From the NCBI RefSeq assembly GCF_012034205.1, contig NZ_JAATEM010000003.1, forward strand, positions 1 through 64,000: a stretch of 64,000 nt of DNA, in the 5' to 3' direction. Below the pieces are notes generated by a model. That model was not told where the DNA came from. It saw nothing but the letters and a program-made list of their open reading frames with translations, and did not search any database. The DNA is from Streptomyces composti (GTDB lineage Bacteria > Actinomycetota > Actinomycetes > Streptomycetales > Streptomycetaceae). The position numbers and the translations under genes were made by a program. Shown here piece by piece: positions 1 to 64,000 of the stretch. Positions within the stretch are counted from its first letter, which is position 1. Each line of letters starts with the position of its first letter.

Positions 1-7
1 TTGTGAG

Positions 8-43
8 AGAGATCCCCCGTGCCGTTCGGCACGGGGGATCTCT
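8..43 (+). terminator. intrinsic terminator-like hairpin
   Basis: A perfect 16-bp inverted repeat (8-23 pairs with 28-43) encloses a GTTC loop. It lies just upstream of the first complete gene, so it probably ends transcription from a gene left of the window. There is no long T run, as is usual in Streptomyces. Confidence 0.75.
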
Positions 44-60
44 GCGTTTAGGGTCGAGGT

Positions 61-705
61 ATGCGCTATGACCTGGTCATCTTCGACAACGACGGTGTGC
101 TGGTGGACAGCGAGCCGATTTCCAACCGGCACCTCGCCGCCTATCTCACCGAGCTGGGGCACCCGACCACGTACGAGGACTCCATCCGGGACTACATGGG
201 CTCCGCCATGCACCGCGTGCACGAGCTGGTGGAGCAGCGGTCGGGGCGGAAGCTGCCGGAGGACTTCGACGATGTGTTCCACGCCCGCGTCTTCGCCGCG
301 TTCGAGCGGGAGTTGCAGCCGGTGGCCGGTGTCGGGGATGTCCTCGGGAAGCTGACGGCTGACGGGGTGCGGTACTGCGTGGCCTCGTCCGGCAGCCATG
401 AGCGGATCCGGGTCGGGCACCGTACGACCGGGCTCGACCGGTGGTTCGGGGATGAGCTGATCTTCAGCTCGCAGGATGTCGGGCGGGGCAAGCCGGCACC
501 CGATCTCTTCCTCTACGCGGCCGAGCGGATGGGTGTGGCCCCGGAGCGGTGTGTGGTGGTCGAGGACAGCCCCCTCGGCGTGCAGGCGGCCGTGGCGGCC
601 GGGATGGATGTGTACGGGTTCACGGCGATGACGCCGGCGGAGAAGCTCGCGGGGGCCACCGGATTCTTCGCGGACATGCGGGAGTTGCCCGAACTGCTGG
701 TGTGA
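61..705 (+). CDS. HAD family hydrolase (beta-phosphoglucomutase/phosphatase-like)
   Basis: A 214-residue cytoplasmic HAD-superfamily enzyme, probably a small-metabolite phosphatase or phosphomutase. Motif I is FDNDGVLVDSEP near residue 8; the usual second Asp is kept and the first D of DxD is part of FDND. The cap follows, then SSGSHERI as motif II, GKPAPD as motif III and VVEDSPLGVQAA as motif IV. The length fits the GPH/beta-PGM group. It starts 18 bp after a terminator hairpin and looks monocistronic. The substrate cannot be read from the sequence. Confidence 0.85.
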   Translation: MRYDLVIFDNDGVLVDSEPISNRHLAAYLTELGHPTTYEDSIRDYMGSAMHRVHELVEQRSGRKLPEDFDDVFHARVFAAFERELQPVAGVGDVLGKLTADGVRYCVASSGSHERIRVGHRTTGLDRWFGDELIFSSQDVGRGKPAPDLFLYAAERMGVAPERCVVVEDSPLGVQAAVAAGMDVYGFTAMTPAEKLAGATGFFADMRELPELLV

Positions 706-798
706 CCCCCGGCAGCAGCCGGCTCATGACAACCGTCATGCCGAGGTGCGGACGTTCGTTTCTACTGCGCGACCCCGGCCGGCCGGGAAGCTGAGGGC

Positions 799-1527
799 AT
801 GACGACGAACTCGGGTGTGCGCAAGGGGAAGCGGCCGGCGCTCCTGCTGGTGGGGCTGGACGTGGCGGTGCCGGTCGGGACGTACTACCTGCTGAGGAAC
901 GCCGCTGGGTTGAGCGAGTTCGCCGCCCTCGCGTGGAGCAGCGTCTACCCGGCCGTGCGTGCCGGGTGGGGACTGGTGTGGGAGCGGGTGGTGAATGCGT
1001 TCGCCGTGCTCATCCTGCTCGTCAATGTGACATCGATGGTGCTCGGCCTTCTCTCCGGTGACGCTCGGATGATGCTGGTGCGGGAGAGCGCGATCGGCAG
1101 CGTCATCGGGATCGGTGTGCTGGTGTCGGTGGCGCTGGGGAAGCCGATGATGACCTCGGTCATGAAGCCCTGGCTCATCCGCGGCCAGGAGGCGCGGGAG
1201 GCGGCCTGGGAGCGGCTGATGGAGGGCTCGGCGGCGTTCCGGCGGGCCGAGCGGAGGTACTCGCTGGTGTGGGGCGGGGCGTTGCTCGGGGAGTGCGTGG
1301 TCCGGGTGATCGGGGCGTATGCGCTGCCGGTGGACACCATGGTGTGGCTGGGCACGGTGATGATGATCGTGACGCTGGTGGGTGCGTTTCTGGTGGGCGG
1401 GGCGCTGGGGGCGGGGCCGATGGCGGCCATGCTCGCGGCGGAGGCGAGGACGCCCGGAGTGTGCGGGACGACGGTCGCGGATGCCGGGCGTGCCGAGGGT
1501 GCGGGGGAGCCTGCCGTCGCGGTGTGA
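799..1527 (+). CDS. VC0807-family-like integral membrane protein
   Basis: A 242-residue membrane protein with about five to six hydrophobic segments (near residues 15-32, 50-70, 90-110, 155-175 and 180-210) and a charged middle loop (IRGQEAREAAWERL). The segments and that loop resemble the VC0807 family of uncharacterised septation-like membrane proteins. The ATG follows a short gap after the HAD gene. The last 30 residues are an Ala/Gly tail outside the membrane core. Function is unknown, and the family name is from memory of its general pattern. Confidence 0.65.
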   Translation: MTTNSGVRKGKRPALLLVGLDVAVPVGTYYLLRNAAGLSEFAALAWSSVYPAVRAGWGLVWERVVNAFAVLILLVNVTSMVLGLLSGDARMMLVRESAIGSVIGIGVLVSVALGKPMMTSVMKPWLIRGQEAREAAWERLMEGSAAFRRAERRYSLVWGGALLGECVVRVIGAYALPVDTMVWLGTVMMIVTLVGAFLVGGALGAGPMAAMLAAEARTPGVCGTTVADAGRAEGAGEPAVAV

Positions 1528-1653
1528 GGTGACGGCGAGGTCGATGCCACGCGCCGAGCGCCGGTGAATGCCGGTGAACGCCGGTGAAACTGAAGGAAAT
1601 TCATTTTTGGCCGGATCTACCCACCGGTACGCCGGGGCCTTACGCTCGCCGCC

Positions 1654-2898
1654 ATGACCGATGTGCTGCGGCGCGGCAGGGCCTCGCTGGCGTTCGCCTT
1701 CCTGGTGCAGGGCGTCGCCTTCGCCCTGCTCGTGACGCGGATCCCGGCGATCCAGGACCGGTACGGGGTGTCCGACTCCCTGCTGCCCGTCTTCCTGGCC
1801 GCCGTGCCGATCCTGGCCGGTGCCGGCAGTGTGGCGACCGGGCGGGTGGTGCGGCGGGCCGCGCCGAGCCGGGTGCTGCGGTGGTCCCAGCCGCTCGTGC
1901 TGGTGTCGCTGCTGGTGGTCGGGGCGGGGGAGCAGATGGCCGTACTGGCCGCTGCGCTGGCCGTGTTCGGGCTGGCGGTCGGGGCGCTGGATGCCTCGAT
2001 GAACATGCTCGGGGTGAGTCTGCAGCGCGCCTACGGGCGCAGCATCATGCTCGGTTTCCACGCCGCGTACAGCCTGGGCGGGATCGTCGGGGCGTCGCTG
2101 GCGTGGGCCGGGGCGCACTGGCAGCTGGCGCTGTGGGTGTCGTACCTGCCGGTGGTGCTGGTGCTGATGCCGGCAGCGCTGGCGGGGAGCCGCTGGTACG
2201 TCGATGCGGAGGGGAGCGGGGAGGCGCGGGGCGGCAAGGGCGTCGAGGACGCCGGGGGCGTCGGGGGCGCGGGGTCCCGGTGGCTGCTTCCGCTGTGTCT
2301 GGTGATGACCGTGGCGTACATCGGGGACTCCACGGTCTCCAACTGGAGCGCCAAGTATCTGCAGGACGTGCTGGGGAGCAGCGAGCAGCTGGCGACGGTC
2401 CCCTACAACGTCTACATGGTCACCACGCTGCTGGGGCGGGTGATCGGGGACTTCGGGGTGCGGCGGTTCGGGGCCGTGGCGGTGGTGCGGAGCGGGGCGC
2501 TGGTGGCCGCGTCGGGGTTCGCGGTGGTGGCCGGTGCGCCGGGCGCCTGGGTGGGCATGCTGGGGTTCACGCTGCTCGGGCTCGGGCTGTGCGTGCTGGT
2601 GCCGCAGACCTTCGCCGCGGCGGGCCGGCGGGCCCATGAGCTGCACGGGCCGGGAGCGTCCGATGCGGCCATAGCGCGGCTGAACGTCTTCAACTATGTG
2701 GGCTTCCTGATCGGTTCGCCCTTGGTGGGGGCGGTCGGGGACGTCTGGAGCTATCGCGGGGCGATGCTGGTGCCGATGGTGCTGGTGCTGGTGACGCTCG
2801 TCCATGCCCGGTCGTTCGTGGCTCAACCGGACCGATACGGTGGCGGGCATGAGCGGCCGCACACAGCTGATGTGGGACGAGGCAGTAACGGGCTATGA
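1654..2898 (+). CDS. MFS transporter
   Basis: A 414-residue protein with about 12 hydrophobic helices, fitting a major facilitator superfamily secondary transporter in the plasma membrane. The first half contains TRIPAIQDRYGVSDSLL, typical of the sugar/drug MFS group, and a second-half repeat begins near residue 210 after a Gly-rich loop. The 3' end overlaps the next gene (start 2849) by 50 bp, so the two are probably co-transcribed. The substrate cannot be inferred. Confidence 0.88.
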   Translation: MTDVLRRGRASLAFAFLVQGVAFALLVTRIPAIQDRYGVSDSLLPVFLAAVPILAGAGSVATGRVVRRAAPSRVLRWSQPLVLVSLLVVGAGEQMAVLAAALAVFGLAVGALDASMNMLGVSLQRAYGRSIMLGFHAAYSLGGIVGASLAWAGAHWQLALWVSYLPVVLVLMPAALAGSRWYVDAEGSGEARGGKGVEDAGGVGGAGSRWLLPLCLVMTVAYIGDSTVSNWSAKYLQDVLGSSEQLATVPYNVYMVTTLLGRVIGDFGVRRFGAVAVVRSGALVAASGFAVVAGAPGAWVGMLGFTLLGLGLCVLVPQTFAAAGRRAHELHGPGASDAAIARLNVFNYVGFLIGSPLVGAVGDVWSYRGAMLVPMVLVLVTLVHARSFVAQPDRYGGGHERPHTADVGRGSNGL

Positions 2899-4021
2899 CT
2901 TCGGCCGGGACCATCCGATGGACCCGGTCCGGCTCGCCCTGACCCGGAGCCTGATCGACGCCCTCGGACTCGACCGCGAGGTGGATGTGGTGGCCGCGAA
3001 GGCGGCCGGGGAGTCGACGCTGCGGCTCGTGCACCGGCAGGACTACATCGACGCGGTCAAGGCGGCCTCGGCGGACCCGTCGGCCGCGGACACCTCGTAC
3101 GGGATCGGGACGATCGACGATCCGGCGTTCACCGGGATGCACGAGGTGTCGGCGCTGATCGCGGGGCAGTCGGTGGGCGCTGCGGAGGCCGTGTGGCGGG
3201 GGGAGGCGCCGCACGCGGTGAACTTCGCGGGCGGGCTGCACCATGCGATGCCGGGGGCCGCGTCCGGGTTCTGTGTGTACAACGACGCGGCGCTGGCGAT
3301 CGCGCGGCTGCTGGAGCTGGGGGCCGAGCGGGTCGCGTATGTCGACGTCGACGTGCATCACGGGGACGGGGTGCAGGCGGCGTTCTGGGAGGATCCGCGG
3401 GTTCTGACGATCTCGCTGCACGAGCATCCGCGGACGCTGTTTCCGCAGACGGGGTGGCCGGAGGAGACCGGGGCGGGCGGTGCGGAGGGCACCGCGGTGA
3501 ATGTGGCGCTGCCGGCGGGGACGGGGGACGCGGGGTGGCTGCGGGCGTTTCACGCCGTGGTGCCGGAGCTGCTGGCGGAGTTCCGGCCGCAGGTGCTGGT
3601 GACGCAGCACGGGGCGGATACCCACTTCGAGGATCCGCTGGCGCATCTGGCGGTGTCGTTGGATGCGCAGCGGGCGGTGCAGGTGGCGTGTCATGAGATG
3701 GCGCACGAGTACGCCGGGGGGCGGTGGGTCGCGCTGGGTGGGGGCGGCTACGCGGTGGTGGAGGTCGTGCCGAGGTCGTGGGCTCATCTGGTGGGGATCG
3801 CTGCGGAACGGGCGGTGGAGCCGGAGACGGTGGTGCCTGAGGGGTGGCGGCAGGAGGTGTTCGCGCGGACTCGTCAGCTGGGGCCGGTGCGGATGACTGA
3901 TGGGCGGTGGCCGGTTTCGTTCGCCTCCTGGGAGGAGGGGTACGACCCGGCGGATCGGTTGGATCAGGCGGTGCTGGCGACGAGGCGGGCGGTCTTTCCG
4001 CTGCGGGGGTTGCTGGCCTAG
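2849..4021 (+). CDS. acuC: acetoin utilization protein AcuC / class I-type histone deacetylase family
   Basis: A 390-residue arginase/deacetylase-fold enzyme expected to remove acetyl groups from lysines of cytoplasmic proteins such as acetyl-CoA synthetase. Visible features are the GLHHAMPGAASGFCVYND block, which carries the catalytic His pair, and YVDVDVHHGDGV, which holds the zinc-binding Asp and His. Two later motifs are TISLHEHPRTLFP and TQHGADTHFEDPLA; in the latter, D supplies the second metal Asp. The ATG at 2849 gives the family's usual N-terminus (TQLMWDEAVTGYDFG). It overlaps the end of the MFS gene. Confidence 0.92.
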   Translation: MSGRTQLMWDEAVTGYDFGRDHPMDPVRLALTRSLIDALGLDREVDVVAAKAAGESTLRLVHRQDYIDAVKAASADPSAADTSYGIGTIDDPAFTGMHEVSALIAGQSVGAAEAVWRGEAPHAVNFAGGLHHAMPGAASGFCVYNDAALAIARLLELGAERVAYVDVDVHHGDGVQAAFWEDPRVLTISLHEHPRTLFPQTGWPEETGAGGAEGTAVNVALPAGTGDAGWLRAFHAVVPELLAEFRPQVLVTQHGADTHFEDPLAHLAVSLDAQRAVQVACHEMAHEYAGGRWVALGGGGYAVVEVVPRSWAHLVGIAAERAVEPETVVPEGWRQEVFARTRQLGPVRMTDGRWPVSFASWEEGYDPADRLDQAVLATRRAVFPLRGLLA

Positions 4022-4112
4022 GGAACTGACCGGTTCCTGACCGATTGCTCCGGGTGGGGCCTGTACGCCGACCGGGGGGCGTTGCGGGGAACCCGGCCCC
4101 TGAGGGGGTGGG

Positions 4113-4946
4113 GTGGGCCAGGATCGGGGGGTGGTCAGTGCTGGGGAGATTCGGGGGCATCTGGTTGCTGCTCGGCTTGCCGGGGTGGTGGCGACCACGC
4201 GGGAGGAGAGCCTGCGGAGCTATCGGCTGTTCGCGGCACGGGATCCGCGGGTGCTGATCGGGATCGAGCCGGTGTGGCCGTGGGGGCAGCGGGATGTCGC
4301 CGAGCTGATGGCGGAGCGGTGCGGGTCTCCGGCCGAGCCTTGGCGCACCGAGGGCCCGGAGGTGATCGATCCGGAGCGGACGCTGGCCGCTCTGGACGCC
4401 TATGCGGAACGGCTCGCGGCGGCCGCTCGGCGGCGGGACGCGGTGCTGCTGGGGACCGGGCACCCGCACCGGCTGCTCGGTTTCTACGCCGCTCTGGCAG
4501 ACGCCTTGTCGGCGGCGGGATGTACCGTCCTCACCCCGGCGCAGGGTCGCTGTGTCGACATAACGACCCGGTTCGGCCTACGCACGTACAACCTCGGCTA
4601 CGTACGGGGAGTCGCGCTCGTCCGCGACGGCGACCCCCAGCGCCCCGGTTGTGAGCCCGGCGCACACACGCACTCCCCTCTCCCGGTTCGTACCGCGCTG
4701 GACGCGGCGGCCGAGGCCGGCGGGCCGCTTCCGGATCTGGTGATCGGTGATCATGGGTGGGCCTGCGGGGCAGGTCAGCTGGGGTTCGAGGTGATCGCCC
4801 TGGCGGATGTGAACGATCCGGCGCCGTTCGTCGGGCAGGCGGAGGGGTGCGTGTCCGTCGTTGTTCCGCTCGAGGACGGTGCGCGGTCCGATTACTACCT
4901 GCCGTTGACCCGCTACGTACTCAATCGGGCGTGTCTGTCACAGTAG
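4113..4946 (+). CDS. putative phosphatase, conserved in Streptomyces
   Basis: A 277-residue soluble protein. I recognise it only as a conserved actinomycete protein usually labelled phosphatase. It has no classical HAD or PTP signature. It shows alternating Rossmann-like segments, a conserved LLGTGHPHRLLGFY motif and a later DLVIGDHGWACGAG block. The GTG at 4113 has a G-rich Shine-Dalgarno; the GTG at 4131 is an equally good alternative. It precedes the bldC-like gene in the same direction. The enzymatic role is unproven. Confidence 0.6.
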   Translation: MGQDRGVVSAGEIRGHLVAARLAGVVATTREESLRSYRLFAARDPRVLIGIEPVWPWGQRDVAELMAERCGSPAEPWRTEGPEVIDPERTLAALDAYAERLAAAARRRDAVLLGTGHPHRLLGFYAALADALSAAGCTVLTPAQGRCVDITTRFGLRTYNLGYVRGVALVRDGDPQRPGCEPGAHTHSPLPVRTALDAAAEAGGPLPDLVIGDHGWACGAGQLGFEVIALADVNDPAPFVGQAEGCVSVVVPLEDGARSDYYLPLTRYVLNRACLSQ

Positions 4947-5075
4947 GCCGCCGATGGGTGCACCTCTTCCCCACTCGCATCACCCGCCCCTACATTGGGG
5001 AGTGAGCACGCAGCGACGAAGAGTCACCGGAAGGGGAAGCCGGTGGCCGTCGAGTGCGGAAGGTTCAGGTGTGTC

Positions 5076-5288
5076 ATGGCTGCAGCTGGCGAAAGGCCTC
5101 TGAACGAGGTTCAGTTCCTTACCGTGGCGGAGGTCGCCTCGGTGATGCGAGTGTCGAAGATGACCGTGTACCGGCTGGTGCACAGCGGTCATCTGCCCGC
5201 GATCCGGGTGGGGCGGTCCTTCCGCGTCCCCGAGCAAGCGGTGCACGACTACCTCCGCGAGAGCTACGTGGGGGTGGAAACCGCCTGA
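5076..5288 (+). CDS. bdtA: BldC-family MerR-like DNA-binding protein (BdtA-like)
   Basis: A 70-residue regulator that is essentially one winged helix-turn-helix (LTVAEVASVMRVSKMTVYRL, then HLPAIRVGRSFRVPEQAVHDYL). This matches the MerR-type HTH_17 domain of BldC, which binds direct repeats cooperatively. The ATG at 5076 is chosen because it gives the standard short family protein and follows GGAAGG. An upstream in-frame TTG adds 27 residues with no domain. TACATT at 4991-4996 is a possible -10. It sits one gene upstream of bS22 and about 4 kb from bldN, as I remember in S. coelicolor. Confidence 0.85.
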   Translation: MAAAGERPLNEVQFLTVAEVASVMRVSKMTVYRLVHSGHLPAIRVGRSFRVPEQAVHDYLRESYVGVETA

Positions 5289-5447
5289 CGGCAAGCCGGG
5301 GAGCGCCCGTCCAGGGCACCTTCGGGCACTCCCCGGGTACCTCGATTACGACCTCAGCGCTCGGGCGGGTAGGCTAACCCCTCGAAGGTCGTGTGGGCCC
5401 ATGGCGCCCAAACACACCGAGTGATGAGAAGTGAGCGAGGGTTAGTC

Positions 5448-5546
5448 GTGGGCTCTGTTATCAAGAAGCGGCGTAAGCGGATGGCCAAGAAGAAGCACCG
5501 CAAGCTGCTCAAGCGCACGCGCGTCCAGCGCCGCAACAAGAAGTAA
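5448..5546 (+). CDS. small ribosomal subunit protein bS22 (AURKAIP1/COX24 domain)
   Basis: A 32-residue, extremely basic peptide beginning [19 protein letters not shown] and ending RVQRRNKK. It matches the actinobacterial AURKAIP1/COX24-domain protein seen in mycobacterial 30S subunits and named bS22. It starts with GTG behind a GAGCGAGGG Shine-Dalgarno and ends in TAA, followed at once by a strong terminator, so it is a discrete transcript end. It is too short for most gene callers. Confidence 0.9.
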
Positions 5547-5568
5547 GCGGCAGCGCGAAAGCGTGTCC

Positions 5569-5603
5569 AGTGGCCCCCCACCGCAAGCCGGTGGGGGGCC
5601 ACT
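5569..5603 (+). terminator. rho-independent terminator after bS22
   Basis: A perfect 15-bp stem (5569-5583 with 5589-5603) with a 5-nt loop lies 22 bp after the bS22 stop codon. Confidence 0.85.
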
Positions 5604-5746
5604 GTCATGGGACGACGCACGCACGCCGGGTACGCGCAGGCATGCGTTTCGGCCGCTCGTCACTTCCCGCAGTCGGAAGACACCACAGAGCGACTACTAC
5701 CCGGTAGGTTGGCCCCACGGACCAGGGCGAAAGGAAGGCGCTGATC

Positions 5747-6808
5747 TTGGGAAAGGTCGTGCTCGTGACCGGAGTGGCCCGCCAGCTGGGGGGCCGTTTC
5801 GTCCGGCGGATCCAGCGTGACCCCGAGGTGGACCGGGTCGTCGCCGTGGACGCGGTCCCGCCCGAGCATCATCTGGGCGGCGCGGACTTCGTCCAGGCCG
5901 ACATCCGCCAGCCCACCATCGCCCGCGTGCTCGCCGAGTCCGGCGCCGACACGGTCGTGCATCTCGACGTCACGGGCACCCCGCTGGGCAGCGGCAGCCG
6001 GGCCGCGCTGAAGGAGACCAATGTCATCGGCACCATGCAGCTGCTCGGTGCCTGCCAGAAGTCCCCGCATGTGAAACGGCTGGTCGTGAAGTCCAGCACC
6101 AATGTCTACGGTTCGGCACCCCGCGATCCGGCGGTGTTCACCGAGACCACCCCGCCCAAGTCCCTGCCCAGCGGCGGCTTCGCGAAGGACACCGTGGAGG
6201 TCGAGGGCTATGTGCGGGGCTTCGCGCGCCGCAGGCCGGACGTGGCGGTGTGCGTGCTGCGGTTCGCCAACATCCTCGGCCCGACCGCGGACAGCCCGCT
6301 CGCCTCGTACTTCTCGCTGCCGGTCCTGCCGACCGTGCTGGGCTACGACCCGCGGCTGCAGTTCGTGCACGAGGACGACGTGATCGAGGTGCTGCGGATC
6401 GGCTCGCACGAGCCGCGGCGGGGCACGCTCAACAGCGGCACGTTCAACATCGCAGGTGACGGGGTGCTGCTGCTGTCCCAGTGCTCGCGGCGGCTGGGCC
6501 GGCCCACCGTGCCGCTGCTGCTGCCCGCGGTCACCTGGGCGAACACGGTGATGCGTACGCTGGGGATGACGGACTTCTCGCCCGAGCAGATCCGGCTGCT
6601 CACCCATGGCCGGGTGGTGGCGACGGACCAGATGCGCGACGTGCTGGGCTTCACCCCCAAGTACACGACTGCCGAAACGTTTGCGGACTTCGTGCGCAGC
6701 CGCGGGCCGGGGCTGCTTCCGCCCGAGGCCCTCGCCGCGGCTGTCGACCGGATCGCGGCGCTGCCTTCGCCGGGCAGCTCCCACCCCCCGAAGCAGAGCG
6801 CCAACTGA
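5747..6808 (+). CDS. NAD-dependent epimerase/dehydratase (extended SDR)
   Basis: A 353-residue extended short-chain dehydrogenase. Its N-terminal Rossmann motif is VLVTGVARQLGGRF, followed by an acidic loop DADAVPPEHH-like region and ADIRQP. The active-site stretch is VVKSSTNVYGS, where the usual YxxxK is replaced by a weak form, so catalytic competence is uncertain. Translation starts at TTG 5747 behind AAGGAAGG. It is followed 14 bp later by the acyltransferase gene, so the pair is one operon, probably in lipid or envelope metabolism. Confidence 0.85.
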   Translation: MGKVVLVTGVARQLGGRFVRRIQRDPEVDRVVAVDAVPPEHHLGGADFVQADIRQPTIARVLAESGADTVVHLDVTGTPLGSGSRAALKETNVIGTMQLLGACQKSPHVKRLVVKSSTNVYGSAPRDPAVFTETTPPKSLPSGGFAKDTVEVEGYVRGFARRRPDVAVCVLRFANILGPTADSPLASYFSLPVLPTVLGYDPRLQFVHEDDVIEVLRIGSHEPRRGTLNSGTFNIAGDGVLLLSQCSRRLGRPTVPLLLPAVTWANTVMRTLGMTDFSPEQIRLLTHGRVVATDQMRDVLGFTPKYTTAETFADFVRSRGPGLLPPEALAAAVDRIAALPSPGSSHPPKQSAN

Positions 6809-6822
6809 GGAGCGCAGCAACG

Positions 6823-7893
6823 ATGGCGGACGCCAAGGTCATTCCGTTCGACGACGACCGGTCCCGTGGAGGCGGTGGAGGCTCCACGCCCCGCTCGTCG
6901 CGCCGCCGTGGTGCGTCGAACCGCCGCGCGGGCGGGGAGCCGCCCGCGGTGGGGGAGGTCCAGCCCCTGCCGGGTGTGGCCCCCGTGCGGGACGATGATC
7001 CGGTGACGCATGAGGACGAGCGGCCCGGGAAACAGGCAGGGGACGACGCATCCGGCGGCCTGGAGCAGCGCATCGCGAGCGGGCTGGCGTTCCTGCGCCG
7101 CCGCCTCACCGGTGACTACGAGGTCGACGACTTCGGGTACGACGAGGAGCTCACCGACCAGGTCCTGATGTCCCTGCTCCGCCCGCTGTACGAGAAGTAC
7201 TTCCGGGTGGAGGTGAAGGGCATCGAGAACATCCCGGCGGAGGGCGGCGCGCTGATCGTCGCCAACCACTCCGGGACGGTGCCGATGGACGGCCTGATGA
7301 TGCAGGTCGCCGTGCACGACGAGCATCCGGCCGGCCGGCATCTGCGGCTGCTGGCGGCGGATCTGGTGTTCGTGCTGCCGGTGGTCAACGAGCTGGCCCG
7401 CAAGCTGGGCCACACCCTGGCCTGCGCGGAGGACGCCTCCCGGCTGCTGGAGCAGGGGGAGCTGGTCGGGGTGATGCCGGAGGGCTTCAAGGGCATCGGC
7501 AAGCCCTTCTCCGACCGCTACAAGCTGCAGCGCTTCGGCAGGGGCGGCTTCGTCTCCACGGCGCTGCGGGCGCGCACTCCGATCGTGCCGTGCTCGATCG
7601 TCGGGGCGGAGGAGATCTACCCGATGATCGGCAACGCCAAGACCCTGGCGCGGCTGCTGGGGCTGCCGTACTTCCCGCTGACGCCGACGTTCCCGTGGCT
7701 GGGGCCGCTGGGTGCGGTCCCGCTGCCGACGAAGTGGACGATCCAGTTCGGTGAGCCGATCCCGACGGACGGGTATCCGCCGGAAGCGGCGGAGGATCCG
7801 ATGCTGATGTTCAACCTGACCGATCAGGTGCGCGAACAGATTCAGCACACGCTGTACAAGCTGCTGGTGCAGCGGCGGTCTGTGTTCTTCTGA
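6823..7893 (+). CDS. lysophospholipid-type acyltransferase
   Basis: A 356-residue LPLAT-family protein expected to acylate a glycerol or glycolipid acceptor at the membrane. The first about 95 residues are disordered and charged. The acyltransferase core holds NHSGTVPMDGL near residue 147, a spaced form of the H-x4-D motif seen in MGAT/DAGAT-like bacterial LPLATs, and VMPEGFKGIGK as the second block. The ATG at 6823 is preceded by GAGGAG and gives a start just after the epimerase stop. A bidirectional terminator follows. Confidence 0.86.
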   Translation: MADAKVIPFDDDRSRGGGGGSTPRSSRRRGASNRRAGGEPPAVGEVQPLPGVAPVRDDDPVTHEDERPGKQAGDDASGGLEQRIASGLAFLRRRLTGDYEVDDFGYDEELTDQVLMSLLRPLYEKYFRVEVKGIENIPAEGGALIVANHSGTVPMDGLMMQVAVHDEHPAGRHLRLLAADLVFVLPVVNELARKLGHTLACAEDASRLLEQGELVGVMPEGFKGIGKPFSDRYKLQRFGRGGFVSTALRARTPIVPCSIVGAEEIYPMIGNAKTLARLLGLPYFPLTPTFPWLGPLGAVPLPTKWTIQFGEPIPTDGYPPEAAEDPMLMFNLTDQVREQIQHTLYKLLVQRRSVFF

Positions 7894-7936
7894 GCGTCGG
7901 CCAGGAGCGTCGGCGCGGGAGCGCCTGCGGACGTGG

Positions 7937-7975
7937 CGGGGCGCCCTCCCGGAGGGGGACCGGGAGGGCGCCCCG
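7937..7975. terminator. bidirectional terminator between the acyltransferase gene and rsbN
   Basis: A perfect 16-bp GC-rich stem (7937-7952 with 7960-7975) with a 7-nt loop lies between two convergent genes and can serve both. Confidence 0.85.
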
Positions 7976-8038
7976 TGCCGCTGTGCGGCGTCGTACGCCC
8001 CTGCACGGGGCACCTCGGCCTGTGCGGCCTGCCCGGCC

Positions 8039-9277
8039 CTACTCGGCGTCCTCGCCCTCGATGCCGAGGCCCGGGAGCAGGCCGGGCAGCAGCGGCGGGA
8101 GGGTGACGTCGGGCTTGTCGGGCGGGGTGAGGCCATCGGTGATGGGCGGTGAGCTCTTGCCGCCGCTGCTCTCCTTGGGCGGGTCGAGCAGGCCGCCGGT
8201 GTTGCCGCCGAGCAGGCCGTCGTTCTCCTTGCCGGAGTCGGCGGAGCTGCTGGGGTCCCCGCTGCCGGAGCCGCGCTCCTGGGCGGTGCCGCCGGTGCTG
8301 CCGGGCGCCGTGGAGGCGCCGGGGCTCGAGGAGTCGCTGGGCGCCGTGCCCGAGCCGTGCTGCTTGCCGTCGCCGCCGCCCTCGCGGGCCGGGGACTCGG
8401 GGAGCATGGACTGCAGCGGGGCGACGTCCTCGTCTATGGCGTCGAAGACCGAGGAGACCTGTTCGCTGACGTCCCCGAGCTGCAGGGGCAGACGCTGGCG
8501 CAGGTCGCCCCACAGGTCGCGGTGCGACTCGGAGAAGGAGGAGAGCGCCTGCATGGGGGCCAGCGAGTCCGGGTTGCGCTGGTAGGCCTCGCGCAGCAGG
8601 CGGTGGCCCTCGGAGGCGTCGTGCCGCATGTTGGACAGGGCGTGGCGGACCTCGGAGAGGGACTCGTGGTCGAGGGAGCCGCTGCGGCCCCGTTCCATCA
8701 GGCGGCGGGCCTCGCTCAGCCGGGTGGAGGCGTGGTCGAGGTAGACCCGGCCGCGCTCGTCGTTGCCGTCGGCGAGGGTGAGTTTGACGTCCTCGATGCC
8801 GCGTTTGAGCCCGTAGAGGGTGTCACCGGGCAGGGCGTCGGAGCTGGCGGCGGCGACTCCGCCGAGCGCGCCCGCGGCGACGCCCACGCTGATGCCGCCG
8901 GCGGTGAGGCCCTTGGCGAGCCGGGAGCGGGGGCGGAGCCTGCTCAGGGCGCTCGCCCGGGGGGCGCCGTGGGCGCGGCGGCCGCGCTGCTCGGGTACGG
9001 GCGGGTCGGCCGTGCCGCCCGCCGTGTCCTCGCGCAGCATGGCCTCGAAGGCGGCCACCAGCTGGGCGCGCTGGACGGTCTTGACCTCCGGGTCCAGCTC
9101 CGGCCTGGGCAGTGCGCGGAGCTCGCCGGCGAGTTCGAGCAGTCGCGTCTGCTCGGTCTCCGCGGCGATCGGTGCCGGTCCTTCGGACTGCTCGGCCGCC
9201 GTGCCCCGGTCGGTCTGCTCCTCCAGGGCCTGGGCGAAGGCGCTCGCCCGCCGGTGCGCCGATACATTCGCGATCAC
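8039..9277 (-). CDS. rsbN: anti-sigma factor RsbN (DUF5667)
   Basis: A 412-residue membrane-anchored anti-sigma factor for BldN. The first about 120 residues are cytosolic and contain the sigma-binding part (RASAFAQALEEQ). One membrane helix lies near residues 122-145 (GISVGVAAGALGGVAAA). A DUF5667 coiled region (GDTLYGLKRGIEDVKL onward) follows, then a long Ser/Gly/Pro tail, both predicted outside the cell. GTG 9277 is chosen because AGGAGGTG lies 8 bp upstream; a GTG at 9286 overlaps that site. The position next to bldN matches Streptomyces, where RsbN holds BldN inactive until aerial growth. Confidence 0.93.
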   Translation of the reverse strand: MIANVSAHRRASAFAQALEEQTDRGTAAEQSEGPAPIAAETEQTRLLELAGELRALPRPELDPEVKTVQRAQLVAAFEAMLREDTAGGTADPPVPEQRGRRAHGAPRASALSRLRPRSRLAKGLTAGGISVGVAAGALGGVAAASSDALPGDTLYGLKRGIEDVKLTLADGNDERGRVYLDHASTRLSEARRLMERGRSGSLDHESLSEVRHALSNMRHDASEGHRLLREAYQRNPDSLAPMQALSSFSESHRDLWGDLRQRLPLQLGDVSEQVSSVFDAIDEDVAPLQSMLPESPAREGGGDGKQHGSGTAPSDSSSPGASTAPGSTGGTAQERGSGSGDPSSSADSGKENDGLLGGNTGGLLDPPKESSGGKSSPPITDGLTPPDKPDVTLPPLLPGLLPGLGIEGEDAE

Positions 9278-9407
9278 TGGCGGCACCTCCTCTCGTCATG
9301 ACGGTCGACTCCCCAGGGGGTCCTGAGGGTTCCCCCAGCCGACCACTTGCACACGATCGGGTGATCGAAGTTGGTCAGGGGGTGACCACAGGGAGCCTGC
9401 ATCCCGC

Positions 9408-9436
9408 ACAACGAGCGGTGCGGTACTTGGGTTACG
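9408..9436 (-). promoter_or_regulatory. candidate BldN-dependent promoter of rsbN
   Basis: On the minus strand CGTAAC (9431-9436) and CGTTGT (9408-9413) are separated by 17 bp. This resembles the sigma BldN promoter pattern as I remember it from bldM p1 (CGTAAC, then CGTTGA). The element lies about 130 bp upstream of the rsbN start, which would make the anti-sigma gene a target of its own sigma factor. Confidence 0.5.
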
Positions 9437-9511
9437 GACGCCGGGGGATCGGTTGATGAAGTCAACGCGGCCTCACGGAACGTGAGTTGCGGGTCGCCGA
9501 GCGTGCCCGGA

Positions 9512-10288
9512 TCAGCGGGCGTCGTCCGGCAGGAGCCGGGCGAGAGTGCGCACCGCCCGGTACTGGAGCGTCTTGATGGCGCCCTCGTTCTTGCCCATCA
9601 CCCGGGCGGTCTCGGCCACCGACAGACCCTGCAGGAAGCGCAGCGTGACGCACTCCTGCTGCTGGGGGTTGAGGCGGCGCACGGCGTCCAGCAGGGCGGC
9701 GTTGGACAGGGACTCCAGGACCGAGTCCTCGGGGGAGCGCTCGACCTCGTTGGCGTCGAGCATCTCGCCGGTGGTGACCTCCAGGCGGAAGCGGCTGGAC
9801 TTGAAGTGGTCGGCGACCAGGTTGCGGGCGATGGTGACGAGCCAGGCGCCGAAGTCGCGCCCCTGCCAGGTGAAGGTGCCGATCCTGCGCAGGGCCCGCA
9901 GAAAGGTCTCGCTGGTGAGGTCCTCGGCGGTCGCCTTGCCTCCCACGCGGTAGTAGATGTACCGGTACACGGTGTCGCTGTACTGGTCGTACAGGCGCCC
10001 GAAGGCGTCGGCCTCGCCGGCCTGGGCGCGCTCGACCAGGTCCATCATCCGAGCACTGTCGCTGTCCGCGGCGGGCCGGCGCGCGGTGGCCGCGCCCGTG
10101 GAGCGCCCGCGTCTGCCGACCGCGGCACTGCCTTCGGCGAGGGCGTAGCAGGGGCCGACGGGTGCGGTGGCGAAGGCGGGGACGGCGTACGCGGTGGGGA
10201 CGAAGCCGCGCAACAGGTCTCGGGCCGTTGCGACCGTCGCGCGCAGCGTAGCCAGGCCCGAGGCGTCAACCCCGACGTGTGGGTACAC
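9512..10288 (-). CDS. bldN: ECF sigma factor BldN
   Basis: A 258-residue developmental sigma factor. Residues 1 to about 80 form the unusual N-terminal pro-sequence (MYPHVGVDASGLATL...) that is removed to give mature BldN in S. coelicolor. Sigma region 2 spans about 81-160 (DAFGRLYDQYSDTVYRY, AEDLTSETFLRAL). Region 4 spans about 200-255 (LNPQQQECVTLRFLQGLS, GAIKTLQYRAVRTL). The GTG start follows GGGAG. BldN drives bldM, chaplin and rodlin genes. A 234-bp gap separates it from rsbN, with two small inverted repeats at 9452-9466 and 9472-9486. Confidence 0.96.
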   Translation of the reverse strand: MYPHVGVDASGLATLRATVATARDLLRGFVPTAYAVPAFATAPVGPCYALAEGSAAVGRRGRSTGAATARRPAADSDSARMMDLVERAQAGEADAFGRLYDQYSDTVYRYIYYRVGGKATAEDLTSETFLRALRRIGTFTWQGRDFGAWLVTIARNLVADHFKSSRFRLEVTTGEMLDANEVERSPEDSVLESLSNAALLDAVRRLNPQQQECVTLRFLQGLSVAETARVMGKNEGAIKTLQYRAVRTLARLLPDDAR

Positions 10289-10652
10289 GGGACTCCCAGA
10301 GGCAGAGCTTCCATCACATGCACTTCGGAACCTTTCACCCGTCGTAGCGACGGAGAGGTGCCGGTTTGCGTCTGAGGAGAATAACGCTTCGTACAGGCGC
10401 TGCTACACCGAGTTGCTCAAATCATCGATTACGTCGCTTCTGTAGTCGGTTGACGCCCTGCCAGGTGCCGGAGAGTGACCGCTTGTTGACCGGATTGTTT
10501 CGTTTTCCGGGTTCATGTAGGGCGAGTTGTGGCCGTGTGCAGCCAACAGGGCTGAACAGGCGGGTTGCGGGGTAAGAAGCGGGGATTGGTCGCGTGGCGT
10601 ACTGGACGACCCGCTCTGGTCGATCCGGTCGGCCCGGTGGTGCAATGGCCGC
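10289..10652. promoter_or_regulatory. bldN upstream / divergent intergenic region
   Basis: This 364-bp gene-free stretch separates bldN (minus) from the coiled-coil gene (plus). It is less G+C-rich than its surroundings, as expected for a regulated promoter region. I could not identify a convincing -35/-10 pair or a full BldD palindrome. Only an AGTGAC half-site-like sequence at 10474 is visible. bldN is a known BldD target in other streptomycetes. Confidence 0.45.
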
Positions 10653-11372
10653 ATGGGACGGGACCTTGGCGGGACGGAGGGGGTCGGGCGCGCCCTGCTG
10701 GCCGCCCTCACGGACGAGGTGGACCGGCGTCAGGCGGCAGGGCAGCTCTCCCCGTTGCGGGCAGCGCAGCTGCTGCACACCGCGGTCGCCGAGGTGTCGA
10801 GACAGCGCAGCAGGCCGGACGGCAGGCCGTCCGTACCGGTCCATGTGTTCATCGGGGAGCTGCTCTCCGGAACAGCGAGGCCGCACCCCGTGAACCCGTC
10901 CCTGCCTCCGCTCGACCCCGCGCTGCCCGAACCGCGGCGCGGTCCGGACAAGGTGCGGCGGCGCAAGGCGGCGGAGCGGGCCCGGGCGCGGGAGAAGGCC
11001 CGGGCGAAGGAGCAGGAGCGCGCCGCGCTGCGGCAGCGGGAAAGGGAGCGGGCGCGGGAGGAGTCGTACCAGCGGCTGCTGGACCGGGCCGCCGAGCAGA
11101 GGCGGCGCCGGGAGCGGGCCGAGCGGCGGGCGCCGGAGCTGGTGGCGAGCGCCGGGCTGGATCCGGAGGCGAACACGCTGGAGATCGCCAGGCAGCTGCT
11201 GACACGTGAGCCGGAGGTGACGCCGGAGCAGCTGCGGCGGGCGGTCCGGGTCTTCGAGGAGACGTACGAGGCGCGCGTCCGCGCGTTCCGGGACTCGGGC
11301 GGGCTGATGCCCTGGCCGAACGCGCGGACCCTGATCCCGGTGCTCTTCGGGCCGCGCCGGGACGACGCGTAG
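10653..11372 (+). CDS. conserved coiled-coil protein of unknown function
   Basis: A 239-residue soluble protein. The N-terminal about 75 residues are helical (LLAALTDEVDRRQAAGQL, LLHTAVAEVSRQRS). The centre (about 95-165) is an uninterrupted Arg/Glu/Ala helix of the KxxERARAREKARAKEQ type, predicted as a long charged coiled coil. A compact C-terminal domain ends PWPNARTLIPVLFGP. I do not recognise a family. The ATG at 10653 is chosen because earlier in-frame codons run into the bldN regulatory region. Confidence 0.65.
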   Translation: MGRDLGGTEGVGRALLAALTDEVDRRQAAGQLSPLRAAQLLHTAVAEVSRQRSRPDGRPSVPVHVFIGELLSGTARPHPVNPSLPPLDPALPEPRRGPDKVRRRKAAERARAREKARAKEQERAALRQRERERAREESYQRLLDRAAEQRRRRERAERRAPELVASAGLDPEANTLEIARQLLTREPEVTPEQLRRAVRVFEETYEARVRAFRDSGGLMPWPNARTLIPVLFGPRRDDA

Positions 11373-11424
11373 ACGACCGGGAGCAGGACCCCCGGCGGGG
11401 GAGTCCGGCCGGCGGGACGACGAA

Positions 11425-11455
11425 GCGGGGCGCCCCCGGACCGGGGGCGCCCCGC
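11425..11455. terminator. bidirectional terminator
   Basis: A perfect 13-bp stem (11425-11437 with 11443-11455) with a GGACC loop lies between the convergent coiled-coil gene and hemD. Confidence 0.85.
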
Positions 11456-11477
11456 CCTGTCGCCGGACTCGGGCCGG

Positions 11478-13190
11478 TCAGGTCGTCGAACGGCGCCTGC
11501 GGGAGCCCGGGCGGCGTTCGCTCGGGCGGGTCACCGGGTCGCCGGCCTCCAGCGCGGCCAGACGGCGCCGGGCGCCGAAGTCGGCCAGCGCCTCCGCCAG
11601 CTTGTGGACCGACGGCTCGGGGGCCATCACGTCCACCCGCAGGCCGTGCTCCTCCGCCGTCTTCGCGGTGGCCGGGCCGATACAGGCGATCACCGTCACA
11701 TTGTGCGGCTTGCCCGCGATGCCGACCAGGTTGCGGACGGTGGAGGAGGAGGTGAACAGGACCGCGTCGAAGCCGCCGCCCTTGATCGCCTCGCGGGTCT
11801 CCGCCGGGGGCGGCGAGGCGCGGACCGTGCGGTAGGCGGTGACGTCGTCGACCTCCCAGCCCAGCTCGATCAGGCCGGCCACCAGCGTCTCGGTGGCGAT
11901 GTCGGCGCGCGGCAGGAAGACACGGTCGATCGGGTCGAACACCGGGTCGTAGGGCGGCCAGTCCTCCAGCAGGCCCGCCGCCGACTGCTCGCCGCTGGGC
12001 ACCAGGTCGGGCTTGACGCCGAAGGCGACCAGCGCGGCGGCCGTCTGCTCGCCGACCGCGGCCACCTTGATGCCGGCGAAGGCGCGCGCGTCGAGGCCGT
12101 ACTCCTCGAACTTCTCCCGGACCGCCTTGACCGCGTTGACCGAGGTGAAGGCGATCCACTCGTAGCGGCCCGTCACCAGGCCCTTGACCGCCCGCTCCAT
12201 CTGCTGGGGCGTGCGCGGCGGCTCGACCGCGATGGTCGGGACCTCGTGCGGCACGGCACCGTAGGACCGCAGCTGGTCGGAGAGCGACGCCGCCTGCTCC
12301 TTCGTGCGCGGCACGAGCACCTTCCAGCCGAACAGCGGCTTGGACTCGAACCACGCCAGCTGGTCGCGCTGGGCGGCGGAGGAGCGCTCACCGACCACGG
12401 CTATCACGGGCCGGCCGCCCTCCGGGGACGGAAGCACCTTCGCCTGCTTCAGGGTCTGCGCGATCGTGCCGAGGGTGGCGGTCCAGGTGCGCTGCCGGGT
12501 GGTGGTGCCCGCCACGGTGACCGTCATGGGTGTGTCGGGCTTGCGACCGGCGGACACCAGTTCGCCCGCGGTGGCGGCCACGGTGTCCAGCGTGGCCGAG
12601 ACGACCACCGTGCCGTCCGAGGCGCCGATCTCCGTCCAGCAGCGGTCCGAGGCCGTGCGCGCGTCCACGAACCGGACGTCCGCGCCCTGCTCGTCGCGCA
12701 GCGGCACGCCGGCGTACGCGGGCACGCCGACGGCGGCCGCGATGCCGGGGACCACCTCGAAGGGCACCCCGGCGGCGGCGCACGCCAGCATCTCCTCGGC
12801 GGCGTAGGCGTCCAGGCCGACATCGCCGGACACCGCACGGACGACCCGCCTGCCGCCCCGCGCGGCCTCCATGACAAGATGTGCGGCATCCCGCACAGCG
12901 GGGTCGCCGGCGGTTGTTGACGCGCCGTCAACAACCGTCAGCTGAGGCGTGCCTGTGCCCGTGGCGGAAGCAGCGGAGGAGTCCGCCGCCGCGTCCGTCT
13001 GCACCTCGGCGACGCCCTGCCTGGCATGCCGGCGCACGACGTCGAGCACCTCGTGCTCGGCGACGAGGACGTCCGCGTTCGCCAGCGCCTCCACGGCGCG
13101 GAGAGTCAGCAGTCCCGGATCTCCGGGTCCGGCACCGAGGAAGGTGACGTGCCCTTGTTCCGGAGGGGCGGGAAGGGTGGTGGGGCTCAA
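11478..13190 (-). CDS. hemD: uroporphyrinogen-III synthase fused to a methyltransferase-like domain
   Basis: A 570-residue bifunctional protein. Residues about 10-245 resemble the uroporphyrinogen-III C-methyltransferase fold, keeping FLGAGPGDPGLLT but not the GGDPxxFGR loop (here VSGDVGLDAY). Residues about 290-545 are uroporphyrinogen-III synthase (VLVPRTKEQAASLSDQL, WIAFTSVNAV, AVGEQTAAAL, VLFTSSSTVRN), which makes the asymmetric ring for haem, sirohaem and B12. It starts at TTG 13190, overlapping the hemC stop as TTGA, with GGGGGAGCG upstream. It is the last gene of rex-hemACD. Confidence 0.9.
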   Translation of the reverse strand: MSPTTLPAPPEQGHVTFLGAGPGDPGLLTLRAVEALANADVLVAEHEVLDVVRRHARQGVAEVQTDAAADSSAASATGTGTPQLTVVDGASTTAGDPAVRDAAHLVMEAARGGRRVVRAVSGDVGLDAYAAEEMLACAAAGVPFEVVPGIAAAVGVPAYAGVPLRDEQGADVRFVDARTASDRCWTEIGASDGTVVVSATLDTVAATAGELVSAGRKPDTPMTVTVAGTTTRQRTWTATLGTIAQTLKQAKVLPSPEGGRPVIAVVGERSSAAQRDQLAWFESKPLFGWKVLVPRTKEQAASLSDQLRSYGAVPHEVPTIAVEPPRTPQQMERAVKGLVTGRYEWIAFTSVNAVKAVREKFEEYGLDARAFAGIKVAAVGEQTAAALVAFGVKPDLVPSGEQSAAGLLEDWPPYDPVFDPIDRVFLPRADIATETLVAGLIELGWEVDDVTAYRTVRASPPPAETREAIKGGGFDAVLFTSSSTVRNLVGIAGKPHNVTVIACIGPATAKTAEEHGLRVDVMAPEPSVHKLAEALADFGARRRLAALEAGDPVTRPSERRPGSRRRRSTT

Positions 13191-14146
13191 TGTGCTCGCT
13201 CCCCCATCAGACCGGCCGCGCCCTGCGCGAGCATCTCGGAGGCGAGTTCGCGACCGAGTGCCGTCGCCGCCTCGTGCGTCTCGGGCACGGGACCGGTGGT
13301 GGACAGCTGCACCAGCGTGGCACCGTCGGTCGTGCCGACAACACCCCGCAGGCGCATTTCCTTGACAATCTGCCCGTCGGCCAGGAGGTCGGCCAAGGCC
13401 CCCACGGGGGCACTGCAACCGGCCTCCAGGGCGGCGAGCAGTGACCGCTCGGCCGTCACGGCGGCCCGGGTGAACGGGTCGTCGAGCTCGGCGAGCGCGG
13501 CGGTCAGGCCCGCGTTGTCCGCGGCGCACTCGACCGCCAGTGCCCCCTGGCCGGGAGCGGGCAGTACGGTGTCGACCGAGAGGAAGTCGGTCACCTCGTC
13601 GCCGCGGCCGATCCGGTTCATGCCGGCGGCGGCCAGGACGACGGCGTCCAGCTCCCCCTTGTGCACGTATCCGATCCGGGTGTCGACGTTCCCGCGGATC
13701 GGCACGGTCTCGAAGTCCAGGCCGTGGGCGCGGGCGTACGCGTTGAGCTGGGCCATGCGGCGCGGCGAACCGGTGCCGATGCGCGCCCCGCGCGGCAGGT
13801 CGGTCAGCTTCAGCGCGTCCCGGGCGACGATCACGTCCCGCGGGTCCTCGCGCGCCGGGATGGCGGCGAGCGCCAGCTCCTCGGGCTGCGTGGTGGGCAG
13901 GTCCTTCAGCGAGTGCACGGCGAAGTCGACCTCGCCGCGCATCAGCGCCTCCCGCAGCGCGGCGACGAACACGCCGGTGCCGCCTATCTGCGCCAGGTGC
14001 TCGCGGGAGACGTCGCCGTACGTGGTGATCTCCACCAGTTCCACGGGCCGTCCGGTGACCTGGCTGACCGCCTTCGCCACCTGCCCGGACTGGGCCATGG
14101 CGAGCTTGCTGCGCCGCGTACCCAGCCGTAGTGCCTTGTCACTCAT
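13187..14146 (-). CDS. hemC: porphobilinogen deaminase (hydroxymethylbilane synthase)
   Basis: A 319-residue cytosolic enzyme joining four porphobilinogens into hydroxymethylbilane. Visible are LRLGTRRSKLAMAQS at the N-terminus, HSLKDLPT with the catalytic Asp, the substrate-binding RGNVDTR, and EAGCSAPVGA, where Cys244 would carry the dipyrromethane cofactor. Length is normal. The ATG overlaps the hemA stop as ATGA, showing translational coupling. Confidence 0.96.
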   Translation of the reverse strand: MSDKALRLGTRRSKLAMAQSGQVAKAVSQVTGRPVELVEITTYGDVSREHLAQIGGTGVFVAALREALMRGEVDFAVHSLKDLPTTQPEELALAAIPAREDPRDVIVARDALKLTDLPRGARIGTGSPRRMAQLNAYARAHGLDFETVPIRGNVDTRIGYVHKGELDAVVLAAAGMNRIGRGDEVTDFLSVDTVLPAPGQGALAVECAADNAGLTAALAELDDPFTRAAVTAERSLLAALEAGCSAPVGALADLLADGQIVKEMRLRGVVGTTDGATLVQLSTTGPVPETHEAATALGRELASEMLAQGAAGLMGERAH

Positions 14147-15873
14147 GCCGGCCCTCGGTCCTTCTCGGTGGTGCTGTCCCCGGCCCGCGAGACGGAGGCG
14201 ACCGTCTCCGGGTCGAGGTCGAACAGGGTCCGCAGCGCGTCCGCGTACCCGGCGCCGCCGGGCTCCGCGGCCAGCTGCTTGACCCGTACGGTCGGCGCGT
14301 GGAGCAGCTTGTCGACCACGCGCCGCACGGTCTGGGTGATCTCCGCGCGGTGCTTGTCGTCGAGGCCGGGCAGCCGCCCCTCCAGGCGGGCGATCTCACC
14401 CGCCACCACATCGGCGGCCATGGCGCGCAGGGCGACCACGGTCGGCGTGATGTGCGCGGCGCGCTGCGCCGCCCCGAACGCGGCGACCTCGTCGGAGACG
14501 ATACGCCGGACCTGGTCCACATCGGCAGCCATCGGAGCGTCCGCGGACGCCTCGGCGAGCGACTCGATGTCGACCAGCCGCACCCCGGCGAGGCGGTGCA
14601 CGGCGGCGTCGATGTCCCGCGGCATGGCCAGGTCGAGCAGGAACAGCACCGGCTCGGGGCGCGGCGGCTCGGCCACGGGCGCGGGACGGCGCCGCTCGGG
14701 GATGCGGCCCACCTGCGCGGCGGTCGCGGCCAGCGCGCCGATCAGCTCGGCGTCGGCCTCCGGGCCGCCCCGGCGGGCGTCCTGCGCGGCGGCGCCCCCG
14801 GCGACCCAGGCGGCGTGCTGCTCCAGGGTGGCGGCGTCCATGCCGGCCACGGCCGCCTCACCCGCCACGGAGAAGCCGGGCTGCACGGCGGACAGGTCCA
14901 GGGGGCAGTTCTCCTCGGTGCCCACCGAGGTCGGCGGCAGCGGGTCCTGCGCGGCGGACGCGGGTGCGGGCGCCGCAGGCGCCTCGCCCGCGCCGTTCCC
15001 GTCCTCGCCGGGGCCGGCCGGCTGCTCGCCGGTGCGGCCCGCCACGCCCGCGGCGACCTCGTCGGCGGTCAGCACCAGGCCGGTGGCGCCGGTGCAGGAG
15101 ACCACGACGTCGGCACGTGTCAGCTCGAACGGCACCGAGTCCATCGGGACCGCACGGGCCAGGACGTCCGTGTCGTCGCCCTCGGTGAGGATCTCCGCCA
15201 GGCGCTCGGCGCGGTCCTGGGTGCGGTTGGCGATCACGATCTCCGCGACGCCCGCCCGCGCCAGGGTCGCCGCGGCCAGCGACGACATCGAACCGGCGCC
15301 GACGACCAGGGCCTTCTTGTCTCGTGCCCAGCCGTCCACCGGGGCGCCCGCGGCCAGCTGCTCCAGGCCGAAGGTGACCAGGGACTGCCCGGCGCGGTCG
15401 ATGCCGGTCTCCGAGTGGGCGCGCTTGCCGACCCGCAGGGCCTGCTGGAACAGGTCGTTCAGCAGGCGCCCGGCGGTGTGCAGCTCCTGTGCGCGGGCCA
15501 GGGAGTCCTTGATCTGGCCGAGGATCTGGCCCTCGCCGACGACCATCGAGTCGAGGCCGCAGGCCACCGAGAACAGGTGGTGCACGGCCCGGTCCTCGTA
15601 GTGCACATAAAGATAAGGAGTGAGCTCCTCCAGGCCGACCCCGCTGTGCTGGGCGAGCAGCGTGGACAGCTCGGCGACACCGGCGTGGAACTTGTCCACG
15701 TCGGCGTAGAGCTCGATGCGGTTGCAGGTGGCCAGCACGGCGGCCTCGGCGGCCGGTTCGGCGGCGACGGTGTCCTGCAGCAGCTTGACCTGGGCGTCCC
15801 CGCTCAGCGAGGCCCGCTCCAGCACGCTGACCGGGGCACTGCGGTGGCTCAGTCCGACGACGAGGAGACTCAT
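14143..15873 (-). CDS. hemA: glutamyl-tRNA reductase with a large insertion
   Basis: A 576-residue first enzyme of C5-type haem synthesis, reducing glutamyl-tRNA to glutamate-1-semialdehyde. The N-terminus (LLVVGLSHRSAPVSVLE) and LATCNRIELYAD, with nucleophile Cys50, are canonical, as is the NADPH motif VVGAGSMSSLAAATL. The family is usually about 420-450 residues. Here an Ala/Pro/Gly-rich insert of about 140 residues lies between SCTGATGLVLTADEV and LFLLDLAMPRDID. The C-terminal dimerisation helices are intact. It overlaps rex and hemC by 4 bp each. Confidence 0.95.
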   Translation of the reverse strand: MSLLVVGLSHRSAPVSVLERASLSGDAQVKLLQDTVAAEPAAEAAVLATCNRIELYADVDKFHAGVAELSTLLAQHSGVGLEELTPYLYVHYEDRAVHHLFSVACGLDSMVVGEGQILGQIKDSLARAQELHTAGRLLNDLFQQALRVGKRAHSETGIDRAGQSLVTFGLEQLAAGAPVDGWARDKKALVVGAGSMSSLAAATLARAGVAEIVIANRTQDRAERLAEILTEGDDTDVLARAVPMDSVPFELTRADVVVSCTGATGLVLTADEVAAGVAGRTGEQPAGPGEDGNGAGEAPAAPAPASAAQDPLPPTSVGTEENCPLDLSAVQPGFSVAGEAAVAGMDAATLEQHAAWVAGGAAAQDARRGGPEADAELIGALAATAAQVGRIPERRRPAPVAEPPRPEPVLFLLDLAMPRDIDAAVHRLAGVRLVDIESLAEASADAPMAADVDQVRRIVSDEVAAFGAAQRAAHITPTVVALRAMAADVVAGEIARLEGRLPGLDDKHRAEITQTVRRVVDKLLHAPTVRVKQLAAEPGGAGYADALRTLFDLDPETVASVSRAGDSTTEKDRGPA

Positions 15874-16670
15874 GCCGGCATCACGGCGGGTACGTCCCCG
15901 TCGGGCCCCTGGTCGGTGGCGGAGGTCCGCTTGGCGCCGTCGGCGGCGGTGGTGGCATCGGTGGCGGCGGGGGCCGGCACACCGGCGGCGGTCCTGGCGG
16001 CGGCCTCCTCGCCGGCCTTGCGCTGCTCGTGGAAGGCGAGGATCTGCAGCTCGATGGAGAGATCGACCTTGCGCACGTCGACGCCGTCCGGGACGGACAG
16101 CACGGTCGGCGCGAAGTTGAGGATGGAGGTGACCCCGGCGGCCACCAGCCGGTCGCAGACCTCCTGTGCGGCGCCCGCGGGGGTCGCGATCACGCCGATG
16201 TGGACGCCGTTCTCCCGGACGATGGTCTCCAGCTCGTCGGAGTGCTGCACGGGGATCCCGGCGACCGGCTTCCCGGCCATGGACGGGTCGGCGTCGATCA
16301 GTGCGGCGACCCGGAAACCGCGGGAGGCGAAGCCGCCGTAGTTGGCGAGCGCGGCGCCGAGGTTACCGATTCCTACGATCACAACCGGCCAGTCCTGGGT
16401 CAGGCCGAGTTCGCGGGAGATCTGGTACACGAGATACTCGACGTCGTACCCGACGCCTCTGGTGCCGTAGGAACCCAGGTAGGAGAAGTCCTTGCGCAGC
16501 TTCGCGGAGTTGACCCCCGCGGCCGCCGCCAGCTCCTCCGAGGAGACCGTGGGCACGGAGCGCTCCGAGAGCGCGGTCAGGGCGCGGAGGTACAGCGGAA
16601 GCCTGGCGACGGTGGCCTCGGGAATCCCTCGGCTACGGGTCGCCGGTCGGTGAGTTCGGCCAGTTGCCAC
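15870..16670 (-). CDS. rex: redox-sensing transcriptional repressor Rex
   Basis: A 266-residue NADH/NAD-responsive repressor. An N-terminal winged helix (LPLYLRALTALSERSVPTVS, GVNSAKLRKDFSYLGSYG) precedes a Rossmann domain (VVIVGIGNLGAAL) that senses NADH, and an Ala-rich tail. GTG 16670 is chosen because GGAG lies 6 bp upstream and the protein then matches S. coelicolor Rex in length. It heads the hemACD operon and should repress itself through the operator at 16747-16764. Confidence 0.95.
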   Translation of the reverse strand: MATGRTHRPATRSRGIPEATVARLPLYLRALTALSERSVPTVSSEELAAAAGVNSAKLRKDFSYLGSYGTRGVGYDVEYLVYQISRELGLTQDWPVVIVGIGNLGAALANYGGFASRGFRVAALIDADPSMAGKPVAGIPVQHSDELETIVRENGVHIGVIATPAGAAQEVCDRLVAAGVTSILNFAPTVLSVPDGVDVRKVDLSIELQILAFHEQRKAGEEAAARTAAGVPAPAATDATTAADGAKRTSATDQGPDGDVPAVMPA

Positions 16671-16746
16671 GGTGCTCCTGCGGGTAGAGCGGGGCTTCAG
16701 GCGGTCATGCGTCCCCGGACCGCCCCGTCGACAGCAGGCTATGTCT

Positions 16747-16764
16747 TTGTGAACGCGTGCACAA
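16747..16764. promoter_or_regulatory. Rex operator (ROP)
   Basis: TTGTGAACGCGTGCACAA fits the Rex operator consensus TTGTGAANNNNTTCACAA with one change, inside a longer imperfect palindrome (16745-16766). It lies 77 bp upstream of the rex GTG, where autoregulation of rex-hemACD is established in S. coelicolor. Confidence 0.9.
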
Positions 16765-16791
16765 AGATGGTGTCCGATTTGCCCGGCCAAC

Positions 16792-16805
16792 GTGACCCGA
16801 GTCAC
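16792..16805. promoter_or_regulatory. Crp-like inverted repeat upstream of rex
   Basis: GTGACCCGAGTCAC, extended to a 16-bp palindrome at 16791-16806, fits the Streptomyces Crp pattern GTG-N6-GNCAC as I remember it. It lies 28 bp beyond the Rex operator, in the 323-bp gap between rex and the glutaredoxin-like gene. Confidence 0.45.
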
Positions 16806-16993
16806 GCGGGCCTGCCGCCTCGGCGGGGAACCGGCGCGGCACGCACACCGTTCCTTTTCTTCTGGGGGCAAAACAGCACACTCTCCTCTGTGAATCCCGC
16901 CCCCGAGACCAAGCCGCCATCGATCCTAAGCGACGATCCGGCCACTTTGTACTGGCCGGTCAGTCGTCGCAGGTCGGCCGGGGATCGGGGCGG

Positions 16994-17272
16994 TCAATCG
17001 GTGAGGGCCTTGCGGAGGCGGTCCTCGTTCACGCGCCAGAAGGTGTGCTGGCGGCCGTCCACGAGGACCACGGGGATCTGCTCCCAGTACTCGGCGTGCA
17101 GCTCCGGGTCCTGGGTGATGTCCTTCTGCTCCCAGCGCACGCCGAGGTCGCCGCAGACCTTCTCGATCACGACCTGCGCGTCGTCGCAGAGATGACATCC
17201 CGGTTTGCGGATGAGGGTCACGAGGTGGTCCCGCCGAGTCCTGGACCGGAAGAAAGGGCTCATGTCGGCCAT
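16994..17272 (-). CDS. glutaredoxin-family protein
   Basis: A 92-residue thioredoxin-fold protein with a CxxC redox centre (RKPGCHLCDDAQ), the conserved cis-Pro region (YWEQIPVVLVDG) and a FWRVNEDRL end. This is the DUF836/glutaredoxin-like group common in actinobacteria, probably a thiol-disulfide oxidoreductase. The first ATG (17272) is used; an ATG three codons later is possible. It lies upstream of rex on the same strand but is separated by rex's own regulated promoter. Confidence 0.85.
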   Translation of the reverse strand: MADMSPFFRSRTRRDHLVTLIRKPGCHLCDDAQVVIEKVCGDLGVRWEQKDITQDPELHAEYWEQIPVVLVDGRQHTFWRVNEDRLRKALTD

Positions 17273-17358
17273 TGTCGCGCGCCCGCCTTAACGAGGCGGA
17301 CGCGTAGAGTTCACGACGTTCAAACCTCTCGACTCGGGAAACACCGAACAGACTGGCT

Positions 17359-18297
17359 ATGCTCACGGACATGGCCGCTCTCGGATGGCTCACCCCCCGT
17401 AGGCGCTCCGCCACGGCGCGGAGCGTGTTGGCAGGCGAGGCCTCGGCGGAGGCAGCACGCAAGTCCACCACCGACGTACTCGACCGCGAAGACGCCGGAC
17501 GCGAACCGGAGTTCCCGGTCCACGGTGACGAGCGGGCCGCGGCGTTCTTCGACCTGGACAACACGGTGATGCAGGGCGCGGCCCTGTTCCACTTCGGGCG
17601 CGGGCTGTACAAGCGGAAGTTCTTCGACACCCGTGAGCTGCTGCGGTTCGCCTGGCAGCAGGCCTGGTTCCGGCTGGCCGGGGTGGAGGACCCCGAGCAC
17701 ATGCAGGAGGCGCGCGACTCCGCGCTCTCCATCGTCCAGGGACACAAGGTCGCCGAACTGCAGGCCATCGGCGAGGAGATCTACGACGAGTACATGGCCG
17801 AGCGCATCTGGCCCGGCACCCGGGCCCTCGCCCAGGCCCACCTCGACGCCGGGCAGAAGGTGTGGCTGGTGACCGCCGCGCCGGTGGAGATCGCCCAGGT
17901 CATCGCGCGGCGCCTGGGCCTGACCGGCGCGCTCGGCACGGTCGCCGAGTCCATCGACGGCGTCTACACCGGCAAGCTCGTCGGCGAGCCCCTGCACGGC
18001 CCGGCCAAGGCCGAGGCGGTGCGCGCCCTGGCGGCCGCCGAGGGGCTGGACCTCTCCCGCTGCGCCGCCTACAGCGACTCCCACAACGACATCCCGATGC
18101 TGTCCCTGGTCGGTCACCCCTACGCGATCAACCCCGACAGCAAGCTCCGCAAGCACGCCCGCGCCATGGACTGGCGCCTGCGCGACTACCGCACCGGCCG
18201 CAAGGCGGCCAAGGTCGGCATTCCCGCCGCGGCGGGCGTCGGCGCGGTCGCCGGCGGCACGGCAGCGGTCATCGCGGTGCACCGCCGCCGCCGTTGA
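17359..18297 (+). CDS. HAD-IB family hydrolase with C-terminal membrane segment
   Basis: A 312-residue phosphatase of the HAD subfamily IB (phosphoserine phosphatase-like). After about 55 variable residues come FFDLDNTVMQGAA (motif I), VWLVTAAPVE (motif II), a Lys in GPAKAEAVR, and AYSDSHNDIPML (motif IV). The last 30 residues hold an Ala/Gly/Val hydrophobic helix ending in HRRRR, suggesting membrane anchoring. It is divergent from the glutaredoxin gene. The substrate is unknown. Confidence 0.85.
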   Translation: MLTDMAALGWLTPRRRSATARSVLAGEASAEAARKSTTDVLDREDAGREPEFPVHGDERAAAFFDLDNTVMQGAALFHFGRGLYKRKFFDTRELLRFAWQQAWFRLAGVEDPEHMQEARDSALSIVQGHKVAELQAIGEEIYDEYMAERIWPGTRALAQAHLDAGQKVWLVTAAPVEIAQVIARRLGLTGALGTVAESIDGVYTGKLVGEPLHGPAKAEAVRALAAAEGLDLSRCAAYSDSHNDIPMLSLVGHPYAINPDSKLRKHARAMDWRLRDYRTGRKAAKVGIPAAAGVGAVAGGTAAVIAVHRRRR

Positions 18298-18401
18298 GCC
18301 GGAACTCCCTCCCGCACCCGGTGCGGAGCGGCCCGTGCGGACGGGGCCGCGCCGACTCCGCGTCGGCAAATGCGGGGTCCGGGCGGGCGTAGCGTAGGTG
18401 T

Positions 18402-19397
18402 ATGACGACGTACGGATCCTTTCCCGGCACGCGGCCCCGGCGGCTGCGGACCACCCCCGCGATGCGTCGGATGGTCGCCGAGACCAGGCTGCACCCCGCC
18501 GACCTCATCCTGCCCGCCTTCGTCCGCGAGGGCGTGAGCGAACCGGTGCCGATCGGCTCGATGCCCGGAGTCGTGCAGCACACGCGGGACAGTCTGAAGA
18601 AGGCCGCGGCCGAGGCCGTGGCGGCCGGGGTCTCCGGGATCATGCTGTTCGGGGTGCCCGAGGAGTCGAAGAAGGACGCCGTCGGCACGCCGGGCACCGA
18701 CCCCGACGGCATCCTGCAGGTGGCCCTGCGGGACGTGCGCGCCGAGGTCGGCGACGACCTGCTGGTGATGTCCGACCTGTGCCTTGACGAGACGACCGAC
18801 CACGGCCACTGCGGCGTCCTCGACGAGCAGGGCCGCGTCGACAACGACGCCACCCTCGAACGGTACGCGGAGATGGCCCGGGTGCAGGCCGAGGCGGGCG
18901 CCCATGTGGTCGGCCCCAGCGGCATGATGGACGGCCAGATCGGCGTCATCCGCCAGGCCCTCGACCGGGCCGGTCACCAGGACGTGGCGATCCTCGCCTA
19001 CACCGCCAAGTACGCCTCCGCCTTCTACGGCCCCTTCCGGGAAGCCGTCGCCTCCTCGCTCAAGGGCGACCGCAAGACCTACCAGCAGGACCCGGCCAAC
19101 ACCCGCGAGTCCCTGCGCGAGCTGGCGCTGGACCTCGAGGAGGGCGCCGACATGGTGATGGTCAAGCCGGCCGGCCCCTACCTGGACATCCTGGCCCGCG
19201 TCGCGGACGCGGTGGACGTGCCGGTCGCCGCGTACCAGATCTCCGGCGAGTACGCGATGATCGAGGCCGCCGCCGAGAAGGGCTGGATCGAGCGCGACCG
19301 GGCGATCATGGAGGCCCTCACCGGCATCAAGCGCGCCGGCGCCCGGAACATCCTCACCTACTGGGCGACGGAGGTCGCGCAGAAGCTGCGCGACTGA
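18402..19397 (+). CDS. hemB: delta-aminolevulinic acid dehydratase (porphobilinogen synthase)
   Basis: A 331-residue cytosolic enzyme condensing two 5-aminolevulinates into porphobilinogen. The two active-site lysines lie in [13 protein letters not shown] and [12 protein letters not shown]. The metal loop reads [14 protein letters not shown]: two of the three zinc Cys are kept and the middle one is Asp, a hybrid between the zinc and magnesium types. It has its own ATG 104 bp after the HAD gene and lies near, but not in, the rex operon. Confidence 0.96.
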
Positions 19398-19574
19398 CCG
19401 CGGGCGCGGGCTGCGCGACCGACGGCAGCGGCGGGCTGCGCGACCGACCGCCGGGTGGGCGTCGCTCCTGACGGCTGGGGTGCGGGCGTCCGCATCGCGG
19501 AAACGAGTGCTTGTAGGACGCAGGTATTCCTTAGGGTGCGGGGACACCACGCCGCCGCAGCCCGGGAGCCTGTC

Positions 19575-20771
19575 ATGACCGTCACCGCGTCCGCGTCCGT
19601 GCCCCTGCTCGCCGCACGCGCCCGGAACACCGGCGGTTCGCCCGTGCGGGACATCCTGGCGGTGACCGCCCGCCCCGAGGTGATCAACTTCGCGGGCGGG
19701 CTGCCCGCACCCGAGCTGTTCGACACCGAGGGGATCGCGGCGGCGTACCGGGCGGTGCTCGACGAGAGACCCGCGCAGGCGCTGCAGTACTCCACCACCG
19801 AGGGCGAGCCCGCACTGCGGGCCGCCCTCGCCGCCCGCACCGGGGCCCGCGGCCTGCCCACCACCGCCGACGACCTCCTCGTCACCACCGGCTCCCAGCA
19901 GGCCCTGTCCCTGCTCGCCACCGCACTGCTGGAACCCGGCGACACCGTGTTGGTCGAGAGGCCCTGCTACCTCGCCGCCCTCCAGGCCTTCCGGCTCGCC
20001 GGAGCCCGGGTGCTGGCCGTCCCCGGCGACGAGCACGGCCTCGACCCCGAGGCGCTGGACTTGCTCGTCGCCCGCGAGCAGCCCAAGCTGCTCTACCTGG
20101 TGCCGACCTTCCAGAACCCCACCGGCCGCACCCTGCCCCCGGACCGGCGGGCCGCCGTCGCCCGGGTCGCCGCACGGCGCGGCCTGTGGATCGTCGAGGA
20201 CGACCCCTACGGCGAGCTGCGCTACGAGGGCGAGCGCGTGCCCTGGATCGCCTCGCTGCCCGGCGCCGAGGACCGCACCGTGCTGCTCGGCAGCTTCTCC
20301 AAGGTCATGGCACCCGGCCTGCGCCTCGGCTGGCTGCGCGCCCCCGCCGGGCTGCGCCGCGCCTGCGCGGTGGTCAAGCAGGCCGCCGATCTGCACACCC
20401 CCACCGTCAACCAGCTCGCCGCCGCCCGCTATCTCGCCGACCACGACCTGGACGCCCACGTCCGCCGCGTCGCCGGCGTCTACGGCGCCCGTCGCGACGC
20501 CATGCTCACCCACCTGCCCGCCGCCCTGCCCGAGGGCTCGGTGTGGACCCGGCCCGAGGGCGGCATGTTCCTGTGGGTGCGGCTGCCCGCCTCGTACGAC
20601 ACCACGGCGCTGCTTCCGCAGGTGGTCCGCGAGGACGTCGCCTACGTCCCCGGCGCCCCCTTCTACGCCGACGGCCCCGACCGCTCCACCCTGCGGCTCT
20701 GCTTCGTCACCCAGACCCCGGACGAGATCGCGGAGGGGCTGCGCAGACTCCGGGCCGGTCTCACGGCGTAG
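19575..20771 (+). CDS. PLP-dependent aminotransferase class I/II
   Basis: A 398-residue fold-type I aminotransferase of the LysN/2-aminoadipate and MocR-related group, without an HTH domain. The start is INFAGGLPAPELFD. The PLP region shows TTGSQQALSLLA and PTFQNPTGRTL, followed by VEDDPYGELRYEG. The Schiff-base lysine is in LLGSFSKVMAPGLRLGW, and the C-terminal Arg is in STLRLCFV. The ATG at 19575 gives the standard N-terminus. The amino donor is not predictable. Confidence 0.9.
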   Translation: MTVTASASVPLLAARARNTGGSPVRDILAVTARPEVINFAGGLPAPELFDTEGIAAAYRAVLDERPAQALQYSTTEGEPALRAALAARTGARGLPTTADDLLVTTGSQQALSLLATALLEPGDTVLVERPCYLAALQAFRLAGARVLAVPGDEHGLDPEALDLLVAREQPKLLYLVPTFQNPTGRTLPPDRRAAVARVAARRGLWIVEDDPYGELRYEGERVPWIASLPGAEDRTVLLGSFSKVMAPGLRLGWLRAPAGLRRACAVVKQAADLHTPTVNQLAAARYLADHDLDAHVRRVAGVYGARRDAMLTHLPAALPEGSVWTRPEGGMFLWVRLPASYDTTALLPQVVREDVAYVPGAPFYADGPDRSTLRLCFVTQTPDEIAEGLRRLRAGLTA

Positions 20772-21020
20772 CTCGTCCGGAGGGCGAGGCGCCGGGGCGC
20801 GGACGGTGCCCTCGACGAAGCACCCGCGGGTGCCCGCCCGGCGGGACGGAAGCGGGCCCGGACCAGCGTGCCGGGGGACCGCCGCGGTCATCGGGGTGCG
20901 GAGGGAGCCGCGCGCGCCGAGGGCGCCGGCCACCTCCGGCGGCGGCAACGAGCGGCGGCCTGTCCTCGCCTCGGGGGAGAGGAGGGGCCGCACCCGTATG
21001 TCAGCCGTCCGCTGTGGCGG

Positions 21021-22784
21021 TCAGAGGCGCTCGGGCGTCCGGATGCCCAGCAGCGCCATGCCCTGGCGCAGCGTCGCCGCCGTCACGTCGCACAGGAACA
21101 GCCGGTTGGCCACCTGCTCCGGCGACTGGGCCTTCAGCACCGGGCACTTGTCGTAGAAGGCGGTGTACAGCGACGCCAGCTGGTACAGGTAGGCCGCCAG
21201 CTTGTGCGGGGCGTACTCGCGGGCCGCCTCCGCCACCGTCTCCGCGAACGCGTCCACATGCAGTCCCAGGGCGCGCTCCGCCTCGTGCAGCGGCAGCTCC
21301 GGGTGCGCGGCCGGACGCGCGTCCTCGGGGGCCTTGCGGAGGATCGACCGGATCCGGGCGTAGGCGTACTGCAGATACACCGAGGTGTCGCCGTTCAGCG
21401 AGACCATCTGGTCCAGGTCGAACTTGTAGTCCCGGTTCGCCGACGTCGACAGGTCCGCGTACTTCACCGCGCCGATGCCCACCTGCGCCCCGCGCTCGGC
21501 GATCTCCTCCTCCGACAGGTCCTGCGCCTTCTCCCGCACGACCGCCGAGGCACGCTCGATCGCCTCGTCCAGCAGGTCCACCAGCCGGACCGTCTCGCCC
21601 TCACGGGTCTTGAACGGCTTGCCGTCCTTGCCCAGGACCGTGCCGAACGCCAGCTGGTACGCCTTGACGTCGTCGTTCAGCCAGCCCGCCCGGCGGGCCG
21701 TCTCGAACACCATCTTGAAGTGCAGCGACTGGCGGGCGTCCACCACGTAGATCAGGCTGTTCGCCTTCAGGTTGAACACCCGGTCCCGGATCGCCGACAG
21801 GTCCGTCGCCGCGTAGCCGAAGCCGCCGTCCGACTTCTGCACGATCAGCGGCACCGGCTTGCCGTCCGGGCCCTTGATGTCGTCGAAGAACACGCACAGC
21901 GCGCCCTCCGAGCGCACCGCGACACCCGACTCCTCCAGCAGCCGGCAGGTCTCCGCCAGCATGTCGTTGTAGCCGGACTCGCCGACGATGTCCTCGTCGC
22001 GGATCTCCATGTCCAGCTTCTCGAACACGGAGAAGAAGTAGATCTTCGACTCGTCGACGAACTTCTGCCACATCCGAAGCGTGTGCGGGTCGCCCGCCTG
22101 GAGGTCCACCACACGGCGCCGGGCCCGGGTCTTGAAGTCCTCGTCGGAGTCGAACAGCTTGCGCGCGGCCTTGTAGAGGCGGTCGAGGTTCGACATCGCC
22201 TCCTCGCCGGTGACCTCGGCCTCCTTGTGGTCCAGCTCGTGCGGGTGCTCGTCCAGGTACTGGATGAGCATGCCGAACTGGGTGCCCCAGTCGCCGATGT
22301 GGTGGCGGCGGATCACGTTCTCGCCGGTGAACTCCAGCAGTTTCGCCACCGAGTCACCGATCACCGCCGAGCGCAGATGCCCGACGTGCATCTCCTTCGC
22401 CACGTTCGGCTGCGCGTAGTCGATCACCGTGGTGCCCGGGTGCTCCGCGTACGGCACACCGAGGCGGCCCGCCTCGTCGGCGTAACGCGCGGCCAGATTC
22501 CGGATGATCGCCTCGTCCGCGATCGTGATGTTGAGGAAGCCCGGCCCGGACACCTCGATGTCCTTGATCACATCGCCGGTGGTCACCCGCGCCACCACCT
22601 CGGCCGCCAGCTCCCGCGGATTGGCCTTCGCCTTCTTCGCCAGCGCCAGGATGCCGTTGGCCTGGTAGTCCGCCCGGTCGCTTCGTCGCAGCAGCGGGTC
22701 CGCGGCCGCCTCGGGCCGGACGGCCGAGATCGCGGACGCGAGCTGCTGCTGGACGGTGTCGCTCAGGGAGGTGACCGAGGCCAT
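21021..22784 (-). CDS. argS: arginyl-tRNA synthetase
   Basis: A 587-residue class I synthetase charging tRNA-Arg. The N-terminal Add-1 domain is followed by the HIGH motif in [16 protein letters not shown], then [14 protein letters not shown] and the family-typical [18 protein letters not shown] is replaced by a degenerate site ([12 protein letters not shown]), as in most bacterial ArgRS. The C-terminal anticodon domain ([14 protein letters not shown]) ends [19 protein letters not shown]. It is divergent from lysS across about 170 bp. Confidence 0.97.
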
Positions 22785-22955
22785 AAGTAGGGGTGCCGTT
22801 CTCCTCGTGGGGATGGATAGACCCCGTCAGTATCCCACGGGGGGTAAAGCCGTTTTCCCGGGCGCGTGCCGGTCTGGGAGAATGGCCGGGGCGGTACTCG
22901 TCAGTACCTTCCATCAGCATCAGATCCCGCCCCAGGAACTCCAGAAAAAGAGGAC

Positions 22956-24695
22956 GTGCCGATCGTGGCTCAGAGCACCGAGACCACCGACTGGGTCTCC
23001 CGTTTCGCGGATGAGGTCATCGAGGAGTCGGAGCGCCGGGCCCCGGGCAAACCTGTCGTCGTCGCGTCCGGTCTCTCCCCCTCCGGCCCGATCCACCTCG
23101 GCAACCTGCGCGAGGTCATGACCCCGCACCTGGTCGCCGACGAGATCCGCCGCCGCGGGTACCAGGTCCGGCACCTGATCTCCTGGGACGACTACGACCG
23201 CTACCGCAAGGTGCCGGCCGGCGTCACCGGGATCGACGAGACCTGGGCCGAGCACATCGGCAAGCCCCTCACCTCCGTCCCCGCCCCCAAGGGCTCCCCC
23301 TACCCGAACTGGGCGGAGCACTTCAAGGCCGCGATGATCGAATCGCTGGGCGAGCTGGGCGTCGAGTTCGACGGGATCAGCCAGACCGAGCAGTACACCT
23401 CCGGCGCCTACCGCGAGCAGATCCTGCACGCCATGCGGCACCGCAACGAGATCGACGCGATCCTCGACCAGTACCGCACGAAGAAGGCCCCGGCCAAGAA
23501 GTCCCAGAAGCCCGTCGACGAGGCCGAACTCGAGGCCGCCGAGGGCTCCGGCGCCGCCACGGAGGACGACGGCAGCTCCGGCTCGGCCGGCTACTTCCCG
23601 TACAAGCCGTACTGCGGCAACTGCGAGAAGGACTTCACCACCGTCACCTCCTACGACGACGACTCCACCGAGCTGACCTACGCCTGCACCGCCTGCGGCT
23701 TCTCCGAGACCGTCCGGCTCGACGAGTTCAACCGCGGCAAGCTGGTCTGGAAGGTCGACTGGCCCATGCGCTGGGCCTACGAAGGCGTGGTCTTCGAGCC
23801 CAGCGGCGTCGACCACTCCTCACCCGGCTCGTCGTACCAGGTCGGCGGACAGATCGTCGGCATCTTCGGCGGCAAGCAGCCCATCGGGCCCATGTACGCC
23901 TTCGTCGGCATCAGCGGCATGGCCAAGATGTCCTCCTCGCGCGGCGGCGTCCCCACCCCCGCCGACGCGCTGAAGATCATGGAGCCCCAGCTGCTGCGCT
24001 GGCTCTACGCCCGCCGCAAGCCCAACCAGTCCTTCAAGGTCGCCTTCGACCAGGAGATCCAGCGTCTCTACGACGAGTGGGACCGCCTCGAGGCCAAGGT
24101 CGCCGACGGCACCGCACTGCCCGCCGACCGCGCCGCACACTCCCGCGCGGTGCGCACCGCCCGCGGCGAGCTGCCGTCCACGCCCCGCAAGCTGCCCTAC
24201 CGCACCCTCGCCTCCGTCGCCGACATCACCGCCGGCCACGAGGACCAGGCCCTGCGCATCCTCAGCGAGCTCGACCCGTCCCGGCCGCTCACCAGCCTCG
24301 ACGAGGTCCGCCCCCGCTACGACAAGGCCGAGGCGTGGATCAACACCCACGTCCCCGCCGACCAGCGCACCATCGTCCGCGACGAACCGGACGCCGAACT
24401 GCTGAAGTCCCTCGACGAGCGCAGCCGCGAATCCATCCGGCTCCTTCTCGACGGCCTCGCCGAGCACTGGTCCCTCGACGGGCTCACCCACCTCGTCTAC
24501 GGCGTCCCCAAGGTCCAGGCCGGCTTCTCCGCCGACGCCACGCCCAAGGAGCTGCCGCCGGAGATCAAGACCGCCCAGCGGGCCTTCTTCGCCCTGCTCT
24601 ACCAGCTCCTCGTCGGCCGCGACACCGGCCCGCGCCTGCCCACCCTGCTGCTCGCCGTGGGCCAGGAGAAGGTGCGGTACCTGCTCGGCGAGTGA
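22956..24695 (+). CDS. lysS: lysyl-tRNA synthetase, class I
   Basis: A 579-residue class I lysine-tRNA ligase, the archaeal-type enzyme rather than the usual bacterial class II form. The HIGH motif is SGPIHLGNLREV and KMSKS is GMAKMSSSRGG. A zinc ribbon has CGNC and CTAC pairs near residues 215-250. The GTG at 22956 follows AAGAGG closely; GTG 22965 (MAQSTETT) has better spacing and may be the true start. A strong terminator follows. Confidence 0.95.
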   Translation: MPIVAQSTETTDWVSRFADEVIEESERRAPGKPVVVASGLSPSGPIHLGNLREVMTPHLVADEIRRRGYQVRHLISWDDYDRYRKVPAGVTGIDETWAEHIGKPLTSVPAPKGSPYPNWAEHFKAAMIESLGELGVEFDGISQTEQYTSGAYREQILHAMRHRNEIDAILDQYRTKKAPAKKSQKPVDEAELEAAEGSGAATEDDGSSGSAGYFPYKPYCGNCEKDFTTVTSYDDDSTELTYACTACGFSETVRLDEFNRGKLVWKVDWPMRWAYEGVVFEPSGVDHSSPGSSYQVGGQIVGIFGGKQPIGPMYAFVGISGMAKMSSSRGGVPTPADALKIMEPQLLRWLYARRKPNQSFKVAFDQEIQRLYDEWDRLEAKVADGTALPADRAAHSRAVRTARGELPSTPRKLPYRTLASVADITAGHEDQALRILSELDPSRPLTSLDEVRPRYDKAEAWINTHVPADQRTIVRDEPDAELLKSLDERSRESIRLLLDGLAEHWSLDGLTHLVYGVPKVQAGFSADATPKELPPEIKTAQRAFFALLYQLLVGRDTGPRLPTLLLAVGQEKVRYLLGE

Positions 24696-24725
24696 GCCAC
24701 CGCGCTCCGCGTACGCCCACACAAC

Positions 24726-24759
24726 GAGGGGGCGCCCGGAATCCACCGGGCGCCCCCTC
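24726..24759. terminator. bidirectional terminator after lysS
   Basis: A perfect 14-bp stem (24726-24739 with 24746-24759) and AATCCA loop lie between convergent lysS and the DUF2637 gene. Confidence 0.85.
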
Positions 24760-24796
24760 CGCGTACTCCTGCGCTCCCGCCGCGGGCCGCCCCGCC

Positions 24797-26113
24797 TCAG
24801 GCGATGTGCTCCTCCGTCAGCTCGGCGTTCAGCCGGTTCGAGAAGCGGTCCATCATGCGCTTGGCCTCCGGACCGTCCAGCGTCACGCCGTAGACCGCCT
24901 CGACGTCCGCGGCGAAACCACGCGGCGTCGGCGTCCCGTTGCCGCCCTTCACCGACTCACGGAAGAGCCGGTAGAAGTCCTCCTCCGTCGGCCCCGCGGG
25001 CTCCGGCGCGCCCCCGCCCTCACCCAGCTCACGGGTCCGCCCGGGCGACACCGGGATGGGGAAACCGCCCGTCTCCTCCACCCCCGGATCCGGCGCCGGC
25101 GGCTCCTCCTGCTCCAGATACTCGTCCGCCTGCCGCTGCTCCTCCGCCCACTGGGCGTACTGCTCAGGGTCATAGGTCGGGTCGTAGTCGCCGTGGTACT
25201 CCACACTGCGCGGATCCCGCGCGTGCAGCCACGGATTCTGGTCCATCGCCGGGTCGTACGGCCCGTCCCCGTCGTACTGCGGGCCGGCCTCGAACTGCTG
25301 CTGCGGCTCGGCCGCCTGCCGCTCCAGCTCCAGACGCTGCTCACCCGCGGGCGCCGCCGCCTGCTGCGCCGTCCCCATGGCGCCGGCCGCCTCCGGCTGC
25401 GGCGCCGGGGGTATCAGCACCGGCTCGATGCCCGCCGCCGCCAGCCCCGCAGGCGCCGTCTCCGCCAGCGGCACCCCGTACTTCGCCAGCCGCAGCGGCA
25501 TCAGCGCCTCCACCGGCGCCTTGCGGCGCCAGGCCCGGCCGAACCGCGACCGCAGCCGCGCCTGATAGACCAGACGCTCCTGCTCCAGTTTGATCACCTG
25601 ATCGTAGGAGCGCAGCTCCCACAGCTTCATCCGGCGCCACAGCAGGAACGTCGGAACCGGCGACAGCAGCCACCGGGTCAGCCGCACGCCCTCCATGTGC
25701 TTGTCGGCCGTGATGTCCGCGATCCGCCCGATCGCATGCCGGGCCGCCTCCACCGCGACCACGAACAGCACCGGGATCACACCGTGCATCCCGACGCCGA
25801 GCGGATCCGGCCACGCCGCCGCACCGTTGAACGCGATCGTCGCCGCCGTCAGCAGCCACGCCGTCTGCCGCAGCAGCGGGAACGGAATGCGGATCCACGT
25901 CAGCAGCAGATCCAGCGCCAGCAGCACACAGATGCCGGCGTCGATACCGATGGGGAAGACATAACTGAAGTCGCCGAAGCCCTTCTTCAGGGCCAGCTCA
26001 CGGACGGCCGCGTACGAACCGGCGAAGCCGATACCGGCGATGATCACGGCACCGGTCACGACCACACCGATGAGAACCCGGTGCATCCGTGTCAGCTGCA
26101 GTGGCGCGGCCAC
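24797..26113 (-). CDS. DUF2637 membrane protein
   Basis: A 438-residue protein with four N-terminal membrane helices (roughly residues 12-34, 45-75, 80-100 and 110-130; e.g. HRVLIGVVVTGAVIIAGIGF) and a long acidic, Pro/Gln-rich cytosolic tail. The helices match DUF2637, known from actinomycete plasmid spread (Spd-like) proteins and many chromosomal copies. GTG 26113 is chosen because GGAGGGGAG lies 5 bp upstream; an ATG at 26149 is also in frame. A small C-terminal domain (GTPTPRGFAADVEAVYGV) resembles replication/transfer accessory regions. Role unknown. Confidence 0.75.
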   Translation of the reverse strand: MAAPLQLTRMHRVLIGVVVTGAVIIAGIGFAGSYAAVRELALKKGFGDFSYVFPIGIDAGICVLLALDLLLTWIRIPFPLLRQTAWLLTAATIAFNGAAAWPDPLGVGMHGVIPVLFVVAVEAARHAIGRIADITADKHMEGVRLTRWLLSPVPTFLLWRRMKLWELRSYDQVIKLEQERLVYQARLRSRFGRAWRRKAPVEALMPLRLAKYGVPLAETAPAGLAAAGIEPVLIPPAPQPEAAGAMGTAQQAAAPAGEQRLELERQAAEPQQQFEAGPQYDGDGPYDPAMDQNPWLHARDPRSVEYHGDYDPTYDPEQYAQWAEEQRQADEYLEQEEPPAPDPGVEETGGFPIPVSPGRTRELGEGGGAPEPAGPTEEDFYRLFRESVKGGNGTPTPRGFAADVEAVYGVTLDGPEAKRMMDRFSNRLNAELTEEHIA

Positions 26114-26252
26114 CCGTACTCCCCTCCGCATGCCTGTTCTTGCGCGCAACAGAGTGGCACATGTGTGCGGGGGACGGGTGGCCGGTTCTCGTTCGGCGCC
26201 GTGATCAGCACGTGCCGGGCAGCTCCGACGACGTGGCCGACGGCTCGGAGGA

Positions 26253-27128
26253 CTACTCCGAGGACTTGCCCGCCCCCGACGACGACTCGGACGACTCCGA
26301 CGACTTGGATGACTTGGATGACGCGGACGACTCGGACGAGGGCTTCGACGACGACTTGGACGGCGACTTCGACGACGACTTCGAACCGGACGAGCCGTTC
26401 GCCTTCGTCACCGCCGCCACCGCCTGCTTCGCCGCCGCCTTCGCGTCCTTCATCAGGTCGTCGGCGTCCGGCGTCTTGTCACCGGCCAGACCGGCACCGT
26501 TGTAGTCGAGCGTGACCACCACGTTCTCGACCCGCGCCACCACCGTCTGCTGCTTGAAGGTGCCTTCCTTCTTCTTCAGCTCGTAGCGCACCGCCGTGGC
26601 CTCGTCGCCCGTCCCCGCGACCGGCTCCGACTTCACGTCCCTGGCACCCTCGGACCCCTCGGCGGAGCGCACCTGCTTGCCGTAGTACTGCTTCGCCAGC
26701 TTGTCACCCGAACCACGCGTGACATCCGACTCGAAACGCAGCAGCGACACATTCAGCCAGCGGAACTGCGAACCCTTCACACCGTTGTTGTCGAGGCTGC
26801 TCCAGGAGCAGCTGGCCCGCGACGACACATCGTCCGAGCTGCCCTCCTTGCCCTTCTTCGCCTTCGGCACGAGCTCGTCGAGCATCTTCTCCGACAGCAC
26901 CTCGCAGGGCTCGGGCAGCGTCTTGAACGCCGCCGCCTGCACCGTCGGCGACGGGCTCTTCGAGGTCGAGACGGTCGCACCCGCGCCCTTGTCCTTGCCC
27001 TCGCCGGAGCCGGAGTCCGAGGAGCAGCCGGCGACCAGCATCACGGGGACGGCGGCCGCGCAGACAAGAACCCGGTTCAGGCGCCTGGTCCGCTGATCAC
27101 GCTGATCTCGCTGTGCTCGTCGCTGCAT
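26253..27128 (-). CDS. DUF3558-type lipoprotein with Ser/Lys-rich tail
   Basis: A 291-residue predicted lipoprotein. A basic N-terminus and hydrophobic stretch end in a lipobox LVAGC (Cys35), followed by a Ser/Gly linker and a domain of about 180 residues with two Cys (PEPCEVLSEKML and RASCSWSSLD) as in DUF3558. The last about 45 residues are almost only Ser, Lys and Glu in short repeats. ATG 27128 has GAAGGA upstream; ATG 27143 does not. The paralogue lies 134 bp upstream on the same strand. Confidence 0.8.
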   Translation of the reverse strand: MQRRAQRDQRDQRTRRLNRVLVCAAAVPVMLVAGCSSDSGSGEGKDKGAGATVSTSKSPSPTVQAAAFKTLPEPCEVLSEKMLDELVPKAKKGKEGSSDDVSSRASCSWSSLDNNGVKGSQFRWLNVSLLRFESDVTRGSGDKLAKQYYGKQVRSAEGSEGARDVKSEPVAGTGDEATAVRYELKKKEGTFKQQTVVARVENVVVTLDYNGAGLAGDKTPDADDLMKDAKAAAKQAVAAVTKANGSSGSKSSSKSPSKSSSKPSSESSASSKSSKSSESSESSSGAGKSSE

Positions 27129-27262
27129 GGTTCCTTCACTCATGACGCTCGTGTTCCCTGCGGTCGGAACGGGGTCCGAGGGGTCACGGTACGCGGTACG
27201 CCACTCGTGTGGTCTTCCTTCGCGGGACTTGCGGACGGCCGTGAAGAGCCCGTGGAGAGCCC

Positions 27263-28102
27263 TCAGCCGCTCAGCGAACCGGACAGCCCGGAGGCCAGTT
27301 TCCGCGCCCTGTCCTGCATTTCCTCGCTGTCCGGCACCACGCCGACCATCGCCGACTGCTCCGCGTACTCGACGGTCACGATCACATTGGACGTGCGGAA
27401 CGCCACAGTCACCGTGCGCTGCTTGGCCGTCGAACCCGAGCTGCTCAGCTCGTCGGCCAGGTACGCCTCGTCACCCAGGTCCTCAAGAACCCGCGACGGC
27501 AGACCGGAGGAGGACGACGAGGGCGACGAGGGAGACGTCCCCGACGACGAACCGGACGAAGGTGGCGACTTGGGCGACTTCGCCCCTTCGCCGTCGCCGT
27601 CCTCCTTGTCGTCGCCGCCGGTGCTCGCCGAACCCGACGCCCCGGCCTCCGGCTCCGCCAGATCCGCCTCGGTCAGCAGCCTCGCGAACAGCCGCTCCGC
27701 CTCGCTGTCGTCGCTCACCGCGTTGTCGTAGGAGACGACCCGCTCGAAATCCACCCGCAGATGATTGGTGGCCTGCGCCGACTCCACCTTCCAGCGGCAG
27801 CCCGCCTTGCGGTCCGTGTCGAAGGTGACCGTCGCCTCACCCGCGTACGCCTTCTCCCGCTGCGCCTCGTCCGGCAACTGCGCGATGCCCGGCAGCAGTT
27901 CGTCCAGCAGCTTCTGGTCCACCGCGCCGCAGGGCTCCGGCAGCGCCGCGTACTTGCCCGGCTCCGCCGCCTGCGTCGCGGTGCCCGGCTCGCCCGGGTT
28001 GGAGTTGTCCGTCGTGCCTCCGTCGCCGGAGCTGCCGGTGCAGCCGGCCAGCAGCGCCGCGAGGAGTGCGGCGACGCCGGCCGCGTACGCCTTCCGCTGC
28101 AC
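27263..28102 (-). CDS. DUF3558-type lipoprotein
   Basis: A 279-residue predicted lipoprotein with a short signal peptide and lipobox LLAGC (Cys21). The folded part again has two Cys (PEPCGAVDQKLL and KAGCRWKVES), and a Ser/Pro/Asp linker interrupts it at about residues 155-200. It shares the PEPC-x-LLDEL pattern with the downstream gene, so the two are tandem paralogues. It is divergent from rtcB. Function is unknown; surface-exposed. Confidence 0.8.
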   Translation of the reverse strand: MQRKAYAAGVAALLAALLAGCTGSSGDGGTTDNSNPGEPGTATQAAEPGKYAALPEPCGAVDQKLLDELLPGIAQLPDEAQREKAYAGEATVTFDTDRKAGCRWKVESAQATNHLRVDFERVVSYDNAVSDDSEAERLFARLLTEADLAEPEAGASGSASTGGDDKEDGDGEGAKSPKSPPSSGSSSGTSPSSPSSSSSGLPSRVLEDLGDEAYLADELSSSGSTAKQRTVTVAFRTSNVIVTVEYAEQSAMVGVVPDSEEMQDRARKLASGLSGSLSG

Positions 28103-28318
28103 GATCGGGCTCCTCTCGACGGTGGACGCGGGCCGGTGCCCGCCGGGCCGGGCGGGGGCCCCGGCTGCTTAATCGCTTGCCGTGCGGGGGCGCCGCCTGC
28201 AGACAATGTGTATCGCACGCACTGCCGTGGACGCCGGTCCGTCATCCCTTTTCATCGACCTTGGCGCCGGTTTTGCGTTTCAATCCTTTATGCACGCTTT
28301 CGGGGGAATGAGGACGTC

Positions 28319-29512
28319 ATGACGTACGTGGAGATGCCGGGCGCGAAGGTACCCATCCGCATGTGGACCGACCCGGCCACCGTCGAGGAGGGCGCACTCC
28401 AGCAGCTCCGCAACGTCTCCACCCTCCCGTGGATCAAGGGCCTCGCCGTCATGCCGGACGTCCACTACGGCAAGGGCGCGACGGTCGGCTCGGTGATCGC
28501 GATGCAGGGCGCGGTATGCCCCGCCGCCGTGGGCGTGGACATCGGCTGCGGCATGTCGGCGGTGAAGACGTCCCTGACCGCGAACGACCTCCCCGGCGAC
28601 CTCTCCCGCCTCCGCTCGAAGATCGAACAGGCGATTCCGGTGGGGCGGGCCATGCACGAGGATCCCGTCGATCCCGGCCGGCTGCACGGTTTCCCGACGG
28701 GTGGCTGGGACGACTTCTGGGGGCGTTTCGGCGGAGTCGCGGACGCGGTCAAGTTCCGTGAGGAGCGCGCGGCGAAGCAGATCGGCACGCTCGGCGGGGG
28801 CAACCACTTCGTCGAGGTTTGCCTTGATACGTCCGGTTCCGTCTGGCTCATGCTTCACTCCGGATCGCGCAACATCGGCAAGGAGCTTGCCGAGCACCAC
28901 ATCGGCATCGCCCAGAAGCTTCCGCACAACCAGGGCCTGGTCGACCGGGACCTCGCGGTCTTCGTGGCGGACACGCCGCAGATGGCGGCCTACCGCAACG
29001 ACCTGTTCTGGGCGCAGGAGTACGCCAAGTACAACCGCACGATCATGATGGCGCTCCTGAAGGACGTGATCCGCAAGGAGTTCAAGAAGGCGAAGCCGGT
29101 CTTCGAGCCCGAGATCTCCTGCCACCACAACTACGTGGCGGAGGAGCGCTACGAGGGCATGGACCTGCTGGTCACCCGCAAGGGTGCGATCCGCGCGGGC
29201 TCCGGCGAGTACGGGATCATCCCGGGCTCGATGGGCACCGGCTCGTACATCGTGAAGGGGCTGGGGAACGAGAAGTCGTTCAACTCGGCGTCCCACGGCG
29301 CCGGCCGGCGGATGAGCCGCAACGCGGCCAAGCGGCGCTTCACGGCCAGGGACCTGGCGGAGCAGACCCAGGGCGTGGAGTGCCGCAAGGACTCCGGCGT
29401 CGTGGACGAGATCCCGAGCGCCTACAAGCCGATCGAGCAGGTCATCGACCAGCAGCGCGACCTCGTCGAGGTCGTGGCCAAGCTGAAGCAGGTCGTCTGC
29501 GTCAAGGGCTGA
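28319..29512 (+). CDS. rtcB: RNA-splicing ligase RtcB
   Basis: A 397-residue GTP- and Mn-dependent ligase joining 2',3'-cyclic phosphate and 5'-OH RNA ends. Metal ligands appear in VGVDIGCGMS (Asp74, Cys77), LGGGNHFVEV (His163), LMLHSGSRNIG (His180) and SCHHNY. The guanylylated histidine is His326 in SASHGAGRRMS. The ATG follows a GAGGA Shine-Dalgarno. No archease or RtcA gene is nearby, so it stands alone, divergent from two lipoprotein genes. Confidence 0.96.
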   Translation: MTYVEMPGAKVPIRMWTDPATVEEGALQQLRNVSTLPWIKGLAVMPDVHYGKGATVGSVIAMQGAVCPAAVGVDIGCGMSAVKTSLTANDLPGDLSRLRSKIEQAIPVGRAMHEDPVDPGRLHGFPTGGWDDFWGRFGGVADAVKFREERAAKQIGTLGGGNHFVEVCLDTSGSVWLMLHSGSRNIGKELAEHHIGIAQKLPHNQGLVDRDLAVFVADTPQMAAYRNDLFWAQEYAKYNRTIMMALLKDVIRKEFKKAKPVFEPEISCHHNYVAEERYEGMDLLVTRKGAIRAGSGEYGIIPGSMGTGSYIVKGLGNEKSFNSASHGAGRRMSRNAAKRRFTARDLAEQTQGVECRKDSGVVDEIPSAYKPIEQVIDQQRDLVEVVAKLKQVVCVKG

Positions 29513-29521
29513 CCGGACGAG

Positions 29522-29553
29522 AGTGGCCCCCGGCGGTGTCGCCGGGGGCTACT
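29522..29553. terminator. bidirectional terminator after rtcB
   Basis: A 14-bp stem (29522-29535 with 29540-29553, one G-T pair) with a GTGT loop. Its right arm overlaps the stop codon of the convergent mini-protein gene. Confidence 0.8.
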
Positions 29554-29689
29554 TGGCGTGCATCACCGCGTAGATCATGACGAAGGCGACCACGTGGATG
29601 CCGAAGAGGAAGTAGCCCAGGTAGATCCAGACGTAGCGTTCGCGCTTCTTCTCCAGGGCGAGGCGCTTCTGTTCGGCGTCGTCGGTCAT
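29549..29689 (-). CDS. 46-residue single-pass membrane mini-protein
   Basis: A short reading frame beginning MTDDAEQKRLALEKKRERY, then one membrane helix (WIYLGYFLFGIHVVAFVMIY) and AVMHAK. Its ATG overlaps the SDR stop as ATGA, so it is translationally coupled to that enzyme. The charged helix followed by a clean hydrophobic span and the good codon usage argue that it is real. I do not recognise the family. Confidence 0.72.
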   Translation of the reverse strand: MTDDAEQKRLALEKKRERYVWIYLGYFLFGIHVVAFVMIYAVMHAK

Positions 29690-30465
29690 GGCTGTTCCCT
29701 GTGGACCTTGGTGTTGGATGCCTGGGCGCGGGGGCGGACGACCAGGAGGTCGATGTTGACGTGGCTGGGCCGGGTGACGGCCCAGGTGATGGTGTCGGCG
29801 ACGTCCTCGGCGGTGAGGGGTTCGGCGACGCCCTCGTAGACCTTGGCGGCCTTCTCCGCGTCGCCGCCGAAGCGGGTGAGGGCGAACTCCTCGGTCCTGA
29901 CCATGCCGGGGGCGATCTCGATGACGCGGACCGGGCGGCCGACGATCTCCAGGCGGAGGGTCTCGGCGAGGACGTGCTCGGCGTGCTTGGCGGCGACGTA
30001 GCCGGCGCCGCCCTCGTAGGTGGCGTGGCCCGCGGTGGAGGAGACCACGACGACGGTGCCGTCGCCGCTGGCGTCCAGCTTGGGGAGCAGCGCCTGGGTG
30101 AGGTTGAGGGTGCCGATCACGTTGGTCTCGTACATCCGGCGCCAGTCGTCGGGGTCGCCGGTGGCGACGGGGTCGGCGCCGAGTGCGCCGCCCGCGTTGT
30201 TGACGAGGACGCCGATGGTCTTGAAGGCGGTGGCGAACTCGTCGACCGCGGCGCGGTCGGTGACGTCGAGGGGGTAGGCGGTCGCGGAGTGCCCGGCGGC
30301 GTTGATCTCCTCGGCGATGGCCTCGATGCGGTCCTTGCGGCGTGCGGTGAGGACGACCCGGTAGCCGGCGGCTGCCAGTCCGCGTGCGGTGGCGGCGCCG
30401 ATTCCGCTGCTCGCACCGGTGACGACGGCGATGCGGGAGGCTGCGGGCGGTGCGGCGCTGGCCAT
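29686..30465 (-). CDS. SDR family NAD(P)-dependent oxidoreductase
   Basis: A 259-residue classical short-chain dehydrogenase. It has the cofactor motif VVTGASSGIGAATA, VNNAGGALG, catalytic Ser in VVVVSSTAGH and YVAAK as YxxxK. The RKDRI region suggests NADP preference, as in YdfG-like oxidoreductases acting on hydroxy acids. ATG 30465 follows GAGGAG. It forms a two-gene unit with the downstream 46-residue membrane protein. Confidence 0.9.
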   Translation of the reverse strand: MASAAPPAASRIAVVTGASSGIGAATARGLAAAGYRVVLTARRKDRIEAIAEEINAAGHSATAYPLDVTDRAAVDEFATAFKTIGVLVNNAGGALGADPVATGDPDDWRRMYETNVIGTLNLTQALLPKLDASGDGTVVVVSSTAGHATYEGGAGYVAAKHAEHVLAETLRLEIVGRPVRVIEIAPGMVRTEEFALTRFGGDAEKAAKVYEGVAEPLTAEDVADTITWAVTRPSHVNIDLLVVRPRAQASNTKVHREQP

Positions 30466-30560
30466 GTCTGCGGCTCCTCGGGCGGGCTCGGGCGGTGTCG
30501 GGGTCGTGCGGCCAGCATAGGCGCGCCCCGGGTGCGGCCTTTGCGCCGGTGTCGTCGGTC

Positions 30561-30620
30561 GTCCGTCGCCGGGCTGTCCGTTCCCGGGCTGTCCGTACTC
30601 GGGCTGTCCGTTCCCGGCTA
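30561..30620. repeat. 15-bp tandem repeat, four units
   Basis: Four head-to-tail 15-bp units of the form GTCCGTTCCCGGGCT, with small changes, run from 30561 to 30620. A degraded fifth unit extends into the ynfA 3' end. The array lies immediately downstream of the ynfA stop codon (minus strand). Confidence 0.8.
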
Positions 30621-30953
30621 TCCGTTCCTGGGGGCCCACATGATCACGGCCATGCCGGTGAGGCAGATCAGCGCGCCGGTGATGTCCCAGCGGTCGGGGC
30701 GGTAGCCGTCGGCGACCACACCCCAGAGGATGGACCCGGCGACGAAGATGCCGCCGTACGCGGCGAGCACGCGGCCGAAGTGGGCGTCGGGCTGGAAGGT
30801 GGCGACGAAGCCGTAGGCGCCGAGGGCGAGCACTCCGCCGGCGGCCCACAGCCAGCCGCGGTGCTCGCGTACGCCCTGCCAGACCAGCCAGGCGCCGCCG
30901 ATCTCGAAGAGGGCGGCGAGGACGAAGAGGGCGGCGGAGCGGAGGATCAGCAT
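30618..30953 (-). CDS. YnfA family small membrane protein
   Basis: A 111-residue protein with four membrane helices. The pattern is family-typical: [20 protein letters not shown], then [26 protein letters not shown] and [12 protein letters not shown]. YnfA is an SMR-like UPF0060 protein implicated in small-molecule efflux in enterobacteria; its role here is unknown. The stop codon is the last triplet of a 15-bp repeat array. Confidence 0.92.
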
Positions 30954-31061
30954 GCCGGTCAGCTTCGCACGCGGTTCCGGGGCGGCCGTCGTCTGCCGCC
31001 GCCCTTGGTGTCACCTCGTTGGAGGGCGTCCGGAGGGCGCCGCGGCGGGGATACCTTCTGC

Positions 31062-31535
31062 ATGTCGGGAAACGCGCGGTCGCGGCTGCTGGCGGAGCTG
31101 TCCGTGGTCGCGCGCCGGTACATCGCCTCGTACGCCCTGTTCAATCAGGCGGTCGCCGATCACCTGGGGCTGCATCCGACCGATCTGCAGTGCCTGAGCC
31201 TGCTGACGCTGGAGGGCGGCCCGGTGACGACGGGCCGTGTCGCGGAGCTGACCGGACTGACGACGGGTTCGGCGACCCGCCTGGTGGACCGCCTGGAGCG
31301 GGCCGGGTATGTCGAGCGGCGCCGTGACGAGGAGGACCGGCGCCGGGTCCTGGTGGCCCCGGTGCCGGAGCGGGCGGCGGAGTTCGAGCGCGTGTGGGAG
31401 CGGCTCGGCGGCTGGCTGGCGCTCTTCGACGATCTCGACGACGAGCAGCTGGCCCTGTTCGTCGAGCACATGCGCCGCACCACGGAGTTCGCCACCCGTC
31501 AGGCGGCCCGCCTGCGGGCGGGGGAGGTGCCGTAG
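31062..31535 (+). CDS. MarR family transcriptional regulator
   Basis: A 157-residue winged-helix regulator. LGLHPTDLQCLSLLTLEG leads into the recognition part VAELTGLTTGSATRLVDRLE, and the wing is YVERRRDEEDRRRVLVAPV. It starts at ATG 31062 with only a weak G-rich Shine-Dalgarno and is divergent from ynfA. The target and ligand are unknown. Confidence 0.88.
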   Translation: MSGNARSRLLAELSVVARRYIASYALFNQAVADHLGLHPTDLQCLSLLTLEGGPVTTGRVAELTGLTTGSATRLVDRLERAGYVERRRDEEDRRRVLVAPVPERAAEFERVWERLGGWLALFDDLDDEQLALFVEHMRRTTEFATRQAARLRAGEVP

Positions 31536-31548
31536 CCCTCGCGGGGTG

Positions 31549-31950
31549 CTAGGCGTTCGCGGCGTCGTAGCGTTCGCGGGACTGGTGGACCTCCTCGATG
31601 TGGGTCTCGGCCCAGTCCTTCACGGCGGTCAGGAGGCGGCTGAGGCTCTCGCCGAGCGGGGTGAGGCTGTAGTCGACGCGGACCGGGACGGACGGGGTGA
31701 CGGTGCGGCTGATCAGGCCGTCGCGTTCCAGGGTGCGCAGGGTCTGGGTGAGCATTTTCGGGCTGACGCCGGCGATCTTGCGGCCGAGTTCGCTGTAGCG
31801 CATGGGGCCGGCGGCGAGGGCGGCGACGACCAGGGCGACCCACTTGTCGCTGATGCGGTCGAGGAGCTGGTTGGTGGGGCAGTCGCGCAGGAAGGCGTCG
31901 TACTCGATGCGGGCCTGCTGGCGGCGCTGGGCCGCCGTGGTGGTCGGCAT
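31549..31950 (-). CDS. HxlR family transcriptional regulator
   Basis: A 133-residue winged-helix protein of the HxlR (DUF24) group. It shows a single Cys in FLRDCPTNQLLDRISDKWVA, a position often redox-sensing in this family, then MRYSELGRKIAGVSPKMLTQTL and the wing VPVRVDYSLTPLGESL. It is divergent from a quinone oxidoreductase gene, the classic arrangement for redox or electrophile control of that enzyme. Confidence 0.9.
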   Translation of the reverse strand: MPTTTAAQRRQQARIEYDAFLRDCPTNQLLDRISDKWVALVVAALAAGPMRYSELGRKIAGVSPKMLTQTLRTLERDGLISRTVTPSVPVRVDYSLTPLGESLSRLLTAVKDWAETHIEEVHQSRERYDAANA

Positions 31951-31986
31951 GACTCACTCCTCGGGTACATACGCACTCTGCGGTAA

Positions 31987-32007
31987 CTACTTCCTTCTGG
32001 ATAGTAG
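31987..32007. promoter_or_regulatory. inverted repeat, candidate HxlR operator
   Basis: CTACTTCC and GGATAGTAG form an imperfect inverted repeat about a TTCT centre in the A+T-rich gap between the HxlR gene and the oxidoreductase gene. TACT/AGTA-type half-sites are common for DUF24 regulators. Confidence 0.5.
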
Positions 32008-32096
32008 CTCTTCCTAGGGTTGCGGTCAGCCGTGGGGCGGCGGACGAACGAACGGGCCGGCTCGCGGCGGACGGACCGACGTGAGGAGTTGTCGTC

Positions 32097-33041
32097 ATGA
32101 GTGCAAGGCGTGTCATGCGTGCGGCGGTGGTGACGTCGTTCGGCGGGCCGGAGAGCGTGCGGATCGTGCCGGCCGAGGTGCCGGAGCCGGGGGAGGGGGA
32201 GGTGCGCATCAAGGTCGCGGCGGCGGCGCTGAACCCGGTGGACGCGGCGGTGCGTGAAGGCGTGTTCGGTGGCGCCGGGCGCACGCTCGGGCTGGGCTGG
32301 GACGTCGCGGGGGTCGTGGACGCGGTGGGTCCGGGGGCCGCGGCCGGCGGGGCCGTCTCGCCGGGTGCGGCGGCCGGATGGGGCGTCGGTGACGAGGTCG
32401 TGGCGCTGCAGTACGGGATGATCAAGCCGCTGGGCACGCATGCCGAGTACGTAGTGGTGCCCGCGGGCGCGGTGGCGAGGGCCCCGCGCACGGCCGACGC
32501 GGTGCGGGCGGCGACGCTTCCGCTGAACGCGCTGGCCGCGGCCCGGGCGCTGGATCTGCTGGCCCCGGCCCCCGGCTCCTCGCTGCTGGTGACGGGTGCG
32601 GCCGGTGCGGTCGGCGGGTACGCCGTGCAGCTCGCCGCGCTGCGCGGGGTGAAGGCCACCGGGCTGGCCCGGCGGGGCGACGAGGAGTCCGTGCGGTCGC
32701 TGGGGGCCGCGGACTTCGTCAGCGGTGAGCCCGCGGCCGGTGACTTCGACGCCGTGCTGGACGCGGCGGTGCTCGGCGGGCGGGCGGTGTCCTGGGTCCG
32801 GGACGGCGGGGCGTACGCCGGCCTCATTCCGACGGCCGTGCCGGGCGCGGAGCGCGGGGTGCGGGTCTCCGGGGTGGAGGTGGCCGCCGACGGGGCCCGG
32901 CTGGCGGAGCTGGTCCGGCTGGTGGAGGAGGGGAGGCTGACGCTGCGGGTCGCCGGGACGTACGCCCTGGACGACGCGGCGGAGGCGCACGCCCGGCTGG
33001 CGAGGGGCGGGCTGCGGGGACGGTTGGTGCTGGTGCCGTAG
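32097..33041 (+). CDS. NADP-dependent zinc-independent alcohol dehydrogenase / quinone oxidoreductase
   Basis: A 314-residue MDR-superfamily enzyme of the quinone oxidoreductase type. The GroES-like N-terminus (AAVVTSFGGPESVRIV) has no zinc-binding Cys set. The cofactor motif is LLVTGAAGAVGGYAVQLA, and the LDAAVLGG segment follows. ATG 32097 follows GAGGAG. Its likely repressor is the divergent HxlR gene. Confidence 0.88.
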   Translation: MSARRVMRAAVVTSFGGPESVRIVPAEVPEPGEGEVRIKVAAAALNPVDAAVREGVFGGAGRTLGLGWDVAGVVDAVGPGAAAGGAVSPGAAAGWGVGDEVVALQYGMIKPLGTHAEYVVVPAGAVARAPRTADAVRAATLPLNALAAARALDLLAPAPGSSLLVTGAAGAVGGYAVQLAALRGVKATGLARRGDEESVRSLGAADFVSGEPAAGDFDAVLDAAVLGGRAVSWVRDGGAYAGLIPTAVPGAERGVRVSGVEVAADGARLAELVRLVEEGRLTLRVAGTYALDDAAEAHARLARGGLRGRLVLVP

Positions 33042-33200
33042 TGCGTGATGTCGATTCCGTGGCTCGCGGGCGGCGGCCGTCCGCGGGAGGCGGCGGGTGG
33101 GCCCGGTCGTGTTCGGCGCGGCCGGGTCCCCTTCATGTGCGCGCGGGGCCGCCCGGGGGCGGGGTGGCGGAACAGGGCTGCCGGGTTCGCGGTTCACCCG

Positions 33201-33206
33201 TATAGT
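33201..33206 (+). promoter_or_regulatory. candidate -10 element of the two-component operon
   Basis: TATAGT stands in an unusually A+T-rich patch (33200-33222), 128 bp before the response regulator start. A CTGCCG lies 17 bp upstream as a poor -35. The rest of the 287-bp gap after the oxidoreductase gene shows nothing else I can name. Confidence 0.4.
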
Positions 33207-33328
33207 TGAATCATAAACAAATCGGAGGGTGAGCGGGGCGGGTGTGGTCGGCCGGCCACCCGGTAAGAAGGGAGCCGGCCAGTACCGGCGCCCCCGTCCC
33301 GCGGAACGGCACTTGGCACACTGGGCAC

Positions 33329-34066
33329 GTGCCGCACACCGTTCTGCTCGCCGAAGACGACCGAGCCATCCGCAACGCTCTGGAGCGCGCCCTGACCCTG
33401 GAGGGCTACCGCGTCACCGCCGTCGCCGACGGGGTGGAGGCACTGGCGGAGGCCCACCGCAGCCGGCCCGACGTGCTGGTGCTGGACGTGATGATGCCCG
33501 GCATCGACGGGCTCCAGGTGTGCCGGGTGCTGCGCGCCGAGGGCGACCGCACCCCCGTGCTGATGCTGACCGCGCTGGTGGAGACCGCGGACCGGATCGC
33601 CGGTCTGGACGCGGGCGCGGACGACTACGTGGTCAAGCCGTTCGACGTGGAGGAGGTGTTCGCCCGGCTGCGCGCCCTGCTCCGGCGGGCCGCCCCCGCC
33701 CCCGGGCCGAACGGCACCGGCCCCGTTGCCGCACAGCCGGACACGCCGAACGCCGCCGCGCCGGGCAGGCTGCTGGAGGCGGCCGGGCTGCGCATGGACC
33801 CGCAGGCCCGCCGCGCCTGGCGGGGCGAGCGAGAACTGGAGCTGACCCGCACCGAGTTCGAGCTGCTGGAGCTGCTGCTGCGCAACGCGGGTGTCGTCCT
33901 GGACCACGCCACCATCTACGACCGCATCTGGGGCTACGACTTCGGCCCCGGCTCCAAGAACCTCGCCGTCTACGTCGGTTACCTGCGCCGCAAGCTCGAC
34001 CAGCCCGGCGCGCCGCAGCTGATCCACACGGTGCGCGGGGTCGGTTACGTGCTGCGGGAGGACTGA
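33329..34066 (+). CDS. OmpR-family response regulator
   Basis: A 245-residue two-component regulator. The receiver has VLLAEDDRAIR, phospho-acceptor Asp in LVLDVMMPGIDG, Thr in LMLTALVE and Lys in YVVKPFDVEE. A variable Pro/Ala linker precedes the OmpR winged helix (LELTRTEFELLELLL, KNLAVYVGYLRRKLD, IHTVRGVGYVLRED). GTG 33329 is chosen because the receiver strand starts there; a GTG at 33242 would add 29 residues. The histidine kinase starts 2 bp after its stop. Confidence 0.93.
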   Translation: MPHTVLLAEDDRAIRNALERALTLEGYRVTAVADGVEALAEAHRSRPDVLVLDVMMPGIDGLQVCRVLRAEGDRTPVLMLTALVETADRIAGLDAGADDYVVKPFDVEEVFARLRALLRRAAPAPGPNGTGPVAAQPDTPNAAAPGRLLEAAGLRMDPQARRAWRGERELELTRTEFELLELLLRNAGVVLDHATIYDRIWGYDFGPGSKNLAVYVGYLRRKLDQPGAPQLIHTVRGVGYVLRED

Positions 34067-34067
34067 G

Positions 34068-35507
34068 GTGCGGGTGCCGGGCAGCGCGCGCCCCGCGGGC
34101 GGGCGGCGCCGGCTGCGGCTGCTGTCGCTGGGGACCACCTTCGCGGTGGCGTTCGCCTCGGTGACCGCCGTCGTCACCGTGCTGGTCGGCCTGCTCTCCT
34201 ACAGCGCCGCGGCCCGTCTGGTGCGGGTGGACCAGCAGTCCGTCTTCGACGAGGTGGTGCAGGATCTGCGCCAGGAGGTGCGGGCGAACCGGATGACGCC
34301 GGTCGACTTCTCCTCCACCGCCCCCGGCCACGACCTGGTGCGGCCCGCGCGGACCGACGTGCAGGTGCTCGGGCCGGACGGCAGCGTCTTCGACCCGGGC
34401 AGCCCCGGCCTGCCGGTCGTCGACGCCGACCGCGAGGTGGCCGGTGCGCGCACCGCGGGGCAGGTGGTGACGCACGCGGAGGTCGACGTCGGCGACGACG
34501 TCTACCGGGTCGCCACGGTCGCGCTCGGCGGCAGCCGGGGCGCGGTGCAGGTCGCCCAGGAGTCCAGCGACACCGAGGATCTGCTGCGGGCGCTGCAGCG
34601 GCGCACGCTGGTGCTGATGCTGGCGGTGGTGGTCGGCGCCGGGCTGTTCGGCTGGTGGCTGGCCCGGCGGATCACGCGCCGGCTGGTCGTGCTGACCGAC
34701 ACCGCGGAGATCGTCGCCCGCACCCGCCGGCTCGGCATCCAGGTGCCGGTCGCCGGGCACGACGAGGTGGGCCGGCTGGGCCGCGCCTTCGACCGGATGC
34801 TGGGCCGGCTCGCCCAGTCCGAGGAGGACCAGCGCCGCCTGGTCCAGGACGCGGGCCACGAACTGCGCACCCCGCTCACCTCGTTGCGCACCAACATCTC
34901 GCTGCTGCGCCGCATCGACGAGCTTCCGCCCGGCACCCGGGAGGAACTGGTCGACGACCTCACCCAGGAGGCGCGGGAACTGACCGACCTGGTCAACGAG
35001 TTGGTCGACCTCGCGGCCGGCCAGTCGGACAGCGAGCCGCCGCAGCGGCTCGACCTCGCCGAGATCGCCGAGGACGTCGCCGGTCTGGCCCGCCGCCGCA
35101 GCGGGCGGGAGATCCTGGTCCGGGCGAGCGGCGACACCACCACCGAGGGCCGGCCCGGCATGCTGACGCGGGCGCTGTCCAACCTGGTCGAGAACGCGGT
35201 CAAGTTCGACCGCGACGGCAGCCGGCCGGTGGAGATCGCCGTCGCGGGCCCCGCCCGTCCGGGGACGGTACGGGTGGAGGTGCTGGACCGGGGGCCCGGC
35301 ATCGCCGAGGACGACCTGCTCCGCGTCTTCGACCGCTTCTACCGCGCCCCCGCCGCCCGCTCCCTCCCCGGCTCCGGCCTCGGCCTCTCCATCGTCCGCG
35401 AGGTCGCCCTCGCCCACGGCGGAGCCCCCTACGCCTTCCGGCGCGAGGGCGGCGGCACGGTGATCGGCTTCACGGTGGCGGGAGCGGGCGCGAGCGCGGA
35501 GGACTGA
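34068..35507 (+). CDS. two-component sensor histidine kinase
   Basis: A 479-residue membrane kinase. The first helix is near residues 20-44, an extracytoplasmic sensor of about 140 residues follows, then a second helix (LVLMLAVVVGAGLFGWWLA) and HAMP. The H-box is QDAGHELRTPLTSLR, with His near residue 264. The N-box is NLVENAVKF, the G1 box is DRGPGIAEDD and the G2 box is GSGLGLSIV. It is the partner of the preceding regulator. The signal is unknown. Confidence 0.93.
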   Translation: MRVPGSARPAGGRRRLRLLSLGTTFAVAFASVTAVVTVLVGLLSYSAAARLVRVDQQSVFDEVVQDLRQEVRANRMTPVDFSSTAPGHDLVRPARTDVQVLGPDGSVFDPGSPGLPVVDADREVAGARTAGQVVTHAEVDVGDDVYRVATVALGGSRGAVQVAQESSDTEDLLRALQRRTLVLMLAVVVGAGLFGWWLARRITRRLVVLTDTAEIVARTRRLGIQVPVAGHDEVGRLGRAFDRMLGRLAQSEEDQRRLVQDAGHELRTPLTSLRTNISLLRRIDELPPGTREELVDDLTQEARELTDLVNELVDLAAGQSDSEPPQRLDLAEIAEDVAGLARRRSGREILVRASGDTTTEGRPGMLTRALSNLVENAVKFDRDGSRPVEIAVAGPARPGTVRVEVLDRGPGIAEDDLLRVFDRFYRAPAARSLPGSGLGLSIVREVALAHGGAPYAFRREGGGTVIGFTVAGAGASAED

Positions 35508-35665
35508 GCAGCCGCCCGCTCCCCGGCCTGCCCCGTGCCCCGTTGACCGGCCTCGTGCCCCGTTGACCGGTCCCGTCCCCGCCGCCCGCGCCGCGCGGTA
35601 CCGGCTCCCGCACGTCCGGCCAGCGGAAGCAACGGAAGAACCGGGAGCAAGGGAACAACGGGGGT

Positions 35666-35689
35666 CCGCATCCGAACAAACGGGTGCGG
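35666..35689 (+). terminator. rho-independent terminator after the two-component operon
   Basis: A 9-bp stem (35666-35674 with 35681-35689, one G-T pair) with loop AACAAA is followed directly by TTTT. It lies between the kinase gene and the sigma/CAP gene. Earlier in the same gap a 17-bp direct repeat occurs at 35534-35550 and 35554-35570. Confidence 0.75.
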
Positions 35690-35702
35690 TTTTCCGTATG
35701 TC

Positions 35703-35731
35703 TTGAACGGGCCGGAGGCTTTTTGTTATCC
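35703..35731 (+). promoter_or_regulatory. candidate promoter of the sigma/CAP gene
   Basis: TTGAAC (35703-35708) and TTATCC (35726-35731) are spaced 17 bp, just after the terminator and about 70 bp before the start codon. The -10 match is weak. Confidence 0.35.
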
Positions 35732-35801
35732 CGTCCCGGGCAGTGGCTCTCCTCTTGTGCAGGGCAGGACAGCCCCGGACCGAGAAGGAGAGTGGACGAG
35801 C

Positions 35802-37607
35802 ATGGCAGCGAGCGGGGACATGGGCGCGGCGGTCGTCGAGGCGGCGCGCAGCGGTGACCAGCGGGCGCAGGACCAGCTCGTCGCCGGCTGCCTGCCGCTG
35901 GTCTACAACATCGTGGGCAGGGCGCTGAACGGTCACCCGGACGTCGACGACGTGGTGCAGGAGACCATGCTGCGCGCCCTGCGCTCGCTCGGCTCACTGG
36001 CCGACCCCGCCAAGTTCCGGTCCTGGCTGGTGGCCATCACCATGAACCAGATACGCCACCACTGGCGCGACGGCCGCACCGTACCGGCCGGCCAGGAACT
36101 GCACGACGCGCACGACGTCGCCGACCCCGGCGCCGACTTCGTGGACCTGACCATCATCCGGCTCGGACTTCAAGGCCAGCGGCGCGAGGTCGCGGAGGCC
36201 ACCCGCTGGCTGGACCCGGACGACCAGGCGCTCCTGTCCCTGTGGTGGCTGGAAGCCGCGGGCGAGCTGACCCGCGCGGAGGTGGCCGCGGCGCTGGAGC
36301 TGTCGCCGCAGCACACGGCGGTCCGGGTGCAGCGCATGAAGGCCCAGCTGGAGACGGCCCGGCTGGTGGTACGGGCGCTGGCGGCGCAGCCGCGTTGCGT
36401 GCTGCTGGACGACGTCGTCGGCATCTGGGACGGCACCCCGTCCGCCCTGTGGCGCAAGCGGATCGCCCGCCATGCCCGGGACTGCACCCGCTGCGCCGGT
36501 TTCCAGGCCGACCTGGCCCCGGCGGAGGGTCTGCTGGTCGGCCTGGGGCTGGTGCCGGTCGCGGGCCTGCTCGGCGGGGCGCTGGCCGGTTTCGCGGGTG
36601 GTGCGGCGGATGCGGCACCGATGGCGTTCGCGGCGGACGCCGGGGCGAGCCGGCCGGCGTTCACCACGGACGCGGGGGCGACCCAGCCGATACCGGCGGC
36701 CGGCGGGGGACCGGGGTACGGCGACCACGGCTTCCCCGGCGGTCCCGTCGACGTCGATGCGCCCACGACGGCCGTCCCGCGCGCGCACGGCGCGCCCGGG
36801 CCCGAGGCGCCGACGCCCGCCGCCGGGATCGGTGCCGGCGCCGGCCCGCGCACCAGCCGCCGGGCCCGGACCCGGCAGCGCAGGCGGCGGAACCGGACCG
36901 TGGCAGCCGCCGCCGTCGCGCTGCTCGTCGCCGGCGGGACCGTCGGCGGCATCACGATCCTCACCCCGGAGGACAAGGACGGCACCACCGTGCAGTCGGC
37001 GCCCGAGGGCGTCGAACCGTCCGCCACGTCCGGCACCGATACGGTGACGCCCTCGCCCTCGCCCTCCGCCTCGCCCTCCGCCGGCCCGTCCCGCAAGCCG
37101 TCGGTCTCGGCGTCCCCGAAGCCCAGCACGTCCCCCAGGAAGACGACGGTCGCTCGCGCCACCCAGCCGGAACGCACCAGGACCGCGCAGCAGCAGCCGC
37201 GGAAGAAGCCGTCGACCACCGCGCAGGCGGCCCCCGCAGGCTCACCCGCCGCGCAGGTCCTCGCGCTCACCAACGCCGAGCGCAGCAAGGCCGGTTGTGG
37301 TCCGGTGACCGCCGACAGCCGCCTCGCCAAGGCCGCCCAGCTGCACAGCGAGGACATGTCGGCCAACAACTACTTCAGCCACACCAGCCAGGACGGCCGC
37401 TCCTTCGTCGACCGCGCCAAGGCCCAGGGCTACCCGAGCCCCGGCGCCGAGAACATCGCCAAGGGCCAGAGTTCCGCCGCGGCGGTCATGGACGCCTGGA
37501 TGAACTCCCCCGGCCACCGCGCGAACATCCTCAACTGCGACCTCAAGACCATGGGGGTCGGCGTCACCACCGACGACTGGACCTGGACCCAGGTCTTCGG
37601 CTTCTGA
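35802..37607 (+). CDS. ECF sigma factor fused to zinc-finger anti-sigma-like, transmembrane and CAP/SCP domains
   Basis: A 601-residue single chain. Sigma region 2 covers about 25-90 (HPDVDDVVQETMLRALRSL, KFRSWLVAITMNQIRHHW). Region 4 covers about 135-185 (DDQALLSLWWLEAAG, LSPQHTAVRVQRMKAQL). Next comes H224-x3-C228-x2-C231 (HARDCTRC), the zinc-binding pattern of ZAS anti-sigma factors, and a hydrophobic stretch at 243-265. A Gly/Pro linker, an Arg-rich block (350-365) and a membrane helix (366-388) follow. After a Ser/Pro linker the C-terminal 120 residues are a CAP/SCP domain (LTNAERSKAGCGP, YFSHTSQDG, GAENIA, NSPGHRANIL). It looks like sigma, anti-sigma and surface sensor in one protein. 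Confidence 0.9.
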   Translation: MAASGDMGAAVVEAARSGDQRAQDQLVAGCLPLVYNIVGRALNGHPDVDDVVQETMLRALRSLGSLADPAKFRSWLVAITMNQIRHHWRDGRTVPAGQELHDAHDVADPGADFVDLTIIRLGLQGQRREVAEATRWLDPDDQALLSLWWLEAAGELTRAEVAAALELSPQHTAVRVQRMKAQLETARLVVRALAAQPRCVLLDDVVGIWDGTPSALWRKRIARHARDCTRCAGFQADLAPAEGLLVGLGLVPVAGLLGGALAGFAGGAADAAPMAFAADAGASRPAFTTDAGATQPIPAAGGGPGYGDHGFPGGPVDVDAPTTAVPRAHGAPGPEAPTPAAGIGAGAGPRTSRRARTRQRRRRNRTVAAAAVALLVAGGTVGGITILTPEDKDGTTVQSAPEGVEPSATSGTDTVTPSPSPSASPSAGPSRKPSVSASPKPSTSPRKTTVARATQPERTRTAQQQPRKKPSTTAQAAPAGSPAAQVLALTNAERSKAGCGPVTADSRLAKAAQLHSEDMSANNYFSHTSQDGRSFVDRAKAQGYPSPGAENIAKGQSSAAAVMDAWMNSPGHRANILNCDLKTMGVGVTTDDWTWTQVFGF

Positions 37608-37778
37608 ACCCCCGGGTGACGGGTCTCGGAGTCGGCCGCGCTCAGCGGCTGCCCGCTCGGCACGGTCCTTTCCCGCGCCGCCCGTGCCCGCTCGGCCCTG
37701 ATCACGTCCCGGCACGAGACGGAGCGGGGGGAGCCCCGGGGAGCGGGCGTGGCCGCCTGACCGGCGGCGTACCCGGAG

Positions 37779-39038
37779 TCACCACGACTCGGAGTCGTCC
37801 ACCCCCTCCCGTGCGGGCCGGGCCGGAGCAGCCCGGCCCGCACGGCCGTCCTCCTCCGCCCTCTCCGGTCTCCGGGCACCCGCCCGCACCCGCGTCGCCA
37901 GCAGCGGCAGCACGAGCACGGAGATCATCGCCGCCCCCACCAGCGAGGCCGCCTCGTCCGTGGCGAGCAGCTTCTGGTCCACCCCGATGGTGGTGATCGC
38001 GACGACGAGCGGCAGACACGTGGAGGCGAACAGCGCCAGCGCAGCACGGTCCCTGCGGCCCAGGTCCCTCGGCGCGAGCAGGAACACCGGCCCGCCCCGC
38101 ACCAGCACCACCAGCAGCAGGAACACCGGCACGAGCAGCAGCGCCTCCGGATCGTGGAGCAGCGCGTGCAGATCGAACTCGATACCGGTGACGACGTAGA
38201 AGAGGGGCACCAGGAAGCCGAACCCCATCGCCTCCACCTTGCTCAGCACCACCCCGCCCGCCGCGGGCACCGCCCGCTGCAGGATGATCCGGGTCAGCAC
38301 CCCGGCGGCGAACGCGCCGAGCAGCACATCGAGGCCGAACACCTCGGCGAGGCCCAGCATGCAGGCCAGCAGCAGCATCACGAACCGGACCGCGAACTGG
38401 GCGCTGCTGTGCAGGGTCCGCTCGGCCAGCCGCCCGAACCAGGGCGGCCGGGGCCGCAGCGCCCACAGCACCGCGAGGCCCGTGATCACGCCGAACGCCA
38501 CCAGCAGCGCCGCGGACTCGGCGGGCCGGCGCCCGCTGAGCAGCAGCGTCACCGCCACCACGGGGCCGAACTCCCCGACCGCCCCGAACGCGGACATCAC
38601 CGTCCCGAAGCGGCCCTTCAGTTCGCCGCTGTCGCGCAGCATCGGCAGGACCGTGCCGAGCGCCGTGCTGGTCAGGGCGGTGCCGACGACCAGTGCCTGG
38701 AGCACGTCCTCGCCGCTGACGAGGAAGGCCAGCCCGATCCCCAGGCCCAGCGAGACCAGCCACGCCCACAGCGAACGGCGCAGGGTGTCGCCGCGCACCG
38801 CCGCGAAGTCGATCTCGTAGCCGGCGAGGAAGATCAGCATCGACAGTCCGAGATCGGCGAGCGTGTCGACCACCTCGGTGCTGTGCGCCCAGCCGAGCAC
38901 GTCCGGCCCGATCAGCACGCCCAGCACGATCTCGAAGATGACCAGCGGGATCCGCACCCACCGCCCGGCCGCGAACACCAGCAGCGGGGCGAGGACGGCC
39001 GCGCCCATGATCAGGACGAGGGTGCCCGGATGGCTCAT
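37779..39038 (-). CDS. cation:proton antiporter (CPA2 family)
   Basis: A 419-residue membrane protein with about 12 helices. It has the CPA2 patterns LGVLIGPDVLGW, LGLSMLIFLAGYEIDF and ALTSTALGTVLPMLRDSGEL, and the discontinuous-helix region FGAVGEFGPVVAV. It probably exchanges Na+ or K+ for H+. No TrkA-N regulatory domain is attached; the C-terminal about 40 residues are charged and disordered. It is convergent with the sigma/CAP gene. ATG 39038 gives a short cytosolic N-terminus. Confidence 0.9.
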   Translation of the reverse strand: MSHPGTLVLIMGAAVLAPLLVFAAGRWVRIPLVIFEIVLGVLIGPDVLGWAHSTEVVDTLADLGLSMLIFLAGYEIDFAAVRGDTLRRSLWAWLVSLGLGIGLAFLVSGEDVLQALVVGTALTSTALGTVLPMLRDSGELKGRFGTVMSAFGAVGEFGPVVAVTLLLSGRRPAESAALLVAFGVITGLAVLWALRPRPPWFGRLAERTLHSSAQFAVRFVMLLLACMLGLAEVFGLDVLLGAFAAGVLTRIILQRAVPAAGGVVLSKVEAMGFGFLVPLFYVVTGIEFDLHALLHDPEALLLVPVFLLLVVLVRGGPVFLLAPRDLGRRDRAALALFASTCLPLVVAITTIGVDQKLLATDEAASLVGAAMISVLVLPLLATRVRAGARRPERAEEDGRAGRAAPARPAREGVDDSESW

Positions 39039-39251
39039 GACCCGATCCGGAGCATCGCATCTCCCTCGCACCACCCGACCTGCCGCCACTGTCACCCACC
39101 CCCCGGTCCCGGGCCACCGGACGGCAGCCGACGGAGGGACCGGAGGGGCGAGCCGGCACGAGGTCGTACCACCGCATCCGCCGATCGGCTGATGCCGCTT
39201 CGAGCGTGATGGGCGATGCGGCGGGCGCCGCCCGTGCGCGAGGCTCGTCGC

Positions 39252-40181
39252 ATGACCACGGCGAGCAGCAGGGCGACCGCCTCCGGGCCGGTCGTCGAAG
39301 TCAGCGGCCTGCGCAAGTCCTACGGCGGGCGGACCGTCGTCGACGGCGTCTCCTTCGCCGTCGAGGAGGGCGAGATCTTCGGCATCCTCGGCCCGAACGG
39401 CGCCGGCAAGACCACCACCGTCGAGTGCGTGGAGGGCCTGCGCCTCCCCGACGCGGGCCGCATCCGGGTCGCCGGGCTCGACCCGGTCGCCGACCACGAG
39501 GCGGTGACCCGGGTCCTCGGTGCCCAGCTGCAGGAGAGCGAGCTGCAGCCGAAACTCACCGTGCGCGAGGCGCTGGAGCTGTACGCCGCCCTGTACCCGG
39601 CCCCCGCCGACTGGCGTCCGCTCGCCGAACGCCTCGGCCTCGCCGGTCAGCTCGGCACCCGGTTCGCCAAGCTCAGCGGTGGCCAGAAGCAGCGCCTGTT
39701 CATCGCGCTCGCCCTGGTCGGCGACCCCAGGATCGTGGTGCTCGACGAGCTGACGACCGGGCTCGACCCGCGCGCCCGCCGCGACACCTGGCAGCTCATC
39801 GAGGACGTCCGCGCCCGCGGCGTCACCGTTCTCCTCGTCACGCACTTCATGGAGGAGGCGCAGCGGCTGTGCGACCGGATCGCCCTGATCGACAACGGGC
39901 GGATCGCCGCGCTCGACACACCCCGCGGGCTGATCGGCCGGGCGGCGGGCTCCACCGTCATCTCGTTCACGCCGTCGGAACCGCTCGACGACGAGGAGGT
40001 GGCCGCGCTGCCCGCGCTCGCCTCCGTGGAGCACAAGGACGGCCGGATCACGCTGGCCGGCACGGACGAGACCGTCAACGCGGTCATCTCGCTCCTCGCC
40101 CGGCGCCGGATCGCCGCGCACCAGCTCCGCGTCACCGACGCCACGCTCGACGACGCCTTCCTCGACCTGACGACGGCCTGA
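39252..40181 (+). CDS. ABC transporter ATP-binding protein (drug-export type)
   Basis: A 309-residue ATPase of the DrrA/CcmA-like group. Walker A is GPNGAGKTTTVE, the Q-loop is AQLQESELQPKLT, the signature is LSGGQKQRL, Walker B is IVVLDELTTGLDP and the switch His is in LVTHFMEEA. A C-terminal extension of about 90 residues follows, as in DrrA-type exporters. It forms an operon with the permease and two-component genes downstream. Confidence 0.93.
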   Translation: MTTASSRATASGPVVEVSGLRKSYGGRTVVDGVSFAVEEGEIFGILGPNGAGKTTTVECVEGLRLPDAGRIRVAGLDPVADHEAVTRVLGAQLQESELQPKLTVREALELYAALYPAPADWRPLAERLGLAGQLGTRFAKLSGGQKQRLFIALALVGDPRIVVLDELTTGLDPRARRDTWQLIEDVRARGVTVLLVTHFMEEAQRLCDRIALIDNGRIAALDTPRGLIGRAAGSTVISFTPSEPLDDEEVAALPALASVEHKDGRITLAGTDETVNAVISLLARRRIAAHQLRVTDATLDDAFLDLTTA

Positions 40182-40235
40182 CGACGGCCTGACGCCCGAG
40201 ACGCCGCACTCGGAACACCCGGACGGAGCCGGAAC

Positions 40236-41009
40236 ATGACCACGACTCAGACGGGCGCCCGCGGGGGCGCCTCCCCGCGCAACGCCGTGCTGTGTGCCGA
40301 GGCCCGGCTCTTCCGCAGGGAACCCGGCAACCTCTTCTGGATCCTGGTGTTCCCGCCCCTGCTGCTGGCGATCCTCGGCTGCATCCCGCCGTTCCGGAAG
40401 GTCAGCGAGGACCTGGGCGGCATCCGGCTCATCGACACCTATGTGCCCGTGACCGTGCTGGTCGCCCTGATCGTGGCCGGAGTGCAGGCGATGCCGCCCG
40501 TCGTCACCGGCTACCGGGAGCGCGGCATCCTGCGCCGGATGTCGGCGACCCCGGTGCGCCCGTCGGCCCTGCTGTCCGCGCAGATGGCCCTGCACGGCGC
40601 CGCGGGACTGGTGTCGGCGCTGCTGTCGCTCGCGGTGGGCCGCCTCGCCTTCGGCGTACGGCTGCCGCAGCAGCCGTTCGGCTATGTCCTCGCCCTGCTG
40701 CTGGCGGTCGCCGCCGCGCTGGCCATGGGGGCCCTGGTGGCGGCGCGTGCCCGGACCGCGAAGATCGCGGCCGCGGTCGGCTCCGCGGTGTTCTTCCCGA
40801 GCATGTTCTGCGCCGGCGTCTGGGTGCCCGTGGCGGCCATGCCGGACGTGCTCGCCCGCGTCGTCGGGTTCACCCCGTTCGGAGCGGCGGCCCGCGCCCT
40901 CGACCAGGCGGCCGCGGGCGACTGGCCGTCGCTGTCCCACCTCGCCGTGCTCACCGCCTGGGCGGTGCTGCTGACGGCGGTGGCGAGCCGCTGGTTCCGG
41001 TGGGAGTAG
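40236..41009 (+). CDS. ABC-2 type transporter permease
   Basis: A 257-residue membrane protein with six helices of the ABC-2 family. FRREPGNLFWILVFPPLLLAIL opens the first helix, and the conserved cytosolic YRERGILRRMSATPV precedes the core. It ends RWFRWE. It is the partner of the ATPase 54 bp upstream. The exported compound is unknown; the linked two-component pair suggests stress-induced drug or peptide export. Confidence 0.92.
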   Translation: MTTTQTGARGGASPRNAVLCAEARLFRREPGNLFWILVFPPLLLAILGCIPPFRKVSEDLGGIRLIDTYVPVTVLVALIVAGVQAMPPVVTGYRERGILRRMSATPVRPSALLSAQMALHGAAGLVSALLSLAVGRLAFGVRLPQQPFGYVLALLLAVAAALAMGALVAARARTAKIAAAVGSAVFFPSMFCAGVWVPVAAMPDVLARVVGFTPFGAAARALDQAAAGDWPSLSHLAVLTAWAVLLTAVASRWFRWE

Positions 41010-41019
41010 GAAGGCTTCC

Positions 41020-42297
41020 GTGCAGACTGGGGGGATGACGGCGGCGGACACGGACATCGAGCGGCGCTGGGAGCTGTTCCGCAGGTGGGGGCCGTACGGA
41101 CTGCTCGGCGGCGGCACGCTCCTGGCGGCGGCCACCGCCCCCGAGCTGACGCCGAGCGCGGGTGAACGGTACACGGCGGCGGTCCTGGTGCCCGCGGCCC
41201 TCCTGCTGCAGCTGTACTGGGGCCGGGCCGGCCGCTCCCGTCCCGGGCCGACGCCCGCCGGAGCGGTGTACTACACCCTGCGCTGGGCGCTCGGCTTCGC
41301 GCTCACCTGGCTGAACCCCTTCTTCGCGTTCTACGCCGTCACCGGCTACTTCGACGCCGACAAGCTGATCCCCGGCGGGAGGCGGTGGCAGCGGGCCGGA
41401 CCGTTCGCCTGCTCGGTGGCCGTGGCCGGTTCGCAGGCCGGCGGGATGCCGTTCCGCAGCGGCGCGCAGTGGGCCCTGTTCGCCGGGCTGCTGGTCGCCA
41501 ACAACGTGCTGCTCACCGTGATCAGCAACCTCTCCGCGCAGGAGGAGAAACGCTCCCGCGCCCGCGCCGCCACCATCGCCGAGCTCGAACGCACCAACGC
41601 CGCCCTCCAGCAGGCCCTCGACGAGAACGCCGCCCTGCACGCCCAGCTCCTGGTGCAGGCGAGAGAAGCGGGCATCGCCGACGAACGCAGACGGCTGGCC
41701 GCGGAGATCCACGACACCATCGCCCAGGGCCTGACCGGCATCATCGCCCAGCTGCAGGTCGTCGCGGGCACACCGGACCCGGCGACCGCCCACGAGCATG
41801 TGCGGCGCGCCGCCGACCTCGCCCGGCACAGCCTCGGCGAGGCCCGCCGCGCCGTGCAGAACCTCGCGCCCGTGGCCCTGACCCACGACGGACTGCCCCA
41901 GGCCCTGGAGAAGCTGGTCGCCCAGTGGTCCGATCAGAACGGTGTACGGGCCGAGTTCACGCTCACCGGCACCGAGGAGTCCCTGCACGCCGAGGTGTCG
42001 GCGACGCTGCTGCGCATCACCCAGGAGGCCCTGGCCAACGCCGCCCGGCACGCGTCCGCCTCGCGCGTCGGCGTCACGCTCAGCTTCATGGGTGACGAGG
42101 TCACCCTGGACGTGCGCGACGACGGCCGGGGCTTCGACCCGCTGACGCTGCCCGAGCGCACCGGCACCGGCGGCTTCGGCCTCGACGGCATGCGCGCCCG
42201 CGCCGAACGCATCGCCGGCTCGCTGACCGTCGAGTCCGAACCGGGGTACGGCACGGCGGTGTCGGCTCGCGTACCGTTGGTGCGCCATGACCGATGA
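41020..42297 (+). CDS. NarL-type sensor histidine kinase
   Basis: A 425-residue kinase. About five N-terminal membrane helices without a large outside loop suggest an intramembrane-sensing kinase. A coiled coil (ELERTNAALQQALDENAAL) precedes the HisKA_3 box RRLAAEIHDTIAQGLTGI. The HATPase boxes are ITQEALANAARHA and VRDDGRGFDP. GTG 41020 has AGGAAGG 6 bp upstream; ATG 41035 is an alternative. The gene starts 10 bp after the permease stop and overlaps the regulator by 11 bp. Confidence 0.92.
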   Translation: MQTGGMTAADTDIERRWELFRRWGPYGLLGGGTLLAAATAPELTPSAGERYTAAVLVPAALLLQLYWGRAGRSRPGPTPAGAVYYTLRWALGFALTWLNPFFAFYAVTGYFDADKLIPGGRRWQRAGPFACSVAVAGSQAGGMPFRSGAQWALFAGLLVANNVLLTVISNLSAQEEKRSRARAATIAELERTNAALQQALDENAALHAQLLVQAREAGIADERRRLAAEIHDTIAQGLTGIIAQLQVVAGTPDPATAHEHVRRAADLARHSLGEARRAVQNLAPVALTHDGLPQALEKLVAQWSDQNGVRAEFTLTGTEESLHAEVSATLLRITQEALANAARHASASRVGVTLSFMGDEVTLDVRDDGRGFDPLTLPERTGTGGFGLDGMRARAERIAGSLTVESEPGYGTAVSARVPLVRHDR

Positions 42298-43045
42298 CGT
42301 GACCGGTGACGAGGGTGCCGCCGCTCCCGAGGACCCCGCTCCCGGGGACCGCGTCCCCGAGGACGGCGTGCCCGAGCACCGCGTGCCGGAGGACGCCGTG
42401 CCGGAGGACGCCGTGATCTCCCTGCTCGTCGTCGACGACCATCCCGTGGTGCGGGACGGCCTGCGGGGCATGTTCGAGTCGGCGCCCGGCTTCACCGTGC
42501 TCGGCGAGGCCGCCAACGGTGTCGAGGCGGTCGCGCTGGTCGCCGAACTCGACCCGGACGTGGTTCTGATGGACCTGCGCATGCCGGACGGAGACGGGGT
42601 CGGCGCCATCGCCGAACTCACCCGCCGCGGCGCCCGCGCCAAGGTGCTGGTCCTGACCACCTACGACACGGACTCCGACACCATCCCCGCGATCGAGGCG
42701 GGCGCGACGGGCTATCTGCTGAAGGACGCCCCGCGCGAGGAGCTGTTCGCCGCGGTGCGCGCGGCGGCCGAGGGCCGCACGGTCCTGTCCCCGGCGGTGG
42801 CCTCCCGTCTGGTCTCCGCGGTCCGCGCGCCCGCCAACGAGCCCCTCTCACCCCGCGAACGCGAAGTTCTCGCCCTGGTCGCCAGGGGCACCTCGAACCG
42901 CGAGATCGCCCGCGAGCTGTTCATCAGCGAGGCCACGGTGAAGACCCATCTCACCCACCTCTACGCCAAGCTCGGGGTCAACGACCGTGCGGCAGCGGTG
43001 GCGACGGCGTACGAGCGGGGCATCCTGGGCGGCCGCGGCGACTGA
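42287..43045 (+). CDS. NarL/LuxR-family response regulator with N-terminal repeats
   Basis: A 252-residue regulator. Residues 14-43 are six 5-residue repeats of the form PED-x-V, absent from typical family members. The receiver follows (LLVVDDHPVVRDGLRG; Asp in VLMDLRMPDGD; LTTYDTD; YLLKDAPREE). The LuxR helix-turn-helix is LSPREREVLALVARG and ISEATVKTHLTHLYAKLGV. Its start overlaps the kinase stop. It probably controls the upstream exporter genes. Confidence 0.93.
   Translation: MTDDVTGDEGAAAPEDPAPGDRVPEDGVPEHRVPEDAVPEDAVISLLVVDDHPVVRDGLRGMFESAPGFTVLGEAANGVEAVALVAELDPDVVLMDLRMPDGDGVGAIAELTRRGARAKVLVLTTYDTDSDTIPAIEAGATGYLLKDAPREELFAAVRAAAEGRTVLSPAVASRLVSAVRAPANEPLSPREREVLALVARGTSNREIARELFISEATVKTHLTHLYAKLGVNDRAAAVATAYERGILGGRGD
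42326..42415 (+). repeat. 15-bp in-frame tandem repeat within the response regulator gene
   Basis: Six units of 15 bp encode PEDPA, PGDRV, PEDGV, PEHRV, PEDAV and PEDAV. The last two units are identical at DNA level, suggesting recent slippage. Confidence 0.8.
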
Positions 43046-43069
43046 GGCCGGTCCGCTCACCCGGCACGG

Positions 43070-43167
43070 ACGAGGGCGGGGGCCCTCCCGCACATGACGA
43101 GGGCGGTGGTCCCTCCCGCACATGACGAGGGCGGTGGTCCCTCCCGCACATGACGAGGGCGGGGCCC
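43070..43167. repeat. 28-bp tandem repeat, 3.5 units
   Basis: Units begin ACGAGGGCGG, continue with a G/T-variable centre and end CCCTCCCGCACATG. The second and third are identical and the first lacks one base. Each unit can form a GAGGG/CCCTC hairpin. The array sits in the 3' region of the response regulator gene. Confidence 0.85.
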
Positions 43168-43178
43168 GAAACCCCGCC
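43158..43178. terminator. bidirectional terminator
   Basis: A 7-bp GGCGGGG/CCCCGCC stem with a 7-nt loop starts inside the last partial repeat unit. It lies between the convergent response regulator gene and the hypothetical gene. Confidence 0.65.
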
Positions 43179-43216
43179 CGGATTCGGAGAACCCCGCCCG
43201 GATCAGCGGCCCCGGA

Positions 43217-43654
43217 TCAGGGCCAGACGAGGCAGTACGGCTGGTGCCCCGCCTCGTGCAGCCGGTGGCTGAAGTCCTGCCACTCGTGGAGCAGCTGGTA
43301 GACGTTGAAGGCGTCGCGGGGGCCGCCGCGGTCGGGGACCGTGGACCAGATGAAGGCTGCCGCGCCGACCGCCTCCTCGCCGATGCCGCGCAGCGGGTCG
43401 ACGACCGTCATGGGCAGCTTGACCACCGCGTAGTCGGGGTGCAGCACGACCAGTTCCAGCGGAGGCACCTTGTGCAGGGGAACGCCCTCGATGCCGGTCA
43501 GCACCATGGCCGCCATGGTCTCCGGCTTGATCTTGGTGAACATGCCGCCCATGCCGAGCTCGTCGCCGCCGAGTTCCTCGGGACGCATCGAGATCGGGAC
43601 GCGGGCTGCCGTGGCGCCGTCCGGCGCGCCGAAGTACTTGTACGTCACCCCCAC
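43217..43654 (-). CDS. conserved hypothetical protein
   Basis: A 145-residue soluble protein beginning MGVTYKYFGAPDGATAARV and ending HQPYCLVWP. I do not recognise a domain. A Pro-rich hydrophobic middle (VPPLELVVLHPDYAVVKL) suggests a compact alpha/beta fold. GTG 43654 is used; GTG 43648 is two codons later. It is divergent from hemL across a 684-bp region of strong inverted repeats. Confidence 0.7.
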   Translation of the reverse strand: MGVTYKYFGAPDGATAARVPISMRPEELGGDELGMGGMFTKIKPETMAAMVLTGIEGVPLHKVPPLELVVLHPDYAVVKLPMTVVDPLRGIGEEAVGAAAFIWSTVPDRGGPRDAFNVYQLLHEWQDFSHRLHEAGHQPYCLVWP

Positions 43655-43993
43655 CCGACCACCATTCCTGCTCCCCGGTCCCAGCCGATCGATCCGTCCG
43701 TGTATACGTCCGTCGAGCCGCTCGGGTTCGCTCGGAACTCCATGAGTCTGACGGGACTCGTTCGCGCCTGCCGCGTTCGCCGCCTCGTCCGTGTGCTGGG
43801 TCTCGCGCCGGTGCCTTCCCCGCCGGGCACGTCGAGGACCCAGGTCATCAGTCCCCTCGCCCAGTCCGCCACCGCGATGCATATCTCCACCCGACTGCTT
43901 TTCTAGGACGCGCGGCCCCCGCCGCGCAACCCGATGATCGTGTCAGTGACCTCCCCCACGGCCGCCCGCCGAAACGTGCGGTGAAACATCGGT

Positions 43994-44110
43994 CCGCGCG
44001 ATCTTCGCGGCCTCCGCCCGACCCGGGCCGTGTGAGCTGCGTGTACCAGACGCCAGTTTCGCAGATCACACGGCGGTGAGGGGGACCGGAGGCCGCAGAG
44101 ATCCGCGCGG
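43994..44110. repeat. long imperfect inverted repeat (large hairpin)
   Basis: Positions 43994-44016 pair with 44087-44110 (10 bp perfect at 44007-44016/44087-44096, plus two further helices around one mismatch, one G-T pair and one bulge). Positions 44028-44041 pair with 44060-44073 (13 of 14). The 18-nt loop is 44042-44059. About 35 base pairs form over 117 nt. Confidence 0.75.
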
Positions 44111-44128
44111 TGGCCGAGAACGATCGGT

Positions 44129-44149
44129 GCGGTCGCTCTTCGCGACCGC
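44129..44149. repeat. hairpin
   Basis: A perfect 8-bp stem GCGGTCGC/GCGACCGC with a TCTTC loop lies 18 bp after the large inverted repeat. Confidence 0.65.
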
Positions 44150-44151
44150 CC

Positions 44152-44179
44152 GGCCGGCGCTCGTGCGGGCCCGCCGGCC
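44152..44179. repeat. hairpin
   Basis: A perfect 8-bp stem GGCCGGCG/CGCCGGCC with a 12-nt loop is the third hairpin of the series before hemL. Confidence 0.55.
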
Positions 44180-44338
44180 TGCCGCCCCTGGTCATGCACC
44201 TGCCACGCCGCTGCCCGGATCGCCCCTGAAGCCCTTCCCCGGCGCCCCTGGCCTACCCTGAACAACGTCCCTCGCACTCGGCACCGGAGCCCTCCGAGAG
44301 CCCGAGAAGTCGACAGAAGGTCGGAGAAGTCGCAGGTC

Positions 44339-45655
44339 ATGAGCGAACTGCCATATCCATACGAAGCCCCCGCCTCGCAGGCGCTGTTCGATCGGGCCGC
44401 GGCCGTCACTCCCGGTGGCGTCAATTCACCGGTGCGTGCCTTCCGCGCCGTCGGCGGCACGCCCCGGTTCATGGTGTCCGGAAACGGGCCGTACCTGACC
44501 GATGCCGACGGGCGTGAGTACGTCGACCTCGTCTGCTCCTGGGGCCCGATGATCCTGGGGCACGCGCACCCCGAGGTGATCGCCGCCGTGCAGGAGGCCG
44601 TGGCCCGCGGCACCTCCTTCGGCACGCCGGGCGAGGGCGAGGTCGCGCTCGCCGAGGAGATGGTCGCCAGGATCGAGCCGCTGGAGCAGGTGCGGCTGGT
44701 CTCCAGCGGCACCGAGGCCACCATGTCGGCGATCCGGCTGGCCCGCGGCTTCACCCGGCGCAGCAAGGTGATCAAGTTCGCCGGCTGCTACCACGGGCAC
44801 GTCGACTCGCTGCTCGCCTCCGCCGGCAGCGGTGTGGCGACCTTCGCGCTCCCCGACACCCCGGGCGTCACCGGCGCCCAGGCCGGCGACACCATCGTGC
44901 TGCCGTACAACGACCTCGAGGCCGTGCACGCGGCGTTCGCCGCCCACCCCGGTGAGATCGCCTGTGTGATCACCGAGGCCTCGCCGGGCAACATGGGCGT
45001 GGTGCCGCCGCTGCCCGGGTTCAACCAGGGGCTGAAGGACGCCTGCGAGAAGAACGGCGCGCTGTACATCTCCGACGAGGTGATGACCGGCTTCCGTACC
45101 AGCCGCGCCGGCTGGTACGGCGTGGACGGTGTGCGCCCCGACCTGATGACCTTCGGCAAGGTGATGGGCGGCGGCTTCCCCGCCGCGGCGTTCGGCGGGC
45201 GGGCCGACGTCATGGCGCACCTGGCCCCCGCCGGGCCCGTCTACCAGGCCGGCACTCTCTCCGGCAACCCGGTGGCCACCGCCGCCGGACTGGCCCAGCT
45301 GCGGCTGCTGGACGAGGCGGCCTACCGGAAGATCGACGCCGTCTCGGCACAGATCCAGTCGCTCGTCAGCGAGGCGCTCACCAAGGAGGGCGTGGCGCAC
45401 ACGCTGCAGAACGCCTCCAACATGTTCTCCGTCTTCTTCACCGACCGGCCGGTGCGCACCTACGAGGACGCCAAGGCGCAGGAGTCGTTCCGCTTCACCG
45501 CCTTCTTCCACTCGATGCTGGAGAACGGCGTGTATCTGCCGCCGTCGTCCTTCGAGTCGTGGTTCGTGTCCACCGCGCACGACGAGCAGGCGGTGCAGCG
45601 GATCGCCGACGCCCTCCCGGCGGCGGCCCGAGCGGCAGCGGAGGCCACCGCGTGA
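44339..45655 (+). CDS. hemL: glutamate-1-semialdehyde 2,1-aminomutase
   Basis: A 438-residue PLP enzyme converting glutamate-1-semialdehyde to 5-aminolevulinate, directly after HemA in the C5 pathway. Hallmarks are [19 protein letters not shown], the [15 protein letters not shown] block, [20 protein letters not shown] and the PLP lysine in [15 protein letters not shown]. The ATG is preceded by a GAGAAGTCG direct repeat. The next gene overlaps it by 4 bp. It is unlinked to the rex operon. Confidence 0.97.
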
Positions 45656-46359
45656 GCGCCGACCAGAAGAAGAACCTGGGCGCCGACGTCACCGTCGTGC
45701 ACCTGATGCGGCACGGCGAGGTCGAGAACCCGACCGGCGTCCTCTACGGGCGGCTGCCCGGCTACCACCTCTCGGAACTGGGCCGGCGCATGGCGGACCG
45801 GGTCGCCGAGCACCTGTCCGGCCGCGACATCGTCCATGTCGGTGCCTCCCCGCTGGAGCGGGCGCAGGAGACGGCCGAGCCGATCGCCAAGGCGCACGGG
45901 CTGGACATCGTCACCGACGAGCGGCTGATCGAGGCGGCCAACGTCTTCCAGGGCAAGACCTTCGGGGTCGGCGACGGCGCCCTGCGCCGGCCGGAGAACT
46001 GGAAGCACCTGGTCAACCCGTTCAAGCCGTCCTGGGGCGAGCCGTATGTCGACCAGGTGATCCGGATGATGGGCGCCCTGAACGCGGCGAGGGACGCGGC
46101 CCGCGGCCACGAGGCGGTGCTGGTCAGCCACCAGCTGCCCATCTGGATCGTGCGGTCCTACGTCGAGCGGCGGCGGCTGTGGCACGACCCGCGCAAGCGC
46201 CAGTGCACCCTCGCCTCGCTCACCAGCTTCACCTTCCAGGGCGACAAGATCGTCTCTGTCGGCTACAGCGAACCGGCCCGCGACCTCGTCCCCCCGCACC
46301 TCCTGGCCGGCGCCAAGCGCCGCAAGGGGTCAGGCGGCGGCAAGGCCTTCGGCGCGTAG
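45652..46359 (+). CDS. histidine phosphatase family protein (phosphoglycerate mutase-like)
   Basis: A 235-residue enzyme with the phosphoacceptor motif [13 protein letters not shown], where the His follows Arg, an Arg/Glu pair in [13 protein letters not shown], and the second catalytic His in [10 protein letters not shown]. The GTG overlaps the hemL stop (GTGA), with GGAGG upstream, so the two are translationally coupled. It is probably a small-molecule phosphatase rather than a glycolytic mutase. Substrate unknown. Confidence 0.9.
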
Positions 46360-46385
46360 CCCTCACCACGGCTCCCGGCTGCCCG

Positions 46386-46435
46386 CGTCGTTCCGGGGCC
46401 CGGCGTTTCGAGGCCCGTCGTTCCGGGGCCCGGCG
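46386..46435 (+). repeat. 20-bp direct repeat
   Basis: CGTCGTTCCGGGGCCCGGCG occurs at 46386-46405 and again, identically, at 46416-46435, downstream of the histidine phosphatase gene. Confidence 0.75.
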
Positions 46436-46454
46436 GCCGTGCGGCCGCCGGGCC
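46427..46454 (+). terminator. terminator-like hairpin after hemL operon
   Basis: A perfect 12-bp stem (46427-46438 with 46443-46454) with a GTGC loop overlaps the second copy of the direct repeat. Confidence 0.75.
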
Positions 46455-46661
46455 TCCGCCTCCGCCGTGCGTCGATGTCGTCCTGCACGGGGCAGTGGGC
46501 GGGCGCAATCGGGCGTAGCGCGCCTACTTACCGCAAGCGGGGCGGCTCATGACCGTCGCGTGCCCTGTTCGTTGCACAATCTCCCCAAATGAGTGGAACC
46601 TCCGCCTCCGTCACGGCCTCTGAATGAGTGACCAGCTGATGATGTGACGAACGGGGAGGCC

Positions 46662-47954
46662 ATGCGCACTCTCACCCGCAGGGGAATGCTCGGGCTCGGC
46701 GCGGGCGCCGTGGCCGCCGCCTCGCTGGCCGGCTGCGGAGGCCTCACCGGGTCGGACGATTCGACCCACGCCGGCGGTTCCCGCGGCGACGAAGGGGCGG
46801 GCGCCTCGCCCGAACCCTCCAGGACGGCGCGCCCGATCGGTGACGGGTCCACCTCCTTCACCGGGCGGCAGCCCCACCAGCCGGAGAAGCCCGTGCCGCT
46901 GGAGCCGGGTCAGGTCCCGCCCCAGTTCGTCGTGTTCTCCTGGGACGGTGCCGGCGAGGTCGGCAACGGGCTCTTCCCCCGTTTCCTGGACCTCGCCAAG
47001 GAGCACGGCGCGTCCATGACCTTCTTCCTCTCCGGGCTGTATCTGCTGCCCGAGTCGAAGAAGCGCCTCTACGACCCGCCGAACAATCCGCGCGGCGCCT
47101 CCGACATCGGCTACCTCACCGACGACCACATCAAGGACACGCTGAAGAACGTCCGCCGCGCCTGGCTCGAGGGCCATGAGATCGGCACCCACTTCAACGG
47201 CCACTTCTGCGCCGGCACCGGCAGCGTCGCCAACTGGACGCCGAAGCAGTGGCGCAGCGAGATCGACCAGGCGAAGTCCTTCGTCAAGCAGTGGCGGACC
47301 AACACCGGCTGGACGGACCTGCCGTCCCTGCCCTTCGACTACGACAAGGAGCTGGTCGGCGGCCGTACGCCCTGCCTGCTCGGCCAGGAGAACCTGCTGC
47401 CCGTCGCCCGCGAGCTGGGCTGGCGCTACGACGCCTCCTCGCCCGGCGGCCGCCAGACCTGGCCGGTGAAGAGGCAGGGCATATGGGACCTGCCGCTGCA
47501 GCAGATACCGTTCCCCGGCCGTTCCTTCGAGGTCCTGTCGATGGACTACAACATGCTCGCCAACCAGTCCGTCAACTCGACCAAGGCGCCCGCGCACAAC
47601 TACCCGGGCTGGCGGCGGCAGGCCGCCCAGGCGTACATATCCGGCTTCAAGCGGGCGTACGAGACAAACCGGGCTCCCCTCTTCATCGGCAACCACTTCG
47701 AGGAGTGGAACGGCGGCATCTACATGGACGCCGTGGAGGAGGCCCTCAAGCACATGGCGCGGGAGAAGGAGAAGGGCGGCGACGTGAGGCTCGTCTCCTT
47801 CCGCCAGTTCGTCGACTGGCTCGACGTGCAGAAGCCCGAGGTCCTGAACCGGCTGCGCACCCTGGAGGTCGGGCAGGAACCGGCAGGTGGCTGGAAGGCG
47901 TTCATGGAGGACACCGGCAGCGGCACCGGGGAGAGCACCTCGAACGGCGCCTGA
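46662..47954 (+). CDS. Tat-exported lipoprotein, polysaccharide deacetylase-like
   Basis: A 430-residue predicted surface protein. The twin-arginine leader (RTLTRRGMLGLGAGAVAAAS) ends in lipobox LAGC (Cys25). The body starts with VVFSWDGAGEVGNG, like the Asp motif of NodB-type deacetylases (family CE4), and continues HEIGTHFNGHFC, the metal-binding H-x3-H region. The later motifs are diverged, so activity is uncertain. ATG 46662 is chosen because GGGGAGG lies 2 bp before it. It precedes the cytochrome c maturation genes on the same strand. Confidence 0.8.
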   Translation: MRTLTRRGMLGLGAGAVAAASLAGCGGLTGSDDSTHAGGSRGDEGAGASPEPSRTARPIGDGSTSFTGRQPHQPEKPVPLEPGQVPPQFVVFSWDGAGEVGNGLFPRFLDLAKEHGASMTFFLSGLYLLPESKKRLYDPPNNPRGASDIGYLTDDHIKDTLKNVRRAWLEGHEIGTHFNGHFCAGTGSVANWTPKQWRSEIDQAKSFVKQWRTNTGWTDLPSLPFDYDKELVGGRTPCLLGQENLLPVARELGWRYDASSPGGRQTWPVKRQGIWDLPLQQIPFPGRSFEVLSMDYNMLANQSVNSTKAPAHNYPGWRRQAAQAYISGFKRAYETNRAPLFIGNHFEEWNGGIYMDAVEEALKHMAREKEKGGDVRLVSFRQFVDWLDVQKPEVLNRLRTLEVGQEPAGGWKAFMEDTGSGTGESTSNGA

Positions 47955-48020
47955 AATGCGGGTTTCCGCCCGCAAGGGGGGTGCGCATGATCCCCTGGAA
48001 GGGCATGCGAAACTTTTCAC

Positions 48021-48674
48021 ATGAGTGCCGCCAGCCGCGCCCCCCAGCGCCCGAACCGCGCCGCCCGCGTCGGCCGTGACCGCCGTGCGGGCGTCCGCCG
48101 CCGTGTCGCCCTGACCGCCGGTGCCGCCGTGGCCGCGCTGCTCGCCACCGCGTGCGGCGAGGGCGGGACCTCCGGCGGAGGCGGCGACACCAACTTCGTC
48201 ACCGGTACCGACGGCATCTCCACCGCCGCCAAGGGCGAGCGCGCCGCGGCCCCCGAGCTGTCCGGCGAGACCGTCGACGGCAAGCAGCTCGACGTCGCCG
48301 ACTACAAGGGCAAGGTCGTCGTGCTGAACGTCTGGGGCTCCTGGTGCAACCCGTGCCGTGCGGAGGCCAAGTACTTCACCAAGGTCGCCAACGACTACGC
48401 CGACAAGGGCGTGCAGTTCGTCGGCATCAACACCCGCGACACCAACATCCGGGCGGCCCGGGCGTTCGAGGAGGACTTCGACGTCCCCTACCCGAGCCTG
48501 TACGACCCCACGGGCAAGCTGATGCTCCGCTTCCCCAAGGGCACGCTCAACCCGCAGTCGATCCCCTCCACCCTGGTCCTGGACCGGGACGGGAGGATCG
48601 CCGCCCGCTCCCTGTCCCCGCTCAGCGAGGAACGGCTGCTGAAGATGCTCAAGCCGGTCGTCGCGGAGAAGTGA
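48021..48674 (+). CDS. TlpA/ResA-like thioredoxin lipoprotein
   Basis: A 217-residue extracytoplasmic thiol-disulfide oxidoreductase. A basic N-terminus and hydrophobic stretch end in lipobox ATAC (Cys45). The redoxin domain has VLNVWGSWCNPCRAEAKYF, with CxxC at Cys109 and Cys112, and the cis-Pro in IPSTLVLDRDG. It would keep apocytochrome c cysteines reduced, receiving electrons from the CcdA protein encoded 4 bp downstream. Confidence 0.93.
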   Translation: MSAASRAPQRPNRAARVGRDRRAGVRRRVALTAGAAVAALLATACGEGGTSGGGGDTNFVTGTDGISTAAKGERAAAPELSGETVDGKQLDVADYKGKVVVLNVWGSWCNPCRAEAKYFTKVANDYADKGVQFVGINTRDTNIRAARAFEEDFDVPYPSLYDPTGKLMLRFPKGTLNPQSIPSTLVLDRDGRIAARSLSPLSEERLLKMLKPVVAEK

Positions 48675-48678
48675 CCTG

Positions 48679-49422
48679 ATGGACCCGAACACCACGGTGC
48701 TCAACGGCGCCCTGCTGGTGGCGCTGCCCATCGCCGTGCTCGCCGGCCTCGTCTCCTTCTTCTCGCCCTGCGTGCTGCCCCTGGTCCCCGGCTACCTCTC
48801 CTATGTCACCGGAGTCTCCGGCACCGACCTGGCCGAGGCCCGGCGCGGCCGCATGGTGATGGGCGCCTCCCTGTTCGTGCTCGGCTTCACCGCCGTGTTC
48901 GTCTCCAGCGGTGCCCTCTTCGGCTACTTCGGGGACACCCTCCAGGAGCAGAAGGCCGTCCTCAGCAAGATCCTCGGCGCCTTCATGATCCTCATGGGTG
49001 TCTTCTTCATGGGGCTGATGCCCTGGTTCACCCAGCGCGAGTTCCGCTTCCACAAGCGACCGGCGACCGGGCTGGTGGGCGCGCCCGTGCTCGGTGCCCT
49101 GTTCGGCATCGGCTGGACCCCCTGCATCGGCCCCACCCTCTCCTCCGTGCTGACCCTCTCCGCCCAGCAGGAGAGCGCCGGGCGGGGCGCCCTGCTGACC
49201 GTGGCGTACTGTCTGGGCCTGGGCGTGCCCTTCGTGCTCACCGCCGTCGCCTTCCGCAAGGCGCTCGGCGCGTTCGCCTGGGTCAAGCGGCACTACGTGT
49301 GGGTCATGCGCATCGGCGGCAGCATGATGATCGTCACCGGTGTGCTGCTGCTGACCGGCGCGTGGGACAGCCTCGTGGCGCAGATGCAGACCTGGTCCAA
49401 CGGCTTCACTGTGGGGATCTGA
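48679..49422 (+). CDS. ccdA: cytochrome c biogenesis protein CcdA
   Basis: A 247-residue membrane protein with six helices that moves reducing power across the membrane. Its two redox Cys lie in SFFSPCVLPLVPGYL and GIGWTPCIGPTLSS, the CPCxxP-like half motifs. It sits between the TlpA-like lipoprotein and ResB genes with 4-bp gaps, a tightly packed system II maturation operon. Confidence 0.95.
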   Translation: MDPNTTVLNGALLVALPIAVLAGLVSFFSPCVLPLVPGYLSYVTGVSGTDLAEARRGRMVMGASLFVLGFTAVFVSSGALFGYFGDTLQEQKAVLSKILGAFMILMGVFFMGLMPWFTQREFRFHKRPATGLVGAPVLGALFGIGWTPCIGPTLSSVLTLSAQQESAGRGALLTVAYCLGLGVPFVLTAVAFRKALGAFAWVKRHYVWVMRIGGSMMIVTGVLLLTGAWDSLVAQMQTWSNGFTVGI

Positions 49423-49426
49423 CCCG

Positions 49427-51193
49427 ATGAGCAACACCACGACGGACGACACCACGAAGGCCGGTGACGACCAGGAGCTGGGCGCGGCCGGCGCCCAGCT
49501 GTCCACCGCCCCCGACGAGGCGCCGAACCTGCCCTCCCTTGGCGTGATCGGCTGGGCCCGCTGGTTCTGGCGGCAGCTCACCTCCATGCGGGTCGCCCTG
49601 CTGCTGCTTCTGCTGCTCTCGCTCGGCGCGATCCCCGGCTCGCTGATCCCGCAGACCGGGATCGACGAGACCAAGGTCGCCGACTTCCGCGAGCGGCACG
49701 AGGTGCTCGCCCCCGTCTACGACAAGCTGGGGCTCTTCAACGTCTACAGCTCGGTGTGGTTCTCCGCGATCTACATCCTGCTGTTCGTCTCCCTGATCGG
49801 CTGCATCGTCCCGCGCACCTGGCAGTTCGTCGGCCAGCTGCGCGGCCGCCCGCCGGGCGCGCCCCGGCGGCTGACCCGGCTGCCCGCCCACACCACCTGG
49901 CGCACCGAGACCGGCCCGGAGCAGGTCCGCGAGGCCGCGCTCGCCCTGCTGAAGAAGCGCGGCTTCCGTGCTCATCTCTCCGGTGACGCGGTCGCCGCCG
50001 AGAAGGGCTATCTGCGCGAGGTCGGCAACCTCGCCTTCCACATCGCCCTGATCGTGATGCTGATCGCCTTCGCCTGGGGCCAGCTGTTCAAGTCCGAGGG
50101 CAACAAGCTGATCGTCGAGGGCCACGGCTTCGCCAACACGCTCACCCAGTACGACGACTTCAAGTCCGGCAGCCTCTTCACCACCGACGACCTCGAACCC
50201 TTCAGCTTCGACCTGAAGGACTTCAAGGGCACCTACGAGCGCACCGGCCCCAACCGCGGCACCCCGCGCACCTACGAGGCCGACCTCACCTACAGCGAGG
50301 GCGCCTACGGCGAGCAGAAGAGGACCACCGTCAAGGTCAACGAGCCCCTGAAGATCGGCGACGCCAAGGTCTACCTGGTCAGCCACGGCTACGCACCGGT
50401 CGTCACGGTCCGCGACGGCAAGGGCCAGATCGTCTTCCAGGACGCCGTCCCGCTGCTGCCGCTCGACGCCAACGTCACCTCCTCCGGGGTGGTCAAGGTC
50501 CTCGACGGCTACCGCAACCCCGAGGGCAAGAAGGAGCAGCTCGGCTTCCAGGCCTTCTTCGTGCCGACCTTCGGCGGGTCGGCGACCGGCACGATGCTCT
50601 CCCAGTTCCCCGCCCTGGACTATCCGGTCCTCGCGCTCAACGCCTACCACGGCGACCTGAAGGCCGACTCCGGCATTCCGCAGAGCGTGTACCAGATGGA
50701 CAAGTCCAAGATGAAGGAGTTCAAGGGCCCCGACGGCAAGCTGCTGAAGAAGCTGCTGCGCCCCGGCGAGACCATGAAGCTCCCGAACGGTGCGGGCTCG
50801 GTCACCTTCGAGAAGGACATCAAGGAGTGGGCCGGCTTCCAGGTCGTGCAGGAGCCCGGCGGCGGCTGGGCCCTCGGCGGCGCCATCGTCGCCATCGGCG
50901 GCCTCGCCGCGTCCCTGTTCATCCAGCGCCGCCGCGTCTGGGTGCGGGCCACCGCGGGCGCCGACGGGGTGACCGTCGTCGAGATGGCCGGCCTCGGCCG
51001 CAGCGAGTCCGCGAAGGTCCCGGAGGAACTCGGCGACCTCGCCGAGGCCCTCTACGCACAGGCACCGGGCGCCCCCGAGCCCGACCCCGACTCCGCGACC
51101 GCTCCCGACAGCGCTCCCGGACCGGACGACGCATCAGCGAAGACACCCGACCACCGCAACCCTGCATCTGCCGAAGGGGCTGAGCAGCAGTGA
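49427..51193 (+). CDS. resB: cytochrome c biogenesis protein ResB (Ccs1)
   Basis: A 588-residue partner of CcsB in the system II haem-attachment complex. Three N-terminal helices appear (MRVALLLLLLLSLGAIPGSL, IYILLFVSLIGCIVP, AFHIALIVMLIAFAWG). A large extracytoplasmic domain (about residues 220-470) and a fourth helix (GGAIVAIGGLAASLFI) follow. The C-terminal 50 residues are an Asp/Pro/Ala tail. Its stop overlaps the ccsB start by 4 bp. Confidence 0.95.
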   Translation: MSNTTTDDTTKAGDDQELGAAGAQLSTAPDEAPNLPSLGVIGWARWFWRQLTSMRVALLLLLLLSLGAIPGSLIPQTGIDETKVADFRERHEVLAPVYDKLGLFNVYSSVWFSAIYILLFVSLIGCIVPRTWQFVGQLRGRPPGAPRRLTRLPAHTTWRTETGPEQVREAALALLKKRGFRAHLSGDAVAAEKGYLREVGNLAFHIALIVMLIAFAWGQLFKSEGNKLIVEGHGFANTLTQYDDFKSGSLFTTDDLEPFSFDLKDFKGTYERTGPNRGTPRTYEADLTYSEGAYGEQKRTTVKVNEPLKIGDAKVYLVSHGYAPVVTVRDGKGQIVFQDAVPLLPLDANVTSSGVVKVLDGYRNPEGKKEQLGFQAFFVPTFGGSATGTMLSQFPALDYPVLALNAYHGDLKADSGIPQSVYQMDKSKMKEFKGPDGKLLKKLLRPGETMKLPNGAGSVTFEKDIKEWAGFQVVQEPGGGWALGGAIVAIGGLAASLFIQRRRVWVRATAGADGVTVVEMAGLGRSESAKVPEELGDLAEALYAQAPGAPEPDPDSATAPDSAPGPDDASAKTPDHRNPASAEGAEQQ

Positions 51194-52299
51194 CTCTCGC
51201 CGCCGCGACCAACGAAAGCCTCGCGGAGATGAGCAATGTGCTCATCTACTCCGCGATGGCCGTCTACACCCTGGCCTTCTTCGCGTACATCGCCGAATGG
51301 CTCTTCGGCAGCCGCAGCAAGGTCGCCCGCACGGCCGCCGCGCTCACCCCGGGCGCGGAGTCCAGGAAGGCGCCGGCGGTGACGGTGAAGCAGGCGGGCG
51401 GAACCGCCGTCCTGGAGCGGCCCAAGGTCGTCGTCCGGGCCACGGCCGGCACCCGGGACGTACCGGACGGCCCCGGCGCCCACGGCGGTGACGAGCAGGG
51501 CGACCTCTACGGCCGTATCGCCGTGTCCCTCACCGTGCTCGGCTTCCTGCTGGCCTTCGGCGGCGTGCTCACCCGGGCGCTGTCCGTGCAGCGGGCGCCC
51601 TGGGGCAACATGTACGAGTTCAACATCACGTTCTCCACCGTCGCCGTCGGCGTGTACCTCACGCTGCTGGCGCTGAAGAAGAACGTGCGCTGGATCGGGC
51701 TGTTCCTGATCACCTCGGTCCTCCTCGACCTCGGCCTCGCTGTCACTGTCCTGTACACCGCCAGCGACCAGTTGGTTCCCGCCCTCCACTCGTACTGGCT
51801 CTACATCCACGTCTCCACGGCGATCCTCTGCGGCGCGGTCTTCTACCTGGGCGCGGTCACCACGATCCTGTACCTGTTCAAGGACTCCTACGAGAGCAAG
51901 CTGGCCGGCGGCGGCAAGCCCGGCAGCTTCGCCACCAGCGTCCTGGAGCGCCTGCCCGCCTCCGCCTCGCTCGACAAGTTCGCCTACCGGGTCAACGCGG
52001 CCGTCTTCCCGCTGTGGACGTTCACGATCATCGCGGGTGCGATCTGGGCGGGCGACGCCTGGGGCCGCTACTGGGGCTGGGACCCCAAGGAGGTCTGGTC
52101 CTTCATCACCTGGGTCGCCTACGCCTGCTACCTGCACGCCCGCGCGACGGCCGGCTGGAAGGGCCGCAAGGCCGCGTACCTGGCCCTGCTGGCCTTCGGC
52201 TGCTGGCTGTTCAACTACTACGGCGTCAACATCTTCGTCTCCGGCAAGCACTCCTATGCGGACGTCGGCCTCGGCGTCCTGACCGCCGCCGGCTTCTGA
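51190..52299 (+). CDS. ccsB: cytochrome c biogenesis protein CcsB (CcsA/ResC)
   Basis: A 369-residue haem-handling membrane protein with about eight helices. The haem-binding WWD segment is WAGDAWGRYWGWDPKEVWSF near residue 285. Conserved His residues lie in ALHSYWLYIHVSTAI and near VSGKHSYADVG. With ResB it delivers and attaches haem to apocytochrome c outside the cell. It is the last gene of the operon and is followed by a strong terminator. Confidence 0.95.
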   Translation: MTLAAATNESLAEMSNVLIYSAMAVYTLAFFAYIAEWLFGSRSKVARTAAALTPGAESRKAPAVTVKQAGGTAVLERPKVVVRATAGTRDVPDGPGAHGGDEQGDLYGRIAVSLTVLGFLLAFGGVLTRALSVQRAPWGNMYEFNITFSTVAVGVYLTLLALKKNVRWIGLFLITSVLLDLGLAVTVLYTASDQLVPALHSYWLYIHVSTAILCGAVFYLGAVTTILYLFKDSYESKLAGGGKPGSFATSVLERLPASASLDKFAYRVNAAVFPLWTFTIIAGAIWAGDAWGRYWGWDPKEVWSFITWVAYACYLHARATAGWKGRKAAYLALLAFGCWLFNYYGVNIFVSGKHSYADVGLGVLTAAGF

Positions 52300-52321
52300 G
52301 CCGGCACCGGGGACACCGGCA

Positions 52322-52363
52322 GGGACCATCGGGAGGCAGGCGCGCTCACCTCCCGATGGTCCC
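52322..52363. terminator. bidirectional terminator after ccsB
   Basis: A perfect 15-bp stem (52322-52336 with 52349-52363) has a 12-nt loop that contains the stop codon of the convergent deaminase gene. Confidence 0.85.
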
Positions 52364-52822
52364 GGTGTTCCCGATGTCCTCGTTCCACAGCTGTGGATGG
52401 CGCTCCACGAACTCCCGCATCATCGCGACGCACTCCGGATCGTCCAGCAGCACGATCCGCACCCCGTGCTCGGCCAGCCACTCGTGCCCGCCCCGGAAGG
52501 TGACCGCCTCACCGATCACCACCCGCGAGATCCCGAACTGCCGGACCAGCCCCGAGCAGTACCAGCACGGCGACAGCGTGGTCACCATCGTCGTCCCGCG
52601 ATACGACGGCTGCCGGCCCGCCGCCCGGAAGGCGGCCGTCTCCGCGTGCACCGACGGATCCCCGTCCTGCACCCGCCGGTTCCGCCCCCGCCCCAGCAGC
52701 ACCCCGTCCGCCCCGTACAGCGCGGCCCCCACCGGAACCCCGCCCTCGGCAAGCCCCGCCCGCGCCTCCTCCAACGCGACCCCGAGCCAGGAACGAGCGG
52801 TGGCGGTATCGATCGTCTCCAT
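52346..52822 (-). CDS. nucleoside/cytosine deaminase family protein
   Basis: A 158-residue zinc deaminase of the cytosine/guanine/tRNA-adenosine group. The zinc and catalytic residues are in PSVHAETAAFRAAG (His, Glu) and TLSPCWYCSGLV (PCxxC). The start of METIDTATARSWLGVALEEA fits the family, but its Shine-Dalgarno is poor. The same reading frame continues upstream without a stop to 53080, so the true protein may be longer. The C-terminal FVERHPQLWNEDIG is typical of yeast-like cytosine deaminases. Confidence 0.85.
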   Translation of the reverse strand: METIDTATARSWLGVALEEARAGLAEGGVPVGAALYGADGVLLGRGRNRRVQDGDPSVHAETAAFRAAGRQPSYRGTTMVTTLSPCWYCSGLVRQFGISRVVIGEAVTFRGGHEWLAEHGVRIVLLDDPECVAMMREFVERHPQLWNEDIGNTGTIGR

Positions 52823-53080
52823 ACGGCCAGTGTTCCCCGACCGCAGGGCCGGCGGCTCGTGGACGCGTCGCTGGTGGCGTCTGAGCAGCACGTCCGCGTC
52901 CGTCTCCGCGCTGCCGTCGTCCGCCGCCCGCGCCCTGCTGCGCCGCGCGGCCAGCTCGGCGCACTCCCCGCAGCCGGGGACCGGCTCCGGGGGCGGGCTC
53001 ACCGGGACCAGCGGGTGAGCCAGCGACAGGCGGATCGCGGAACGGCGGTTGGCCTCGCGGACCTCGGCGCTCAGATCCAT
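52823..53080 (-). other. in-frame upstream extension resembling a small Cys-containing protein
   Basis: From ATG 53080 (AAAGGGAA upstream) the frame encodes about 86 residues and then runs straight into the deaminase. It contains PGCGECAELAARRSRARAAD and SAETDADVLLRRHQRRVHEP. The latter resembles small Streptomyces proteins often encoded beside XRE/DUF397 pairs. In those the protein normally ends soon after the RRH motif. Here no stop intervenes, giving a possible 244-residue fusion. Confidence 0.5.
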
Positions 53081-53186
53081 CGGCGATTCCCTTTCGTCAC
53101 TCTCGGTGTGTCGAGCGTGGCGCAGTGGAATCGTGGGCATCAATGCATGACGCGTGACACTCGACCACTGTCACGGAGGGGGCGCC

Positions 53187-54149
53187 GTGAGCCGACGCAA
53201 CGCCGGGGGGAGTACGGGGGCGACCACGGCCGCCGTGTTCGGTGAGGTGCTGAGGCACTTCCGGGAGGCGGCTGGGCTGACGCAGGAGGGGCTGGCGGGG
53301 CGCATCCCGTGCGACCGGTCCCATGTGGCGCGGGTGGAGGCGGGCACGCGCGTACCGACGGACGCGTTCGCGAAGACGTGCGACGAACTGCTCGGCACGG
53401 GCGGGGTCCTGGGCCGGCTGTGGGGGAGGATCGACTGGTACCCACAGGTGGAGCATCCGGACTGGTTCCGGCGCCGGGCGGAGATGGATGCGGTGGCTGT
53501 GGCACTGCGTGAGTATCAAGTGCAGGTGGTGCCTGGCCTGTTGCAAACAGAGTCGTACGCACGGGCGCTGTTTTCGCGCGTCACCAGCGGTGAGGAAGTG
53601 GAGGAGCGGGTTCGTGCCCGCCTGAGCCGGCAGCGGCGCTTTGTGTCCGGCGGAGGTCCGTTCTACGCCGTGGTTCTCGACGAGAGCTGTCTTCGCAACG
53701 TGATCGGCGGATCGAACGTCATGCGGGAGCAGTGCGCGCACCTGCTCGACGTCGCCCGTTGCCCCAACATCCACGTGCAGGTGGCGCCTGCCGACCGCGC
53801 CGAACTCGTGCGCCCCAACGCCTCGATGTCGTTGATCGAGCTGCCGGACGGGCACAAATGGGTTTACTCCGAGTCACTGGATCGAGGCCATTTCAGTGAC
53901 GATCCGGCCGTCTACGGACGGCACTTGCAGACCTATGATGTGCTCAGGGCGGATGCTCCGTCAGCTCTCGAGTCCGCCGCTCTGATCAGCGAGGCGATGG
54001 AGAGGTACGAGCACGATGAACAGCGACAAGTTCAGCTCGGCCACGACCTGGATCAAAAGCAGCTACAGCGGCGACAACGGCGGCAACTGCGTCGAGGTGG
54101 CCCTCGACTTTCCCGGTGCCGTTCCCGTCCGCGACAGCAAGGATCCTGA
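53187..54149 (+). CDS. XRE-family regulator with DUF5753 domain
   Basis: A 320-residue regulator. The N-terminal helix-turn-helix (LRHFREAAGLTQEGLAGRI, DRSHVARVEAGTRVP) is followed by DUF5753 (about residues 95-265; VPGLLQTESYARALF, VVLDESCLRNVIGG, NASMSLIELPDG). GTG 53187 follows GGAGGGG. The natural end would be near ERYEHDE, but there is no stop, and about 44 extra basic residues are read within the DUF397 gene. This class pairs with the DUF397 protein in Streptomyces signalling. Confidence 0.9.
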   Translation: MSRRNAGGSTGATTAAVFGEVLRHFREAAGLTQEGLAGRIPCDRSHVARVEAGTRVPTDAFAKTCDELLGTGGVLGRLWGRIDWYPQVEHPDWFRRRAEMDAVAVALREYQVQVVPGLLQTESYARALFSRVTSGEEVEERVRARLSRQRRFVSGGGPFYAVVLDESCLRNVIGGSNVMREQCAHLLDVARCPNIHVQVAPADRAELVRPNASMSLIELPDGHKWVYSESLDRGHFSDDPAVYGRHLQTYDVLRADAPSALESAALISEAMERYEHDEQRQVQLGHDLDQKQLQRRQRRQLRRGGPRLSRCRSRPRQQGS

Positions 54150-54210
54150 CGGGCCGGTGCTGATGGTGGGCCGGGGTGCCTGGGCCGCCTTCACCGCGGG
54201 CCTGCGCTGA
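54016..54210 (+). CDS. DUF397 domain protein
   Basis: A 64-residue protein with the DUF397 pattern: TTWIKSSYSGDNGGNCVEVA, then VPVRDSKDPDGPVL and WAAFTAGL. These proteins are partners of the adjacent XRE/DUF5753 regulators (BldB-like or WhiJ-type pairs). It lies entirely downstream of that gene's domains but overlaps its extended 3' end by 134 bp in another frame. Confidence 0.93.
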   Translation: MNSDKFSSATTWIKSSYSGDNGGNCVEVALDFPGAVPVRDSKDPDGPVLMVGRGAWAAFTAGLR

Positions 54211-54282
54211 GAACGCGCCGCCTGACAACCTCTCCACCCAGTAAGCTCTTTCGCTCCGCAGGACGGTGAGCGAGGAGAGCGA

Positions 54283-56079
54283 GTGAGCGGGGGCGGGGGC
54301 TTTGAACTCAAAGGGAGCGGTGCCGATCCGCTGGAGGAGGGCGATCCGTCAAGGATCGGGCCCATCCCGCTGATCGGGCGCCTCGGCGCCGGCGGCATGG
54401 GCCGCGTGTATCTCGGTGTGCACGAAGGGCGGTACGCGGCCGTCAAGCAGGTACGGCCCTCGGTGGCTGCCGAGGACAAGGGGTTCCTGCGGCGCTTCGG
54501 GCACGAGCTGGACAACCTGTCGCGGCTGCCGGCCGAGGCGACCGCTCCGCTGCTCGCGTCCGACCGGGATGCCCAGCCCCCGTGGTTCGCCACCGCGTAC
54601 GTGCCCGGCATCACCCTGAGCGACGCGGTCGAACGGCACGGCACCCTGCCCGTCGACGCGCTGTGGCTGCTGCTGCGTGAGGCCGCCGCCGCTCTGGCCC
54701 TCGTGCACGAGCGGGAGATGGTGCACCGGGACATCAAGCCGTCCAATGTGATGCTCACGCCGGAGGGTCTCACCCTCATCGACTTCGGTGTCGCCCGCGC
54801 CGCGGACCAGAGCCGGCTGACCCTGAGCGGCATGATGGTGGGCACCCCCAGCTACATGTCGCCGGAGCAGGCCACCGGGACCCGGGCGTCCAGCAGTGCC
54901 GTGGACATCTTCGCGCTGGGCTCGGTGATCGCGTACGCCGCCACCGGCACCCCGCCGTTCGGGGAGGGCTCCGGCCCTCCGGTGCTGTACCGCATCGTGC
55001 ACGAGGCGCCCGACATCGACGCCCTGCGGGAGCTGGACACCGAGCTGGCCGACGTCGTGGCCTGCTGCCTCGACAAGGACTACGAGGGCCGTCCCACCGC
55101 TGCCGAACTCGTCCGGCTCGCCGACCGGCACGGCCCGTTCACCCCGCCGCTCTGGCCCGAGGCCATCACCGGAGAGCTGGCCGAACGCGCCGCCTTCGCG
55201 GCCCGCGGGGCCCCGGAGACCACAGCGCCCACGACGCCCGGACCGTCGGCTCCGGAACCGGTACCCGGACCCGGACCCGTGGCCGCACCGAAGCCGGAAG
55301 CCGGGAAGTCCGGGCGGCAGCGTTCCCGGGTACGGCTGGTGGTGATTCCCGTCGTGGTCGTCGTCACCGGGACGACCCTCGCCTTCCAGCTCCTCCCCTA
55401 CGCCTTCGACCCCGGCGACGACCGGGCACGGCCGCGTGCGTCCGCCTCGGCCACCGTCTCCGCCGGCCCCTCCCGGTCCGCGGCCGGCGCCGGGAGCTCA
55501 CCGTCCGCGCGCGCGTCCGGCGAAGACAGCACCGGCGGACAGGCACCGGCGTCACCGGGAGACGCGGACCGGGCCGCGGCCGGGAAGCCGGAGGGCAAGG
55601 GCAAGGGAGACGCAGGGGCGCAGACCGGCGGCGGTGACGGGCAGACGGACGGGAACCCCGGCGGTGGCGACGCGGAGGCGGGCGGCGGCCAGGATGCCGG
55701 CGAGGTGCCCGCATCAGGGACGTTCACGCTGAAGAACGCCGCGAACGGCAAGTGCCTGGCGGCCCACTACAGCGACGCCCCCTACGACGGCTCCTGCGAG
55801 GGCGCCGGTGCCACGTGGTCGTACCAGAGCCTTCCCGGCGGCGGCTTCCGGATCGTCAGCGGGCGGTCCGGGAAGTGCCTGCAGGCGCAGACGCTCGGGC
55901 ATCAGGTGCTGGCGTTCAACTGCGGGGGCCGCAACGGACAGGAGTGGCGCGAGGGCCCGGGCGGCACGCTCAAGAACACCGCGACCGGAGGCTGCCTGAC
56001 CGTCAGCCCGGTCAGCGGCTACAGCGTCACCACCGAGACCTGCGACGGCTCCGCCGCACAGCGCTGGACGCGGGGATGA
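54283..56079 (+). CDS. serine/threonine protein kinase with extracellular ricin-type lectin domain
   Basis: A 598-residue membrane receptor-type kinase. The catalytic domain spans about 30-290: GAGGMGRV loop, Lys55, HRDIKPSN (Asp150), DFG at 167-169 and GTPSYMSPEQ. A Pro-rich linker leads to one membrane helix (351-371), then a Ser/Gly/Asp-rich stalk. Residues 478-598 are a RICIN-like beta-trefoil (NGKCLAA, GKCLQAQ, QEWREG, GGCLTV, QRWTRG) likely to bind sugar. GTG 54283 follows GAGGAGAG. It lies downstream of the XRE/DUF397 pair and could sense glycans. Confidence 0.93.
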   Translation: MSGGGGFELKGSGADPLEEGDPSRIGPIPLIGRLGAGGMGRVYLGVHEGRYAAVKQVRPSVAAEDKGFLRRFGHELDNLSRLPAEATAPLLASDRDAQPPWFATAYVPGITLSDAVERHGTLPVDALWLLLREAAAALALVHEREMVHRDIKPSNVMLTPEGLTLIDFGVARAADQSRLTLSGMMVGTPSYMSPEQATGTRASSSAVDIFALGSVIAYAATGTPPFGEGSGPPVLYRIVHEAPDIDALRELDTELADVVACCLDKDYEGRPTAAELVRLADRHGPFTPPLWPEAITGELAERAAFAARGAPETTAPTTPGPSAPEPVPGPGPVAAPKPEAGKSGRQRSRVRLVVIPVVVVVTGTTLAFQLLPYAFDPGDDRARPRASASATVSAGPSRSAAGAGSSPSARASGEDSTGGQAPASPGDADRAAAGKPEGKGKGDAGAQTGGGDGQTDGNPGGGDAEAGGGQDAGEVPASGTFTLKNAANGKCLAAHYSDAPYDGSCEGAGATWSYQSLPGGGFRIVSGRSGKCLQAQTLGHQVLAFNCGGRNGQEWREGPGGTLKNTATGGCLTVSPVSGYSVTTETCDGSAAQRWTRG

Positions 56080-56116
56080 GGGATGAGCATTCCGGAGGGG
56101 AGGCGGACCGGTCGGC

Positions 56117-56464
56117 TCAGTCGGCCCTGGGGTCCTCGTCCGGGTCCCTGTCCCGCTCGCGGTCCGTGCCGGCATCGCGGTCCCGGTCCTGCCCGCGGGG
56201 CTTGTTCTCGTCGAGGGACTTCAGGAAGTCGGGGTTGTCGTCAGGGGCCACCCACTGGCCGCGTCCCACGCCGCGGGCGGCCGGGTGCCGCTTCTTGCCG
56301 GCGATGATCCACGAGATCGAGCCGACCAGCGGGAACAGCAGCACCAGGATCGCCCACAGCGGCTTGGGCATGTGGCGGACGTCCTCGTCACTCGTGCTGA
56401 TGCAGTCGATGAACGCGTAGATGCTCAGTGCCAGCGGCACGAGAAACATCAGCACCCGAAGCAT
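56117..56464 (-). CDS. PLDc_N-domain small membrane protein
   Basis: A 115-residue protein with two membrane helices ([19 protein letters not shown] and [20 protein letters not shown]), matching the phospholipase D N-terminal (PLDc_N) module. A charged Asp/Arg repeat tail follows. No phospholipase catalytic domain is present. ATG 56464 follows GGAGAGG. It is convergent with the kinase and divergent from mqnL. Function unknown. Confidence 0.85.
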
Positions 56465-56531
56465 GGGGCCTCTCCAGCGGAAGCGGTGGGTGGTACACGG
56501 CCAGGGTAGCCGCTCGGGGATACTGGACCGC

Positions 56532-57983
56532 ATGGCTTACGACGATCTTCGCTCCCTGCTCAGGGCGCTGGAGCGCGAGGGCGACCTCAAGCGCATCAAG
56601 GCCGAGGTCGACCCGTATCTGGAGGTCGGTGAGATCGTCGACCGGGTGCAGAAGGCCGGCGGCCCGGCGCTGCTCTTCGAGAACGTGCGCGGCTCCAGCA
56701 TGCCGCTCGCCATGAACGTGTACGGCACCGACCGGCGCCTGAAGAAGGCGCTCGGCCTGAAGTCGTACAGCGAGATCAGCGACAAGATCGCCGGACTGCT
56801 CAAGCCGGAGCTGCCGCACGGCTTCGTCGGCGTCCGCGAGGCCTTCGGCAAGCTCGGCGCGATGACCCACGTGCCGCCGAAGAAGGTGAAGGACGCGCCG
56901 GTCCAGGAAGTGGTGCTGACCGGCGACGACGTGGACCTGGAGAAACTGCCCGCGCTGTTCACCTGGCCCAAGGACGGCGGCTCCTTCTTCAACCTGGGGC
57001 TGACCCACACCAAGGACCCGGAGACCGGCATCCGCAATCTGGGCCTGTACCGGCTGCAGCGCCACGACAAGCGCACCATCGGCATGCACTGGCAGATCCA
57101 CAAGGACAGCCGGAACCACTACCAGGTGGCCGCCCGCAGGGGTGAGCGGCTGCCGGTCGCCATCGCCTTCGGCTGCCCGCCCGCCGTGACCTACGCCTCC
57201 ACCGCGCCGCTGCCCGGGGACATCGACGAGTACCTGTTCGCCGGGTTCGTGCAGGGCAAGCGGATCGAGATGGTGGACTGCAAGACCGTGCCGCTCCAGG
57301 TGCCGGCGAACGCCGAGGTCGTGCTCGAGGGGTGGCTGGAGCCGGGCGAGATGCTGCCCGAGGGGCCGTTCGGCGACCACACCGGCTTCTACACCCCGCA
57401 GGAGCCCTTCCCCGCGCTGAAGATCGACTGCGTGACGATGCGCAGGCGCCCGCTGCTGCAGTCGATCGTGGTCGGCCGCCCGCCGACCGAGGACGGGCCG
57501 CTGGGGCGGGCGACGGAACGCTTCTTCCTGCCCCTGCTGAAGATCATCGTCCCGGACATCGTGGACTACCACCTGCCCGAGGCCGGCGGCTTCCACAACT
57601 GCGCGATCGTCTCGATCGACAAGAAGTACCCCAAGCACGCGCAGAAGGTCATGCACGCCATCTGGGGCGCGCACATGATGTCGCTGACCAAGCTGATCGT
57701 GGTCGTGGACTCCGACTGCGACGTGCACGATCTGCACGAGGTCGCCTGGCGGGCGCTCGGCAACACGGACTACTCGCGCGACCTCACCGTCGTCGAGGGC
57801 CCCGTCGACCATCTCGACCACGCCTCGTACCAGCAGTTCTGGGGCGGCAAGGCCGGCATCGACGCGACGAAGAAGTGGCCCGAGGAGGGGTACACGCGCG
57901 ACGGCGGCTGGCCCGACATGGTCGAGTCCGACCCGGAGACCGCCGCCAAGGTGGACCGCCGCTGGAAGGAGTACGGACTGTGA
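56532..57983 (+). CDS. mqnL: menaquinone biosynthesis decarboxylase, UbiD family (MqnL)
   Basis: A 483-residue UbiD-family prenylated-FMN-dependent decarboxylase. It contains the conserved core [37 protein letters not shown] with the catalytic acidic region, and [17 protein letters not shown]. In the futalosine pathway it would remove the carboxylate from the prenylated dihydroxynaphthoate. It needs the prenyl-FMN made by the UbiX homologue at 59720. The next gene overlaps its stop. Confidence 0.93.
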
Positions 57984-58885
57984 CCTCGGCCTCCGCCGCG
58001 CTGCCGCAGCAGCCGGGACGCACCAAGGCCTTCCTGCGGCTGGTGATGATCGAGCACTCGGTGTTCGCCCTGCCCTTCGCCTACATCGCCTCCCTCACCG
58101 CGATGTACCAGTGGGACAGGAACATCCACTGGGGCCGGCTGCTGCTGGTCACGCTCGCCATGGTGGGCCTGCGCACCTTCGCCATGGCCGCCAACCGGAT
58201 CATCGACCGCGAGATCGACGCCCGGAACCCGCGCACCGCGCACCGGGAGCTGGTCACCGGCGCGATGACCGTGCGGCACGCCTGGACCGGCGCGCTCATC
58301 GCGCTGGTCGTCTTCCTGGGCGCCGCGGCCCTGCTCAACCCGCTGTGCCTGGCCCTCGCCCCCGTCGCGGTGATCCCGATGGTGGTCTATCCCTACGGCA
58401 AGCGGTTCACCGACTTCCCGCAGGCCATCCTCGGGCTCGCCCAGGCGATGGGGCCGGTCGGCGGCTGGCTGGCGATCACCGGGGCCTGGTCCTGGAACGC
58501 CGTCGTCCTCGGCCTCGCCGTGGGCATCTGGATCGGCGGCTTCGACCTGATCTACGCCTGTCAGGACGTGGAGGCCGACCGCAGGATCGGCGTGCGTTCG
58601 GTCCCCGCCCGCTTCGGCATCCCGGCCGCCATCTGGGGTGCCCGCGGCTGCCACGTCGTCACCACGGCCCTGTTCGCCTGGTACGCCGTGCTCACCGGCG
58701 CCGGCGCCTTCTTCTGGCTGGGCCTGCTGATTGTGGCCGCCGCATTCGTCTACGAGCACACCATCGTCCGCCCCCACGACCTCTCCCGCCTCAACCGCGC
58801 CTTCTTCTCCGTCAACGGCTTCATCGGCATCGCGCTCTTCGTCTGCGCGCTGCTGGACCTGCTGGTCCGGGGGCTGACGGTGTGA
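57980..58885 (+). CDS. mqnP: UbiA-family prenyltransferase (MqnP)
   Basis: A 301-residue membrane prenyltransferase with about eight helices. Two Asp-rich motifs are visible, NRIIDREIDARNPRT and CQDVEADRRIGVRS, which bind the polyprenyl diphosphate through Mg. It probably attaches the prenyl tail to the naphthoate precursor in futalosine-type menaquinone synthesis. The GTG overlaps the mqnL stop as GTGA. Confidence 0.93.
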   Translation: MTSASAALPQQPGRTKAFLRLVMIEHSVFALPFAYIASLTAMYQWDRNIHWGRLLLVTLAMVGLRTFAMAANRIIDREIDARNPRTAHRELVTGAMTVRHAWTGALIALVVFLGAAALLNPLCLALAPVAVIPMVVYPYGKRFTDFPQAILGLAQAMGPVGGWLAITGAWSWNAVVLGLAVGIWIGGFDLIYACQDVEADRRIGVRSVPARFGIPAAIWGARGCHVVTTALFAWYAVLTGAGAFFWLGLLIVAAAFVYEHTIVRPHDLSRLNRAFFSVNGFIGIALFVCALLDLLVRGLTV

Positions 58886-58956
58886 CGGCCCCCGGGGCTC
58901 CCGGGACCGGGCCGGGGCAGCGGCCGGCCCGGCTTCGCCGGCCGGCGGTTGTGCCC

Positions 58957-59040
58957 CTAGGTGTCCCACCACGCCTCCGGCAGCGCGCGCACCAGGGGCA
59001 CGAGCTGCCGCACCCGCTCGGCCGGTGTCCGTGGCGTCAT
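58957..59040 (-). CDS. possible 27-residue peptide coupled to the rhomboid gene
   Basis: A 28-codon frame (MTPRTPAERVRQLVPLVRAL, then PEAWWDT) whose ATG overlaps the rhomboid stop as ATGA. It ends at TAG before a GC-rich hairpin region. The exact coupling and good G/C third positions favour expression. The small size and lack of any family leave it doubtful. Confidence 0.4.
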   Translation of the reverse strand: MTPRTPAERVRQLVPLVRALPEAWWDT

Positions 59041-59630
59041 GCGACCGGCGCCGGGCGGCGGCGGAAGAGGAAGGCTGCGGTGATGCCGGATATCAGGCCG
59101 ACCAGGTGGCCCTGCCAGCTGACGCCCGTCTGGGTGGGGGCTATGCCCGCCAAAACGGAGCCGCCCCAGACGGCGGCGATCAGGACGGCGACCAGGATGC
59201 CGAGCGGGCGCCGCTCCACGAAGCCCGTGGCCAGCAGGTAGCCGAAGAGGCCGAAGACCAGGCCGGAGGCGCCCGCCGTGTTGCTGTGCGCCGGGGACAG
59301 CAACCACACACCCAGTCCGTCCGCCACGATGATCAGCGCGCAGACGGCGGCGAACCGGCGCAGTCCGCCCAGCGCCGCCAGGAAGCCCAGGACGAGGAGC
59401 GGGACGCTGTTGGCGGCGACATGGCCGAAGCCGAAGTGCAGGAAGGCGGCCGGGACGACGTCCGCCAGCTCGGCGGGCTCCCGCGGCACGATCCCGAAGT
59501 CGTCCAGGGCGTGACCGGTGGCCACGTCGACCGCTTCCAGCAGCCACAGCAGCGCCACCCAGCCCACCATCAGCTGGGCCGCGACCCTCATCCGGTCGCC
59601 GCGCGACCACTCGCCCCGCACTCCGGACAT
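59037..59630 (-). CDS. rhomboid family intramembrane serine protease
   Basis: A 197-residue membrane protein with about six helices. The catalytic serine is in NTAGASGLVFGLFGY (GASG) and the histidine in SWQGHLVGLISG. The HFGFGHVAANS motif is the conserved loop before the serine helix. ATG 59630 has GGGGGC upstream. It lies antisense to, and between, mqnP and mqnM, so it is not part of that operon. Confidence 0.9.
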   Translation of the reverse strand: MSGVRGEWSRGDRMRVAAQLMVGWVALLWLLEAVDVATGHALDDFGIVPREPAELADVVPAAFLHFGFGHVAANSVPLLVLGFLAALGGLRRFAAVCALIIVADGLGVWLLSPAHSNTAGASGLVFGLFGYLLATGFVERRPLGILVAVLIAAVWGGSVLAGIAPTQTGVSWQGHLVGLISGITAAFLFRRRPAPVA

Positions 59631-59719
59631 GGCAGCCCCCGCCTCAGTCGTCCCGTCCGGGGAACGCTCGGGCACCCTGCGCCGGTTCCCACCCTGCGGA
59701 ACCGGATAGGCTCGGGGGT

Positions 59720-60409
59720 GTGAACCCGCTCAAGCCAGGAGAGACGGCGCGTACGCCTTGGATCGTAGGGGTGTCGGGCGCGTCCGGCACGCCCTATGCC
59801 GCCGCCGTGCTGCGTGCGCTGCTCGCCGCCGGCGAGAGCGTCGACCTGGTCGTCTCCCGTGCCTCGCGCCTCACCCTGCTGGACGAGACCGGGATCTCCT
59901 TCCGGGACGCCCACTGGCGGAACGACCTGCGTGCCTGGCTGTCCCGGGGCGCCGACGGCAAGCCGGACACGTTCACCGTGGACGTGGACGGGGACGCCGT
60001 GCGGTACTGGCCCGCGGGCGACCTGGCGGCCGGCCCGTCCTCGGGGTCGTACCCGACGAAGGGCATGCTGATCGTGCCCGCCTCCACGGCCAGCGTGGCC
60101 GGGGTCGCGCTCGGACTGTCCAAGGACCTGCTGCAGCGCGCGGCGAGCGTCACCCTCAAGGAGCGGCGCACACTGGTCGTGGCCGTGCGGGAGACCCCGC
60201 TGGGCGGCCAGACCCTGCGGCACCTGGTCACCCTCGACGACGCGGGCGCGACCGTGGTGCCCGCCTCACCGGCCTTCTACGCGGGCGCGACGCACATCCA
60301 GGACCTGGTGGACTTCGTCGCCGGACGCGTACTGGACGCGGCGGGTGTCCGGCACCGGCTCTACCGCCGCTGGCAGGGGGAGCTGGGCGGCGGCGACCGG
60401 CCGGTCTGA
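59720..60409 (+). CDS. mqnM: flavin prenyltransferase, UbiX family (MqnM)
   Basis: A 229-residue flavin prenyltransferase making prenylated FMN, the cofactor of the UbiD-type decarboxylase. Hallmarks are WIVGVSGASGTPYAAAVLRA, a phosphate-binding SYPTKGMLIVPASTASVAG, and RRTLVVAVRETPL with the TLRHL active region. The N-terminus has about 12 extra residues before the first strand. The GTG start has only a GGGGG stretch very close by, so translation initiation may be weak. Confidence 0.93.
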   Translation: MNPLKPGETARTPWIVGVSGASGTPYAAAVLRALLAAGESVDLVVSRASRLTLLDETGISFRDAHWRNDLRAWLSRGADGKPDTFTVDVDGDAVRYWPAGDLAAGPSSGSYPTKGMLIVPASTASVAGVALGLSKDLLQRAASVTLKERRTLVVAVRETPLGGQTLRHLVTLDDAGATVVPASPAFYAGATHIQDLVDFVAGRVLDAAGVRHRLYRRWQGELGGGDRPV

Positions 60410-60492
60410 GCAGGACCGGACGGACCGAGCGGCGACTTCTCTCACGACTCCTCAGACCTCTTCAGACCTCTTCAGTGGAAGGTTTCGATTCG

Positions 60493-60951
60493 ATGGACGC
60501 GGTGGACAGGCAGCTCATCCAGGCCCTCCGGGAGAACGGCCGGGCCTCCTACGCGGAGCTGGGGCGCCTCGTCGGTCTGTCGGGACCCAGCGTCACCGAC
60601 CGCATCAACCGGCTGGAGGCGGCCGGTGTCATCACCGGCTACCGGGCCACCGTGAACGCCGCGTCGCTCGGTCTCGGCGTCACCGCACTGATCGGCATCT
60701 CGCTCTCCGACGCCGCCGACCACGAGGACGTGGCCCAGCGGCTGAGGGACCTGCAGGAGATCGAGGACTGCTGGTTCATCGCCGGTGACGACTCGTTCAT
60801 GCTCAAGGTGCGCGCGACCGACGTGGACGGCCTGGAGAGGACCATCCGCCGGCTCTCCGGCACCAAGGGCGTCTCCCGTACCCGGACCACCATCGTGCTC
60901 TCCACCAAGTGGGAGAACCGGGTGGGCGAGCTGCCCGAAGAGGTTCACTGA
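60493..60951 (+). CDS. Lrp/AsnC family transcriptional regulator
   Basis: A 152-residue feast/famine regulator. The N-terminal helix-turn-helix reads AVDRQLIQALRENGRASYAE, then GLSGPSVTDRINRLEAAG. The C-terminal RAM ligand domain has CWFIAGDDSFMLKVRATDVD. ATG 60493 is used because GGAAGG precedes it; a GTG at 60475 lacks a ribosome site. It sits between mqnM and mqnE and may tie menaquinone synthesis to amino acid status. Confidence 0.92.
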   Translation: MDAVDRQLIQALRENGRASYAELGRLVGLSGPSVTDRINRLEAAGVITGYRATVNAASLGLGVTALIGISLSDAADHEDVAQRLRDLQEIEDCWFIAGDDSFMLKVRATDVDGLERTIRRLSGTKGVSRTRTTIVLSTKWENRVGELPEEVH

Positions 60952-61000
60952 CCGGGGCGTACGGTGGGTCGGGTCTGTCTTCTGGGAGAGAGGTAACGGC

Positions 61001-62164
61001 ATGGACGTCGGGCTCAAGCGCGAGCTGGAGGAGAAGGTCCGCTCCGGTGAGCGGCTGACCCGCGAGGACGGCATCGCGCTCTACGAGTCGGACGACCTGG
61101 CCTGGCTCGGCGGGCTGGCCCACGAGGTACGCACCCGGCTCAACGGCGACGTCGTGCACTTCAACGTCAACCGGCACCTCAACATGACCAATGTGTGCAC
61201 GGCGTCGTGCGCGTACTGCTCCTTCCAGCGCAAGCCGGGGGAGAAGGACGCGTACACCATGCGCATCGAGGAGGCGGTCCGGCTCGCCAAGGAGATGGAG
61301 CCGGAGAACCTCACCGAGCTGCACATCGTCAACGGGCTGCACCCCACCCTGCCGTGGCGCTACTACCCGCGGTCGCTGCGCGAGCTGAAGGCCGCGCTGC
61401 CGCATGTGTCGCTGAAGGCGTTCACGGCGACGGAGATCCATCACTTCGAGAAGATCTCCGGGCTGCCGGCCTCGGAGATCCTGGACGAGCTGATCGACGC
61501 GGGCCTGGAGTCCCTGACCGGGGGCGGCGCGGAGATCTTCGACTGGGAGGTCCGGCAGCACATCGTGGACCACGACACCCACTGGGAGGACTGGTCCCGG
61601 ATCCACCGGCTGGCGCACGAGAAGGGTCTGAAGACCCCGTGCACCATGCTCTACGGGCACATCGAGGAGCCCCGCCACCGGGTCGACCATGTGCTGCGGC
61701 TGCGCGAGCTGCAGGACGAGACCGGCGGCTTCCAGGTCTTCATCCCGCTGCGCTACCAGCACGACTTCGTCGACATGAAGGACGGCAAGGTCCGTAACCG
61801 GCTCCAGGCGCGGACCCAGATGGCGACGGGGGCGGAGGTGCTGAAGACCTTCGCGGTGTCGCGGCTGCTGTTCGACAACGTGCCGCATGTGAAGGTGTTC
61901 TGGGTGATGCACGGGCTGCAGACGGCGCAGCTCGCGCTGCAGCACGGGGCGGACGACATGGACGGGTCGGTCGTCGAGTACAAGATCACGCACGATGCGG
62001 ACGACTTCGGGACGCCGAACAAGCTGACGCGTGAGGATCTGCTGGAGCTGATCCGGGATGCGGGGTTCCGGCCGGTGGAGCGGAACACGCGGTACGAGAT
62101 CATCCGGGAGTACGAGGGGCCGGACCCGGAACGGCGGGAGGCACCGCAGCCGATGCGGGTGTGA
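61001..62164 (+). CDS. mqnE: aminofutalosine synthase MqnE (radical SAM)
   Basis: A 387-residue radical SAM enzyme joining SAM to the MqnA product to form aminofutalosine, the second step of the futalosine menaquinone pathway. The cluster motif is NVCTASCAYCSFQRK (CxxxCxxC). The SAM region is ELHIVNGLHPTLPWRYY, and LTGGGAEIFDWEVRQ is typical of MqnE as against MqnC. ATG 61001 follows GAGAGAGG. Confidence 0.95.
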   Translation: MDVGLKRELEEKVRSGERLTREDGIALYESDDLAWLGGLAHEVRTRLNGDVVHFNVNRHLNMTNVCTASCAYCSFQRKPGEKDAYTMRIEEAVRLAKEMEPENLTELHIVNGLHPTLPWRYYPRSLRELKAALPHVSLKAFTATEIHHFEKISGLPASEILDELIDAGLESLTGGGAEIFDWEVRQHIVDHDTHWEDWSRIHRLAHEKGLKTPCTMLYGHIEEPRHRVDHVLRLRELQDETGGFQVFIPLRYQHDFVDMKDGKVRNRLQARTQMATGAEVLKTFAVSRLLFDNVPHVKVFWVMHGLQTAQLALQHGADDMDGSVVEYKITHDADDFGTPNKLTREDLLELIRDAGFRPVERNTRYEIIREYEGPDPERREAPQPMRV

Positions 62165-62229
62165 CCCGTTCCGGGTGCGGCGCCCTGGGGGCGGTGCAGT
62201 GGGACTGGGTGTGCGGGTACTCGGGGTTC

Positions 62230-62878
62230 ATGGGTGCGTCGGAGGATGCGTACAGCGCTGAGCCGTTCGTTCCGGAGGAGCTGAGCCTCGAGGCGCTGCG
62301 GAAGGCCGCGGCGGGGTGTCGTGGGTGTCCGTTGCACCGGGATGCCACGCAGACCGTCTTCGGGGCCGGGGCCGCGGATGCCCGGGTGATGCTGCTGGGC
62401 GAGCAGCCCGGTGAGCAGGAGGACCGGCTGGGCCGGCCCTTCGTCGGGCCCGCGGGGAAGCTGCTGGACCGGGCGCTGGAGGAGGCCGGGCTATCCGGCG
62501 GACGCGTATGTCACCCATGCGGTCAGGCACTTCACGTTCACCCGCGCCGAGTTGCGCAGGCGGCGTACCCACCGGGCGCCGACGCTGCGGGAGATGGCGG
62601 CCCGCGGGCCGTGGCCGGCGGCCGGGCCGGCCGTCGTGCGGCCCGAGCCGGTCGTGATTCTCGGCGCCACCGCGGGCAGGGCGCTGTTCGGTTCCTCGTT
62701 CCGGGTCGGTGAGGCGCGCGGGGCGCTGCTGGAGCGGGAGATCCACGGGCGGCCGGAGAAGCTGGTGGCCACCGTGCACCCCTCGTCGGTGCTGCGGGCA
62801 CGGGACGAGGAGGAGCGGGCATCGGCGTACCGGGGGCTGGTGGCGGATCCGACAGTGGCTGCGGAGGCGCTGAGGTAA
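62230..62878 (+). pseudogene. udgX: UdgX-type uracil-DNA glycosylase, frameshifted
   Basis: Family-4-like uracil-DNA glycosylase split over two frames. The first part (from ATG 62230) has LLGEQPGEQEDRLGRPFVGP and reaches LDRALEEAG. The second part, in the +1 frame, begins YPADAYVTHAVRHFTFT and has RRRTHRAP, the counterpart of the KRRIH loop whose His traps uracil covalently in UdgX, then VATVHPSSVLR and ends at 62878. The shift falls at about 62491-62494 and equals one base gained or two lost. Either a pseudogene or a sequencing error. It could alternatively start at GTG 62161. Confidence 0.88.
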
Positions 62879-62894
62879 GGGGTAGGGTCGCTCT

Positions 62895-63419
62895 ATGCCT
62901 CTTACTTTTGTGGTTGATCCCCCGGTGACGCGCGAGCTGCGGGACGGGCTGCTCGAGCTGTGGGTCGATGTCACCAACGCGGGTGGGGCGGTGGGGTTCC
63001 TGCCGCCGGTGGACCGGGAGCAGGTCCGGCCCGCACTGGTGCGGCAGTTCGCCGCCATGGCGGAGGAGCGGTCGCGGCTGCTCGTCGGGTACGACGAGGA
63101 GGGGCGCGTGGCGGCCACGGCGTTCCTCACGCGGAACACGCACCGGCTGATGACGCACTGGATCTGGCTCTACACGGTGATGGTCCACCCCGGACATCAG
63201 GGCAAGGGGTACGGGCGGGAGCTGATGGCGGCGGCGGAGCGGGCCGCGCGGGACATGGAGGGCATCGAGGCGATCCGGCTGACCTGCCGCGGCGGGCTGG
63301 GGCTGGAGCGGTTCTATGCGGGGTGCGGGTACAAGGAGGTCGGGCGGGTTCCGGGGGCGATCCGGGTGGCGCCGGGGGACGACCGGGACGACGTGATCAT
63401 GGTGCTGCAGCTGGGGTGA
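62895..63419 (+). CDS. GNAT family N-acetyltransferase
   Basis: A 174-residue acyl-CoA transferase. The CoA-binding loop is VMVHPGHQGKGYGRELMAAA (motif A, R/QxxGxG/A). It is preceded by the strand HWIWLYTV and followed by LERFYAGCGYKEVGRVPGAI. It starts 16 bp after the frameshifted udgX and may share its transcript. The substrate is unknown. Confidence 0.9.
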   Translation: MPLTFVVDPPVTRELRDGLLELWVDVTNAGGAVGFLPPVDREQVRPALVRQFAAMAEERSRLLVGYDEEGRVAATAFLTRNTHRLMTHWIWLYTVMVHPGHQGKGYGRELMAAAERAARDMEGIEAIRLTCRGGLGLERFYAGCGYKEVGRVPGAIRVAPGDDRDDVIMVLQLG

Positions 63420-63543
63420 GGCCGGTTCCGGTGGCTGAAATGGGCTGAGCGGGGCCCGCTTCGTACCCCGGTGAAAGATCGGCGTTCCGGCATGCTTCAC
63501 TGGACGGTGCCTCTTTGTGCCAGAAACGGAAGAGTGGATTGAG

Positions 63544-63909
63544 ATGCTCCGCTACACGCTGATGCGCCTCGGGATCTTCGTGGGCTGCCTCGTGGTCGTC
63601 TGGGGTCTCGTCTACTCCGGCATCGCACCGCGTGGCCTGGGCCGGTCCAACGGCCTGTGGATCGTGCTGCTCGCGCTGGTGATCTCCGCGCCGATCAGCT
63701 TTGTCGCGCTGCGCAAGGAGCGGGACCGTGCCTCGGAGCAGATCGTGCGGCGGGTGGACCGGGTGAAGGCGAACCTGGAGGCCAGCCGCAAGGCGGAGGA
63801 CGGTGCGGACGAGGCGGCGCGGGCGCGGGGTGCGCAGCAGGAGGCGGAGCCCGGTGAGGGCTCGGCTCAGCAGCCGGCGCAGGGGCAGGTGCAGGGGCAG
63901 GCTTCGTAA
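63544..63909 (+). CDS. DUF4229 membrane protein
   Basis: A 121-residue protein with two membrane helices (RLGIFVGCLVVVWGLVYSG and GLWIVLLALVISAPISFVAL), a basic coiled segment (RKERDRASEQIVRRVDRVKA) and a Glu/Gln/Ala tail, matching DUF4229. ATG 63544 is used; GTG 63517 is in frame but lacks a ribosome site. In many actinomycetes this gene lies near menaquinone genes. Function unknown. Confidence 0.85.
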   Translation: MLRYTLMRLGIFVGCLVVVWGLVYSGIAPRGLGRSNGLWIVLLALVISAPISFVALRKERDRASEQIVRRVDRVKANLEASRKAEDGADEAARARGAQQEAEPGEGSAQQPAQGQVQGQAS

Positions 63910-63938
63910 GGTCTGTCACACCAGACAGGGCGTGATCG

Positions 63939-63975
63939 GCGCCCCGGTTTCCGAAAACCCCGGAAACCGGGGCGC
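63939..63975 (+). terminator. rho-independent terminator after the DUF4229 gene
   Basis: A perfect 14-bp stem (63939-63952 with 63962-63975), a 9-nt loop and a TTTG end. A small GTCTG/CAGAC hairpin precedes it at 63911-63926. Confidence 0.85.
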
Positions 63976-64000
63976 TTTGTGATGTGTGGGTGCTTTTCGT

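What the first reader, a model, noticed from the sequence alone, without database searches (positions are those of the whole stretch)
35802..37607. Sigma factor, anti-sigma-like zinc finger, membrane anchor and CAP surface domain in one polypeptide
The sequence shows ECF sigma regions 2 and 4, then HARDCTRC (H-x3-C-x2-C, the ZAS pattern), a hydrophobic stretch, an Arg-rich block, a membrane helix, a Ser/Pro stalk and a complete CAP/SCP domain. A normally three-part signalling chain (surface sensor, anti-sigma, sigma) appears fused. Inference: the CAP domain would sit outside the cell and release of the sigma part would need proteolysis. The Arg-rich block before the helix at 366 fits one crossing; the hydrophobic stretch at 243-265 may be peripheral. 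Actinobacterial ECF factors with C-terminal extensions are known, so novelty lies mainly in the CAP sensor.
Basis: partly seen in the sequence, partly recalled or inferred. Interest (0 to 1): 0.75.

Follow-up and report, generated by a model that had tools for sequence, protein, structure and literature searches.

The report
Sigma factor with built-in surface sensor
A Streptomyces gene encodes a gene switch, its likely inhibitor, a membrane anchor and an outside CAP domain in one protein; it belongs to a family with different outside domains, and a shared promoter element suggests that such switches turn on themselves and, in some relatives, secreted proteins such as CAP proteins or polysaccharide lyases.

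Summary
Window 35802-37607 is one intact 601-aa gene: ECF sigma, zinc-type anti-sigma motif (C199, H224, C228, C231), one likely membrane crossing and a complete CAP domain (Pfam E 1.5e-25). The single-chain sigma/anti-sigma/membrane plan is known (ECF52/ECF53, SCO4117), so this is a variant. What tools added: (1) the sigma/zinc module is a family, in 80 of 101 Streptomyces-group genomes, with different outer domains (CAP, AbfB, beta-helix/pectate-lyase-like, glycosyl hydrolase, one unknown); the zinc pattern is in 117 of 117 distinct members read. (2) A bipartite promoter-like element, GTTATC-N16-[CG]TCTCC, lies 49 nt before this gene and before it in 22 of 22 nearest loci. In 199 genomes it has 132 sites against 7 for the reversed control; besides sigma genes of this family it precedes stand-alone CAP, alginate-lyase-like and secreted beta-repeat genes. 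(3) All 12 of 101 genomes with lyase or beta-repeat sites carry one particular paralogue (found in 19 of 101). Best reading: autoregulated sigma factors held by their own anti-sigma domain and freed by an outside signal. Proteolytic release and ligand are inferred. Against: in the window's own genome the element is found only at its own promoter, and only 45 of 118 family members in 101 genomes have an exact one.

The parts
35802..37607 (+). whole gene, 601 aa single-chain sigma / anti-sigma / membrane / CAP protein
   Evidence: relatives
35725..35752 (+). promoter-like element GTTATC (35725-35730) - N16 - CTCTCC (35747-35752), 49 nt before the ATG; candidate autoregulated ECF promoter
   Evidence: before the gene in 22 of 22 nearest loci; only exact site in the 6.5 Mb genome; 132 sites vs 7 control sites in 199 genomes
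35829..36371 (+). ECF sigma regions 2 and 4 (residues about 10-190)
   Evidence: Pfam Sigma70_r2 and TIGR02937; AF2 model against SigW, Z 13.8
36396..36494 (+). ZAS-like zinc motif C199-x24-H224-x3-C228-x2-C231, proposed in-cis anti-sigma domain
   Evidence: the four residues invariant in 26 of 26 aligned rows; pattern in 117 of 117 distinct members
36528..36596 (+). first hydrophobic stretch 243-265 after the conserved PAEGLL motif; probably not a crossing
36843..36896 (+). Arg-rich block 348-365 (positive-inside signal)
36897..36965 (+). membrane helix 366-388
36966..37247 (+). Ser/Pro/Lys-rich stalk
   Evidence: mostly pLDDT < 50
37260..37598 (+). CAP domain 487-599 with H515, H527, E550, H572 and the Cys pair C499/C579

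Best explanation
A one-protein signalling system. The N-terminal ECF sigma factor is held inactive in cis by the ZAS-type zinc domain that follows it; the chain crosses the membrane once and shows a CAP domain outside. An outside event on the CAP domain or stalk (ligand binding or cleavage) leads to proteolysis, freeing the sigma part. The freed sigma reads GTTATC-N16-[CG]TCTCC: its own promoter (positive feedback) and, in relatives that have one, a stand-alone membrane CAP gene. Paralogues with other outer domains read a slightly different version before secreted, partly polysaccharide-acting genes. Shown here by computation: architecture, conservation, the element, the genes behind it and its dependence on the family. 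Modelled: in-cis inhibition. Inferred: ligand, proteolysis, and that this sigma (not another) reads the element.
For: Domains, intact gene, ZAS pattern 117/117 (78), one crossing. CAP Cys pair Cys/Cys in 84 of 87 sigma-CAP rows, both changed together (Leu/Ser) in the other 3, as expected of an exported disulfide. AF2 model of residues 1-262 (pLDDT 76.5, pTM 0.66; 89) matches the whole sigma2-sigma4 arrangement of SigW held by its ZAS anti-sigma RsiW (Z 13.8, 3.0 A over 153), CnrH held by CnrY (Z 12.2, 3.6 A over 153) and RpoE held by NepR (Z 11.6, 3.9 A over 150), but polymerase-bound sigma E only at 27.4 A over 169. Element: 22/22 nearest loci, plus a second copy before the tandem CAP gene in 6/6 of L017-L022; 132 vs 7 sites in 199 genomes; of 131 non-own sites 65 precede a sigma of this family, 10 a stand-alone CAP gene, 1 a remnant, 21 alginate-lyase-like, 17 beta-repeat, 17 other. 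Sites in 56 of 80 family-bearing against 2 of 21 family-less genomes.
Against: No protein or RNA data. In the window's own genome the element is exact only at its own promoter, and its three stand-alone CAP-type genes lack even a relaxed form; of 17 one-mismatch sites there (control 7 in all) 13 lie inside coding-like frames and the other 4 lead to no clear target. In 101 genomes only 45 exact elements precede one of the 118 family members, in 42 of 80 genomes. The sigma2-sigma4 match does not extend to all anti-sigma-bound sigmas: sigma E-RseA, AlgU-MucA, SigK and SigE-ChrR align over one domain only (84-96 residues; 95). Relatedness is not corrected in the Fisher values. Hydrophobicity alone would allow two crossings (first stretch KD >= 1.6 in 74 of 86, second in 72 of 86; 80).
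Confidence: 0.7

Rival explanations
1. The CAP domain is a cell-surface effector that happens to be anchored by a sigma factor; the signal is something else (for example membrane state or the zinc domain's redox state), and the CAP domain is not the sensor.
For: CAP cavity residues are kept (H527, E550, H572 in 86 of 87), and stand-alone CAP proteins, several with the same Arg-rich/membrane/stalk/CAP plan, share the promoter element.
Against: Homologous sigma/zinc modules carry unrelated outer domains (AbfB, beta-helix, glycosyl hydrolase), which fits exchangeable sensors; one sigma-CAP row (L166) has lost cavity residues.
Confidence: 0.2
2. The element is the site of a different regulator or sigma factor; the fused sigma is merely one of its targets.
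For: Only one exact site in the own genome; 45 of 118 family members have an exact one; no binding data.
Against: Bipartite, not an inverted repeat, 16-bp spacer; sites in 2 of 21 family-less against 56 of 80 family-bearing genomes, the 3 sites in those two being a sigma-CAP remnant and two unclassified; the base before TCTCC tracks the paralogue (CG in 38 of 38 against 15 of 71); lyase/beta-repeat sites only in genomes where the L147-type sigma was found (12 of 12).
Confidence: 0.16
3. Two crossings (243-265 and 366-388), which would place the CAP domain in the cytoplasm.
For: Both stretches are hydrophobic in most relatives; a review gives one to two helices for these ECF groups (PMC8999054, passage).
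Against: Lys/Arg-rich block before the second helix (9 vs 1), Pro/Ser stalk and a paired Cys in the CAP domain all call for outside.
Confidence: 0.06
4. Sequencing or assembly fusion of two genes.
For: None found.
Against: 19 of 22 nearest loci show the complete same fusion; continuous codon bias.
Confidence: 0.01

Closest known systems
ECF52 sigma factors, SCO4117 of S. coelicolor
   Same: ECF sigma, zinc finger, membrane region, Pro-rich stretch and outer domain in one chain; autoregulation and release by proteolysis proposed (PMC5826349, abstract and passages)
   Different: Outer domain there is a carbohydrate-binding module (smart00776), not CAP; putative motif there CSGYN-17bp-SRHA, not GTTATC-N16-STCTCC. 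I had no SCO4117 sequence to compare
ECF53 sigma factors
   Same: Reviews describe a C-terminal anti-sigma/zinc finger with one to two membrane helices, and predicted glycosyl hydrolase and carbohydrate-binding domains in ECF52/53 (PMC8999054, PMC10766802; passages). AbfB, GH and beta-helix members found here fit that description
   Different: A CAP version and the promoter/target set were not in the passages I could read; two defining papers (Casas-Pastor 2021, Huang 2015) are not held and Pinto 2019 was seen only as a citation, so CAP may already be listed there
SigI / RsgI biomass-sensing systems of cellulolytic clostridia (PMC6056542, PMC4711584; search listing only, rest recalled)
   Same: Outer carbohydrate-type sensor of an anti-sigma controls secreted polysaccharide enzymes, with paralogous sets
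   Different: Sigma and anti-sigma are two proteins there (recalled); one chain here
IutY of Pseudomonas putida (PMC8999054, passage)
   Same: Sigma with a membrane-bound C-terminal extension, activated by regulated proteolysis (Prc, RseP)
   Different: Responds to aerobactin; no ZAS or CAP mentioned in the passage

Membership tests
ECF (group 4) sigma factor | sigma regions 2 and 4 only, homologous to the ECF family | tested here: met
   TIGR02937 E 2.3e-20 and Sigma70_r2, both above cut-off; fold match SigW Z 13.8. Pfam Sigma70_r4 itself did not hit
ZAS-domain anti-sigma | zinc motif H-x3-C-x2-C plus upstream ligand | tested here: met
   C199/H224/C228/C231; pattern in 117 of 117 members
ZAS-domain anti-sigma | profile match to zf-HC2 | tested here: inconclusive
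   not in the list for P0001 at E 1; one relative at E 0.059
ZAS-domain anti-sigma | binds zinc and holds the sigma | not testable with these tools
   model only
CAP/SCP (PF00188) | full-length domain with cavity residues | tested here: met
   profile 1-117 of 117, E 1.5e-25; H515, H527, E550, H572 present; that these are the cavity residues is recalled
ECF52 / ECF53 | single chain sigma + zinc finger + membrane helix + long outer extension | tested here: met
ECF52 / ECF53 | carbohydrate-binding or glycosyl hydrolase outer domain | tested here: not met
   this protein has CAP instead; paralogues in the same sigma family do have AbfB/GH/beta-helix
ECF52 / ECF53 | assignment by the published ECF group profiles | not testable with these tools
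   ECF group HMMs not on hand; two defining papers not held

The most novel reading that the evidence does not exclude
A modular family of one-protein transmembrane sigma factors in which each member's outer domain is matched to the kind of secreted protein it switches on: the CAP-bearing sigma controls itself and a sister CAP protein (a protein like its own membrane/stalk/CAP half but without the sigma), and lyase and beta-repeat genes are controlled by a paralogue with its own, still unnamed, outer domain. The CAP domain would then be a signal receptor, and the sister CAP protein would share its ligand and set feedback.
Probability: 0.42. Interest if true: 0.76.

Novelty: new variant of a known kind. 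Interest (0 to 1): 0.62.

Why it matters
Single-chain membrane sigma factors have been proposed for years but, in the papers I could read, their promoters, targets and signals are open: the one studied, SCO4117, has only a tentative motif. Here a sharp promoter-like element, the genes behind it in 100 other genomes and a paralogue-specific base give concrete reporter tests. A CAP domain as the receiving end of a sigma factor would also give an assignable role to a widespread bacterial domain whose function there is poorly known (the last point is recalled; the one search on it gave nothing usable).

Tried and rejected
Assembly fusion: rejected. Operon partner: relatives of the response regulator/histidine kinase pair at 33242-35507 lie upstream of the fused gene in 12 of the 16 loci L001-L016. 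By the ends of the BLAST matches the kinase stands about 0.3 kb upstream in L002 and L005, as in the window, and about 1 to 3.3 kb upstream in the other 10, with other genes between in L001. A functional link is neither shown nor excluded. No neighbour looked like an anti-sigma gene by eye in the loci listed; no profile search was made for that. Literature for a CAP-bearing sigma factor: searches found none in the held library; this does not cover subscription papers. Searches for ECF53 and ECF52 gave three relevant papers. Searches gave nothing usable. PMC11256431 (passages): 'CAP domain' and 'SCP' do not occur.

Corrections: L254 was first classed as sigma-CAP because two facing sites share one stretch; it is a stand-alone CAP gene. 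L185 was set apart as a remnant. Dropped before the tree: 9 rows (L011, L013, L025, L210, L215, L253, L262, L286 for cut, broken or untyped C-termini, L276 as duplicate of L154), leaving 108; 5 duplicate genes were dropped before the 117. L001-L025 and L259-L288 were picked out of their loci with patterns that already ask for part of the zinc motif; every one of these loci gave a row, and the 65 sigma genes from promoter sites were not picked that way. Outer-domain labels are by sequence patterns, checked by Pfam or NCBIfam only for examples. Of the 118 family members in 101 genomes not all outer domains were read; those above about 310 bits mostly not, so 19 L147-type genomes is a count of those found. 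Downstream starts were chosen by a coding score and are approximate.

Full report
What is there. Window 35802-37607 encodes one 601-residue protein. Domain search finds ECF sigma region 2 (27-92), a sigma70-ECF match over 22-185 and a complete CAP domain at 487-599. Pfam gives no region-4 or zf-HC2 hit for this protein. Codon-position GC is even from end to end.

A conserved set. A scan of genome contigs kept 80 loci of 270 relatives. L001-L016 are Streptomyces; L017-L022, which I call Kitasatospora-type, are two records named Kitasatospora aureofaciens and four named Streptomyces. Of these 22 loci 19 hold the complete fusion, one breaks off inside the CAP domain and two end before it. L023-L026 are Micromonosporaceae with the same sigma/zinc part; in three of the four the outer domain is AbfB (Pfam E 3.9e-38 to 1.4e-42), the fourth is cut by its contig end. 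C199, H224, C228 and C231 are invariant in 26 of 26 aligned rows, and C-x22..27-[HK]-x3-C-x2-C is in 117 of 117 distinct members.

Topology and fold. In 86 rows labelled CAP the second hydrophobic stretch is preceded by a median of 9 Lys/Arg and followed by 1, which fits one crossing with the CAP domain outside; both stretches are hydrophobic, so this is not proof. The CAP Cys pair is Cys/Cys in 84 of 87 and Leu/Ser in the same three rows otherwise. The AF2 model of residues 1-262 superposes over both sigma domains on SigW held by RsiW (Z 13.8, 3.0 A, 153 residues), CnrH held by CnrY (Z 12.2, 3.6 A, 153) and RpoE held by NepR (Z 11.6, 3.9 A, 150), and at 27.4 A on polymerase-bound sigma E; but sigma E-RseA, AlgU-MucA, SigK and SigE-ChrR align over one domain only. 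So the model resembles some inhibited sigmas, not all. The full-length model is poor overall (pLDDT 56.5); its PDB matches are CAP and sigma chains.

A promoter-like element. Aligning upstream DNA of the window and L001-L015 showed an invariant block. GTTATC-N16-[CG]TCTCC occurs at window 35725-35752 and before the fused gene in 22 of 22 loci L001-L022, and a second copy stands before the tandem stand-alone CAP gene in 6 of 6 Kitasatospora-type loci; with spacers of 15-17 it occurs nowhere else in the 81 sequences (1.30 Mb) then held, 29 hits in all. The four Micromonosporaceae loci lack it.

Genus-wide. Of 199 genomes of the same genus group 101 have an exact site; 132 sites are listed, against 7 (my count of the table) for the reversed pattern. 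All 131 non-own sites were fetched and the downstream gene typed: 60 sigma-CAP fusions, 5 sigma-family genes without a readable CAP (L147 unknown domain, L154 beta-helix, L215 cut, L210 and L253 not ending in CAP), 10 stand-alone CAP genes, 1 remnant (L185: promoter and CAP tail kept, sigma part gone), 21 in an alginate-lyase-like cluster (one member scanned: PF05426 E 3.5e-10), 17 in a secreted beta-repeat cluster (one member scanned: only repeat matches) and 17 others. The element thus stands before genes of unrelated sequence with variable spacers, which argues against mere shared descent of one upstream region.

Dependence on the sigma. The sigma/zinc module (E <= 1e-40) is in 80 of 101 genomes, 118 members. 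Exact sites are in 56 of those 80 and in 2 of the 21 without it (Fisher 5e-7); the two are the remnant genome and one with two unclassified sites. Sites before stand-alone CAP, lyase-like or beta-repeat genes are in 19 of 80 and 0 of 21 (0.011). An exact element precedes a family sigma 45 times in these genomes, in 42 of 80, so most members have a diverged element or none. Relatedness is not corrected for.

Paralogue and target go together. In all 38 lyase-like and beta-repeat sites the bases before TCTCC are CG, against 15 of 71 CAP-class sites. All 12 genomes (of 101) with such sites hold an L147-type sigma, found in 19 of 101 (Fisher 4e-11; in G099 it is cut at a contig end and was typed by its N-terminal part; typing). 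The exact promoter of L147 itself ends in CGTCTCC, and relaxed matches before 6 of the 9 other L147-type genes end in CGTCTC; the other 3 show none. For the CAP class, 6 of the 10 stand-alone CAP genes lie within about 3 kb of a gene of this sigma family (G143, G015, G175, G064, G090 read as sigma-CAP; G058's neighbour not read) and 4 on other contigs; in G143 and G015 both genes have the exact element.

Outer domains. Besides CAP: AbfB (L285 and others), glycosyl hydrolase core (L267, E 8.8e-51), beta-helix (L154), pectate-lyase PelN-like (L311, E 3.8e-23, far below that model's curated cut-off) and the unnamed L147 domain. On a tree of 108 sigma/zinc modules (quick method) CAP bearers are one side of a branch (support 91) and the six labels need 5 changes, the least possible: outer domains changed rarely, and sigma and outer domain travel together.

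Against, for this strain. In the window's own genome the element is unique, also with spacers 14-18 and a shorter -10, and the three stand-alone CAP-type genes there have not even a relaxed one. Seventeen one-mismatch sites exist (control 7 in all); 13 lie inside coding-like frames and the other 4 lead to no clear target. So the only predicted target here is the gene itself; weaker targets cannot be excluded. Nothing here shows transcription, cleavage or a ligand.

Compared with what is known. The plan sigma / zinc finger / membrane / outer domain in one chain, and release by proteolysis, were proposed for ECF52 and ECF53 (PMC5826349, abstract and passages; PMC8999054, abstract and passages; PMC10766802, passage). 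I found no paper in the held library that names a CAP-bearing sigma factor, but two main classification papers are not held. The element differs from the tentative SCO4117 motif. Works-like precedent: clostridial SigI/RsgI (listing only; rest recalled).

Noticed in passing
window 8039-10288 (-): An ECF sigma gene (9512-10288) followed by a 415-aa gene (8039-9286); looks like the BldN/RsbN pair (name recalled, not tested; P0001 matches the sigma weakly).
   Followed up: no
L185 (one Streptomyces-group genome, G027): Remnant: the sigma-CAP promoter and start are kept but the sigma, zinc and membrane parts are gone and the frame runs into the CAP tail.
   Followed up: partly
L147, L271, L273, L275, L280-L284, L288, L300-L304 and others: An outer domain with the motif QQMWQNE that matched no Pfam or NCBIfam model in the one member scanned (L147), on the paralogue linked to lyase-like and beta-repeat genes.
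   Followed up: partly
L262: A sigma-family gene whose open frame runs into transposase-like sequence (by eye) instead of an outer domain.
   Followed up: no
L166 and L331-L333: CAP-like outer domains with changed cavity residues (Glu or His replaced), suggesting that catalysis is not what matters there.
   Followed up: partly
window 33242-35507 (+): OmpR-type response regulator and histidine kinase (named by eye) just upstream; relatives lie upstream of the fused gene in 12 of 16 loci, about 0.3 kb away in two and 1-3.3 kb in ten.
   Followed up: partly
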